Positions 1-64,000 of a stretch of DNA of 64,000 bases are shown piece by piece (positions within the stretch are counted from its first letter, which is position 1; each line of letters begins with the position of its first letter). Position numbers and translations under genes: made by a program. Below the pieces are notes generated by a model that saw nothing but the letters and a program-made list of their open reading frames with translations, was not told the origin of the DNA and made no database searches. This DNA is from Beroe forskalii (taxonomy: Eukaryota > Ctenophora > Nuda > Beroida > Beroidae): NCBI GenBank assembly GCA_011033025.1, contig WFMF01000187.1:186001-250000 (forward strand), in the 5' to 3' direction.

Positions 1-271
1 CAATCCATCAATCACCATGGAATACCCGGGCTCAAAGGAATTTATACCAAATTTTCATCACTTGGAACTGTTCATATGTTGGTCTCAGTCAATATAGCAT
101 GTCTAGCTGGAAAACAGCTTTTCAAAAACCACACTATATAATTTAATGCTATCTATCACTTTCATTAAAACATGAAAGACATCAAATGATACATATTATA
201 TATTTAAAAGTATAGGAGAGAACGAAGGATAATATTTACATTATTTTTTGATATATTATTTCTGTACTCAC

Positions 272-411
272 ATGCGAGTGGAGACCTTCTTCCTGACGCT
301 GGGTACTCCGCTCTCTGCCAGTAGGGAGTCCAGCTCGGTGGGAGCCCTGAAGACCCCCGCCCTCCGTCGCTGGGGCACACTCCCGCTCCCACTCAGCGCT
401 ATTCCCATCAT
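272..411 (-). CDS. putative first coding exon, unknown protein
   Basis: Reading the minus strand, an ATG-ATG pair at 411-406 opens a frame of 46 codons plus two bases, ending at a good donor (CAT|GTGAGT, intron from 271). The peptide begins MMGIALSGSGSVPQ and contains ELDSLLAESGVPSVRKKVS; it is basic and has no signal peptide. The start is preceded by an A at -3. The exon is GC-rich compared with its AT-rich surroundings, and the upstream 100-400 bases are also GC-rich, as expected of a 5' UTR and promoter. Downstream exons would lie before base 1 and are not visible. I do not recognise the protein. It could still be a chance open frame; the donor and base composition are the main support. 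Confidence 0.5.
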
Positions 412-619
412 CTTACCACGGGGATATTATGGTGTCAACTACTCCTGGTGTCGATGTGTGTAGTGTGGTGTCACACACTGCGGTGTCTGAAGTGTTTCTC
501 ACGGGACCCAGTAACTCTCAGACTCTGGAAGCCAGTTGCAGCATGAGATACGTATCACACACACCAACACGCCAGCTAAACTGAGTGGTAGAAGTAAGGA
601 AGGAGCTCTTCTCACCAGG

Positions 620-830
620 TCCCCCGCCCGAGCAATAGGCGCTGTGATGTCATCGACTGAACACTCTCAGTTCTGATCGTGACAACAAGCTCCGACGCCT
701 ATTGTTCGCGCGCGACCTGTTATAAACGCCGCGCGCGAAAAATAGGCGGTTCAATGCGTCGTCAATTCGCTACGTTGCGATATGATAATGACAACATTTC
801 AATCGCCTATTTCTCGCGTTGGCACGTTAA
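620..830. promoter_or_regulatory. CpG-rich hairpin region with repeated ATAGGCG boxes
   Basis: Four copies of the box (A)ATAGGCG lie within about 175 bases, in alternating orientation (near 634, 696, 741 and 804). The two central ones form a near-perfect inverted repeat: arm 696-714 (CGCCTATTGTTCGCGCGCG) and arm 730-748, with a 15-base loop. The block sits 300-400 bases upstream of the minus-strand ATG at 411, so it may be that gene's promoter. A small inverted-repeat element is the alternative. Another CGCG-rich box ends the block near 816. Confidence 0.4.
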
Positions 831-839
831 TAAGAGTTT

Positions 840-3485
840 TATCACAATGTGTGGATGAGAGGAAAAGGAGGAGGATGTGAAGGGTGAAACTTATTGAATA
901 TTAATCCAGCATGACTGTCATATGTGTTATTATCATGACAATGATGGTGGAATGGTCTTGGCACTCCTATAACAAACAGATTAACGTCATCAAATCACTA
1001 TTTTAATCCCTGATAATGCCATAATTCTCAGACGCCACGATTGCTTGCGCACGTGCCATATCCTACGACTTACGCTATTACGTTCTACAGCTTACACACA
1101 AACGATATTAAACTGTGACACTAAAGTTTGCGCACAGGTATTCTGTATGGCACACATCGAGGTTATATGTGTGTTCTATAAGGTGAGTACAGTGGCCCTG
1201 CGAGTAGAGCCTTGACTAAGACATTAATAATCCCAGCATTTTTTCTGGGAAACTCGTGAGAATGATATATGTCGTTTGTGTGAGGACCTCAAGTCATGTC
1301 TGGTTTTGGGACGGATAGCACAAATTGTAGTGATAATGGACTTTGGGGGAGGTTTCGTCCCAAATAAGGTCGTTTGTATTTGTAAATAAATGTTAATAAG
1401 GTCTTCTGACCTTGTTTCGTTGACGCCACCCTGAAGTCGAAATCCCATAGTATATGTTTTAAAAAGGAGGTTCATTGTTATTTTTGAAGTCATACAACAA
1501 CGTTTCAAGTTTAATTTATGTCAGACTTTCGCTACTTATAGGATAAGGAAGTAAGAAGTATGTGCTGAATTTTAAACACTGTATAACTGTCTAATTCAGT
1601 CTCTTTTAGACCAGCATTATTGAGTGAGAAAATAGTTACCAGAAAAATTATAGTCAGCCCGAAGGGGCTATTCATGCTAACTTTAATACGCTAAGCAGTA
1701 ATATTAACTATCATAGGGATTTGTACCATATGACTGTTTTCGTGGAGACAAATTTCATACAAAAATCTCTTCCTTGTTCCAATCAAAATAAAGAACTTTC
1801 GATCAAAATAAAGAACTTTGCAAAGTAAGTTTCTTTTTAGTGTTAATTACGACTTTCAAAATATGTGAGTGATGAGGTGTTTTAAGTCGGTGACGCGATG
1901 AATTTTGTTCGAAATATTCACAAGACACAATAATTATCAATACAATTCGAAAGAATGTAAAAACTAAAAGGACAAAGACTCATATAGAAGAGGAAAAGTA
2001 ACGTACTTCGTACCGAAAGTCACATCCATATATTATTAGTAGATCTGTACTGATACTAGGAAAAGACAACCACCGACAATCCACGTAGAAAATCTCTAGA
2101 ATCGGCATAAACTTGCAGCAGCTATACGATGTGTGCCTACTATAATATTTGTCATAGCCATCTCGAGATCACAATCCTTGGACTAGATGAACTGGGATCA
2201 ACTTTAAAATAAGCACAGAAAATGTGGATTTTGTGGTATGAAAAAGCACCTGTAATTGTGACATGACTAATGATACGTATCTCGGAGCCCAAACAAACTG
2301 CATTGGGGTGTATTTAGTAGGCTATTAGGGGAGTGAGTCTAGTATAATACTTGAGGGTGATTAAAATCGACATCAGAAAATCTTAATCGCTTTTAAATGG
2401 ACCAAATATATCATGAAGATGTCAAGCAGAAGTCATACTTCAAAACTCCTAAAAGTTTAATTCAATTGACTGGAACGCAGAATAAAATCTAATTAGGTTC
2501 AGCAAATTTGTCATGAAGTTGGTGAGGTTCAGTGTCGGCGCGAGTCATTTTATTATTGAGATTGTCATTGATACGATTTTAATTTTGATAACTATAAGGA
2601 AGTTTTCAAATTCGTCGTTGCACGTTACACTCAAGTCGTAGATTGAACTTGTTATCTCCTCCAGCAATATTTGAGTCAGATAAACGGAAATTGCATTGTT
2701 AAGTGTTAACTAGCAAGTGGTAAGTAGGATAAGAAATACTTACTTGGTCTGGTTATTACTTGAGTGTGAACTCAATATTGCATGCTGGTCTAAAAAGCCG
2801 CGCAATTGAGAATTTCTATTGCGCGTCTTTTCACACCAAATGAAATTAAACCCTTACGCTGCGCACACTTATGATGTTCTCATTGGGCTGAGATGATTTC
2901 GTTCCGGGTAAATTCATTCAATCGGTAAATTGACGCGACCGCTAGTTCATAGTTCAAACAACCAAATATCCATAGCATGACTATACTGCTTATTTGCGTA
3001 TCCGTCACTCGTCAGTCAAATTCATCTTCCATCTAATGTTCCACTCTGAGACTATCACTTCACTTCAGTCTTATTAAATCCCGATCACTGTATGTCCAAA
3101 AACTAGATAAATATTATTCATTGCTATATCAGTTGACACTGCGTTATGAAATGAAAATACGCTGTTTAAGTCTTTTTGACTTAGTCCGTGTGTGAAGTTC
3201 CTTGGAAAGAAATGGATAATAGCATTAAAATATTTGCATGTTTTAAACACAGTATATGTTAAGCAGCAGTGCATTCCAGGATTGTCACACATTGCTCTAT
3301 AGACGTCGCTATTATGTTATATTAAAACAATTGGTACCACCCAACTCGATAACAAAGTATTATTCATCTAAATTTAACAACACGTTTTATGCAACTTATG
3401 CTAAACTTTTATTGTGATTTTTGTTTTTAGCTTGGGATGAGCATGCTCTTTTATTTTTGTTTTATCCGCCTTTGGTATCTATATG
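840..3485. other. no gene recognised
   Basis: AT-rich sequence without a long open frame or convincing splice-flanked exon on either strand. The only local structure noted is a 20-bp tandem duplication at about 1782-1820 (unit ATCAAAATAAAGAACTTT plus two bases). Confidence 0.5.
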
Positions 3486-3666
3486 TACTTTAGCGAAAGA
3501 CCAGGAATTAACATATCTCTATTACATACGAATGAAATGAGTATGTAATAGGATATAAATATTGAGTAGCTTGCTACGAAATATTTATATCTAATTTATC
3601 ACGCGACACTCGAAGAGTGGAGCCGTGATAAATTTAGATATGTTATGAATGGCTTTCGCTAAAGTA
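3486..3666. mobile_element. 181-bp MITE with cloverleaf-like hairpins
   Basis: Perfect 14-bp terminal inverted repeats (TACTTTAGCGAAAG at 3486-3499; its complement at 3653-3666) enclose a second inverted pair (AACATATCT / AGATATGTT). Inside these are three separate hairpins: CTATTACATAC/GTATGTAATAG, GATATAAATATT/AATATTTATATC and TTATCACG/CGTGATAA. The outermost TA at each end is compatible with a TA target duplication as in Tc1/mariner-type elements. There is no coding capacity, so it would be non-autonomous. Confidence 0.7.
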
Positions 3667-3667
3667 A

Positions 3668-4232
3668 TATTTTTATCTACTAACCACAGTACAGAATTGC
3701 TGTACCCTGATCAATCCATGTCGGTTAAGTTAGGGAAAGGTAAGAGAGAGGATCATGCTACAAAAATATAAGAAACAGGTTAATAAAGAACAAGTGAAGA
3801 ATGAATGGTACTACTAGATATAATAGTCGAACGTGTTTCGCATATTTGTAACACGTAGGTTATATGTAGCTGTGGTTTGGGGATGACTGTGAATAATATT
3901 CATCTTGGGGCTATAAATTACATGAGGATACAAAGAAGACGCATGATATCTTGGCATGTGAATTAGCAAAGATCTATTTTATATGATGTTGATGTAGAGA
4001 AGATATAACATTGATGCGGTGTCGGATTTATCAAATAGAGCTCATGTAATAGATGGGTTTTTCATTTAGCATCCTTATAAAGTGTATTTTTATCTACTAA
4101 CCACAGTACAGAATTGCTGTACCCTGATCAATCCATGTCGGTTAAGTTAGGGAAGGTAAGAGAGAGGATCATGCTACAAAAATATAAGAAACAGGTTAAT
4201 TAAGAACAAGTGAAGAATGAATGGTACTACTA
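3668..4232 (+). repeat. ~147-bp direct repeat pair around a 270-bp spacer
   Basis: The segment 3668-3815, starting TATTTTTATCTACTAACC, recurs almost unchanged at 4085-4232; I see only single-base differences, such as one A fewer in GGGAAAGG and one extra T in TTAATTAAG. It contains the small palindrome GTACAG-AATTG-CTGTAC. The first copy abuts the MITE that ends at 3666. The repeats lack TG...CA ends, so they do not look like LTRs; a local duplication is more likely. Confidence 0.75.
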
Positions 4233-4646
4233 ATAATTTAAGTACTTAAATAAAATAAAAAGGCCTGAAAAAACGGAAAGGTGCTCAAGGGCTGAAACGG
4301 GTCATCAGTTGGGCAAGGGTGATTGTGCAGCACAAAGTGTACTGCACGCGATTTTTCGGCCTCCAAGAGACGCTAGATATCAAGGGATGTAATTCGCAGA
4401 GGAGCTATGTTAAATGTGCGTGAGACTATTATAGTGTCTGAAAACCGATTCATTCTTGCCTGTTTCTACATTTATTTCATCTGGGTTATTTACTTCATTC
4501 TTATTTATATCTTATACTCACTACTGAAGCTAGCTAAATAATTTTTCTTCTATTTCTCTCTCCTCAATCTTTTTTTCGTTTTACGATAAGCCATGGAAAA
4601 TATGAGTTAATTGAACTGATCATGCTTTGTGAGGGTAACTGTGCAG

Positions 4647-4923
4647 TGTGCACAACATAGATCAGTTTCGGACAGAAAGTGCTTTGCGCAAATTTTGACC
4701 ATTTCACTCATAAAACCATCTGTGAATGTCCAACTCCAATCGATACCAAAAATTTGCATGGATACAGCGTCTGTAAAAATCTGAAGCATTTTCATCCAAA
4801 AATGACGAAGATATAGCTGAATTTTGTCAGTTTTGGACCGAAACTGCCAGTTATGAGTCGAATAATCAAAATTTGCGCGCGGCACTTTCGCTACGTTTAC
4901 GAATCTGATCTTAGTTGTGCACA
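4647..4923. mobile_element. 277-bp MITE with ~60-bp imperfect TIRs
   Basis: The left end TGTGCACAACATAGATCAG (4647-4665) matches the complement of the right end (4905-4923) at 17 of 19 positions. The inverted similarity continues inward (AAAGTGC...GCGCAAATTTTGA on both sides), giving arms of roughly 60 bases. The minus-strand open frame inside has no recognisable domain and crosses the arms, so I treat it as non-coding. Confidence 0.65.
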
Positions 4924-4949
4924 GTTAAAAGGTCAGAGTGCCAAACCTG

Positions 4950-5080
4950 TATAATTTCCGCGCAAAACCTGCATTAGACCTGCACTAGACAGTAGACCTG
5001 CACCAAACTAGCACAAGACCAGCGTAAGACCTACATTATAACTGTATCAGCCCAATACTAGCCCGATTCTCGGTTAGACC
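4950..5080 (+). repeat. degenerate 12-14-bp tandem repeat
   Basis: About ten irregular copies of a unit like AGACCTGCACTA (CCTGCATTAGA, CCTGCACTAGA, CCTGCACCAAA, CCAGCGTAAGA, CCTACATTATA). No function seen. Confidence 0.5.
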
Positions 5081-8000
5081 TGCCTCTCTTGGGAAGCATA
5101 TGAGGAATTCCAACATTGTCCGCGAGGCACAGTGACCAACGCGTTCTAAAAATAATGTACGTATTGTTTTTACGACCAGAGCCTACATTTCGATCGGGCG
5201 TCTTTTCCAATCCCAAAAGTGATGTGATTTTTAAACAATCTGGTAGTAACCAGCAACCATTAACATTGCCAAATTCAACTCATGCGGAAATCAAAGACAC
5301 TATTCTCGATCAGGGCATTATATTGACGGATGAACAAAGTGATTATCATAACTGTTTGTCGGCTTATTATGCAATTTAATCGACTATCTACTTGCTTAAT
5401 AAAATAATAAATAAACTGTTTCCTGAAAATTGTGACTTAACTTGCTTACTAACAAATAAACAAACAAAAGTTGGAAGATTTTCCGCTATGAATAAGGTAT
5501 TGTCACTTAAATATTATCATTATTACCTAAAGTCTTGAATATTGAATATTCAAAACATATTTATACCGGGCAGGATTATTTGGTGAGCAAACATCGTATT
5601 AATTATTTAAATACCTTGGATTGTTGTTATGTGATTCAACTTTAAAAGTTTAAAAGCTTTAAGTCACTGAAATAACGTTGCAACATGGTTCCATTCGGTG
5701 ACATCTGAAAAAAGCTAAAATCGCCAAGTGTGTTTGATATGGTGGTGAGGTGACTAAGTAAGTACTTATAGATTGTAGCAGCTTCAAAATTTGAATAATT
5801 ATTTCGAAATAGGAATTTGGGAATATTCCCGCAGGAATCGCGGGCATTAACTAGTGGTTTAATGTTTAGGTTTATTAAAAATGAGGTGACTTAACAGTCA
5901 CGCGTGATCAGTGTGAACTCTGATCTGAAATATGATGAAGCAACCATTCTCGACCTTCATCATTCCGATACCTTGGCATGCCATCCTTTTAAAAACTCTT
6001 GAACTAGAAAAACAGAAAACATAACTGTACTGACATTTATGACTGAATGACATGTACACACATATCTCAGAACTAGAAAGTTGAAACAAAACTCCCGTAA
6101 AACTACACCAATAGTGGTATGTTACGCTGCACTAAAAAGAATTAAAAGGCCACATTATTTGGTTGGTTTTGACTTATTGAAAGCTGCCCAGCTCGATGAT
6201 CAACACCTCAGGAGGAATTATATTATTTGGCATAATATTATAGCAGGCACGGATAAAGTAGGTGTTTTACGTCGTCAACCCTCTGTTTCAGAATATGAAA
6301 ATGACGCAACTTCCGACCGACTATCGTAAATTTATCGGAGTTTTGTTTAGCACGGGAGTTTACCTATCAATATGTCACGACGACAATTCGTAAACTCTTC
6401 ACTTTTACACTTTCCAGTTGGCTAAACACTGCATTATATGATAATATGGACATGCATAATTCATTATGACTTGTTATGTCTTGTTGCAATTATAATATGA
6501 CTTTTTTGACGTGTTATTGTTGATATGAAATGATGCATGGTGGGATCCTCACAATAGGATATGCTGTTGGTTTATCATAAAATAAAAATATCACGCAGAT
6601 GTCATGACATAGAATATCTCTGAAATTTCCGTCAGCGCGGTGACGTGTATACGTACGCGATTATGCTTTGCAAGTGTCACGTCTGAAATGACGCTTTGTG
6701 AGCGGACGGAAGTTTCAGAATCTATGATCTCGACACCTGTGCTACTTGTTAGGCTAAGGTAAACTTGTCACGTTCTCAACAGGCGACCTGTGCCTACCTT
6801 GCATATGTCACATTATGATGCCATTTGTCATATGCTTGCAATGTTTTTACAAGCCTCGGCACTGCACTAAGGTTTTGGACTATAAATTAAGGGTACAGTG
6901 CCTTTTATTACCTATTTTTCATCGATATAATTGATTATGCTTCTATCTGCTGATGATTTATTGGTTTGTTTCCTTAACATAATGGCTCATTTCATGCTAA
7001 TAAATAGGCTTCACCAGTCACCATAGCAAAGTCAAATGCGCCTTACTTAGCGTAGCATTAAAAGCAAGTTCCAACGGAATTGAAATTACGAAACATTTTC
7101 TAGCATAATTTTAGACGGTTTACGAAAAATTGGCGTTTGAGAGTGGCGTCAGTGGGCAGGCAGTCAATTGGCGACCTCCAGGTCACTAATATGTTTCATG
7201 TTCTGCTTTTAGAACGTCTGAAGTCTGATAGAGGGTTGCTTAATTTCAATATTCAGCTAAAATTAAAATTAAAATGTTTCATTAAACCTTTGAGCAAAAA
7301 CAAATATTCAATATGGCTTCTTTCTATCCTATAGTGCCTGAAACATAGGTGATGGCATTTTAGCAATAATATTATTATTAACATCATGGATAAAATCTGC
7401 TTTACAATTTTACCGCTAAATACCAATAAAGTAACAGATATTTAGAGAAATTTTCGGAACAGTAAACTTACTGGTCATTCTTCAACAGGCCTTATAACCT
7501 AGTAGCCCTTAAACCTATAATCAACAACTTTGAAGCTTATTAACCTACAGCCACAGGCTACAGCCAGGTATAAACCATGAATTAGATTCAAAGCTCATAC
7601 GTGCTGTTACAAAATAGTATGTTACAAAATAGTAAGCTCATACTTGGTACAAAATCCTGAGATCTGTTAACATCTTGAATCTTATAATAACCTGGATTCA
7701 ATGTCATTTGACCTGCTTCACCACCGTAGAAGGCCCCCTAGTTTTTAAAAATGCCTTCTGAGAAGCATCATAAGGGGGCCTTGAGGCCCAACCTATGACT
7801 TTATGCAAAATTTGAGCATCAAAATGAAGTGTAATATAAGAATATGCTAAACAGAAATAACCTTGAGATTCACGGTCTGTTCTAGAATTTTAATAGAAAA
7901 CCTGACTTTTGTTATTTTAAGTCGGTCGAAATGCAATTGTCGGTACAGGCATGAAATGACACATGACCAAACATGTAATAATTTCGACAATATGTAATCA

Positions 8001-8325
8001 GGCCATGAAAATCGTTGTTGCTTTGTTTTTTAAATCCTCTGTGATTGGTGAAGAGTGACGCTGTACAGTGTTCATTTCAACATGTTCAGTAAAATACTAT
8101 ACAGTGCACAGCTGACACACATTTTCTGAAGTTGAGATAATTAGTCAAAATCTCAAAAATGGTTGTTTAGTGTACGAAAGGATCTGCTGAAATAAAAGTT
8201 GAACACGATAACCGAACTTTACAAGTACCCTTTTTGAGCTCAAAGCACCCCCTTAGAATTATTTCAGCCCTGGAAAACAGTTCATATGTTCAGGTTAGCA
8301 TCGCGTGTGCTGCGACGACCTCATG
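5081..8325. other. no convincing gene; hairpins and short frames only
   Basis: Open frames at 5116-5379 (+, 87 codons) and 6081-6329 (+, 82 codons) have no recognisable domain, signal peptide or splice context. A 10-bp perfect stem (AAGGCCCCCT at 7730-7739, complement at 7773-7782) occurs near 7.75 kb. The inverted-repeat element at 6601-6730 is listed separately. Confidence 0.45.
6601..6730. mobile_element. ~130-bp inverted-repeat element
   Basis: The left arm (6601-6633, containing CTGAAATTTCCGTC) is matched by an inverted right arm (6705-6728, containing GACGGAAGTTTCAG and ATCTATGAT). The centre is GC-rich (TGACGTGTATACGTACGCG). Size and form fit a MITE. A target duplication is not clear. 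Confidence 0.45.
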
Positions 8326-8521
8326 TATCTCGCACTAGGAAACGACCGGTTAACCGAACCGAAACCGAAATTCCGGTTAAAACAAACCGTTATTTTGTTA
8401 ACAGGTCGGTTAACCGAACCGAAACCAAAATACCGGTTAACCGTCGTTTTTAGCGAACCGAAACCGAAACCGTAACCGGAATTATTGAGAAAAGGTAACC
8501 GGTCGTTTGGTATCTCGCACT
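8326..8521. mobile_element. 174-bp MITE with 11-bp target duplication
   Basis: An 11-bp direct repeat, TATCTCGCACT, sits at 8326-8336 and 8511-8521. Between them is a 174-bp element whose ends are inverted (AAACGACCGGTTAACC at left; AACCGGTCGTTT at right with one base missing). The interior is several GGTTAACCG / AACCGAAACC modules, themselves palindromic. An 11-bp duplication is within the 9-11 bp range known for Mutator-type transposons; superfamily assignment is inference. The minus-strand frame across it (8295-8534) only translates this repeat. Confidence 0.7.
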
Positions 8522-9199
8522 TCCTGGGAACCATTGATAGCGCATTTCTAATTTTCTATGTACAACGAAATTCGTGGTCAATGTCATACAGCAGAGCAAA
8601 TAATAGAAACTAAAATTCACCGTAGGTAGAATGGCTTGAGAAAGCTTTGTAATAGGTAAAAACCGGCTATCTTAATCCAAAATTGTCTGAAAAATTGAAT
8701 ACCACATCAAAAATTCACTCCCAGTCGTATAATTTATCAATTTCTTCAGAAAATTATCGATGACAATCTTTTCCGAATGCACTAACTCACCAATATTTCT
8801 ATGCTATATACTATATAGTTGAAGTTTGTGCTCTGAAAAATGTTTGTGCAGAAAATTCATAAGTAAGGCCTCCCTTAGTTTACAAAAGGCCTCCCTTGAT
8901 AAATCTAGCAAGGCCTAGGCCCCCTAGAGCTCTAGCTCGATACTCTGTGTTATGGTATGAATAGCCAACTGGCTTTTCAATGTAGCCAATTCAACATCAT
9001 CAGATAGTCACTTTATGCGGTGTTGATGATGTGATACCTTTCCACCTATCCTTTTCCAGCTCCCTCATTAAGATGTTAACGACACTGACAGTCTTCCGTG
9101 TGGTGTGTGGTGCGTGTAGATGAGCGGATGAGGCACTATACACATAGTACATTCTGTGTTTGTCTTTGCTTGTCTCTCTGACGTTTGTAGTACGTAACC

Positions 9200-10291
9200 A
9201 TGAGGAGACAGGCCACCAATCTGGCGAAAGAGTTGGTCCTCACGAGCGCTGCCATCATCTTCTCTTACGGGGTCCTGTCATTCTTCAACTTAACTTCAAA
9301 TTCCCATATTGATACCATGTTCGAATCATATGAGAGTCAGTTCACTATGAGTGATCGGAAACAGATAGTGATCCTAATGGCTGGCACCAGAACTGCTTCC
9401 ACCTTCCTGGGTCAGCTATTCAACCAGAACCCTAACTTCCTTTACATCCACGAGCCATTTCAAGCCAGGCATCTCCTCGAACTCCGGGAATACGGGCTCA
9501 TCTCGGAGGCTGACGAGCGGTCGACGCTGGACGAGCTGCAGATGTTCTGGCTGCAGCAAGTGCTGGACCGGTGCGACACAGGGGACTTGGTGCTGGAGCC
9601 CGAGCAGGAGCTCTATGGAGAATGTGGTACTTCAGCTGAGAATCTGATGAGGTTCAGCACGCCCGAGTGTCAGCTGAACTTCACCGAGACCGCTCGCTCA
9701 GAACTGTGTGTTCTGAGGAGCACTGTCGTCATGAAGATTAACCGGCTACTGCAGCTGGACTGGCTGAGTGACATTCAGGACGCAATCCAGGGCGTGGATT
9801 TCAAGATAATCCACCTGCTGAGAGATCCACGGGATGTCATAAAGTCACGCTTCAAGTTCAGGCACTACTACTACAAGGACCGCTTCCCCGTCACCCACGA
9901 GATGAACATGAACAACAAGGTGGGTCTGGCAGCAGAGGAGTGGTGTCTCAGAGAACTGGATAACATTGTCTACGCAGAGAGGGATCCCCCAGCCTGGCTT
10001 GCTGGAAACTACCTGCTGATACGATTCGAAGAGTTAGTCGAGGATCCTCTGGCGATTGCTGAGGAGTTGTACGAGTTTATCGGTACTGATGTGCCGGCTT
10101 CAGTGCGGGAGTGGATATCGGAGGAAGGTGGCAAAGTACTGGATATCCACGCAGACTCTATCGAATTCCCTGACTCCAAGTGGAACTCCACGTATAACGA
10201 GAGGGTGGAGGAAGAGTGCAAACCGCTCATCATCAAGATGGGGCTCCCCTTCCAGGAGCTGAATATCACGTACTCGGAGAGCTACTACTGA
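9200..10291 (+). CDS. Golgi carbohydrate sulfotransferase (CHST-like), single exon
   Basis: A 363-residue intact protein. Residues about 12-30 form an N-terminal hydrophobic anchor after a short basic tail, the type II topology of Golgi sulfotransferases. Residues 55-75 (IVILMAGTRTASTFLGQLF) fit the 5'-phosphosulfate loop that binds PAPS, with a threonine-rich version of the usual RSGSSF core. Residues 203-217 (IIHLLRDPRDVIKSR) fit the 3'-phosphate-binding motif. YLLIRFEELVEDP (271-283) is the conserved segment that follows in the CHST1-7 family. Potential N-glycosylation sites are at N30, N160, N329 and N355. By family it transfers sulfate from PAPS to a glycan in the Golgi lumen; the glycan acceptor cannot be told. 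The ATG has A at -3. A pyrimidine-rich AG at about 9060 suggests a spliced 5' UTR exon. No intron interrupts the coding frame. Confidence 0.92.
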   Translation: MRRQATNLAKELVLTSAAIIFSYGVLSFFNLTSNSHIDTMFESYESQFTMSDRKQIVILMAGTRTASTFLGQLFNQNPNFLYIHEPFQARHLLELREYGLISEADERSTLDELQMFWLQQVLDRCDTGDLVLEPEQELYGECGTSAENLMRFSTPECQLNFTETARSELCVLRSTVVMKINRLLQLDWLSDIQDAIQGVDFKIIHLLRDPRDVIKSRFKFRHYYYKDRFPVTHEMNMNNKVGLAAEEWCLRELDNIVYAERDPPAWLAGNYLLIRFEELVEDPLAIAEELYEFIGTDVPASVREWISEEGGKVLDIHADSIEFPDSKWNSTYNERVEEECKPLIIKMGLPFQELNITYSESYY

Positions 10292-11025
10292 GCACCAGCA
10301 TGTCAGTCATTACGCATTACCAACTGATACGTATGCAATTAACTCATAAGATAAACTGAGCCTGTGAAATGAGCCTCAGTGATTTATTTTGTTTAATAAC
10401 AATCACTAAAGGATGCTGAATCATGTTTCAACTTAATTATAATATTTCCTTTCGCCATATTTTGATGAAATTCAGTGTAACTGTAACAGTGTACAAGTTA
10501 TACTTATGATCATTTCGAACCATCTTATTTCTACAAAAAAAGAACTAGCGTTTGCAATTTGCCATACTAAAGCCAATTTTTTTCAACCAACTTCAAAGGA
10601 GGAGGTAACTATTTTTTGATGCGACTTATTAATTAAGGATGAATCATAATCAAGGATCAATAATGTTGGTATAATTTTCGTTCAAATATCAAAAATGCGT
10701 GCTGCTGAAACAAAACAAAACAAAATTTATCTGTCAACCACAGAGAAAGATTTGCGGTGGTGAGTACAGCATGGTGCTGCGATGGTGTCAAACTGCCTAT
10801 TTTCTTTCCTAGAATAATAGCGTCATCACATTATGACTCCGTACGTTTCATCATACTAGGTAGTCAGTAATTATAATAGTGGGCATTTTTATGGCATCAT
10901 CATAATATTGTGAACAAGTGCCTCGTGCCACACCAATTATGAGAGTGCTGTGTAGATGCCAAGCCTTTTCAAATACACCTCACATTCCTGATATTATTCT
11001 CGTGTCTCAAATACACAAACTTATT
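10292..11025. other. 3' flank of the sulfotransferase, no gene
   Basis: AT-rich sequence without an open frame of note. No clear AATAAA signal directly follows the stop codon. A stretch around 10575-10605 (CAACTTCAAAGGAGGAGG) resembles the edge of a dispersed element but has no partner in this window. Confidence 0.4.
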
Positions 11026-14000
11026 CTACAATTTGGAAAATATTTATTAAAGAATGAAGAACATTATTATTAATATTCAGTGCTGTTTCTACCGAAACTT
11101 TGAAACAATTCTTGTTAGTAACTTATCAACTAATGTCCGGAAATAGAAATGCTAAAAATAAGAAAACTTTGTAAGTACTGGTCGCAAACATATTTAATAT
11201 GGACTATGGCTCCATTATAAGGAAAACACGTACTCTGGAGAAATTTCGATCTCATTATTGGACAAACTTGTATTGCAGGAATGGGCCTACATTTTCTGGG
11301 ACTGCTGAAAATCCTGACCCTGATTTTAGTGATTGGGGATGATGAATCAAACTGACAAAACACCACCACAGAGCTGCTATCGCACGTTAGGGACTTTTGT
11401 GCGACAGTTCACGTTTAGAATCAAGTTCGATGTCTGAGCAGCACAACAGTTCCTAACGCGCAGTTGTAGCTTTAAGGCGGTGTTTTCCTTGTGGTACTCT
11501 GTCCTATTATCCAGGTGGAGCTTTACAGGTCTACCATTAAAGCATTATGTAGGCAGCGTGATTCGAAGCACCCGCTAAATCGGGTCTCATTTCTCGATCT
11601 TATTCATAATGCTAAGATGTTATAAGTGATAAGTCTACTGCTAAAGATAGGCTGGCATTTAAAAGTTTAAATTGGGGACAAGAGGTAAGTAAGCAAGAAC
11701 CAAAATAATTCTATGTAGGTATTTTGTCATGACCATGTATATGGAGGGTTATCTTGCATGCCATGGTTATGTTGTTATGGACAATGGAGTCAAAGACTTT
11801 TCTTGCTGACGCATCATGGCAAGTTCTGAACTTCTGATTTCAAGTTTGATAAATGAAACCATATGAAATAAAATGCCTTATCATATTTACATAGCGTAGA
11901 AAGCTAGAATATTATTATTTATTCGATATGTATGTTGTTATAAACTCTCATTTTTAAAAAGTTTTTTAAGTTTTTTCTGCTGAAGCAACGGTTATAATTA
12001 CCACAGAATTATCCGGGTTTATATGTTGAAAGCAACTCTCAAACGCAGCAAAAAATCAAAATATTCAAGTTTCGTTTATCGGAAAATATTATCAGCAAAT
12101 ACAGCTTCGTACGTGTCCGGTAAACGAGCATTGGACGTAAACTGGGTAGCAGATTAAACTGTCTCAAAGAATTACTGTAATTGGAACTAGGCGATATCAG
12201 CCTTTACCGCTAAAATTAAAGCATGATAGCAATTTTAATTTGCTTCACTTGTAAATATTGGTAGTTGCTGAGAACGCTGTATGAAACGGAGCGCGTCAAA
12301 AACTAAAATTATAACCTTTTTTCATTATGTGTTGACAGAACTTTAACTATGCAGTCAAAGCTTCGAGATAATATTATCGGCTTTCAATAGCTTCAGTAGC
12401 TTTACCAAGCTCTAATATGAAAAACTACCTTTAGAGTTCTGTCAAAAGTCGAAAATTCCATTTTTGACAATAAAAACCGGTATTCATCAGAATAAGCTCG
12501 CTAAAAACTTAAAAAGCTTTTGTATGACCTACCATGTCGTCTCAGGTATTGGTAGAACCCTTTCAAATCTAATGAGGTCTTAAATTTAACTCTTTCAACG
12601 CGAGACGTATTGAGTATTCCAAGGTACAAAGATTACTGGGTGTCTCGTAATACTGTCTAATGGAAACGTCTGCTTTCAAGTTTTGAGAGGGAGATATCAA
12701 AATATGAAATGGAATTTCAAATTATTAACAGCTTCGTTAATGAGCATCGATAATGAGCAGCATCAATTCTAGAGTTGAACCGAGTGCGCAAAAATATCGG
12801 AGAAACCCGTTTATGATCTCACTTTTGTTTTCAAGATGATGAATGTTCCTATTTCTACCGGCAAAAATAGATTTCCTAAATCAAAGAATTTAATCTATTA
12901 GCCTGGAAGGTTTTAATAAAGCATAAACCTAAGGGATCGTTCACATATTACGTAATCAGCCGAGGGGGGAGGGGGTTTCCAAATGATTACGTTTGATTAC
13001 GAGGGGGGGAGGGGAGGTTTGGCCAATGATTACGTAATCAAAATATCTCAATTTTCATGAAAATTTCAAGGATTTTTAAGAAAATTTCACAAATTTTCAT
13101 GAAAATTTCAAGAATTTTCATAAAAATTTGAAGAAATTTCATGAAAATTTTATGAAAATTTAAAGGATTTTCGAATTTTTATGAATTTTATGAAAATTTT
13201 TTATGAAAATTTGAAGGATTTCAATTTTATTACCAAAATTAACCATTTGCAGAAAAAATGTCAAAATTTCATAAGTATGATTAAACATGATCTACTCTAA
13301 CTCAATATGGTTCAGAATGTATAGTGCTGCCCATATAGGAGGGATGTACTCCATTCATTGAACTCTTCCAAACCACTTCAGTGCCCCTTTGTATATAAGG
13401 TTTGCTGCTCTGTGCTTGATCAGAGGTTCGGAGGCCTTTCTTTCCCTAGAGCTCTAGAGTTGATGCCAGAGCAGGTCTTGGCGTACATCCGCAGCTCCAT
13501 TATCCAGGAATCAATCTTTTTGATGAAGGTGTAGGAAGCTGCAGTTGTCTGTGAAGTTGCCAGACTCTGATCTGGCACTTAGAGGCTAGGGATGATCTGG
13601 ATCTTGGGTTCTGTCGGCTTTGGTGGCAGATGAGCAGGACAGAGATACTGAACTTTGGTTCCATCGGTTTTGAAGGAGGTTGAGGTGGGACCAAGACGTT
13701 GATTTCTGGCTCTTTAGTGGAACCGGGGCCTCAGAGGAGGAGGAGGAGGAGGATGATCTGTTGGAGTAAAGGAGGATGATGAGCAGATGAGGATGCGTTT
13801 GATGAAGAGAAAGAGGAGGAGGTGTCCATCTCATTGTCAGAGGAGTTGTCGTAGGCAAGATTTCCGTAGGAAAAACTAAAAGAAGCTTTGAATGTCATCT
13901 TCAGGTCGATGATTGAATTGAAACACACGATACTGTTCTAATTTTTTGTCAGTTAATATAGTTTTTGGTGACGTCAAAAAAACTGAAGGAGGGGGGGGGG

Positions 14001-14649
14001 GTTGGGCCATGATTACGTAATATTTTCCGAAAAAGAGGGGGGTTTGGCCATGATTACGTTTGATTACGGAGGGGGGGGGAGGGGGGTAAAAAATGCCCAA
14101 AAATTGATTACGTAATATGTGAACGATCTCTAAGCTTAAACACTGATAATTTTAATGAAAATCACAAAATTGATCAATAAACGACACGAATCAAGAATTT
14201 GTGACGAAAATCAAGCCGCTCATTAATCATGAAGGCATAAAATGACTGAAATCACTGTAGCTTATCTCAAAGCAAACACATTTTAATGAACTCTTCACTA
14301 ATTTACCATTAATTAAGGCCATATATAATTGATAAAGGCCATTGTACGTAAGCGTTATGCAATGATGATTTGATATTGAGTTAGAGATCGGGGGCCCAGT
14401 TCCAGGCCAAATTATTCACATTAATTGATTGATTAAGCTATTTGGATTGTTCGGTACTTTAGCGCTATACCGCTTCAAAGACTAATGAAATAATAAGAAG
14501 AGCTAAGTTACTCGATCATGGACTTTCGACCTATTTTCTAGAACTTAAATTTAATAGTGCTTTTGTAACATTAGAACAGTGCTGCCTAAAGTGCACAGGA
14601 TCAAACGTGTCTTAAAGAGTAATGTGATGTAGCGAGTTCTGTGAACGAC
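11026..14649 (+). repeat. tandem duplication, copy A (2.4 kb plus insertion)
   Basis: From CTACAATTTGG at 11026 to TGTGAACGAC at 14649 this segment is repeated directly as copy B (14650-20708). The two copies match almost base for base over about 2.4 kb, apart from many one- to few-base indels. Copy A carries an extra 1.2-kb element at 12933-14131 that copy B lacks. Short frames at 11130-11369 (-) and their counterparts in copy B have no recognisable domain. In copy A the ATGATG of the small signal-peptide-like frame kept in copy B is replaced by GGCGGTG. Confidence 0.9.
12933..14131. mobile_element. 1.2-kb non-autonomous DNA transposon, TSD TAA
   Basis: The ends are inverted: GGGATCGTTCACATATTACG at left and the complement of GAGATCGTTCACATATTACG at right. 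Flanking TAA occurs at 12930-12932 and 14132-14134, while copy B has a single TAA at 16528-16530, so the empty site is seen directly. A TAA duplication fits PIF/Harbinger-type elements. Both subterminal regions are very G-rich with repeated TGATTACGT boxes (near 12980, 13028, 14010, 14052 and 14105), and there is an AT-rich GAAAATTTCA run at 13040-13220. A minus-strand serine-rich frame around 13860-13930 (YGNLAYDNSSDNEMDTSSSF) and a downstream fragment (KKIDSWIMELRMYAKTCSG) suggest a broken ORF, not identifiable as a transposase. Confidence 0.85.
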
Positions 14650-15095
14650 CTACAATTTGGAAAATATTTATTAAAGAATGAAGAACATTATTATTAATAT
14701 TCGAGTGCTGTTTCTACCGAAACTTTAGAACAATTCTTGTTAGTAACTTATCAACTAATGTCCGAAATAGACATGCTAAAAATGAAAACTTTGTAAGTAC
14801 TGGTCTGAAACATATTTAATATGGACTAGCTCCATTATAAGGAAAACACGTACTCTGGAAATTTCGATCATTATTGGACAAACTTGTATTGCAGGAATGG
14901 GCCTACATTTTCTGGGACTGCTGAAAATCCTGACCCTGATTTTAGTGATTGGGGATGATGAATCAAACTGACAAAACACCACCACAGAGCTGCTATCGCA
15001 CGTTAGGGACTTTTGTGCGACAGTTCACGTTTAGAATCAAGTTCGGGATGTCACAGGCAGCACAACAGTTCCCTAACACGCAGTTTAGCTTTAAA

Positions 15096-15132
15096 ATGAT
15101 GTTTTTCCTTGTGGTACTCTGTCTATTATCAG
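15096..15132 (+). CDS. possible signal-peptide exon fragment
   Basis: ATGATGTTTTTCCTTGTGG opens a frame coding MMFFLVVLCLLS-G that runs straight into a consensus donor (TCAG|GTAAGACT, GT at 15133). This is what a small first exon carrying a secretion signal looks like. No following exon was found before the foldback insertion at 16926. In copy A of the duplication the start codon is lost. It may be a remnant or a chance match. Confidence 0.25.
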
Positions 15133-17049
15133 GTAAGACTTTACAGGTCTACCATTAAAAAAAGATATGTAGGCAGCGTGATTCAAAGCACCCGCTAAAT
15201 CGGGTCTCATTTCTCCGATCTTATTCATAATGCTATAAGTCTACTGCTAAAAGATAGGCTGGCATTTAAAAGTTTAAATTGGGGACAAAGTGGTAAGCAA
15301 GAACCAAAAATAATTCTATGTGGTATTTTGTCATGACCATGTATATGGAGGGTTATCTTGCATGCCATGGTTATGTTGTTACATGGACAATGGGTCAAGA
15401 TTTTTCTTGCTGACATCATGTGGCAAGTTCTGAACTTCTGATTTCAAGTTGGATAAATGAAACCATATGAAATAAAATGCCTTATCATATTTACATAGCG
15501 TAGAAAGCTAGAATATTATTATTTATTCGATATATATGTTTGTTATAACTTTATAAACCCTGTTTTTAAGTTTTTAAGTTTTTTCTGCTGAAGCTACGGT
15601 TATAATTACCACAGAATTATCCAGGTTAATATGTTGAAAGCAACTCTCAAACGCAGCAAAAAATCAAAATATTCAAGTTTCGTTTATCGGAAAATATTAT
15701 CAGCAACTACAGCTTCGTACGTGTCCGGTAATCGAGCATTGGACGTAAACTGGATAGCAGATTAAACTGTCTCAAAGAATTACTGTAATTGGAACTAGGC
15801 GATATCTTTACCGCTAAAATTAAAACATGATAGCAATTTTAATTTGCTTCACTTGTAAATATTGGTAGTTGCTGAGAACGCTGTATGAAACGGAGCGCGT
15901 CAAAAACTAAAATTATAACCTTTTTTCATTATGTGTTGACAGAACTTTAACTATGCAGTCAAAGCTTCGAGATAATATTATCGGCTTTCAATAGCTTCAG
16001 TAGCTTTGCAAGCTCTAATATGAAAAACTACCTTTAGAGTTCTGTCAAAGTCGAAAATTCCATTTTTGACAATAAAACCAGTATTCATCAGAATAAGCTC
16101 GCTAAAAACTTAAAAAGCTTTGTATGACCTACCATGTCGTCTCAGGTATTGGTAGAACCCTTTCAAATCTAATGAGGTCTTAAATTTAACTCTTTCATCG
16201 CGAGACATTATTGAGTATTCAAGGTACAAAGATTACTGGGTGTCTCGTGTACTGTCTAATGGAAACGTCTGCTTTCAAGTTTTGAGAGGAGATATCAAAA
16301 TATGAAATGGAATTTCAAATTATTAACAGCTTCGTTAATGAGCATCGATAATGAGCAGCATCAATTCTGAAGTTGAACCGAGTGCGCAAAAATATCGGAG
16401 AAACCCGTTTATGATCTCACTTTTGTTTTCAAGATGATGAATATTCCTATTTCTACCGGCAAAAATAGATTTCCTAAATCAAAGAATTTAATCTATTAGC
16501 CTGGAAGGTTTTAAAAAAGCATAAACCTAAGCTTAAACACTGATAATTTTAATGAAAATCACAAAATTGATCAATAAACGACACGAATCAAGAATTTGTG
16601 ACGAAAATCAAGCCGCTCATTAATCATGAAGGCATAAAATGACTGAAATCACTGTAGCTTATCTCAAAGCAAACACATTTAATGAACTCTTTACTAATTT
16701 ACCATTAATTAAGGCCATATATAATTGATAAAGGCCATTGTACGTAAGCGTTATGCAATGATGATTTGATATTGAGTTAGAATCAGGGGCCCAGTTCCCG
16801 GCCAAATTATTCACATTAATTGATTGATTAAGCTATTTGGATTGTTCGGTACTTTATCGCTATACCGCTTCAAAGACTAATGAAATAATAAGAGCTAAGT
16901 TACTCGATCATGGACTTTCGACCTATTATAAGAGAAAAAATGAAACCATCTGTGCAAAAATTATTTACAAAGGTTTTATTGTTGGAATGTGTTCTAATGG
17001 GTCCCTTGAAGGTCTCCAAAGAGTGTTAAGGTGCTACCTTGAAGGGAAA

Positions 17050-17735
17050 AGTCAGGAGGGCCACGCCCTTTTTCGACCGTGGGAAATTATGAGAGAAAAA
17101 TGAAAATTCAGTTTTAATATGATATATGGCATGTGGGTACCTAAACCTATGTTTTTGGGACGTGGAATCGATTCCAAACACTTTCAAAGTCATCTATCTT
17201 CCTTGACCCAAAACCGGCCACGCCCATTTTGCACCAAGACATTTTGAGGTCCAAAAGCTATTTTCAGATTAATGCGATATATGCCATATAAGTACTCTAA
17301 ACCCATGTTTTTTGGAGTTTTGGGACGAGAAATCGATTCCGCACATTATCAAAGTCGTATCTACCTTCTTTGCCTCAAAACCGGCCACGCCCACTTTTTG
17401 CGTATGGGATTTTTTGACCGCCACTAAGGTATTTTTCAGTGAAGTTCGATGTATGGCATGTAGGTACTCTAAACCCATGTTTTTTGGGACGAGAAATCGA
17501 TTCCACACATTATAAAAGTCTAATCTACCTTCCTTGACTCAAAACCGGCCATGCCCATTTTTGTGCAAGTCAGTTTTGAGGTAGAACAGCTATTTTTCAG
17601 ATTAATGCGATATATGGCATGTAGGTACTCTAAACCCATGTTTTTGGGACGAGAAACTGATTCCGCACATTATCAAAGTCGTGTCGACCTTCCTTGACCC
17701 AATACCAGCCACGCCCACTTTTTGCGCAGATAATC
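17050..17735 (-). repeat. foldback 1, left arm of ~160-bp tandem units
   Basis: The block GGGACGAGAAATCGATTCC recurs with slight changes near 17158, 17324, 17487 and 17645, a spacing of about 160 bases. Each unit also holds GGCATGTAGGTACTCTAAAC and a GCCACGCCCA box (near 17060, 17216, 17389, 17545 and 17707). It is the inverted counterpart of 19290-20480. Confidence 0.85.
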
Positions 17736-19289
17736 CTCTTTTGGATTTGCACTTGCTTTCGCCTAATGTGGTCGCCACCCCTCAGTCGCTTGTGAAGGGT
17801 CTTGCCACGGCATCCAGCACCTACCAAGGTGCACACATACATAATGCATACATGTGGGGATAGACAGGACATGGTGTGCAAGGGTGGAGGTTCTTCTCAG
17901 GGATAAAGCCAAAGGTTGAGCAGTTTGCCTAGGAGTATTGGTTGTGCAGCAGAACCAGTAAACACTGAACCCACCCGAATTTGGCTCTATTGCAAGAAAG
18001 TGATTTTACCAGATAAATGTTTGATCACCTAACGTAAGCAAGCGAAAGTCATGTTTCCTTTCCCAACGACCAAAGTGATAATTCACCCATTTAGGTATGT
18101 ACTCTAAATCAGGATAAATTGTAGAGATACATCCAATCTCTACCATCTTACCATGGAAAGATTTCCAAGCCATAACAGGATCACTGTGATATCTTGATAT
18201 GGATGGTAATTAGATTTATTACATGTGGGGTACCAGAAAAGACCAATTGTGAGGAACTCTTCTCAGCTGACCAGGCTTCTGGCTGCTATCACCCAATTAA
18301 TTTCAGAAATTCTACTACAACAGGAATTTTGCCAATGAAGCATTGAAAGTGATATTTCGCCGAGAAAATAGGGTTCCAGAGGTCGCTTGGTAATGGCTTC
18401 GTGATAGTGGGACACTCGGACACAACAAACCTGCTCCGGGTTAAAGAGATGGGCACGGCTGAAATGATAAGCAGGACAAGAGAGAAAACCCGCTGTGCTC
18501 AGGTTAACAGAATGGCCGAGCAGAAAACAAGAGGTTAGGTTTTAAGGTTGGGCATGTCGTGAAGAATGGGGATAAAGTTGGATGCCTACAGGGATAGCTG
18601 ACAAGGAAGTATTCAGACAAATACACTGCCATAGAAATCTTGAAGGGCAGCTGGGCATTGAATTGATATTAACATATGTGGATGTCCATATTTTATCCTT
18701 TCTATCCAGGATGGAAAGGAGGAGTGAATGTCTGACATTTTAATGAATTTATCGACCCCACGGGGAGAAAAATTCAAAGCCAGTGAGTGAGGATTGATAA
18801 ACACTTCACCTCAATAACAGCAGAGCCTCGATCTAGCAGAGCACACAACAAACAGAGAAGAGGAGAGAGTTATGAAGTTATGACAGTAGCAGTCGGAAAG
18901 GAACTGGTCGGGTAGGAGCAGAAAAGCACCTCAATAAATTTCATTCCTTGTAGTGTGCTGGGAGGAATAGGGACACATCACTCGTTTTCATAGGTTAGAC
19001 ATTAGTTGACTGCCGCGCCTCCTTGATTTCGGGCTGGTTTTTGTTTCCAGAATTTTGTCTATCACCAGTAGAGGACGACCATAGCAGACCAATGTACTTT
19101 TATGTGGGAAGAACATCAACAAGTGTTATACCTCGAATGACTAACCTAAACTACTGCAGCTAGTTTGACCAGATACTCAGAAAATCAATAATCAATTGTG
19201 ATAATAACATGTTTAGAGTGCCAACATGCCTTATATCTTATGTGACTGAGCAATATATTTTAGACTGGTCAAAAATACTCTGCACAAAA
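17736..19289. other. loop of foldback 1
   Basis: Unique sequence between the arms. A plus-strand frame from about 18355 to 18539 stays open for about 58 codons and includes NGFVIVGHSDTTNLLRVKEM; another at 17735-17863 includes LLDLHLLSPNVVATPQSL. Neither matches a family I recognise. They could be captured or decayed coding pieces, or chance. Confidence 0.3.
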
Positions 19290-20480
19290 AAAGTAGCCGT
19301 GGCCACAAACGGATCAAGGAAGTTCAGTACGACTTTGATAATGTGTGGAATCGATTCTATTTCTTTGTTCAAACACATGGGTTAGGGTACCTACATCCTA
19401 ACTATCGTATTTAACTGAAAAATAACTTTATGGTGCAGGTGGGCAAAAATCCCATACGCAAAAAGTGGGCGTGGCTGATATTGGGTAAAGGAAGGTCGAG
19501 ACGACTTTTATAATGTGTGGAATCGATTTCTCGTCCCAAAAAACATGGGTTTAGAGTACCTACATGCCATACATCGCATTAATCTGAAAAATAGCTTTTC
19601 TACCTCAAAATGTCATGCGCAAAAATGGGCGTGGCCGATTTTGGAGTCAAGGAAGGTAGATACGACTTTTTATAATGCGTGGAATCGATTTCTCGTCCCA
19701 AAAACATAGGTTTAGAGTACCTACATGCCATACATCGCACTTCACTGAAAAATACCTTTGTGGCGGTCAAAAAATCCCATACGCAAAAAGTGGGCGTGGC
19801 CGGTTTTGAGGCAAAGAAGGTAGATACGATTTTGATAATGTGCGGAATCGATTTCTCGTCCCAGAAAACATGGGTTTAGAGTACCTACATGCCATACATC
19901 GCATTAATCTGAAAAATAGCTTTTCTACCTCAAAATGTCATGCGCAAAAATGGGCGTGGCCGATTTTGAGTCAAGGAAGGTAGATACGACTTTTATAATG
20001 CGTGGAATCGATTTCTCGTCCCAAAAAACATAGGTTTAGAGTACCTACATGCCATACATCGCACTTCACTGAAAAATACCTTTGTGGCGGTCAAAAAATC
20101 CCATACGCAAAAAGTGGGCGTGGCCGGTTTTGAGGCAAAGAAGGTAGATACGACTTTGATAATGTGCGGAATCGATTTCTCGTCCCAGAAAACATGGGTT
20201 TAGAGTACCTACATGCCATATATCGCATTAATCTGAAAAATAGCTTTTAGGCCTCAAAAATGCCTTGGGCAAAAATGGGTGTGGCCGGTTTTGGGTCAAT
20301 GAAGGTAGATACGACTTTGAAAGTGTTTGGAATCGATTCCCCGTCCCAAAAAACATAGGTTTAGGGTACCCACATGTCATATATCATATTAAAACTGAAT
20401 TTTCATTTTTCCCTCAAAATTTCCCACGGTCGAAAAAGGGCGTGGCCCTCCTGAATTTTCCCTTCAAGGTAGCACCTTAA
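19290..20480 (+). repeat. foldback 1, right arm with two-unit higher-order repeat
   Basis: GGAATCGATTTCTCGTCCC recurs near 19520, 19681, 19843, 20005, 20168 and 20330, spacing about 162 bases. Two unit types alternate: one with GCGGTCAAAAAATCCCATAC and one with CTACCTCAAAATGTCATGCG. The dimer at about 19520-19840 is almost identical to 19841-20165, pointing to recent unequal expansion of this arm. Every unit keeps TGGGCGTGG or a one-base variant. Confidence 0.85.
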
Positions 20481-20708
20481 CACTCTTTGGAGACCTTCAT
20501 GGGACCTATTAGAACACATTCCAACAATAAAACCTTTGTAAATAATTTTTGCACAGATCGTGGCATTTTTTGCCGTTTTTACCTTATAACTATTTTCTAG
20601 AACTTAAATTTAATAGTGCTTTTGTAACATTAGAACAGTGCTGCCTAAAGTGCACAGGATCAAACGTGTCTTAAAGAGTAATGTGATGTAGCGAGTTCTG
20701 TGAACGAC

Positions 20709-23700
20709 TTCCGTAATTTCCACACGACCGCCATTTATACGTACGTGATACTGATTTAACCGTACAGACATGTAACCGTACAGGCACGCGACTCGGAAAT
20801 TTCAGAATGATTCTCATTTCTCGAATTCGCAAGACCTGGGTAATGGGAGTGCAGTATAGCTATGAGATGAAGATTAGACGTTGTCTGACCCGTTATTACA
20901 CAATATAAACGATCATTTAAAGTCAGTGGGTCAGATAATGTCTGACTTATGAAGCTAATTTTGATTTTGATATACGACGTAAATTTACCCATAGTGCACT
21001 GAGGTATGCTCTCCTAGCGTGCTGCAACATGTGCCCTGAAGTTCATCCCCTCAATGACTGAGGGTCTCAAGTCTAAATCTTATTGTTAGTACAAATTTCT
21101 AATTAACTTCTGTCGTATTAATTCGGCTTTTTGGATTAAGTTCCGTTGTGGGAAGGACCCCCAAGGTCTCCTTCTTCACTCTGGGAGGTCCTCTCAGTGG
21201 GATTGCATGACGTGGCTGAGGTCATCTATCTAGGCTCGACCACTGCAGCATCTCATAATGGTGATATATTTACATTTGGAGGCTTTTAAAGCGAACAGAT
21301 TTTGGTTTCTGGGACCCTGCAGGAGGCTGGGATGCGTTGAATAAACCTCTATGAGTCTATGAGGACGCTGGACCTTATTTTCTTGTCGTAACTCGTATCA
21401 GGTGGAAATTTAACCGTACTTTTCTCATTCTATGTGCTGTTTGGTCAAACCATGATAATGATGTGGCCTACACATATATGCTAAATGCCCTGCACTTACT
21501 GTCGCGAATAGGAGAAGTGATCGTAACTTGTCGGAGTATGCCTGCCACTAAAAAGTAAAAGTTACGGGTATAATACGTTGCTGCTAGTGCTAACAGAGGC
21601 CACAGCCACACGTACTTAGCTGCTGCTCGGTTACGCCGGCGCGTACATTGTTCATTAGCGTGCCGCTGTGACAAATACTCAAATACTTGTAACTTTAGTG
21701 CAGAGCCATAAAATGAACACAAATACTCGAATACCTGTAACTTTAGTGCAGAGCCATAAAGTGAACACTGAGAAGAGTTGTATGGCGGTACTATTTATTA
21801 AACTTTATTTCAGAGCCCTATGCAATAGACTAATAGAGGATAACTGCGGAACTCTGCCATGAAATCATGGAATTAATGCGGAAGTCTGAGGACTAGTGTA
21901 TTGAAGTTGCCAAGCATAGTCTTGATACGGTTGTTCATACGCAGCTGCACTTGAAAGCGAATTTGCGGCGACTCTGACAAATTTAATTAAATAATGAAAA
22001 AAGCACCTCTGGGAAAATGAGAAACGCTCACCTGCGTTAAGGTGTGTAAGCCGGCAACAGTCTTAATGTGCTTTAATCCTAATAATCCTCAATAACCATA
22101 CTCATCATAAATAACCATGACCACCATGATGATAACCAAGACCATCAAAAAAATGTACCTAAAACTCAGGCACCGCGGCAGGCCTAGTGGGTAATGAACG
22201 CAGTTTCCTTAGCTCACTGGTCTGCTGCCTTCGGCAGTAATCCTAGTGAACCCCGTCCTGAAGACTGCACGCAGGAGTGAACAGGGTGCAAAGTCTCATT
22301 ACAAGTCTAATGTACTAATGTAGAGAGCAGGCAGTGCCTTCCATTATTACCAAATAATAGCAGCACTAAACTTTTTGCTTCCAAAATCTGAGCTGATTCC
22401 TAGTATAGTAGCTTGGTGCAGTAGTCTGTGGGAACAGGTTTCGGGATAGTATAGACCTTGGATGCAGAAACAAAACTGAAGTTTCAACGTCGGCCAAGAA
22501 ATGTCAGTGTAAAGCGACTTTTTAGTTGTAAAAGTAAACTAAGAGCGAGACAACAAAGAATAGGAGATGGGCAGCGACAGTACTTTGATATGGTGAAACT
22601 AGGATTTTAGCAGAGTCACGGTATAGAGCAGCTACAACTGATAAATAGCGCAGATGTGTCATCAACTCCAATTTTATTGTAATCTACATATTATTATTAT
22701 TGATAATATGCTATTGATGCACCTGACCAAGTACATATACGATTGGATATAATATATGGCGGTGTAAAAACTGCATGCCATACCCACATAATACCATAAA
22801 TTGAGCTGTACGATGTTATACCAAGTGGCGATAATTTGCCAATTTTGTTAGCTATTGTGTGACTCTCAGTAATTTCAGCTTAACTTTATTTTTATTGGTC
22901 TAGCCACTTGGTTCTCTCGCATGGCAAGAATTTGCTATTGGATGCACCAGTGAAACTATAGGGGTTTACGCTTGGCTGCTCTCCCGTAAATTCGAAACAC
23001 AAGGCTGCGTTTTGTGGAATGCTCCTTTGGTATTTCTCTGCATTCGAGATTTAATAGCCTTGCAATGTTTTGTTGACTACGCAACAGGGGGCGCAAGCCA
23101 AATATGTGAGTATGTGCATTGAAGCAGTAAATCAGTAACAATTCACTGCATGCGTGAAGAGGTGGTTCGATGAGAACAATGTACTACTTTTAAGCAATAA
23201 GCATGGTGCGGCAGGGCCCTAAAACCGGCAAATTTTCGTCTACTTCGAATCCGAATAGTCAAGGCAGGTCCTCAGTAGACTCCGTTAAAGTCAGTAAGTC
23301 CACCATATTTTTGGCGACTCTGCGGTGGACTGCTCTGATTCCACCGGTGTATTAAAGTTTACTATAAAGAGAAGTCAACTATGGCTCACCAGACTCCATG
23401 AAAGACCTCTCTAGGGGTTATCTGCCAGCCCGTGTGACGTATTGAAACATTCAATTATTGAATCTTGAATAACGTATGGGAGTGAAGTTCATTCATGGAA
23501 TGAGTGCATGGAATGAAGCATTGAATTAAACAGGGCCCTTGACCTGGCTGCACCGGTCACTCCAAAGGGCCAACTCGGCAAATCACCATAAAACCCGTGA
23601 CCCGTTGTTCTGGACTCAAAAATCAGACTGTTTTCATCAATGGTCATTCCAAATGTTGTCAAGTCAGCAATTTCAAGTGATGTGTCAGACCAAACAGACT

Positions 23701-26170
23701 ATAAAAGCGGACTAACAAGCATTTAAAAATTAAATTCTTGGATATTAAAGTTATAAATGATATGATATTATGACCGCCAATCAAAAGTGAGATAAAACGT
23801 CTCATTTGCACATTGCAACAGTACGTGCACCTAGATACACAGTCTGTACTGAGCTATATTGAGAAGTAGTTACGGAATAATCATCAAGTTACCCGGCAGT
23901 GTGGCCGCTGTAATAACCTCGTTAAACACCTCTACTCCCGCCCCGCCTCCGCCCGATTTCACACCGCTCTACCTGCTGCTAACACACTTCCATTAATTGC
24001 AGGTCACTCTACTGGCTCTATATCCTTGTTACTGCCACAATGCCACATGCCCTACTTTCTGCTGCTCTACTGCTCAGTACATGTCACCGGCTTGTCCTGC
24101 TTCATTACCGCTACATTACCTTCCCTGCTTCACCAGTCTTACTAAACTAACTGTTCCACATATAGTGTTGTTTAACAATCAGTCAGAATGTGCGCAGGAA
24201 TTCTTATTAAAAGCCTGGCTAATGAAAATTTTACTGTTTTATTGAATTCACTCGTCGAGGTGTCAGGTTTGTAAATGGGAACCTGAACGATTGTAACCTA
24301 TCACCTAACTAATATAGTAACTACCTAAGCTACTTCGGTGTTAATTCACATGCCCGATGCTAGGTAAAAGCTCACTTTAGAGTCCTTTGTGAACACAATC
24401 TAGGTAGTATCGAGTGAAGAGAAACGCATAGCTGAGCAGTGAACTGAAGTAGTGCTGTGACTGGAATGAAATATGAATTAGTGCTTTGAAACGCGAATTC
24501 CTCTGCCTTCTGTAACCCTAAGTAGCCTCAAAAGCTCACTCTTTTCTTACTACTTCTTCAATAATTAAAGAGATCCCAAACAAAAGTTAGGTGGCTGATG
24601 GACGTGATCAGATTGCTGCTTTAGGCCATGAAAATGACAACCTTCTGATCTGCCAGCTATGAATGCATGACCTGTTCGAACTTCCTGAGAATTGGACGAA
24701 TATATGGCCTGGTCAGATATGAGTTGCTCGTTCAGTCACAGATCCATTTCCCTCCCCCAGTCGGAGAAAGGCAGAAAATCCATATAAGAATGTCTCAAAA
24801 TACTGTAAACAATTTTTGTAAATTACTAAATTAGGTAGGTAGGAGGATGAAATTGATTTGTATGAGTCGACAGCAAGTGCAGCCATACACCATTTTATTA
24901 TGAATTCCTAAATAACATAATAAGTGTCAACTATTGTTCCTTATTTTTGGCGAACTGCTAACCATGGTCATTGGCCACTCCATAAGTTCAGTTAATTGCG
25001 CTAATTGACATACCGACTAGTTTTATACCTACTCATTTTATCAAAGAATGCCGCCAACAAGTTCTTCATATCAAAGAATCTAGTACTCATGACCATCGCC
25101 TGAAAATTACAAATCGTAATAGTTTTTTGTTACTGCTAACCAACCAGTTACCAAGATGTAGATGAAATAGTTTTGCGGCCTTGTAGCATTTTTCATTATG
25201 GAACTTGAGCGATTCGAAGTTTATAGCCGAAAGTTCAACAAATGAATTGCGTGCGGTGCCGAAAGTTCAACAAATGAATGAATCAAGTAGCATTACTTGA
25301 TTTCAAATTATTGTCCATTAAAACCTAAAAAACTTGAACAATAAACAAACCAGCAAAAGAATTGGCTACACTATTGAAGGCTTAAACACGAAACAATCGA
25401 CAAGTCAAGTATCCCCAAGTGCACCGCACGCAATCATAACTATGTACTGCAGAGGCCGGTATAGGGGATGAAGACACTTTAATAACAGCTCCTTATAGCT
25501 AGAAGAGGGTAGGAGAATAACACACAACGCACACCCCAGCTTTATATTGGCGTGTAGTAATTGGGGAGCATCTGATCCTCTTTCAATGGAGCCCGCCTGC
25601 AGCTGCTCCTGATATCGCTACCAGCTGTGTGAGAACCCTAACCTTGTATGCTGGGGGTGTGTAGAGTATAGCCGGCGTGAAGCTAACAGTTCACCTATTC
25701 AAACCCTGGTAGTGATTTGACTCTCCTCCATCTATTGGTTCCAGGCATCCCCGCGTAGTGTGATAGTTTGACAGTATGATTGTGTGTAAGATGTAAAGCT
25801 AGTGACCGTGAACCCCCAGGAAGCTGCCAAGCTGATTAATCATTGACTCTGGCCATGTGATCGGTATCTCAGGCTTTGTACCAGCCCTCTAAGCCTCTAA
25901 ATTACTGCTATACCGCGTATCTTCTGTGGGCATTCGCCTTTTTATTGTTATCTCCCCAATTACTGCAGTTATAGATCAGAGTGCGAAATCTATTTTCACA
26001 GCATTATCCGTAATATCTGTACTGTAAATTGTTTCACATTATGGTATTTATAATCTATTGTAGATCAACCCTTTGACTTACAAGATTGAAAAGTGAACGA
26101 TCCTTTGTAACTAGTGCTATAAGAGGCCTCAAAATGTTTGAAACTTATATCTTTCTAATGAAGGGTTTAG
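20709..26170. other. gene-poor region
   Basis: No convincing exon. Features seen: a two-copy ~48-bp tandem repeat at about 21671-21768 (ACAAATACTC...GCAGAGCCATAAA), and a stretch at 21145-21210 whose plus frame (RTPKVSFFTLGGPLSGIA) is followed in another frame by VIYLGSTTA, weakly reminiscent of a reverse-transcriptase tail. Also seen are a possible SINE head near 22170 and a duplicated CCGAAAGTTCAACAAATGAA at 25228-25278. Confidence 0.4.
22165..22340 (+). repeat. possible tRNA-derived SINE head
   Basis: GGCAGGCCTAGTGGGTAATG resembles a pol III A-box, a stem CTGCTGCC-TTCG-GCAGTAAT follows, and then AGTGAACCCCGTCC, a weak B-box. The spacing is roughly tRNA-like, but the cloverleaf cannot be folded convincingly by eye and no second copy lies in this window. 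Confidence 0.2.
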
Positions 26171-26300
26171 TAACGACTAAAAAGTGCAAACCGTGATATA
26201 ACGCACGAGTGGCCGAAGGCCTGAGTGTGTAATATTGCATTAGAAACCGAGGCCGAAGGCCGAGGTTTTTATTGCTGAGGTTTGTACTTTTTACGAGTTA
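26171..26300. mobile_element. 130-bp MITE with GGCCGAAGGCC hairpins
   Basis: The ends are inverted: TAACGACTAAAAAGTGCAAA at the left against TAACTCGTAAAAAGTACAAA read from the right. Inside are two short palindromes built on GGCCGAAGGCC (near 26211 and 26251). Size and structure fit a MITE; there is no coding capacity. Confidence 0.6.
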
Positions 26301-27850
26301 TTATTAAACTGAATTATGCACCGACCTTACTCGTTAAAATGGGTATATTTTCAAACACAAGGAAATGTTTTAGATTATGATATGAACTTCAAGTTCATAG
26401 TGGCTCCACCGTGTGTAATAAATTATTATGCACTGTTCCTCTGCACCAAAATGAATTATAACCAACTCCAGTGCGTAATTAATCAGGATTTGGCACTGCA
26501 GTGCGTGATAATTTATTACGAAGAGAACACTGGTGCCTAAAGGGATTTTGCAAAAACATGCTTCAAAGGTGCATGATAAGAAATAATGCTTCTAATCAAA
26601 AGTGAAGCCAATTTCTGCATGATTACTGTCAAAACTCTCTTGCCTAAGTCTAAGCCTTAGACGCTTCACCCGTGGACTGTAACGTCTTATTCCATTGAAA
26701 GCTAGCAGTTTCAAAGACCATCTAGAGCGGTATTTGTAGCTTATCGGACGACATTTAGAATATATTCCAACAGAACTGAGATTCCGGATCTCACTTTTTT
26801 TAAATATTGTCGTCGTGTCGTCTGCAAGTGTAATGCCAAGTATTTTCGATCAGGGTTTAGGAATGAGCTGGTAGGGTAGACTCAGCATTGCCGGGTATAT
26901 TCCCAACAGCAATGGATGCTGACGAGCACTATGTTATATACTTGAGACAGCTGGACGGTGATAACCAGCTCCACCACTGAAGATGCCCAGAACGAGACAA
27001 GGTGGTCTATAGCAGTGTGCCGGACAAATGCACAATAGCAGAGAAATTCTGTTGAAATGTTAGGAAATAACTTATCAGCATTGCTGCATTTTATGAACAC
27101 GTTCCACAGCATGATATAATAAATATGTGATTTGAACAACACGTGCGAAAATATATTTACGAAATGTTACGAACCTCGCAGTGCGCGAGTTACAGCCGAT
27201 ATGAGGTGGGTCGTGTCAGGGAAAAGTTTAGGTGTAATGATGGGAGTTTCAAAGTCAGACAACATATCCCGCAATGCATAATATCTTACAAATTCCGTAG
27301 GCATCGAACGTGAACAAACGTAGAAGAAGCAGAGATTCTAGGTAAAAGATTTGAAGAAAATGGCTAAAACGCCTAGTGGTCTGGGAAACCCCGTCGAGCC
27401 TATTGAATGTGAAAAGCTCCCGCCGGTGTGAAAATCCAGGCATTTCAAACGGGTATTCTTTCATGACGGGGTATCCTTTGATGACGGGATATTCCCTATA
27501 GGTGACAATGAAATTTCGCGGACCTGTTCAGTATCAAAGTGAGGCACTGGTAAAAGTACAATAATGCCCTCCGGCAGAGCTTGTACCCAGCAAAACGTGG
27601 AATTGAATACACAATATTACGAAGTAAGAGCAGCTAACTGTTGAAATTCTAAATATAATACCTGTAATCTCATTTTATATACGTTCGTTGACAATGTTCA
27701 CATCAAAACGACAATTGTGCCTCCTTGACGGTCAATATATATGTACGTGCCTCTTCTCGGGCTTCAGACGGATGCGTTATTGCGACATCTTCTGCGACAA
27801 TCGGAATGTAAAGTGGACGAGACTTCTCTAGAACGCCGCTATGGTTTGTT
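26301..27850. other. no gene recognised
   Basis: Small frames at 26316-26540 (+), 26882-27142 (-) and 27255-27464 (-) show no domain and no good splice context. I see nothing else. Confidence 0.4.
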
Positions 27851-28440
27851 CATGACACTTGGTTGCGTAGTTATGACACTAGGTAGTTTGATTATGACAT
27901 TAGGTTGTGTTGTTGAGACCAAGGCAGTGTGGTTATGTGGGTATAATTATAACACTACTTAGGTCGTGTTATTATGACACTAGGTTGTGCAGATTTATTT
28001 CTAAGTTGTGTGGTTATATGTCACAAGGTTGTGTGGTTATGACACTAGGTTGTGTTGTTATGACACTAGGTTGTGTGGTTATGACACTAGGTTGTGTTGT
28101 TATGATACTAGGTGGTGTGGTTATGACACTAGGTTGTGTGGTTATGACACTAGGTTGTGTTGTTATGACACTAGGTGGTGTTGTTATGACACTAGGTTGT
28201 GTGGTTATGACACTAGGTTGTGTGGTTATGACACTAGGTTGTGTGGTTATGACACTAGGTTGTGTTGTTATGACACTAGGTGGTGTTGTTATGACACTAG
28301 GTTGTGTTGATATGGCACTCAGTAGTGTTGCTATGACACTAGGTAGTGTCATATATGACACTAGGTTGTGTTGAAATGACACTAGGTTGTGTTGTTATGA
28401 CACTAGGTTGCGCGGTTAAAGCATAAGTTTGTCCGGCTAT
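27851..28440 (+). repeat. 21-bp minisatellite
   Basis: About 28 head-to-tail copies of a 21-bp unit (GGTTATGACACTAGGTTGTGT), with the third position of TGG/TGT units varying. Because 21 is a multiple of three, all frames stay open and give artefactual repeat proteins on both strands (VVMTLGC on plus). It degenerates at both edges. Confidence 0.92.
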
Positions 28441-28449
28441 GACACTTGG

Positions 28450-31400
28450 TTTTGCATGGTTTGTGCAGATCGATCGATCGATGGTGGGATTGATAAAGGC
28501 TCGCAGTTCGCTGTAATTTTGGATATATCAAAAGCTATTGATTGAAAAATAAATTTGGGCGCCTTTATCTATCCTTCTGTCGATCGAACGTTCTGCACAC
28601 ATACGGGTTACGAACTACAGTAATTCGAGGAATCCAGTACCCCCTGAGCAGGTGCACACAGCTACACGAATAGAGAGTAAAACTGAGAGAGATGTGTGAA
28701 ATAGGAAAGATTTGGGAGAGGCTGAGGTCAGCTAAGTAACCTTATAAGTCCCCTTACCACCGCCCCCACATAATATACTTAGAACCTGGACATCATTACC
28801 TGGATTATGATGAATATATCCATTAATCGGTTAAGTCGCGAGGCTCCTGCCCATCAGCATCTCTCACTATCCGCACTGTGAGACACGAGAAAAATACAGC
28901 GGTGATAATATATACTAAATTAGTTATCTTAATAATTAGCTTTATTAATGTTATGGTAATAAACACACAATTGGTGGCCATGTTTTGACTGGTGGTTGGT
29001 TATACCGGCGCCATGTCCCCCGTACTAGTGTATGGCTGAGAGTATCGCCTCATGACATGCAGCTCGTCCCTTGACCAGGGCAGGGATTGTCCTACCAAGG
29101 GGTTCCACCTGGTCCCTTACAGGACTTACCATGACAATACGAACTAGCTCATCAGGTATGCGCGAGCCTAACAGTTATCACAAGAGCAAGGTAATATACA
29201 TGGGCTACGATTCCTGGAGCTACTTATTCTTATTGCTTTATTGCTAATGACAAACTGATCGATAAATATGAGCCCCGTGTCAAGCCGAATTATTAGGTGC
29301 GAGCAGTGGTAATTCATTATGTAAATACTTAATTAGCTAATTCTACCATAGTCACGCGTACCAGTCGATTCCATGTGATACATTTTAAAATATGGTTTAG
29401 ACGAGTGCAATGAATTTGCACTTTGCAGCTTTCTGGCATCAAATGCCAGCGAAAAATCAATCTTTCCAAACTTGAAAGTCGAAAGTACCGAAAGTTGTTT
29501 TACGAGAATTATGCCCCTCTCCAGCGTATTCTGTAAGCTGCGGTATACAGTCATCACCAAAATACAGAAAAAAATTATAGCTTTGAATGAAATTTGCTTT
29601 TACAGTGTAAAGGATCACTAAAATAAAGTTATTTAATTCACTAATTCAGACGGGGTCGTCAGACCCTAGTGGAAGGGGATACTGTTGTTGGGTCGCGCAG
29701 TTACATGATCTCAGCTGTGACCGTATACCTTTTACCTTCGAATCTTCGATAATGAATTGAGCACGCCTTGTCCATTATCAAACTTACCAATTCTCGATTT
29801 CTCTTTGACCATGTAAGTTGTGACCTGAGGTATACGGTCACCACTTCGACATGGATCCGCTTATTTCAGTGCTTTTCCTTCAAATGGCGTGCAACATTTT
29901 ACGATATCACTAAGGTTGTCTCTGGAATGGAGACCCATCACCCAGCAAAATGAGTGCCCCAACAATCTGGAAGTGAGTGTTGCTTGATGTCAGATGAGGG
30001 CCCCATGATGACCAGTCTAGATACGGGTATAAGTGTTACGTGATGTAAATTAGCTCATGTTTATTGCCGGCCCCTGAAGAGCTGCCGTAGACGCAGTGAG
30101 GTGCATCTCAAACGATAACAATGTAATTAGGGAACCTCTATTGTGTTGTGGTGATGAGGTTTAGAGCAATAGAGTGGGTGAGGGAGACGATGCAATAGAA
30201 TAGAAGGAGAAGTAATTGCTCCCCCTGGATGGAGCTGCAGCAGCTGTCAAATCATGTGATCATGTGATGATGCGTATTGCATATCAGGACGTGTATCACC
30301 TCTCATGGTGAGTGCCGGTGTCTCAGATATTATGGAGTCCATCATGGACCACGGCTATTAAGGTCAGAAAGCCAATAGCATCTCAAGTTGGACATGAAAT
30401 GCTCATCGATGTCATGAAATCAGAAATGGTCACGTTTATAACATTATGAAAGACCCGTTACCCATTAGTCTCCCATTAGTACCAAACCATCAAAAAGCCT
30501 TCAAATTGTCCCCTATGATAGGCATCTTGCTTTTGTTAAGAAAGTGTTCCAACAGATTTGTTGGAACTCTAAGAAACGGGAATGAGAAAGGTCTTGCGAA
30601 CCTGCGCGCGCTTCATACAATTTTAAGTGGTGCCAGGATTCTAGATTCTGGCTTAAAGTTTAAAGCCATGATTAAATTGGTCATACTGCCGGCATCTAAT
30701 TCTAAAGTTCTAAGTTTAAAAATTCCATTAATAAGTTAATAGGGCGTATCCTGAAAAGAAGGATATTGACGAAGGCACTAAGACCAACCTATCATCTGAC
30801 AACTAGAAGGTAATAGTTGCAGTAATTAATTCTCCAGTTGCCGAAATTTGGATTCCACGCGGATACAGTTGCTGCCCAAATTTTTTCAACCGTGTTACAT
30901 AGTTCCCCGTTTATTTGACTGGATCGGTAAACTTTTCTTTTCCTAATTCTTTTGCCTGTCACAAGAAAAAAATGTGGAAAGGGAAATTAGTTGTTGACAC
31001 GAGGCGAACGTGACTAGATAGCAGATATTGTTATATATCACTTTACTTTCCTCCCATGTATGGCCTAACAAAGTCGCCAGTGAACCTGTTGTAGACCGAC
31101 AAATTGATGTTGGTTATTTGGATGTTATCTACTTAGATAACTCTATCTATATGTACCAATATATATGGATAACATTTATATACTCGGAGTTGCTATAAAT
31201 ACAGCAGGGAGTTTGCACTAGACTGATATTACAGAGGAAGCCATGTGCGACCGGAAAGAGGCAAAGCAGCAGCGTAGGTACACCATATTTAGCACGTCGT
31301 CTTGTTAAGCGTGTACGTTACCCGGTCTCCGGAAGTGGGCAGCACGCGCCTGCCCAGCAAAAGTAAATAGGAATTCAGCTGTTAATTAGCCATGGAAATT

Positions 31401-33865
31401 TATAACGCGAAACAAATGAGACAAACATAACAGGGCAGGAGAGAGGGTTGCGCCTAACATGGGCTGCTAGCTGCGTGTTTGCACCTGGTATAAAAGAAAC
31501 ATTCTTACTAATAGCTCATCGCCCGCAGGGAGGTATATAGTGTTCAGATCTTGTTTCACATGGGCAGTAAAGACGAATATAAACTTTACCTGCAGTAGTG
31601 TACCCCCGCTAACACTTGGAAGTCAATGAGAGTTTACTCTGGCACGGCATGGCACGGAATTAGTATTAGTTTTGGAAGGTTTTCTAGTATCAATTATTGT
31701 AGTTCACTGCGAGTGCCGTTTACTCTGGAGTGCGCTATTTTATAGAGTTATATTCGCAATAACTTGCCTGAAATGGAGTAGTACGGCTTCAATAGAACTA
31801 TAAGATGCGCAGGCAAAGGTTCTACCTTGTTAATTGGTGGCCTATATAGTTTCCCAGCGTACCAATCAACGGAATTCACTCATTTTACGGAAGTGAATTT
31901 ATTGAACTGCAGGGGTTCCAATACAAAAAACATACTCTGAGCAACGGGCTGTGTCAGTGTGAAATGCTCCGGGAGAAGTCACGCAAATACTCCGACAACA
32001 CTTTGAGATACTTTGCCCTGACAGCAAACCTTCAGCTTCAATTATTCAATTTGTTACACAATTTACTGACCACATATTATACTGCTCATAATAAAACTAG
32101 TCAGACTTGGCTATGCATGAGCGGCTTTGAGTAAACACTAAGCATAGCAATTGCTCCACGCCATAAGCAACTCCTGCTACTTCAAACGGTCAAATGTTGG
32201 GATGTGGGGTGCAAACGCTATAAGAATCCCCAAAGCAACTTACGACTCAATAATAGTAATATAATGTAGCCAGTCGAGCGCAGTAAAAGAGTAAATACCG
32301 GAAGAAAGCCGTAAATTTCTCGGCGCAGGTGAAATATAAATGCAGTAAAATCTACGGAATGCCAAGCTTCAGATTGTGGTGGGATATTTCACTTATTTAA
32401 CCAAATTGGAGAATAAAATATAATATGCTACTTTATGCACATATTGTTTTCTTGACCTCTAGAATTACTCTATTAGCTTTGAATACGTTTACAACAGGGT
32501 AGTAAAGTTTATAATATTCCGTTTAAATTAGAAAATGGGGCGCGGCAGACATACTATTTGTGTGCTGGCTAGAGTTTCACATCATTTTCTGAGAAAATGT
32601 AGATACTTCCTTCCTCTAAGGTAGCCCTTTGATCGGCAAACAGAAACTTCCTTCCACGGGTATAATAGCAGACAGGCAAAAAATAATATACTGTTACCAG
32701 TACAAATAAAATGTAATATATACCATCATTAATTTATTTTCAACAAACAATTTAAGCAAATCTAAAGGAATATTAAAAAGAAGGATGTCCGGCGAATAAT
32801 TTATGAAAAAAAGTTATGTATTTAAACTATCATCGAGGATAGCTAGTGCTCCAGCTTGACAGTGCAGATGGACTATCACATTTGCCGCCGTGCTAAGACT
32901 TCCCTGAGTCATGTGGCGGGTGCCTGGTCAGGTACAAGTTCGTACCTTGGTGGAAAAAATAGAATACTTTTTACAACATAGGATAAATAAGGAAATACTA
33001 TAGTGAGATCGGAGATATTATGTTCGCGTGGATCAGTAATATGAGTAGAAGACCTTCAGAAACTTATTGATGATACCAATCTCCCATGTCTGATGTCCCT
33101 CGTTTTGGGTTGGTAATAAGTCAGCACCCCCCTCAACAGCCCAAGCCATAATTAGAAAAGATGGTGATTATTCCTTTAGGTACAGTTTTATTTTGATCTA
33201 TTGCGATTGGATTTGAGTGTGAAAACTAATTCTTAGAATGCTAAATTTTTTTAGGAAGAAACAATTTGGAGGGTTACTAAGAGGCAAGAGCAATGAATTT
33301 TGATTCTTCAAGCTTCATTTTTTGCATTTTTCTTTGATTAAAGTTTTGACATACATCCATGAGAATTTGTGTCAATTTACAATTATTATGATGACTGATG
33401 TCGTAAAACAATTTACAATGATAGTTTTGTCTAAAAGATCCAAAATAAGTAAAGTACATGTTTGGGAATCAAGTCTGGACCCCGTCTTTAGCCGAAACAG
33501 TAAAAGATAAAGACTTGCCCTTTTAAACGTAATCAATACCATCTATTTGTAGCGTAAACAAGTGATAACATCATCAAAATAGCAAAATATTCATAAATAG
33601 CAATTTTCGAAAGTGACCGTATTTTGGTAAAACGGACACTTTTCAAAGGTTTGCATTTGCAAATATCTTTTACGTTTTTGATGATGTGACAACATTTTTC
33701 TTTTATTAATGGATGGCACTGAATAATTTCAAAAGTAAAAGTCTGGAGGTTGCGGCTGGAGGTAGGGATCCAGGCTCCTTACTAACCCTCCGTATTTAAT
33801 TGTTCCAGTGTTCTATATTTCTATTTTAACAGAAAAATTTCATGAGGCCCTCTCATAGCTTCTTC
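28450..33865. other. gene-poor region with dispersed repeat pieces
   Basis: No exon supported. The short piece at 29645-29690 (CAGACGGGGTCGTCAGACC) has an inverted relative at 60890-60930. A perfect 14-bp inverted repeat, GTGACCGTATACCT at 29717-29730 and its complement at 29828-29841, encloses 97 bases and may be a MITE core. The plus frame at 30446-30739 (97 codons) has no recognisable domain. Confidence 0.4.
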
Positions 33866-34025
33866 TGACACCACTCAGCGCTCTGGTGCCACATAGCACT
33901 CTGACACCACTCAGCGCTGTAACACCACTCTGCGTTCTGACACCACTCTGTGCTCTGATTACACTCAGTGGTCTGTCACCACTCAGGACTCTGACAACAG
34001 TTGAACTCTGACTTCACTCAGCATT
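33866..34025 (+). repeat. ~22-bp degenerate tandem repeat
   Basis: Seven or eight copies of a unit like CTCTGACACCACTCAGCG with many substitutions. No function seen. Confidence 0.7.
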
Positions 34026-34187
34026 AAACAAATTGAGTAAAAAATTCGTTTGATAATCCTGACTATTTACCGAGCATCTTAAAGCATCTCTAATGCCAGA
34101 AAAATATTACGAAGCTTTAATACCATTCAAACTAGGGAGCTGTTTGGTTGCATGAGGAGAGAAAATCTGGCACATACAACGCCAGGG

Positions 34188-34331
34188 TTAGGTGAGAGAC
34201 TTGAGAGAGTCGCTCAATCTATACACAGCGCCCAGGACATTAGTCAGACGGTCTAAGAACCGCCAACTGGAGCACTTGTACTCTACTGTGAGCTGTCCAA
34301 GCTGCTCATTACTAATGTAGATTCCCAGATT
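34188..34331 (-). CDS. putative terminal exon, unknown protein (weak)
   Basis: After an acceptor-like CCGCTCAG, the minus strand stays open for 47 codons to a TAA at 34190-34188. The peptide starts NLGIYISNEQLGQL and includes YKCSSWRFLDRLTNVLGAVY. It is less AT-rich than its surroundings. The phase does not join directly to the candidate exon at 34999-35116, so an intermediate exon would be needed or one of the two calls is wrong. Another frame of the same stretch is also open for part of its length. Confidence 0.25.
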   Translation of the reverse strand, partial: NLGIYISNEQLGQLTVEYKCSSWRFLDRLTNVLGAVYRLSDSLKSLT

Positions 34332-34998
34332 CTGAGCGGATCAAAAGCTGAAGAAACCCCGAATAATAGGTTTCGTTCAGGAGCACACAGGTTCCTTCAT
34401 GATTCGCAGTGCTATGTTTTCAAAGTTTTAATGTGACGTTTGGAGTATCTTCCGTTTTATTCCACCGTCACTTTAAACTTCACATCTTTTTATTGAGATT
34501 TTCAGCATGCTATTTGACTATATGTGAATTTATTTTCTATCGCGTTTAGTTTTATATCATTAGCTTATCTCTTGACTTTCTAAATACCCATTTCATTTAT
34601 CTCTTGAGATCACAGTCGAGTAATTGTTGTTGATACACGTAATATGTTTTTAATGTTGTCGAGCACGCCAGGTATAATATTATTCTATAGCTACAATACT
34701 TATGCGAGGTTGCTTACTTAAATTTCAAGGCAAATTTTGGCTGGACAACAGTATGAGGATCATCTTTTAAAATTCCCAAATTTTGCACCCAAATCGAGGC
34801 ACGTGAAACAATCTTGGTTGGCCAAATTTTGGTTATACGAAAAATAATATGGGGATTTGGCATTTGCGTTTTCGAAAAGTCCCCATATTTTGCACAGTAT
34901 CCGTACTATTTTCTATTCCCAAACACCCAAATAATCAAAGAATTGTTTACTTTGATGCTTTACATTTTCACATCACAGCACAGCTTGACAGCTCTTAC

Positions 34999-35116
34999 CC
35001 GAACTTGTTGTAAAGTCTCGAGGCGTTCCTGACTCGCTTAGCTTCTGTTACGTCCATGGCGTGTCTCCTCTGGAAGATGGCTCTGTGCATCATTCCGTTT
35101 CCCAGCATGATGGTAT
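34999..35116 (-). CDS. putative internal exon, unknown protein
   Basis: The acceptor TCTACCATTAG precedes a 118-base open stretch coding TIMLGNGMMHRAIFQRR and then AMDVTEAKRVRNASRLYNKF, ending at a good donor (TTCGG|GTAAGA). Codon content and base composition look like a real exon. I do not recognise the protein. Partner exons are uncertain (see 34188-34331). A tandem repeat lies immediately upstream of the acceptor. Confidence 0.4.
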
Positions 35117-35245
35117 CTAATGGTAGAATACAGTCTCGAGTCAGAAGAAAGTAGAATATAGTTCCAATGGACTAATGGTAGAATATAGTTCCAAGTAAGC
35201 AGTATGTAGAGTATATTCCCAATGGACTATAATGGTAGACTATCG
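35110..35245 (+). repeat. ~60-bp tandem repeat
   Basis: Two and a half copies of a unit containing TAATGGTAGAATATAGTTCC and CCAATGGACTA. It abuts the putative splice acceptor at 35117. Confidence 0.65.
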
Positions 35246-36343
35246 TCCTGAGTCAGCAGAAGTCAGTGAAATTGTTAATCTCCTCCCCAATATGGTTTTG
35301 TTCTTCATCGGCTTAGTGTTTTACGGCTATAATTTCTTAGGGGTAATTATTGTCCAACCTCAGAAGCTTTTAACCCACCTTTTAAAAGATTGTGATCGGT
35401 CTATTGGTACTCAGATTCGGCTATGTTGAAGTATTGGAGTGTCGGGTCACCATTTAACTACCTAGGAGATTGTCCTGAAGAAACATGAGTCAGTGAAAAC
35501 GGCTTTATGTGACTGAGTGATTGCTGTAATGAAATATTAAAAGGTCAAATTCTACTTATCTATGCACAACATCGGTCAATATAAATAGTAAATGATCAGA
35601 AATTCCCATGTTTAAAAGTTTAGAGGCATTTCTTTGCAAATATTAAGCTAGGGTTATTATAGGTTATCCCGGCGTGGACAGGAAACTGGAGAAGGTAAGT
35701 TCGTACTCTAATTTCCTAGCATACAACGGAATTACATAATATGCTTACAAGCAAATGATGAATTTGTAAGCCTGTAAAAGTTTCTCAGAAAAATCGAGGC
35801 AGGCTATAAAACAAAAACTTCTAATTATCTTTCATATTGAAACTATGTTTAAAGGATTTAGCAAATTGTCAAACAACGTAAAAGGTAAACGAATCACGGG
35901 CAAAACGTGTATAATTTCAAAATCTACCCTGTAATATTCCAGTAAATTTTGTGAGATCGAAAAGACTAAAGATCGAAATACGCCCAGGATATGCTTACTT
36001 ATTACTCTACGCTTTCGTTTCAGTGAGTCCGTGAAACTTGGGTATGGCGACCTTCAGAATTTCAGCACAAAGTAGTGTATTAAAGGAAATATATTTTTAA
36101 ACCCATATTGGCAAATGTTATCTCTGTGTCACCATGCAGCAACCAAGATTTTTGTTTAAATTTTATCGAAGAAAGTTGTTGAAAATTCCGGCAATTTATC
36201 AGGCTGAGGAGGGCAAAGTTTTTCCACCTCAATAATTGGTACTACGGTCACATTTAGATAACCCTCCCGCAATGGTAGATTGCCAATAAGTGCTTGTAAA
36301 CCAGGAGGGGTCGCCTTGGGTTTTTGCAAGATTCAAGAACATT

Positions 36344-37889
36344 AGGTTAAACAAATTCAAATTGATTCAAAGGTAATTTTCTCAAGGTGCTATGGAAAGG
36401 TCACCATTTTCATTGCATTTGGCTATTTTAGTAAACATAACTTGCCCCATGTTCCAGCAAGTATTGAGAAAGCATCTCATGTTACAGTGTCATCCCAATG
36501 CTCTATATTGTTATGGACAACAGTACAAGATATTGTTCTCATTTCTCACCTGTGTGTATTCTGTAAGAGAACCAACCATAATTAATAATTATGGTCATGT
36601 TGAAAGCTGTCTTGACACATTTGAGGACCGATTTTACCCATTTTCACCTCAAAATGTTAATTACGTTTTATTTGTACTTATACTCATAATTTTGAGATGA
36701 TACTTCATGACACTATTACACAGTGGTTAAAATGTCTTATGATACCAATTTTAGGTCTGTATCTCAACCACTGTGGAGCCAGTGACTAGAATTAACCAGG
36801 TTTTTGTTCACGGGATTCCAGAGAGCAGCATTAGGTTAAACATAATTTTTCAAATTGATTCAAAAGGGTAAAATTTTCTCAAGGTGCTACGGAAAGGTCA
36901 CCATTTTCATTGCATTTGGCTATTTTTAGTAACATAACTTGCCCCATGTTCCAGTTAATTAGTGCAAGTATTGAGAAAAGCATCTCATGTTACAGTGTCA
37001 TCCCAATGCTCCTATATTGTTATGGACAACAGTACAAGATATTGTTCTCATTTCTCACCTGTGTGTATTCTGTAAAAGAGTAATCCACCGACCATAATTA
37101 ATAATTATGGTCATGTTGAAAGCTGTCTTGACACATTTGAGGACCGATTTTTACCCATTTTTCACCTCAAAATGTTAATTACGTTTTATTTGTACTTATA
37201 CTCATAATTTTGAGATGATACTTCATGACACTATTACACAGTGGTTAAAATGTCTTATGATACCAATTTTAGGTCTGTATCTCAACCACTGTGGAGCCAG
37301 TGACTAGAATTAACCAGGTTTTTGTTCACGGGATTCCAGAGAGCAGCATTAGGTTAAACATAATTTTTCAAATTGATTCAAAAGGGTAAAATTTTCTCAA
37401 GGTGCTACGGAAAGGTCACCATTTTCATTGCATTTGGCTATTTTTAGTAACATAACTTGCCCCATGTTCCAGTTAATTAGTGCAAGTATTGAGAAAAGCA
37501 TCTCATGTTACAGTGTCATCCCAATGCTCCTATATTGTTATGGACAACAGTACAAGATATTGTTCTCATTTCTCACCTGTGTGTATTCTGTAAAAGAGTA
37601 ATCCACCGACCATAATTAATAATTATGGTCATGTTGAAAGCTGTCTTGATACATTTGAGGACCGATTTTTACCATTTTTCACCTCAAAATGTTAATTACG
37701 TTTTATTTGTACTTATACTCATAATTTTGAGATGATACTTCATGACACTATTACACAGTGGTTAAAATGTCTTATGATACCAATTTTAGGTCTGTATCTC
37801 AACCACTGTGGAGCCAGTGACTAGAATTAACCAGGTTTTTGTTCACGGGATTCCAGAGAGCAGCATTAGGTTAAACATAATTTTTCAAT
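36344..37889 (+). repeat. three tandem copies of a ~0.5-kb unit
   Basis: The unit starts AGGTTAAACA at 36344, 36833 and 37351, and 22 bases of a fourth copy end the array at 37868-37889. Spacings are 489, 518 and 517. Copies 2 and 3 are nearly identical; copy 1 differs by small indels, for example lacking GTTAATTAGT near 36460. Each unit carries the palindrome GACCATAATTAATAATTATG plus GTC. The 102-codon frame in copy 1 (36392-36700) is broken in copies 2 and 3, so I do not call it a gene. Confidence 0.9.
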
Positions 37890-38164
37890 GGGCAGGTTTG
37901 AAGCTCAGCAGCTGGCGTTCTTCGACAACTTGATAACTGAGTTACGTGTATAAGGTGACATCTTTCTAAGAGGAGTTTACACAATCATGATCACCTGGAG
38001 CATTGCATTATTCAAAAATTCAAATTTGGCGGGTACGTTTTTCAACAGATACAAAATTGACATGGTGTGTATGAAGTGATTTCATCATAAACACACTTCA
38101 TTTACATATAGTAATGACGATATTATATACCAAAAGTTGATGACGTAATAGTTCCCGCGCCCCA

Positions 38165-38189
38165 ACCCCGGCACCTCCGGTGCCGGGGT
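38165..38189. repeat. perfect GC hairpin
   Basis: ACCCCGGCACC (38165-38175), loop TCC, and the exact complement (38179-38189). It would fold very stably in RNA or cruciform DNA. It immediately precedes the CACGTG cluster. Confidence 0.75.
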
Positions 38190-38325
38190 GGGTTCATGTG
38201 ATCATATTTAACAGTCATGTGATTGGAAAAAAGTCACGTGACTTTGATTGGGGGCTGCTAATAGTAAATGTGGGTCACGTGATCAAAATCAGGGGCTAGG
38301 AATGGTTTATGTGTGTCACGTGATC
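38188..38325. promoter_or_regulatory. CACGTG (E-box) cluster, downstream side
   Basis: Three CACGTG sites (38235, 38276 and 38317), two of them within TCACGTGATCAA, plus two TCATGTGAT variants (near 38193 and 38214). Spacing is about 20-41 bases and the surrounding sequence is loosely repeated. CACGTG is the core bound by bHLH-leucine-zipper factors in animals; a role here is inference. Confidence 0.4.
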
Positions 38326-39412
38326 AATATGCTAATTATGCACATAAATATGCGTCATTAAGCCACTTGGTGAGGTATATTCACCGGTTTATATTTTCTG
38401 CACTGGCACTGAAAGCAGGACCATATTTATTCTTTTAACATTCAAAGCTTGAACGGATCTCTTGATTCCGCTTGATCAGTCCTTACGGCAGAAGCAACTC
38501 ATCTCTACACGAACACTGTCCCAATTTCCCTGAACTGCGAATTGAGTCCTGTATTCGAGTTTACATGATTTCATACAGTTACAGCAGCATTTGCCTCTCC
38601 TATACCTTAATATTCCTCGGAGTCACATGTGACCTTACTTAGAGGGATATTATAAAGTACTAATTACGTTGTTATGCAATCACTCAAAATACATAACATT
38701 ATAAAAGTATACGAGTTAAATGGAGCTTAACAATGGTCCCCAAAATAATCATTCAATCAGACTACGAAACTCAAAGTAGGAACAGGGTAATTTTATACCG
38801 TAATAACATCCATCGCTCATCCAAGTGATTAGGAATCCACCTTTGGGTGTATGGTATAGTACTTTCCCTTATTACCTTGTGCGGTAAGAACTGGTAACGC
38901 ACTGTTTTAAAATCATCTTCCCTTGTGCGATATTGCGATAAAAACCAGGAGTAGCAGACTACTAACTATACCTCGATTGATTATTATCATCCAATATTCC
39001 AATTCTGCTAGCACGAAAGTACGAAGACAAAGACCATAGAATTTCGGGAATACAATTATATCTAGCAACTTAGCAACAATGGGATATTGTTATGAACCAC
39101 TTCGTACCATGTTTCAGACTTTTAACTTTTTATCAATGGTTAAAATTTACAATTTCTATAAAAATTCATCGCTACAATCGTCTACGATTCTAAAATCTCG
39201 CCCTCCACCTCAATGATAATGTTTAGTTGAAGAAAGGATGAAGTTGGAATTGAATAATTCAGTTTTTTAAACATTAATAATAAAAGACCCAGTCAATTCA
39301 TGGACTCATCTACTTAATAGAATCTACCTAAAATCTTTAAAAACCAATGCAAATAAGATGGAGTCAGTGTCCAGCCTCCAGTGTCCATTGTCCAGTATTC
39401 ACAGTTCAGTGT

Positions 39413-40663
39413 TTAGTGTTCTTTCTTAGCCTCCTCCTCTGCCTTGACTGCCTCCTCATAAGCAATGAAAGCCTCCTGCATCAGGTCTCGTTGAGCGTTG
39501 TGACCGCACGACCTGCTGCACCCTGCTGCTCCTAGTTTTCCGGTTATCCCACAATCATCATCCCCATTCTTGTCCTTAGTGATGGCCCCTGTAACCATAT
39601 CCACACAGCAGCAGTACATATTGCTAGGTCTGGACTCCTCGTCGGGGTGGACGTAGGACTGCAGGAAGTTGTAGTATTGGCTGTCGAAGTAGCACAAGGG
39701 CGCATACATCTGCATGTTAGCACCGAAGTGGAACTTCCCCTCCACATCTTCATAGCCCCCGAACATCTTACTGCGGTGCTGCACCCATTTCCTGGCCTCG
39801 TAGCAGTTCGTTCTCAGGCTATCCGGCCACGAGACGCACTTCCCGAACGTGAACCGTTCCAAAGCTGCTCCCTTCCCGTTAGTGGTGACCTCGAACTTGG
39901 CAGTGTCCTCAGGGGTGTACTTGTTGTCCACCTTGAGAGGTCTGGGAGGCCTGGGAGGATCTCTTTGAAGGAGGTCGAACTGGAGGGCCTCTCCGTTGAA
40001 TATCCAGTTCATCAAGTGGGGCTGGTGCACCTTCAGCCAGATGTCGAACTCTCCACCAGCAGCACACTCTGTTTCCAGCTTTCCTTCGTACACTTCTGTC
40101 ACCTCCAGGGTTTCCTTGTCGACAGTGTCCGATCTCCAGGACTTACCAGCACAGTCCACTGTCATGGAGTACACCAGTTTATCCTCGGCAGTGTAAAGTC
40201 CAGCTGAAAATGCAGAGGAGTCAGAGACATCGCTCAATTAAATGGGATATTTAAGTATTTTACAAAAACCATAAATATGATCTCCATTTAGTAAAACAAT
40301 TTTCATTACGTTTTGAATGTAAAAAGTGTAAAAAATTCCTCAACGTCGGAATAAATCACCAATAGCTTCCAATCATAGAACCTGTTTTTAACAAAGCTTT
40401 CTCGAGGCTCACTAACCTGTGATGACAGCTTTGCTCGGATTCCCATTAAACTTTCCGAACACCTGATAGTTCATCTGATAGTTCATCCAATCCGCTTTGT
40501 TATCGAGCGGCTTGTCCTCAGGAATCTCATACACAAACTCCTGCTCGTTCTCTATGGCCGTGTCCTCGTAGCAGTGGAATGCCCAGGAGGAGAGAGGGAG
40601 GAGGAGAAGGAGGAAGGAGGAAGCTCGGGGCACCATCCTCATTGTCAGAGAGGGGGAGTACAC
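39413..40663 (-). CDS. secreted cysteine-rich protein with thyroglobulin-1-like module
   Basis: Two exons: 40663-40417 and 40203-39413. The intron has clean sites (ACAG|GTTAGT and CATTTTCAG|CT) and phase 1, giving 345 residues. ATGs at codons 1, 8 and 10 are possible; a signal peptide (FLLLLLPLSSWAF) ends near residue 29. The acidic N-terminal half is unfamiliar. Residues about 216-300 look like a divergent thyroglobulin type-1 repeat: a cysteine before the segment, then YAPLCYFDSQYYNFLQ, then YCCCVDMVTGAITKDKNG with a closing cysteine. The usual CWCV core is CCCV here. The C-terminus is a charged helix (EEAVKAEEEAKKEH). Tg1 modules often bind or inhibit cysteine proteases; that role is only possible. 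CACGTG clusters flank the gene on both sides. Confidence 0.8.
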
Positions 40664-41293
40664 TTTCTATACTCCTCAAATAATATATATAACAACGTCA
40701 AATATTCTATACAATACGAAGCAGATAGGGTGCGTGGACTGTAGAAAAGGTAAGCTTCCCAGGTGTTGCGAGTGCTGATTGGGCCTCATGGAGGCGTGGG
40801 CGTTTAGAGTACACTCACACCCACCAGCTGACCAGCAGACCTTCATTATCTCACCAACATTGAATGAGGGGTGGCAACAAGCTCCAAGGGTACTGTTGGA
40901 GGGCACTCTGACGTCATGAACTTGCCACGTTAAGCTATCATAATGATGTCATCCCAAGCATTTATTTATACCACGCAGCATTTTATTGCGTGATGACTGT
41001 TACTTTATGAGGGAGGGGAGAGGGAACTGGGAGGGTCCGATTCATGACGAATCGCAGCGAGGAAGTTTACAAGTTTACTGAAGAAGACTGAAGCCATGGA
41101 AAACCAAAATACGAGCAGAAAAGTATCATGTTTTCTGAAGTTTTGACAGAGATAATAATTTGATTATACCTGACATAGGAACTAAGGAGAGGATATTGCA
41201 ACTGCAGGTAAAGAGCAGTTATTGTAATCCTTCAATCAATCTACCACATGATAAGCGCACGTGGGGTGTAAGGTGGGTTGTCAAGAGGGGTGT

Positions 41294-41404
41294 CACGTGA
41301 TCCGTCACGTGAGCACAAGTTAATCACGTGCCACGAGACCCTGTAGAAAGGGCTCCTCTGATGTAATGATGTACTCGAATTTATACATCTATACGAGTCA
41401 CGTG
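41294..41404. promoter_or_regulatory. CACGTG (E-box) cluster, upstream side
   Basis: Four CACGTG hexamers at 41294, 41306, 41325 and 41399, the first three within 40 bases (GTCACGTGATCCGTCACGTG). They lie about 0.6-0.7 kb upstream of the start codon of the secreted-protein gene (40663, minus strand). Together with the cluster at 38.2 kb they bracket that gene. Regulation by a bHLH-ZIP factor is inferred, not shown. Confidence 0.45.
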
Positions 41405-41889
41405 CTCTGGGACGAATATCAATAATAAAGTAATAATAATATAATAATAAAAAAATTTCCGTCCGGAAACTCTAATATCAAAAACCGTTATCCCTGGACC
41501 CATTTACTTTCAAGTTTCAACACTGTACAAAAAAGTATTATTTCATTAACATCTTACTATATATAATTCTTCATCATATATATATTTATCTATGTAATTA
41601 TGTTTGTCTGGCGTCTGTCCGGTCTGACACCACTCCGTAATGTATCAGAAGACGTGAAATTAGATCCTTGACACTGGTTAACTAGACTATATGAATTGTA
41701 AAGCACTGTCTCATCAGCAAATTCACAGTATGTTATGAATGTTTTGATATGAGGTCTCAGGTAGGTACTGCTTTCTAGCAGGACCCAGTCTGTCCGGTCT
41801 GACATCACTCGCAACCCAATCGAGCACCCGACCGGAGGTCGCGGGTTTTGCTAGTTCATTTAATCACAGTAGTTGGGCAATACAGAATA

Positions 41890-42660
41890 CAGGTGGAGCG
41901 TGTAAGGATAGTAAGTTATCATTTAAAATTGTCGGTGGGCGGAATCAATGATAGTGGACCAAAGTTTAACTCAATAGGTAAGTTACCAATTGCAATTCAT
42001 AGCCAAATCAAACTTACAATCGTAGAATATTGCTTCCCCAAGCCACGATGAAATAAAATACAGATGAATGCGTCAATAGTTGGGCATGAGTCAAAACTTG
42101 AAGCAATAATATTTGAGGTATGATCTGCAGAATCATTTTTTCACTTTCCTAGTTGCCTAAATCCCTATTTACCAGCGGCTGGCTCCTGCTACGGAGGAAT
42201 GGCCCGACACTCCACCTTCTTCAAGAAAGTCAGAGACCAGAATGAAGCTGACGATGCTGCTGGCATTGAGAAAATCTACAAGATTACACTATTACTTGAT
42301 TCTAAGTGCTGGAGACTGGATCACAGGTGAGGCGACACCAATTAATACAGCTCAAATTCAGAGTGTTGCGAAACTTGAAAATTTTGGTGTATTATAATTG
42401 CAGTGACATAAAATCTCATGAAATTCAATGAAGCAATTTAATTCATTGCCAGTTAATAGGTAAATGCTTAAATGACTCGAAATAAAACATTTCTCTTCGC
42501 TGCACAGATTTTTCCCAGTGGTTGGATGAGAAAATTGGAAAATTTGCTATAAAAGCATAACCGGGTGATTAAAATCAAGCTAATCCAGGGCACATAATCT
42601 ATTATATTGTAAGTCTCTCCACACTTGGCATGACGCAATGGCCTATAGGAACCACAAAAT
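41890..42660 (+). pseudogene. decayed ecto-5'-nucleotidase paralogue
   Basis: At 42176-42326 an AG-preceded, GT-followed stretch matches exon 2 of the intact gene (46878-47012) closely (e.g. CTACGGAGGAATGGCCCGAC), but carries 16 extra bases after ATTGAGAAA and so shifts frame. At about 42624-42660, CTTGGCATGACGCAATGGCC resembles the start of exon 3 (GGCTACGATGCAATGGCC) with indels. At about 41890-41913, GTGTAAGGATAG|TAAG resembles the end of exon 1. The rest of the gene is absent. The gap between exon-2 and exon-3 pieces is only ~300 bases, unlike the 4.4-kb intron of the intact gene. Confidence 0.75.
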
Positions 42661-43850
42661 TAGTACGAGAGCGGAAAAACCAACGATCGAAACCGCAATC
42701 CTTTGGAGAGGTTGAGGAAATAGAAATAGACTTATTAGTTGAGCTTTAACTGGCTAGGTATCCAATTATTTTGCCAGTTTTTTGTAGCATCCTCAAAAAC
42801 GTCTCAAATCGTCGATGTATAATACTGAAAATGATTTTTATTCTCACTCAACGATGAAATATTATTAATCTGCTATACTTCCTTACCATTCTTATCATAA
42901 AATTGTATAGTGTATACTTTTATCAAATTTTACATTTTATGTGATTGGATAAGTTGTTACAGTGCATAAACTTCATACATTGGCAGATATAATTACTTGA
43001 TATCGGCCAATTACATTTGCTCACGTAAAATCACGTAATATCGTATGTTTGTATGCTGCAGTTCTTGTATCCGCTCGAAACGTACTGCTAAGTATATCAG
43101 CCTTGGGCCCGCCTCCGTTTGTTATTTAAGGCACATTTAATTGCGTTCAGTACTATCATAGCATCAATTCAGCATAATAAGGTCGGTTACTCGGTTATGG
43201 ACCACAGGGGCTTTTTAAATTGTTTAATTCTTCATTTCTTCATTGGGAAAGAAGGACTCATCAAGAATTGATTATCAAAAGAAACGTTCTGAGATACGTC
43301 AATGAAATAGAATTAACGAATTAAAAGAATTATTAAGATCTAAGAAGTCATCGCGCGCACAATATCAATAACTGCACGTGAACGTTCGATTTTTTGCGCG
43401 CGCGTTGCCATTTCGAACAAAAAACAGAAAATGCAAAGAAAATAAGGCTTCTTATGTAGCTCATGTTTGCGTTTTACTTGTTTCAACTTTTTAAGTTTAA
43501 TTTGTTACCATGACGCGTGACAGCAAATGAATCAAGGAATACGCTAACTGTACAACAGCCTTACAACATGGAGTTCACGAGGTGTTATTATGTATTAAAC
43601 CAAGAAGTTTATACATCATAATGTTATACATGTTATCAATGAAAAATGTGTTTATATTGTATTAGAATGAGCCGATAACTTATAACAGACATGGCCATCT
43701 CAAATTCTTAATGCTTATTGCTTTTCTTGAGGGTCCAGAAATCAATTTACCCCATTTACCTACTAACATTTAATTTAATGTATTTCTGTGATTGACTATG
43801 GTAATGTTGCAAGTTCTTAGTGTATTAGCTTCTTAGGGACTTTTTCTTAG

Positions 43851-44085
43851 ACTTCACCCCAGCCTCATAACATTTTCCAGAGACACCATTACATCTTCCG
43901 TCTTCACCCCAGACCCCATAACATCTACCACACTTCACCCCAGATCAATTTACATCTTCCATATTTCACCCCAGGTCCCATCAAATCTTCCATACTTCAC
44001 CCCAGATCCCATTACATGTTTACATCTTCCATACTTCACCACATCTTCTATACTTCATTCCAGAATTCATTACATCTTAAATCGC
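43851..44085 (+). repeat. ~35-bp minisatellite
   Basis: Six or seven irregular copies of a unit containing CTTCACCCCAG and CATTACATCTTCCATA. Not coding in any continuous frame. Confidence 0.8.
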
Positions 44086-44200
44086 CATTACAAACTTCCC
44101 AATCTGCAGCTGACAGTTTCAATAATAGAATAATGCTCAATGCTCATTAACCATCTCTGTAAAGTTATTTGTAAGTTTGTAATAATATTTTGTTATCGCT

Positions 44201-44427
44201 GTGTCTCTCTACACGAGGTATATCGTGTAGTGAGACATTTCTCTTTGTGTGGTATCGCTTTGGTAAGTTGGTAGCGCAATAAATATGTCCGAGGCACACA
44301 CTTTCAAATTCTGATTTGTAGCTGAGCGACCACACAAACATAACACAGGTACATTTTTACAAGTTTAATACTGAAACTGCTTTGTATTTGGATAAGTTTT
44401 GTAACATAACTTATCCAAATACAAAGC
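44201..44427. repeat. cluster of three inverted repeats
   Basis: First, TGTCTCTCTACACGA pairs with TCGTGTAGTGAGACA (44201-44236, one mismatch). Second, TTTGTGTGGT...CGCT pairs with AGCG...ACCACACAAA (about 44235-44340). Third, a perfect 20-bp stem, GCTTTGTATTTGGATAAGTT (44379-44398), has its complement at 44408-44427 around a 9-base loop. These may be MITE remnants. The third is pre-miRNA-like in stem length only, with an unusually perfect stem. Confidence 0.6.
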
Positions 44428-46563
44428 TTTATTACTTTATCAAAAGATTAAAATATATTCGACACAATAGTCGTTGCAGTGTAAGTGCGTTATAGGGTTC
44501 GCAATAATGGCTCGACATTATTACTCACCGCACAACTACACTTTCAAAAAGATAATGCGATATGATAAGATAATAAGAATGAGACCATTTTCGTATGTGT
44601 TGTGTTTCATGATTTCATGTTTTATTAAGTCTGTAATTTAGGGTCAAATGACCATTCTATTATTGTTGAGTTTTCCTTTACAATGAAACAGCCATTCGAT
44701 CTCGTGATAGAGTGATCAACACGGTATCAAATTTCCTTCAAAAGTAAAACTGCAGCTGCACTTCATTCGTTCACCTAAATTCGAGAATGCTTTTATTTTT
44801 CTATGATTTTCTGACTCTTCCTGTCCAAGCTAAAAAGAATGGGTTTATAACTTTACCCACAAGACGTTTCGCTGATCACGGGCAGCAAATTTTGTAAGCG
44901 AAATCTAATTTGTATTCAATAATAACTGCAACCTAAGAAACTGTATCTCTGACTTACATTATAACAACAAATTCACTACCATTGCAAATAGAATATGATG
45001 AAAAATATCCACAAGCACAAGCAATTACGTTTAATTTTGCTCGCTTTTGTTAATTTCTCGATATATTCATATTTTCATGTCTGTTAGATGTGTTCGACTA
45101 GTTCTATGTTTGAGATGATTATACTTTGCTTCTGCAGGAAGTCGAACTACAAACCATCTTTGTCTAGATATAGATCTTATTGAGGGGAGGGGAGGAAGTT
45201 CATGCCTGATGGTTTCGAAAAATCGATTTTGAATTAGTGTTGAACAAGAAATTCCACGCAGTGGAGCTCGTGGACCAATTTTTTGGCTTAGAGTCCAGAG
45301 TCCCCAAACCACACCACCGAAGCCGTTGCACCCAAAATGGGAAAATTTTTCCCTCCCCAAACGCTTTTGTGCTTTAAATGCTTTATGAAAAGAAGAAATT
45401 GAGGTAGGATTAGAAATGGACAAGTTCTCAAAGTTCGACAGAAAATTCTCCCATTTAAGGTGCCAGGGGACTGTAAACGCAGGCAAAAATTGGCCCACAG
45501 GGACACTTAAATCAACCATCATCCCAAAAACGAGTTATCCAAAATATCAGGCCTGAAACTCTTCCCACTAATCAATTGAAAAACACTCGAGGAAGCATGA
45601 GGTAATGAGCAATATTAGCTCTTACTCTCTTAGGGCAATATAATATTCTTGTATCGTCTCAACAGCATATCTATGCATCTATATAGAGGACCATTTCGTG
45701 GGCGTTAATGATATTCAAGCTTCAGCAAGTTTCGCAACAAATTCCCAAATTCAGTAACCTGCTAATGGAACTTGAAGAGCCTTTCAGGCCACAAATAGCA
45801 GTAACACAGAGTGAACTCACATCAATACTATACCAATCATTTTACTGAGAACCGTAAATTGAGCTGGGTATATACAGTATACACCCATATAAGGTCAGCA
45901 TAGCGTCAAGGGATGTTCAGAACCCCTACAAAACCCGTTACCAACCTCAGCACTTCCTCACAACACAAAGCCGCGGTTCTGCACCGTTTCAGGGTCAATA
46001 TAATATATGTAGTGCAGCAACAGTTCGAGTAGTGTATATAGCGCGTCCAATGTCCATATCATTACAGTATTCTGACACTGCCTTGACAACTTTCACAGTA
46101 TCCTTGATAATTTCTTGTTGTCGCTGCAGCAAGCAACAGCAGCTATGGCACTTGTGTGATTATAAGCCTGAGATTGAGCAATTAACAGCACCTCCAGCTT
46201 GATATAGCGTTACTATGAACCGGTAGAAGAATCGTGTCGCAACAGCTGTCGCACTGGAAACAGGAGTGCACTTTACATACATACATACAGCTGTCGCACT
46301 GCGCGTTGATTGCCTCTTGATAAAGTTCGCTATGACATATTGAGTTATTCCTTAGCAGAGAATTTTGCTATCACAGCACCTTTCAATTTCTCTTGTAGCA
46401 GCTTTTCGACACTCCTAGTTTAACCGTTCGATGAGTCTTTATCCTTTTATGCTGTAAGCGGTCTCACATAGTCAATCTTTTCCGCCTTTTCATTGAATTT
46501 GATTGGTACTCTTGACTACACATACAGACCCCAGATTAATCAACTCCCACTTCTCAGCTGATA

Positions 46564-49500
46564 ATGAAGTTCAGTAAGATTGGTGTGTTGTTGCTGGTAG
46601 CCCTGTTCATGGGAGGAACTGGTTTCCAGCTGAACATCTACCACACCAACGACATACACTCTCGGTACAATGAACGGGGGCACCGGGAAGGGGGTGCCTG
46701 TAAGGACGGTGAGCATTTCATTGATTCATTGATTAATTGAATGATAACTCACAATATTGCCATCATTTGGAACGTAGTACACATTTAGTAACAAATTTGC
46801 AATTCATCTATTACTAACGATGCATCATGAAGAAAAAGCAATAGATTTTCAGTTCATCTCAACCACTATCTTCCCAGCGGCTGGCTCCTGTTACGGAGGA
46901 ATGGCCCGACACTCCACCTTCTTCAAGAAAGTCAGAGAACAGAAAGAAGCTGATGATGCTGCTGGTATTGAGAACAACTACTTGATTCTTAGTGGTGGAG
47001 ACTGGTTTTCAGGTAAGGAGTCCTCTCGCGAAATTTATTGGCTATTACGACTTCTCGATGTTAGAACCAGCATTGCTTAAATTGAACTTCAGGCGATCAC
47101 CAAATATCTAAAACTTTTAAATCTTAATAATAGTTCATCGCACTTTTGTACTTCCATATTTTCATAGTCTGTAGATTTCATACATGAAATAATGACAACC
47201 AACTAAGCAAATAGTCAGGGATGAAATGGAATCCCGTGCTTTTGGAATGTTAATAAAGAGTTAGGACCGGTTTCCGGTATTTTAGACTATGCTGAATCGA
47301 TTTAGCTATGCCGGCAATTTTTATTTCGATGCCGTCACCCTTTTTTGGCCACGCCCATTTTTGGCCTGTCGGAAGCCAAAATTGGCAACTCGAAAATTAT
47401 TTTTGCCATTACATGGCAAGTAGGGTATCAAAATAGGGGTTTTCTAGGGTGGGAAAAACGATGCAATGATTATTTTTACTCAAAAAAGTTCATATGCAGA
47501 GTTACAGTGACCACGCCCTTTTTTGGCCTTGCGTGATGGCTAAAATTTAGAACCCATCGATTTCATACTAAGAGCCTCATGTGGGGTATCGAAATAGGGG
47601 TTTTCTGGGGCGAGAAAAACGATGCAATGATTATTTTAACTCAAAAATGTTCATATGCGGAGTTACGGAAGACCACGCCCATTTTTTGCCATGCGTGATG
47701 GCTAAAATTTGGAACTCATCGATTCCATAATAAGGGCCTCATGTGGGGTATCGAAATAGGGGTTTTCTGGGGCGAGAAAAACGATGCAATGATTATTTTA
47801 ACTCAAAAATGTTCATATGCGGAGTGACGGCAGACCACACCCATTTTTGGCCTTGCGCGATGGCTGAAAATTGGATCACATCAATTCCATACTAAGGGCA
47901 TCATGTGGAGCATCTAAAACTAAAAGGGGTTTCCTGGGCCGAGAAACATGATAGAACCATTAGTTTAATCCGAAAATGTTCCCGGGATTGCTGCGGGAGT
48001 ACCTACCCCGGGGATACCACGAAAAGTCCTGCAAGAGCGCTATGTGACTGCTATTGTCCAGTGTCCGAGTAGATACTCCCGAATTACTCCCATAGGACTA
48101 CCAACAGGAGCTCGACTCATCACCATGCACGCCAAACGACCTCACGACCGTATCTCTTAAGTCTATCCTGACCCTAACATACGTGCTCTCTGAGGTTTCT
48201 GGCAGACTAGAGAAATAGAGAGAATTTACTATTTCCATTTACAACTTTAGAACGATATCTATTCTCTTCTGATCCCCTCACACTTGAATGTTATTTTAGA
48301 TCCACTTTGAAGCTTTTAGTAGGTTGAAGCTTCTAGTTAACCATAGGATCATAGGTAAGGGGTATTGCCTGTAAAAAAGCTCCTTAAAGGACGAGTAAAG
48401 CGAAGAAATTTTGTTCAAATATCGTTCTGAGACGTTGTACACAGAATCTAGGGCAATTTTCTAACCTAATCGTTAAAAAACGAAGATTCTACCACACCTA
48501 CAAGACGAGATATTCCTTTCCATATATTTATCATACATAACATGCAGTTGATGTCGGAATTTGGTCCCCTTCCTATCCAGGCGACCTTGCATGTTATGTA
48601 ATTTGCATGTTATTTATCTTGCGTTTTGGTATAATTATCCATCCCATATGAGTGGTTAAACACTGTTTTGCTTCGTCTAGTGGAATTCTCAATTCTATGA
48701 GTCAATAATAAAAACCAACAAATCCATCTAATTAGTAATCGAGGCGTGAAAAAATCAATCAAAACCGTCAAAAACAGTGGAATATATACTGTGTTTACAT
48801 AGTGAACTCAGGGTGTAATTTGATACTGGGGACCATAATGCATCATATTTTGCGCCTAGAATTGCTCTTTGATTTAGCTATAGCGTGCGGTAGGAAGTGA
48901 ATAGAAACATCGGACTTTGACTAAAGTGCTTTTAATTATGATACCCATCATAATATGAAATATTTTGTATACCTTAAATTTCGCTTTACTCGTCCTTATG
49001 CTTTAATGAATAGGATGGGTACAAACTGGGTCCTACCTTGAATTTTATCTCTTGTACTTCTGTTGATAAGGTGTAATTAATGCAAGTAAGTAAGACAGGG
49101 CAATAGTTGCTCGCTCCAATTTTGCACTTCATTACAGTAATGCATTGCTGGCGGTTTCGTTGTTTTATTAAAGTATCTTTCACTTTAAAAAATCGTGACC
49201 ATTTCTCCTACTTGCTCAAGCCATGCATAAAAAGCTTGATATCTGAAATTTAGATGAAATATAGCTATAGGAAACAAAGCATCCATGTATCCTATTTTCA
49301 CTCTTCTAAAAGTTCATTGCCCACGAGTAAAACTCACGGCCTTAATATAACTCACACAGGCATATCCATGAGCACCCATTGCATTCCAATGAAAAATCAA
49401 AATTTTTATACTCCACATGCTGCCCAAAGTATGAAGTATGAATTATGTTAACGTCTTTCTTACTCTGCCTTTTGAACTCCAAAAGGGTATACGCTAACAG

Positions 49501-52500
49501 TTATACGAATAGAGATTTGGAGACAATGAAAACGCCTGTAAAATCAATAGCATTATGAAGTAGTTAAAGGTAGTTACAATAATAACTGTTTTAGATCATA
49601 TCATGTTTATCACGATATCAGGATCGTATGCTAAACTCGTTCTCAAGGTCTTTAGATCTCTGACATAGATTCATGTTGACTCTGTTCTTCAAATGGTTGC
49701 TCCTTAGTTCCGGGGTAGGAGTTGAAGGTACGTTGGACTTCAGGATAGCCTTCTGGATATAATCTGTATTGCCCCGACGATCGTCAGCACAACCATTTGG
49801 AAATCTCCTCAAGTCAAAATCTCGCTCCCTTATATACTATTCGGATCCCGTATCCTGGATCCCGGATCGGGATCCTCATTTCATACATTACTATCGGATC
49901 CCGGATCCTGTATCCCGGATCCAAGATCTCATATTCCGGATCCTGGATCCTAATTTCATATATTACTATCGGATCCCGGATCCTGTATCCCGGATCCCAG
50001 ATCCTGTATCCCTTGTCATAGTTAAATAATAACTTTGAGCCTTCGTGTAAGAGATGGTCTCTGTAAATCCATATTTATAATCTAATCTTGAAAGAATTAG
50101 TGAAAACAGAAGTTGCTTTGAGTCTCCTGAAAAGAATCAGGAGCAAGGTATTATACTTTTCAGCATTTTATGGGTCATGGGTGAGCCTATCGTCAATAAG
50201 CTGGTAAGTAACGAAAATGTTTGAAACATATGATTTATGCAAAATGACGAAATATGGGGCTGATTGCCATTATAACACCCCTAGGAACCTCTTCTGATCA
50301 AGACTTATGGCTGCGTCGTGCTTTAACAATGTAAACTCGTATTTTGATAAACTAGTATTTTTGGGATGGGATCGCTATGTAACACGTTCAAAATCTCAAC
50401 CATTGCACACTGCACAGGGCCATAACTGGACACGGGTACTGGTCGCTATAACTCTGCACATGATTTTGTCGAACAATAATGATGAACTTCCATATTGCAC
50501 ACTGTGGTGAAAAATGGTTATGGCCGCGTTCTTCGAGCCAAGAAACTGCTATAATGAAAGCCCATAATATGCTGTTCAAAGTGGAAAAGTATGGGATCCA
50601 TGCGCCAAGTTTGGAATTCATGCGCCAAAAATGGGCATGGCCTGGTCACTATAACTCCACAGATGAACATTTTCAATTTAAACTAATGGTTCTATCATGT
50701 TTCTCGGCCCAGGAAACCCCTTTTAGTTTTAGATGCTCCACATGATGCCCTTAGTATGGAATTGATGTGATCCAATTTTCAGCCATCGCGCAAGGCCAAA
50801 AATGGGTGTGGTCTGCCGTCACTCCGCATATGAACATTTTTGAGTTAAAATAATCATTGCATCGTTTTTCTCGCCCCAGAAAACCCCTATTTCGATACCC
50901 CACATAAGGCCCTTATTATGGAATCGATGAGTTCCAAATTTTAGCCATCGTGCAAGGCCAAAAATGGGTGTGGTCTGCCGTAACTCCGCATATGAACATT
51001 TTTGAGTTAAAATAATCATTGCATCGTTTTTCTCGCCCCAGAAAACCCCTATTTCGATACCCCACATGAGGCTCTTAGTATGAAATCGATGGGTTCCAAA
51101 TTTCAGCCATCGCGCAAGGCCAAAAATGGGCGTGGTCACCGTAACTCTGCATATGAACTTTTTTGAGTAAAAATAATCATTGCATCGTTTTTCCCGCCCT
51201 AGAAAACCCCTATTTTGATACCCTACTTGCCATGTAATGGCAAAAATAATTTTCGAGTTGCCCCATCCTGGCTTCCGACAGGCCAAAAATGGGTGTGGCC
51301 AAAAAAGGGTGACGGCATCGAAATAAAAATTGCCGGCATAGCTAGATCGATTCAGCATAGTCTAAAATACCGGAAACCGGTCCTAACTCCTTATTAACAT
51401 TCCAAAAGCACGGGATTTATATATCGACCATTTAATCCCTGACTAAAAGGAAAATCTTCAGGCACAGTTTACTACAGTATAAACCGCGGCAATCTCACGG
51501 CACATTTCCTCTCCTCGCTTGGCTACGATGCAATGGCCTATGGCAACCACGAGTTTGACAATGGCCCAGACGTTTTGGCGGCGGCAATGTCTCAGATACC
51601 CCAAGATTCAGATGTTGCACTTCTTTCAGCAAATATGGACGTCGGATCTAGTGGAGTAGCAAAAGAAAACTACGTGATAAAGGAGTTTGTTTTCCAGGGG
51701 AAAACAACGAAAGTAGGTGTAATTGGTCACACTACTCCTGACACCAGTGTCATCAGCTCCCCTGGACCTGATATCTCGTTTAGTGATGTCGTCCCAGCTA
51801 TAAGGGAGCAGGTGGAAAAACTAAAGGAGCAAGGAGTGAATGTCATTGTGGCACTTGGTCATTCTGGTATTGAAACTGACAAAGCAATCTGCGATCAAGT
51901 AGATGGGGTAGACATAGTGGTTGGGGGACATACTAACAGCTTCCTAGCAAACGCAGGAAGTAAAGTTACCTTCCCAGATGGGGCGAGGGTGGAAGAAACA
52001 ATAGAGGGACCCTACCCAATGGTGCGAAACAACGGCAAATGTGTTGTGGTTCAGGCTTATGCATACGGAAAGTTTATAGGGGAACTCAAAACCGAGTTCA
52101 ATGATGCAGGCGAACTGACAGCTTCCTCTGGAGATCCCATCCTGATGTGGGGTGATGCTTGGCCTCAAGACCCTGAAACTTTAACCTTTCTGGAGCCCTT
52201 CACAGCCCAAGTTGAGCAATACGGCAGCCATGTGTTGGGTGTTACCAGTAAAGATGTGGACGGGACCCGCATTATCTGTAGGTTCAGGGAGTGTGGCATG
52301 GGCAACTTGATCACGGATGCCAACGTGCAGAGCTTCAGGAAGAACGACCCCAGTGTGGTCTGTGGAATAATGAACTCGGGTGGAATTCGAGCAGCTATCG
52401 AAGCTGGTGATATCACATACCAGGATGTACTGACAGTACTGCCATTTGGGAATACCATTGATAAGGCAACTGTAACCGGTGCTGTCCTGAAGGAAGCTTT

Positions 52501-52945
52501 GGAACACAGCGTATCCACCTTCAACTCTACAGGGTTTAACGTGGGCGCAGAAGGGAGGTTCCTGCAAGTGTCAGGTCTGCAGGTCCATGTTAACCTCTCT
52601 AGTACAGCAGGAGGCAGGGTGAGTAAGCTGCTGATACTAAACCCTCAGGAGGGGAAGTACCAAGTTGTGGAGGATGGCAAGGAGTACTCCTGCATCTTCA
52701 ACTCCTTCCTTCTGGGAGGTGGGGACGGGTTCTCCATGCTGGCAGGGCTACCCCGGGTAACAGGATCAGTGGACGGGGATGTGCTGGCAGAGTATATTCA
52801 GAGCAACAGCCCTCTGGACGGCAACCCGGCCCTCACTGGCATTCCTTCCAGAGTCCTATTCGCACACGACCTCAGTGGAGGTGCACAAGTCCGGTATTGT
52901 GGTGCTGCTCTTTTATTCAATGTGTTGGTTAATATTTTCATCTAG
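46564..52945 (+). CDS. NT5E: ecto-5'-nucleotidase (CD73-like), GPI-anchored, three exons
   Basis: Exons 46564-46708, 46878-47012 and 51462-52945 join in frame at phase 1 (GACG|GTGAGC, TTCCCAG|CG, TCAG|GTAAGG, TCTTCAG|GC) to give 587 residues, close to the ~570 of vertebrate NT5E. Residues 1-21 are a signal peptide. The metal and catalytic residues of the metallophosphatase domain are all present: HTNDIHSR (27-34), GGDWFSG (88-94), GNHEFDNG (121-128), ALGHSG (224-229) and VVGGHTN (246-252). The C-terminal 5'-nucleotidase domain has CRFRECGMGNLITDAN, MNSGGIR (397-403; the usual NGGGIR), LPFGN with the substrate-stacking Phe, and GGGDGF (512-517). A short hydrophobic tail (ALLFNVLVNIFI) fits a GPI-anchor signal. 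By family it hydrolyses extracellular AMP to adenosine and phosphate at the cell surface. Intron 2 (47013-51461) is filled by a foldback element. Confidence 0.95.
47330..47990 (+). repeat. foldback 2, left arm of ~161-bp tandem units
   Basis: GTGGGGTATCGAAATAGGGG recurs with variation near 47421, 47581 and 47743 (spacing 160-162) and is followed by TTTTCTGGGGCGAGAAAAAC. Each unit carries an ACCACGCCC-type box (near 47350, 47512, 47672 and 47834). The last unit is diverged. The same units lie inverted at 50600-51310. Confidence 0.85.
49652..49763 (-). CDS. putative terminal exon in the foldback loop
   Basis: After a possible acceptor (GGCAATACAG) the minus strand codes 36 residues to a TAA at 49654-49652: LYPEGYPEVQRTFNSYPGTK then EQPFEEQSQHESMSEI. 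The composition, rich in Pro, Glu and Gln, looks like the tail of a real protein. A second frame over the same bases is also open (49618-49812), so coding is not proven. It is antisense to the nucleotidase and inside its intron. It could be a captured fragment or an exon of a gene running through the region. Confidence 0.25.
49846..50010 (+). repeat. GGATCC-rich 75-bp tandem repeat
   Basis: Two copies at a 75-base period (CTATCGGATCCCGGATCCTG at 49891 and 49966), each with many GGATCC/CCGGATC palindromes. Plus frames read as repeated RIPDPVS and are artefacts of the repeat. Confidence 0.8.
50600..51310 (-). repeat. foldback 2, right arm of ~161-bp tandem units
   Basis: Inverted counterpart of 47330-47990, with TGGGCGTGG-type boxes near 50630, 50800, 50963, 51126 and 51288. 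The 179-codon minus frame here (50819-51358) is simply the translated repeat. Confidence 0.85.
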
Positions 52946-53688
52946 GCTTCTCCTTTGCATGTTTTTTAATGTTTTATGTTGGCTTATGGCTGGATATGGC
53001 TTCAAATTTGGAGGTCAGCGATAGGCATTTAGCAATTTGCACTTTAATCCTTATCTATCATACACACATGTTAAATGCTTTCATTTTTTATATTCTATTA
53101 ATCAGGAACGAATTACTGAATAAGGACAACTGATAATCTGACAATATTAAATCGCAATAATATCTTAATATTATCAAATCGACAATCATCGATTTTTAAA
53201 TTTTAATGATATATTGTAATTATTATTTAGTATTTGATCTTATTAAATTCAATAACTTGATATTCTTATTATGATGTTTCAATTCATAAAATTCACCTCT
53301 ACTGACGAAGCATATTTCGTACCAATCGTGTACTTCTGCAAGTCCTGAAATCAAAGTCATATCAAAGCTAGGTACTCAAAGTTGTAGTGTATTTTGTTGA
53401 AAACATAGGGCATAAAATTTGGAAATATGTACATGATAATAGTTGGACAAGATAAGATACTATTATATTTGGGTCTGACACGAGTAGAATCAGAGAAGTG
53501 GCAACCCTTAGGTACACATGAAGATGCCATTCAATTACCGTAAGGTGTTATTAACACACGGGAGTTTAACTACAACGGAGGATGCTGGTTTAAGGAGACT
53601 TAGCTGGAAGTCATGCTGCCATGGTAACAAATATACTGCAGTGACCTATATCAGTACCGGGAAAATGTATTCTGACCGGAGCCCTCAC
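52946..53688. other. 3' flank between convergent genes
   Basis: AT-rich 3' region of the nucleotidase gene, no clear AATAAA. On the minus strand, GATTTCAG|GACTTGCAG...GTAGAG|GTGAAT near 53360-53310 has exon-like ends around 48 bases, but the peptide (DLQKYTIGTKYASSVE) does not resemble the next part of the RhoGEF. Confidence 0.35.
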
Positions 53689-56600
53689 AATTTATTCATC
53701 ATTGCCATCACTGAACGTGTAATCGGGGCAATTGCTCTACTGGAGGCTGCACACGGAAATCAGAATAGCGCTGTATTGTCTCTTTATTAAATTAGTAAAT
53801 CGTTGGGTTTGAAGAAGGGCAATGAAAAATATAAAACCTGTAAGTCAGTTGTACTAGAACTTAAAAGAGTCCAAGTACGTTCTGGAAACCAACCCGCAAT
53901 AGGAGAGGGTACTTCAGGATCCTCTGAATGGGTCTGTGAAGGAACTCCGACAGGGGAAAGAAGTGCTTTAATTCCCTCTTGCAGTCGAGAATGAATTGAC
54001 ACGTTTGTTCTTCCTTCTGGAGCGACGATATAAGCCCCAGGGACCTGAAATAGTGGGGGAATCTGAGACGTTCTGGTTTGAAATCTCTTAGATATTTCAT
54101 ATTTGTAAAATTTAAGTTAATAAATAAATATGTCGCGGAAAAGTACACCGTTCGAAAAATAACTAATAATAAATTAAGTAATAACTATATCTGTAGAAAA
54201 ATTTGTTGCCAATTAACTCCTTCTGCCTGTGTCAAATATCTTCAATTGGTGGCGTCCCAATGAGAGAGTGATAGAACTAGGAACTACTGTAGCAACAATT
54301 TAAACATTCCGTTACAGCGCATTTCACGACAGACTAAGTCTGATGCCAAGAATGCATAACATTCTTTTCGTATATAGTAGAGTATGGGGAAACGTGCCAA
54401 ATATTTTCGCAAGTTACAATAAGTCTATGGGTACATGTGTTGACACGATAATGCGTTATAGCTAAGGTCTCAAAGCTTGAAAGTATTATCAGAACATACC
54501 ACAGCTTATTGTGCCGTAGGGTATAGTTTTAGTGTTGGCAGAGTGTTCATCTATCATTCATGAATGATAAAGATGAATTTTAAAAATGGGAACAAATTCT
54601 TCAATTCATTGATAGAAATTTCTTGATGAAAACATAGTATACTAGTATACGAGAGATAAATTATTTTTTCCCTCCCCATTGACCTTTTTGTGAATACAAA
54701 AAGGCAAATGAGAGGGTTAGCAGAGATCGTGTTTGGTAAGGTGAGAAATAGGATATTTGCATAGCAGGTCCAGATTTGCAATACAACTACTGTAATTTCT
54801 GGAAAGTGCCCGGAAAGTCCGAGGGAGATATGTCCACAAATTTTGAGGGAGATGTCCACAAATTTGAGGGAGATGTCCTCATATTTGACAGGGGCGGCTC
54901 GTATGGGTGTATGGGTGTTGAGATACACCCAAAGCAGATAAGAAGAAAATAAAAAAAAAGATTAAAAAACAAAAATCTATTTTTTTTTCTTTCTTCCATA
55001 GTCACGCGCGCGGCGCACACTCGCGGAGAATACCAAATCATTAAAAAAAGCCGCGCATTAAATTCGATTTATTCTTGCTCGAAAATCGAGCGCTATTATA
55101 TGGGTGTAACGCGCACACCCAAAATCAGGGATTTTACGTGTAAGTTGCAATGATCTCTTAGCGGCTCGTCAAATCTGGGTGCGTAGTGTAATTTTACAAT
55201 AGATGGGTGCGAGCGTACACCCATGGTTTGGCGGGAAACTTTCGAGGAAAATTCTGGTAGAACTCTGCGATTAGTGCCATTTCTCTTGCATCTGCTTGAA
55301 TTACGTCACTCTTTTCTTTGTAGGCATTTAACTATCGGCATATGAACGTTATTTTCTAAAACTTAAAGATTGAATTCACGAACTATATTTCCGTACTTAC
55401 TTAATTCGAACACGAAATTGAAGTTAGTTTTCTGAGGATAAAACGATGAAACTTTCGCAAAAAAATCGATCAGCATGTAAATCTTCAGATCATGCATTTC
55501 AATATCATTTTCGATTTTGTTTGTCAATCTTCATCACACCTCCATCTTCATCATCACACCTTCATAAAGACCATACAAGAGCACAAAACCACTTAGCAGC
55601 ACGTGAGTACATAATATTGTTAATATTTATTCAGGTCTGTCAATTTCGAAATATGATTTACAGTATAGTGTGATAAAATGTCGATGCGATATCCTTAAAA
55701 TCGAGATTTTAGCGTCGAAAAATTCGCTTATTTTTTGATAAATTTGACAATTTTAGACCATTTTTATTGCACAATTGAAGAAGAAAATCGTCGGGTCCGC
55801 CTACGGCGTAGGCCTCCGGCAGTTGGGGGGCCCGCCCCCCAAACCCCCAGAGTCCCTCCAACCTCGGTACCCAAGTCCCCATTCCAGCCACCCCCACGAG
55901 CCGCCCCTGATATTTGAGGGAGATTTCGTCAACAATGGTACCATCAAGCGGAGTCGCGTAGCAACCTTAATTGCGCGCGCAATTGCGCGCTTTCACTCCG
56001 CAAGATTAGGATGGATGTTAATATCGAGCAGTTTTGTGCGCGGCTCTGCGGCTCAACATCATGCGTGGCGCGCTCAAGTTAAGCTTTAGTTAGCCGATCA
56101 AATTTTTAGCGAAAATTCAAGCGCCGAGTCAACACTTTATCAATGTTTGAAATTCGAGCAATTTTGAACAATTTATGGTGGAAAAACAAATTACTGTATC
56201 ATGAAATTGTGTATCATGAAATTGAATCATCAATGCTAGTTGCTCCAAGTTCAACCGTGAAAACCATGGCAAACTACTTAACTACGGAGTTTCTGAAATA
56301 AATAACTTCGCGAAGTAATTCAATTGCGTTGTTTAAAAGCTCATCAACGTGGATCGAAGCTGCCTACGTCCCACATGCATTATATAGAATTGCACGTTTC
56401 TATTAATATCTTCTTCAAGCTCGGGGGAGGGAAATTAAGCGCCCGCAGATGGGTAACGGGCGCAATTCTTGTTGAACATTCATGAATATATTATCATCAT
56501 TGAGATTTTCAGATAATTGATATCTAAACGCTAAAAGAACAACGATAATATAATGGTAATCACCCCGAAACACTTACTGTGGAACCTTTCGACAGAAATC

Positions 56601-58818
56601 GTTGTACAATGCAAACCCTGCCTCCTGAAACATTCGAGTGTTAGTAAACTGCTATGAGTGTTAGTAAACTGCTGTGAAATCACAAACTAGCTCGGTAAGT
56701 ATTACAGAGTACCAACGTAAACGCTGCGTCTAATGGAGGGATGGAGAAGAAGGAGGAAGGAGGTAGGTCGTTGTTTCGCGCAAAACTATCAGTTATTTAT
56801 TCAAGAATATGTGCTATAATTTTTTTCACACGACTGTACATAATTCACACTTGTACAATGTATCTATGTATAATAACCGGTATCTTATTGGCAACATACA
56901 TTCCAAATATGGAATAATCGGAAGCCGAGTGAATTAACTGCCAACACCTCCCCTGACCTCTGAAGACGCACAATGATGGAACATGTGTGGTAGCTGCTAG
57001 GTCAGGGTATACAATGATAAGTGTCCATAGGTCAACTTGTCATCAAGTGGAAGGTATAAGGCATCTCTTCTCTCTACCAACCCTCTTCCCCAGTAATTTC
57101 CCTTATCAACACGTCTAACCAACCGATACGATCTCTCAATCTTTTTAACTTTTAGGTTATCATTTTCATCAGTAGAGAAGGATCATATTTTACTATTTTT
57201 AAGTTTTTAGAGGCACAGGCTCTTTGCACTAAAACCTCAAAACATATTGTACCATGCACACGCGGGTATAAAAACTACGTAAATTTCCGAAGAAAACCCG
57301 TTTTATTTTCCTCATTTTTAGGATACTTGGTTCATCCCGACATCACCTCTAGGAGAGAATGAACTGGCTGGTAGGTATCCAATACCGCTGTAAATACGCG
57401 CACCACTGCCACAGATTGTGGCATTTTCTATACAGCTCAACTTACATCGGTCACATATTGTTCATACTAATAACGCTATATATTGCTTACGGATTTACCT
57501 CTGATAATACCTTCTACTTCATTTCACTCGAATTCTCTAATGCTATAATGGGAGCTAATGAAGTCGTCAATATGTTTGACGTTTCATAGTTAATACCCAT
57601 CTACATTTCCATTTCAGTTATATTAGCCGTTCACTATTTCTGAAGCCAGTAAAATACTAGTGAACATTGGTAATAGCAGTAAATAGTAGGAGTAAGTATT
57701 AGTAGACGATGAGTATAATGTAGAGATTGGTAGCCATGATGATGGATGGGCTATTAACTCGAGTCAATATATTGCTATTGGTAGGTATTATTACAGTATA
57801 CCGAGCTGACAGCGGGTTCAGTCGCGTTTACACAATATACAATTAGCAATATTATTGTTACTTGTCTGCCGAGTGATGGCTATAAATAAAGGAAAATATA
57901 CATAATTATTATCTAAATCAACATTAACAGCTCATTCAACCGAATAAAACTTAACAGAGAGTGCATTAATTTATCTTTATCGATAATAAGCAATTAATAG
58001 TACCTACTAACTTACTAAGAAATATTTTTCGTGCCATTGTAAACATGGATGAAAATGTTTCCATCATGATTACTGAAGAACCAATCATGAAAATTCATTC
58101 ACAATGATTTTAGAATGGCTCCCTATCTCTACCAAAATCTCTAAGAATCTGAATGGGGAATATGCCATTAGCCCATACACAGTAATTCCCCGCGTATTGG
58201 CGATCCCTTGAAATCACTCACCGATTCCTTGGTAAGGAAGCAGTTCGCGAGGGTGTCAACCTCCGACTTAAACTCGTCAAGTTGCTCCAGGAAGTTCCTG
58301 AATGGTAAGAAGGACTTGTGAGTGGGAGGGTGAAATGAGGGGTAAGAAGGTAGTGAGCTGTGAGTCATGGGATGATGTTGCTGAAAGGTAGTGTGAATGG
58401 GGGATGAAATGAGTGAGAAGTTCGTACAGTCACAGAACATAACTACTATACACACCACTTTAGGGAGGAATGCTCTATTGAACAAGTTGGTACCTAGAGA
58501 GAAATGACTTCCGTAGAATAGTAACTACTTCACTACTTTCCTAGTTCATTTAAGTACTTAGTAAGTGGGGAAGAAAATGCAAATTAACTTGTCACGGTTA
58601 ATAAAGCAAGCCTCTAATAAAGGGTGAGTATTGAGTAATACTCGCTTTAAGTAAAATTTCCAGATGCTTCTAGAATGCGAAACTGTTTTATTGTCATGGT
58701 AATGCAATGAATTCACTAACAGGTGGAAGTCCCCAATAGGTTTGATATTGACGAAGATATCCTTCACTGTTTCTGGCGAGAAGAGGTCCATGCACTGCTC
58801 CATCGGTACCATGTATCC
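53689..58818 (-). CDS. RhoGEF Dbl-homology domain exons (partial gene)
   Basis: Minus-strand exons with matching phases: a, 58818-58721 (GYMVPMEQCMDLFSPETVKD, then IFVNIKPIGDFH); b, 58297-58222 (NFLEQLDEFKSEVDTLANCF, then LTKES); c, 56624-56578 (EAGFALYNDFCRKVP); d, 54044 to about 53890 (SLGLISSLQKEEQTC... SEFLHRPIQRILKYPLLLR). Joined, they read through conserved regions 1-3 of a DH domain, the module that loads GTP on Rho GTPases; the style is closest to the PLEKHG group. A further candidate exon e, 53746-53689 (SSRAIAPITRSVMAMMNK), resembles the last DH helix. It joins d in frame only through a weak donor at 53889, and about 18 residues of the domain would then be missing. The start of the DH domain and any PH domain are not found, so the gene may extend further or be damaged. 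Confidence 0.75.
54889..55909. mobile_element. 1.0-kb non-autonomous hAT-type element
   Basis: The terminal inverted repeats CAGGGGCGGCTCGTATGGGT (left) and CAGGGGCGGCTCGTGGGGGT (right, read inward) are flanked by an exact 8-bp duplication, ATATTTGA, at 54881-54888 and 55910-55917. An 8-bp duplication with CAGGGGCGG ends is typical of hAT transposons. There is no transposase frame. It was inserted into a short tandem repeat (GAGGGAGATGTCCACAAATT units at 54822-54880, resuming at 55915) within the intron between RhoGEF exons c and d. A proline-rich, GC-rich patch at 55790-55905 gives only artefactual frames. Confidence 0.9.
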
Positions 58819-58831
58819 CTGAAATTGCCAA

Positions 58832-59366
58832 TGGTTTGCCAGGGGGCCATGGGGTGTCAGGGACTAGGGAGCCACGGGTTGCCACTTGCTAGGGGGCCAT
58901 AGGGTGCCAGGGAGCCATAAGTCGCCAGGGGGCCATATGATGCCATGTAAGCCATAGCTTGCCAGGGAGCCATAGGTTGCCAGGGGGCCATGGGATGCCA
59001 GGGAGACATAAGTGGCCAGGGGCCATAAGTCGGCAGGGGGCCATGGGATGCCATGTGAGCCATAGGTTGCCAGGGAGCCATAGGTTGCCAGGGGGCCATG
59101 GGGTGCCAGGGGGCCATGGGTTGCCATGGGGCCATGGGGTGCCAGGGAGACAGGTTGCCAGGGGGCCATGGGTTGCCAGGGGGCCATGGGTTGCCAGGGG
59201 CCATGGGGTGCCAGGGGCCATGAGTTGCCAGGGGGCCATGGGGTGCCAGGGAGACATAGGTCACCAGGGGCCATGGGGTGCCAGGGAGCCATAAGTTGCC
59301 AGGGGCCATGGGGTGCCAGGGGAGCCATAGGTTGCCAGGGGGCATGGGGTGCCATGGCCCCCTGGC
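58832..59366 (-). repeat. 18-bp minisatellite next to a RhoGEF splice acceptor
   Basis: About 29 copies of GCCAGGGGGCCATGGGTT and variants (GGGAGCCATAGG). Since 18 is a multiple of three, every frame stays open and six-frame translation shows false proteins (WQPMAP repeats). The array ends about 13 bases upstream of the acceptor of RhoGEF exon a (58820-58819, minus strand), so it occupies the end of that intron, C-rich on the sense strand. Confidence 0.92.
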
Positions 59367-59912
59367 AAAGGTATCTCGTGAACTAGTTATCTCGCTCCGT
59401 TTTTAGTAAGCTAGTAATTAGTATTGTATTGTGATTTAACCGCCACCATGCCGATACATCCATGTCGACCGATGTTAGGCTGTATATAATTTTACGATTA
59501 GTTTCTGAGATTTCCACATTAATTTACTTAATTTACTTATTCATTAAATTTTCTATCCTTGATTTTAGCATTTTTCGAATTTTTGAATTTTCATTTTCTA
59601 ATTTTATGATTTTTCATTTAATAAAGTTAATTCTATATCATTGTCAAATTTCCTGATGACGTTGAAGATTCGACGAAATTAATTGAATTTCTGAAAAATT
59701 TCGTTTCACTTCGCTGAGCCAAGAAGAGAATAAAGAAAATTATTCATTTCGGAGACCTTACCTCAAACCTGTTGTTGGAATATACAGCGCACAAAAAGAC
59801 AAAAAGATTTGTTGAAGCATTTTTTTTATTTTGGATTTTGCAATCTTGGTAATTTATCTTTTATGTATAATTTAGTTTCCCATTCCCTGTATTATCTTAT
59901 TACTTTATTACA

Positions 59913-61607
59913 AGCAGGCCCGATGGGCCTGCTAATACATAGCTCACTCGGCGGCGCTACGCGCCGCCTCGTTCGCAAACTTCGGCCAATGCAATTCACA
60001 ACACATCGAAGAATTTCAATCAGAACTGATCCGGAAATAACGCGCAGATTGGACTTCTTGAGTTTCTGCTCCAACATTTCGCTCCGTACCAAGAATTGAG
60101 TCCCATGCCTGATTCAGTGATTCGCCAATATTTCAAGACTTTTTAATTTTTCCGTTGAATCATGTTTTTTACCACATCGAAAAATTCCAATCAGTTCAAA
60201 AGTTATGAACAACAACGCAATTCAAACGCCACTGCATAGAAATGATCGTAAGCACAAATCCTAGTTGCACGTGTTGCCATAGCAACGCACGCAATTCTCA
60301 CAAACTGCACGTGGACGTGCAAAAGTGACCACAAAGTTGTAGAAAACGACAAACAAAGTTACAAAAAACGCCTACAAAATTACAGAGACCGGAAAAAAAA
60401 CACGAAACTCCAAATTATATATAAGACTAGCAGGCCCGTTGGTCCTGCTAATACACAGCTCACTCGACGCTGCTACGCAGCACCTCGTTCGAAAAATTCA
60501 AATCAACTCAATACTTTTTACCGCATCAAAAAATTCCAATCAGATCAAAAGTTACGGATCAACGTATTCAAAACAGCATTAAACAGAAATGAACTCGCGC
60601 GCAAAATGTAACCATAGCAACGCGCGCGCATATATCCATGCTGCACGTGGGCACCCCGAAATGTGTCTACAAAAGGACAAAAGACGTGACGGACATACAA
60701 AATAATAATAATTTAACTTAATAATAATAATATTACAGAGGTTGCGAAATTATATTGTACGATTAACAAACGAATGGGAGTGTTATATCGAAAATTATCA
60801 CACGAGGCGTCAGCCGAGTTAGACAATTTTCGATATCACACGATCCATGAGTTTGTTAATTGTATTATTACCCGACAAAACAGTACTCCCTACCACACGG
60901 GTCTGACGACCCTCGTCTGAATTCAACGTTTTTATAGATTATCGAGTGCTCCTTCATAAAATCAACAATTTATTTGACGATATTCTGCTCTATTATACCG
61001 CCACTGTTCAGTAGTCCTATAAAGGAGTGATATATCGATAATTATCACACTGGAGTTTGAGCCACGGGAGGGTAATAATAGAGATTATATTTTTACAATG
61101 TAACGTCTTTAGTCCTTTTGTAGACACATTTTGGGGCGCCCACGTGCAGTATGGATATAGGCGTGCGCGTTGCTATGGTTGCATATTGCGCGCGCGTTCA
61201 TTCCTGTTTAATGCTTTAAAAATGCGGTAAAACTTATTTTGGTGATTTGAATTGTGGAGTCTGAAATTCGCGGACGAGGTGCTGCGTAGCAGCACCGAGT
61301 GAACTGTGAATTTGCAGGCCGACGGGCCTGGTAGTCTTACTTTTAAAGTCGCATTTCGTGTTTTTTGAACGTCGCGCACCAATCACCATGACAACGCGCG
61401 CGCAATGGGAAATGTGCAGATGCAGAAGAATGGCGCGCGCGTTCATTTCTGTTCAATGCTGTTTTGAGTACTTTGCTCCTTAACTTCGATCTGATGTGGT
61501 ACAAAGTATACAATCAAATTGAATTGCAGTATTTAAAATTTATGAATGAGGTGCTGCGTGGTAGGGTCGAGTGAGCTGTGTATTTGCAGACCCAACGGGC
61601 CAGCTAG
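59913..61607. repeat. nested inverted array of four related repeat units
   Basis: Four copies of one family, starting or ending with AGCAGGCCCGTTGGTCCTGC-like palindromes and CTCACTCG...GCTACGC...CTCGTTCG: A (+, from 59913), B (+, about 60420-60690), C (-, about 61100-61345) and D (-, about 61370-61607). B and C form the inner inverted pair, A and D the outer. Each includes a CCATAGCAACGCGCGCG-type block. Probably DNA-transposon-derived; coding absent. Confidence 0.75.
60770..60935. repeat. palindromic dispersed repeat
   Basis: The centre between units B and C has AGTGTTATATCGAAAATTAT facing ATTTTCGATATCACACGATC, with AACAAAC/GTTTGTT outside. It is followed by CGGGTCTGACGACCCTCGTC, which is the inverted form of the piece at 29645-29690 (shared words include TAATTCAGACG and GTACTG beyond it). 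A short dispersed family is likely. Confidence 0.5.
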
Positions 61608-61619
61608 TCTATCTTATAA

Positions 61620-62990
61620 TATCTATCAAGCTTCTATAAGCTTTTACATAGCAAACATATAGCTTTTCGGGAGCCTTAACTCCAAAGATGCGCTATTTGA
61701 ATATTTATAGATCTCTCAATCAAAGTAACTCGTGTAAAGTAAAGGTTCTCTCGGTATGTTCTTCGTGGCATGCAAAACCATTTGATATCATATTTTTTCA
61801 TAAAAATTAGTGTTTGTTTCTTTTTAAGATTTTGGTTAAGGTCGGGATGGATACAGTGCAGTGTCCTTTATTGTCTGTGTCCATACACCCCGGGCTCCGT
61901 GGTGTATGGTTTATTAGGGGGCCGAAAAGCCGCGCGTGGTGCACTTTCTGCCGCACAATCACCCTGCCCAAATGATGACCCCTTTTTAGCCCAGAGCTTC
62001 TCTAACTTTTTTGCCCTTAATTTATTATTATTAAAGTCATAAAATTTGCCTTTGTGTTGAATGTATGAATGATCTAAAATTTTAGACGAATGCATGAATC
62101 TCCATTTTTTTCAAAATAAATTATTCATAACACAGAGACATGAATCAGTCTAATCGCTGCAACTTAGTACTGTATAATCTTGGTAATTTATCTTTTATCA
62201 TCTTATAATATTTATCACGAATAAAGTATTCTTTTATGTTTTTATTAAGCTTTTTCAAGTATTTCGGGTGCCTTACCTTCAAATATGCGTTTTTTGAATA
62301 TTCATCCCTCCGTAATCTTAGTCATTTATAATCTTTTATCATCTAATAATATTTATCACGAAAATATTCTCTCTCAGCTCATGAATTCAACTATTTCAAA
62401 ACTTCAAAAGTTTTCTTGAGTGACTATAAAATTTGTTCAGAACACATCGCTTGGTGTTTGTCTGTATTTCATGGGAGTTTTTGCTTTCTTTAAACTGTGT
62501 TCACAAGCTCATGAGAAATAATCTCTTTTGAGTTTGATGATAGCCAAAATCGATCGGAATTAAGTTGTCTAGCACTAGAACTTGACTTGGTATAAACAAA
62601 GTATATTTAAAAACCAGGGCGTCACCAGGTTTCTTACATACCACCGAAAATCGTGAAAAAGTAAGGTGCATTTGCTCCTTAATAATTGCCTATGGAACTG
62701 TGGAAAAATACGCATATTTTTCTGAAAAATACGTGACAAGAAATGTCAACACCAGGTCAGAATAGGTGTTATTAAATACACGCACAGTGCGCCACGGAAT
62801 AAAATAAGGATATCGTCAACTTTTAAATAAACATTTAGGTTGTGCGCGAAGTTTTTGACCACTTTTTGACTGATAAGTGATCATAGCACTCCCAAAAACG
62901 ACAATTTTCAGAAAAAGATGAGTATCGTATTTTTGCCGCACTTTTTAAAAATACATCACAGCACAAACTCACAACGTTTCTCAAAAATAC
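61620..62990. other. AT-rich, repeat-derived, no gene
   Basis: The stretch 61612-61720 (AATATCTATCAAGC...GGGAGCCTTAACTCCAAAGA) is loosely repeated at 62206-62310 (AATATTTATCACG...GGGTGCCTTACCTTCAAATA), and part again at 62330-62370. A GC-rich patch at 61880-61980 has only short frames. Confidence 0.4.
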
Positions 62991-63353
62991 TTGTTTAACA
63001 CCTTTGCGTTACCACGTTTCCCAGACACTTATGGTGGAGGATTCCACGAGAAGAAAAGTCGGCGGACGCTGGCAGAGTCCGTTACCTCGCCAGCGTCCGT
63101 AGCGGACAAGTTTCCACCATCGGAAGTGTCACAAATTAAGTTAGTAAGTTTTGACACAGTTGTGTTTCGAAGTGTCGTTCCTGCCAATAACAATACATTT
63201 GTCGCATTTAATGTGTCACATTTGTGTCAGCGGCATTTGCTTGTACCAGCCATTATTAAGTTCCCGGCTATCCTTTTCTTCGATGTCGAAAGCCGATTGG
63301 GGAGTAGGCTGAATAGTATTACATTTAACACCCCAAATTCGCGTCCCTAGAAA
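62991..63353 (+). CDS. unassigned ORF upstream of the LDLa ORF (weak)
   Basis: An open stretch of about 119 codons with no ATG at its head (first codon TTG). The peptide contains GGFHEKKSRRTLAESVTS and VAFNVSHLCQRHLLVPAI. It ends at a TAG just before the LDLa frame, which lies in another frame. It could be an earlier exon, part of a frameshifted copy of the same gene, or chance. No domain recognised. Confidence 0.25.
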
Positions 63354-63382
63354 ATTGCAAGGTCTACTGCTGAGGCCGGAAT

Positions 63383-63886
63383 ATGATCCACAGAATAGGA
63401 ATTCTGTTCATCATGAGATTGGCTTCGACAGACAAAATTGTCGTAGATTACGACAAATATTACGACAGTCATTCTATCTCAGTGCATTTGGTACATTTGG
63501 AATCCTGCTTTGAGAAGACTCTCTATCGAATAAAGAAAAGTGACCTAGTCAGCATAAGAAGCGAAACAGAAGAAAAAGATTCCTTTCACTGTAGGTTTAA
63601 TTTTGATACGGTTTATTATCAAATTGAACATTTTGGCAGGAATTCTGCCCGGGCAGCAAACAAATTGAAGACTTATGAGTGGTGGTGCAATTCTGAAGAT
63701 CCCAGCCTCCTGTGTGATGGGGCTTCACAGTGCCTTTCCGACGAATGCTCCTGCTCGAATTCGTCAACTCATGTTTTCTTCTGTTCAGACGGTTCAGGAT
63801 GCGTGAGCTTTGACAAACTCTGTGACGACATTCAAGACTGCATAGACGCATCGGATGAATGTTTTGCCGAGGGCACCGAGTCATAG
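63383..63886 (+). CDS. LDL-receptor class A domain protein (fragment or short gene)
   Basis: A 167-residue frame. An unfamiliar N-terminal part (residues 1-100, KTLYRIKKSDLVSIRSETEE) is followed by a cysteine-rich end: WWCNSEDPSLLCDGASQCLS then DECSC, and from about residue 131 a good LDLa repeat, FFCSDGSGCVSFDKLCDDIQ then DCIDASDEC. The acidic calcium-binding pattern C-D-x-x-x-D-C-x-D-x-S-D-E is present. LDLa repeats occur in extracellular or membrane proteins that bind ligands. There is no clear signal peptide at the first ATG, so this may be an internal or last exon, or a pseudogene fragment. The frame ends in TAG at 63884-63886; nothing further is recognised to the window end. Confidence 0.6.
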   Translation: MIHRIGILFIMRLASTDKIVVDYDKYYDSHSISVHLVHLESCFEKTLYRIKKSDLVSIRSETEEKDSFHCRFNFDTVYYQIEHFGRNSARAANKLKTYEWWCNSEDPSLLCDGASQCLSDECSCSNSSTHVFFCSDGSGCVSFDKLCDDIQDCIDASDECFAEGTES

Positions 63887-64000
63887 AAACAGAAAAGCAG
63901 GGAAAATTGTGTCTCTCGGATAAGAAATTATGCAGTCTGAATTTCAAACACCTTAAAACCATGACTCGCGAAATGAACAAGGATTTGCGAAAAGGTTGTG

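Follow-up and report, generated by a model that had tools for sequence, protein, structure and literature searches.

Structure of the elements in the window

Two foldback elements lie in the window, by which we mean the whole 64,000-nucleotide stretch of Beroe forskalii DNA that was analyzed. Element 2 is a complete element spanning 47212–51445 (4,234 bp, TAGTCAGGG...CCCTGACTA) and, as the initial annotation had it, lies within a 5'-nucleotidase intron (47013–51461, forward strand). Members of the foldback structural class are expected to carry long inverted arms composed of tandem repeats that flank a variable middle. Self-alignment of element 2 gave a left arm at 47212–47981 on the forward strand (aligned positions 19–770) and a right arm at 50665–51445 on the reverse strand, each about 750 bp long and 96.9% identical to one another across 753 nt. 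Three tandem units of 162 bp occupy the left arm (47349–47834, forward strand) and three of 162–163 bp the right (50812–51298, reverse strand). Each left-arm unit starts with a CCACGCCC box (at 47349, 47511 and 47673), and in the right arm boxes are found 147, 310, 472, 634 and 805 nt from the right end. In the left arm, successive boxes lie 162, 162 and 162 nt apart; the right-arm spacings are 163, 162, 162 and 171 nt. Together, self-alignment and box spacing confirm the proposed foldback element with ~162-bp units in its arms. The interior of ~2.7 kb includes a nested ~615-bp repeat (48383–48997), with at least 40 other matches in the genome at 93–99%, and a GGATCC-rich minisatellite (49862–50003).

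The 18-nt tips of element 2 (47212–47229, forward strand, and 51428–51445, reverse strand) agree at 17 of 18 positions. A 10-nt spacer, TCGATATATA reading inward, is present at the right end only (51418–51427, reverse strand). The element had been thought to be flanked by a TA duplication, but reading of the flanks refutes this: TA lies inside the element, and AAA is duplicated instead (47209–47211 and 51446–51448). The corresponding Tc1/mariner reading was dropped, since the bases outside TA are 3-bp direct repeats. A search for the empty site of element 2 matched only its own locus, as two pieces.

The right end of element 2 lies 16 nt from the 3' end of the intron, and its terminal CTGAC places an A 19 nt before that end, which we take to be a fair branch-point position. 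Judged from its sequence, this CTGAC is a candidate branch point and may explain why insertion in the intron is tolerated.

Element 1 (16926–20589; 3,664 bp) ends in TTATAAG and is flanked by CTA at 16923–16925 and 20590–20592; within its family, the duplication is readable in this one copy.

Related elements in the genome

The left arm of element 2 has at least 82 matches in the 216-Mb assembly (40 of 191 candidates scored). A pattern made from the first 18 nt, with up to two mismatches allowed, has 231 matches, compared with 14 for the reversed control. Complete elements were compared in a sample of 29, comprising both window elements and 27 fetched from the genome. Those numbered L009–L027 were recruited for resembling the left arm, irrespective of whether they had two kinds of end, and the later ones by the tip pattern. 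Outside the counts are loci with at most one tip in the stretch (L028, L039, L040, L042, L046, L049 and L050), the aberrant L051, L052 (represented by its interior) and the short loci L001–L008 and L029–L036 from the searches.

By common sequence, the sample was divided into subfamilies A (nine elements, including element 2), B (four), C (eight), D (six) and E (one, L037), with the element 1 family as a sixth group, represented in the sample by element 1 itself. Tandem, box-repeating units of ~161 bp were found in subfamilies A–C and in element 1, whereas subfamily D is without boxed ~160-bp units. L037 is a head-to-tail dimer in which TA is common to both copies at the junction; its units are 156–164 bp, and their blocks are recognizably similar by eye. 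In L041 and L045, which are near-complete palindromes, a 21-bp minisatellite is mirrored across both halves.

Target-site duplication and the search for a transposase

Insertion of a foldback element is expected to duplicate the target site. Flanking duplications of 3 bp were seen in 25 of the 29 complete elements, compared with 29 of 812 mismatched flank pairs drawn from different elements. For elements with TAGTC ends, the span runs from TAG to CTA and the 3 bp outside are repeated. The elements lacking a duplication are L014, L015 and L017, whose long-end tips are damaged or odd, and the dimer L037. At L021, two related sequences provide the empty site, with a single CAG; the joined flank of L010, compared with L049, did not give a clean empty site. 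The elements thus insert with a 3-bp target duplication. The duplicated triplets are varied (16 kinds among 25), and at the other lengths scored, 4 to 8 bp, the flanks match in 0 of 29 elements. On these grounds, Mutator/MULE-type foldbacks (Tetris and Tm1, 8–11 bp duplications; 4–8 bp scored here), the P superfamily (7–8 bp; 0 of 29 at either length) and IS630-Tc1-mariner (TA duplication, where here TA is internal and the duplication is a variable 3-bp sequence) were rejected as assignments. Helitrons and Helentrons make no duplication and have no terminal inverted repeat; those with tandem repeats were also rejected, the elements here having inverted arms and 3-bp duplications.

A transposase was sought within the elements. 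None was found in the longest, L013 (6.8 kb) and L018 (7.0 kb), nor in L051, in L028 (fetched with one tip) or in the interior of the C181 pair. By eye, the C181 interior is retroelement-like. Interior frames of at least 100 aa number 45 across the 29 elements, and many of them are minisatellite translations. A Pfam scan of 11 of the 45, including the two longest, and of one frame classed as arm gave no match; most of the remaining interior frames, left out of that scan, are minisatellite-like in appearance. Genome-wide, family searches returned 5 matches to PF13358 and 35 to PF13359 (DDE_Tnp_4), among which no partner was found.

These searches bear on the possibility that the elements belong, as non-autonomous relatives with acquired foldback arms, to a described superfamily whose duplications may measure 3 bp (Zator, AcademX, Harbinger-like or CACTA), a reading that we regard as a serious contender, if a little short of probable. 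The presence of 35 PF13359 matches in the genome is in its favor, but the closest of the 40 PF13358 and PF13359 matches lies ~17.6–17.7 kb from the nearest of the 116 tips among those listed. PIF/Harbinger elements have a DDE_Tnp_4 transposase and use a TWA target, whereas the triplets here are mixed and TTA or TAA accounts for only 6 of 25; with no PF13359 match within 17 kb of those tips, this assignment was rejected. CACTA (En/Spm) elements are marked by CACTA tips; the 3-bp duplication fits them, but the tips here have no initial CACTA, and this assignment was likewise set aside. Duplication length is more accommodating, since the available portion of one survey gives 3 bp for Zator and 3–4 bp for AcademX, both in agreement with the 3 bp observed here, and 0–4 bp for PHIS (PMC10045372). 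Besides duplication length, Zator is marked by a Zator/ISAzo13-type transposase and AcademX by an Academ transposase with a nuclease. Genome searches with PF07592, which concerns Zator, and with PF02992 returned 0 matches, and their controls also returned 0.

Differing ends and similar arms

The two ends of each element carry similar sequence inward of the tips, displaced by 9–11 nt between them in all 29 complete elements (10 nt in 24, 11 in three and 9 in two). The long-end tips of L014 and L015 are damaged; their starts were placed by hand, and the value of 11 for these two elements depends on that placement. Throughout subfamilies A–E, the extra bases come directly after the 18-nt tip. In subfamily D the ends differ at two places even within the first 18 nt, but past the offset they nearly agree (38–42 of 42). 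Element 1 has an offset of 9 nt, in different sequence from that of the TAGTC elements. Among five inverted pairs of its family, picked by eye from a match listing, four have ends matching the query from 46–47 and from 56; the ends of the fifth (C159) match from 56 and 58. The end difference, of about one helical turn, is kept across families with widely diverged tips and arms, and in arms whose consensus is homogenized. L051 is an exception to the rule of differing ends, with two L-type tips and no 3-bp duplication.

If units evolved with their arm, nearest neighbors would be expected within the same arm. For 146 units of subfamilies A, B and C, the nearest neighbor lies in another element in 84 cases and, within the same element, in the opposite arm in 52 and the same arm in 10; grouping by arm is rejected. 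The nearest neighbor was in another subfamily for 0 of the 146. Consensus arms (positions 35–460) differ between left and right by 0–0.7% within subfamilies A–D, compared with 16–55% between subfamilies, and the two arms therefore appear to have changed together. In single elements the signal is weak, with left-right distances of 3.9–4.6% against 3.5–9.9% between elements (three D elements were not uniformly oriented in this comparison, whereas the consensus comparison oriented them), and in subfamily B a right arm is closer to the right arms of other elements than to the left arm of its own element. Because single-element arms are not clearly closer than those of other elements, the proposed homogenization of arms within subfamilies concerns the consensus sequences.

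Arms could be kept alike by conversion between them, or because new inverted duplications form repeatedly (snap-back synthesis). We consider the latter rather unlikely. The long-end spacer is kept in 29 of 29 complete elements, although duplication of a whole end would erase it; the case for snap-back comes from L051, where inverted identity between the two L-type ends extends beyond the tips and ~34 nt into the flanks (an exact stretch of 9 nt, followed by one mismatch in about 34 as judged by eye; overall 42 of 73). L051 could be such a snap-back product, or it could belong to a different subfamily with longer ends.

A conserved box and homologous units

The box lies at a regular distance from the tips. 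With one mismatch allowed, the first CCACGCCC box is 137–138 nt from the short end and 144–150 nt from the long end throughout subfamilies A, B, C and E (22 elements); in element 1 the distances are 135 and 144 nt. The outermost box of the six subfamily D elements is usually at 121/131, with a second box 15–17 nt further in at one or more ends of each element, giving 135–137/147–148 in most ends. In the A/B/C unit, the box window is the most conserved part. An exact 15-mer, CCACGCCCAYTTTTG, occurs 352 + 344 = 696 times in the genome, and its reversed control 0 times. The first 100 of these 696 matches form 73 clusters, with 23 neighboring clusters less than 10 kb apart, of which 22 are inverted (facing), one is parallel and none is everted. 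Among these first 100 listed boxes, the box thus marks inverted-repeat elements. GGGCGTGG resembles a KLF/Sp-type site. The variant CCACACCC was counted 23 times versus 5 for CCATGCCC, beside 175 copies of CCACGCCC. Since the box copies have common ancestry, selection for a KLF-like site is hinted at and nothing firmer.

If the unit types of the two window elements are homologous, their similarity is expected to exceed that of shuffled sequence, also outside the box. Plain blastn between element 1 and element 2 is weak (best E 0.006). When single unit consensuses were compared outside the box, 17 and 9 of 5000 shuffles scored as high, and shifts of 4–9 nt slightly outscored the box register. 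A profile of 143 of the 146 A/B/C units (those shorter than 172 nt) was then aligned with ten element 1 units, with the box removed. It scored 21.8, compared with null means near -2 (maximum 16.8; 0 of 200 as good in each of three block shuffles) and with -2.1 against the reverse complement. Rotations of the element 1 unit, a harder control, gave a mean of 5.9 and a maximum of 19.5, and 0 of 65 reached the observed score. The element 1 consensus outscored all 300 other window stretches tried, and the seven units of element 2 on their own scored 13.0 versus a maximum of 10.0 in 200 permutations. The homology claimed earlier for the two unit types is upheld by these comparisons.

The tips (TAGTCAGGG and TTATAAG) and flank domains of elements 2 and 1 show little similarity. 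With the offset, box distance and 3-bp duplications, this bears out the earlier view that the two elements have unrelated tips and one common plan. That two unrelated transposon families independently acquired one ~160-bp satellite unit, also raised in the initial annotation, is improbable: the dissimilar tips and flanks, the weak blastn match and the exchange between foldback and satellite described in the available text on Tetris (PMC4079207) would agree with it, but it fits worse than one plan because both families have the box before the unit array at nearly equal tip distances (135–138 and 144–150), 3-bp duplications and a 9–10 bp end offset, and among the first 100 of 696 box matches there are at most three same-strand boxes per cluster and no free array.

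Discussion

Element 2 is probably a non-autonomous foldback DNA transposon belonging to a group of related families (subfamilies A–E and the element 1 family) and moved by the following mechanism. A transposase encoded elsewhere would pair a short-spacer end with a long-spacer end, cut at the tips and insert the element with a 3-bp stagger, amounting to cut-and-paste in trans. The unit arrays may act as extra binding platforms for the transposase or for a host zinc-finger protein; as putative accessory binding sites, they would follow proposals made for Galileo and Tetris in the accessible parts of those reports (PMC3573991, PMC4079207). Conversion or template switching would keep the long mirror-image arms alike, and selection would preserve the difference between the two ends in their outermost ~28 nt.

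Several known systems share parts of this organization. RAG 12/23 signals and P-element ends have spacers that differ by about one helical turn; they resemble the present elements in layout only, and their duplication lengths differ. By analogy, a new superfamily could be proposed, defined by 3-bp duplications and an obligatory end difference of one helical turn with a logic like the 12/23 rule, but we hold this proposal to be doubtful. Drosophila FB, sea-urchin TU and the MULE-related foldback Tm1 reportedly have long inverted arms, as here, but are said to make longer duplications (8–9 bp) and to have other unit lengths.

In form, the nearest described element, on the available text of its report, is Tetris of Drosophila virilis, whose terminal inverted repeat consists of an outer flanking domain and ~220-bp tandem repeats, followed by a variable non-coding middle (PMC4079207). 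Like the present group, it is a non-autonomous foldback with this arm layout and without an autonomous partner found; it differs in its 8–10 bp duplications and 220-bp units (here 3 bp and ~161 bp), and the 10-bp end offset seen here is not mentioned in that part of the report (PMC4079207). Galileo, a P superfamily element of Drosophila, also has long terminal inverted repeats containing a variable number of tandem repeats, which the consulted portion of its report proposes as secondary transposase sites, but it has 7-bp duplications and a known transposase, whereas here duplications are 3 bp and no transposase was found (PMC3573991). According to the same portion of the Tetris report, most foldback elements have been placed in Mutator, Galileo being among the exceptions, and they are considered to be of independent origin (PMC4079207). 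Within the open-licence literature, judged mostly by titles and the starts of abstracts, we found no foldback family with 3-bp duplications.

Through this group of elements, several hundred copies of a KLF/Sp-like box are scattered over the genome, spaced about one nucleosome apart within arms. In a single genome, several families retain a common layout although their arm sequences have diverged by up to half, and this suggests shared machinery; the elements would be moved in trans and perhaps represent a new superfamily, as the initial annotation suggested. The one-turn difference between otherwise homogenized ends makes an end-pairing rule enforced by the transposase directly testable.

Foldback elements at other loci

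At locus L037 (393-6885), two subfamily E foldback elements form a head-to-tail dimer; they are 95% identical and have one TA in common at the junction. Ordinary insertion with a 3-bp target duplication does not account for this arrangement. The element at L051 (100-5570) carries a left-type end on both sides, with inverted identity extending ~34 nt beyond the tips. An insertion of ~2.26 kb, with GCCAAATCGCA as its inverted ends, interrupts the left arm of this element. Two subfamily D elements, L041 and L045, are near-complete palindromes in which a 21-bp minisatellite (CATAACATACCCCTATCAACT) is mirrored across both halves.

Features of the window

Outside both foldback elements of the window, a single CCACGCCC box was observed at 9790 (minus strand) and is perhaps a remnant. 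Long 21-bp and 18/36-bp minisatellites (27846-28410 and 58836-59354) are apparently unrelated to the foldback elements. Nested within the second element is a ~615-bp repeat (48383-48997) with inverted ends AAGGACGAGTAAAGCG, which shows 93-99% identity to 40 others among the matches listed. The right end of this element contributes a CTGAC close to the 3' end of the nucleotidase intron (51439-51461), its A lying 19 nt upstream of the 3' splice site. This CTGAC is a candidate branch point and may serve in place of one that the insertion displaced.
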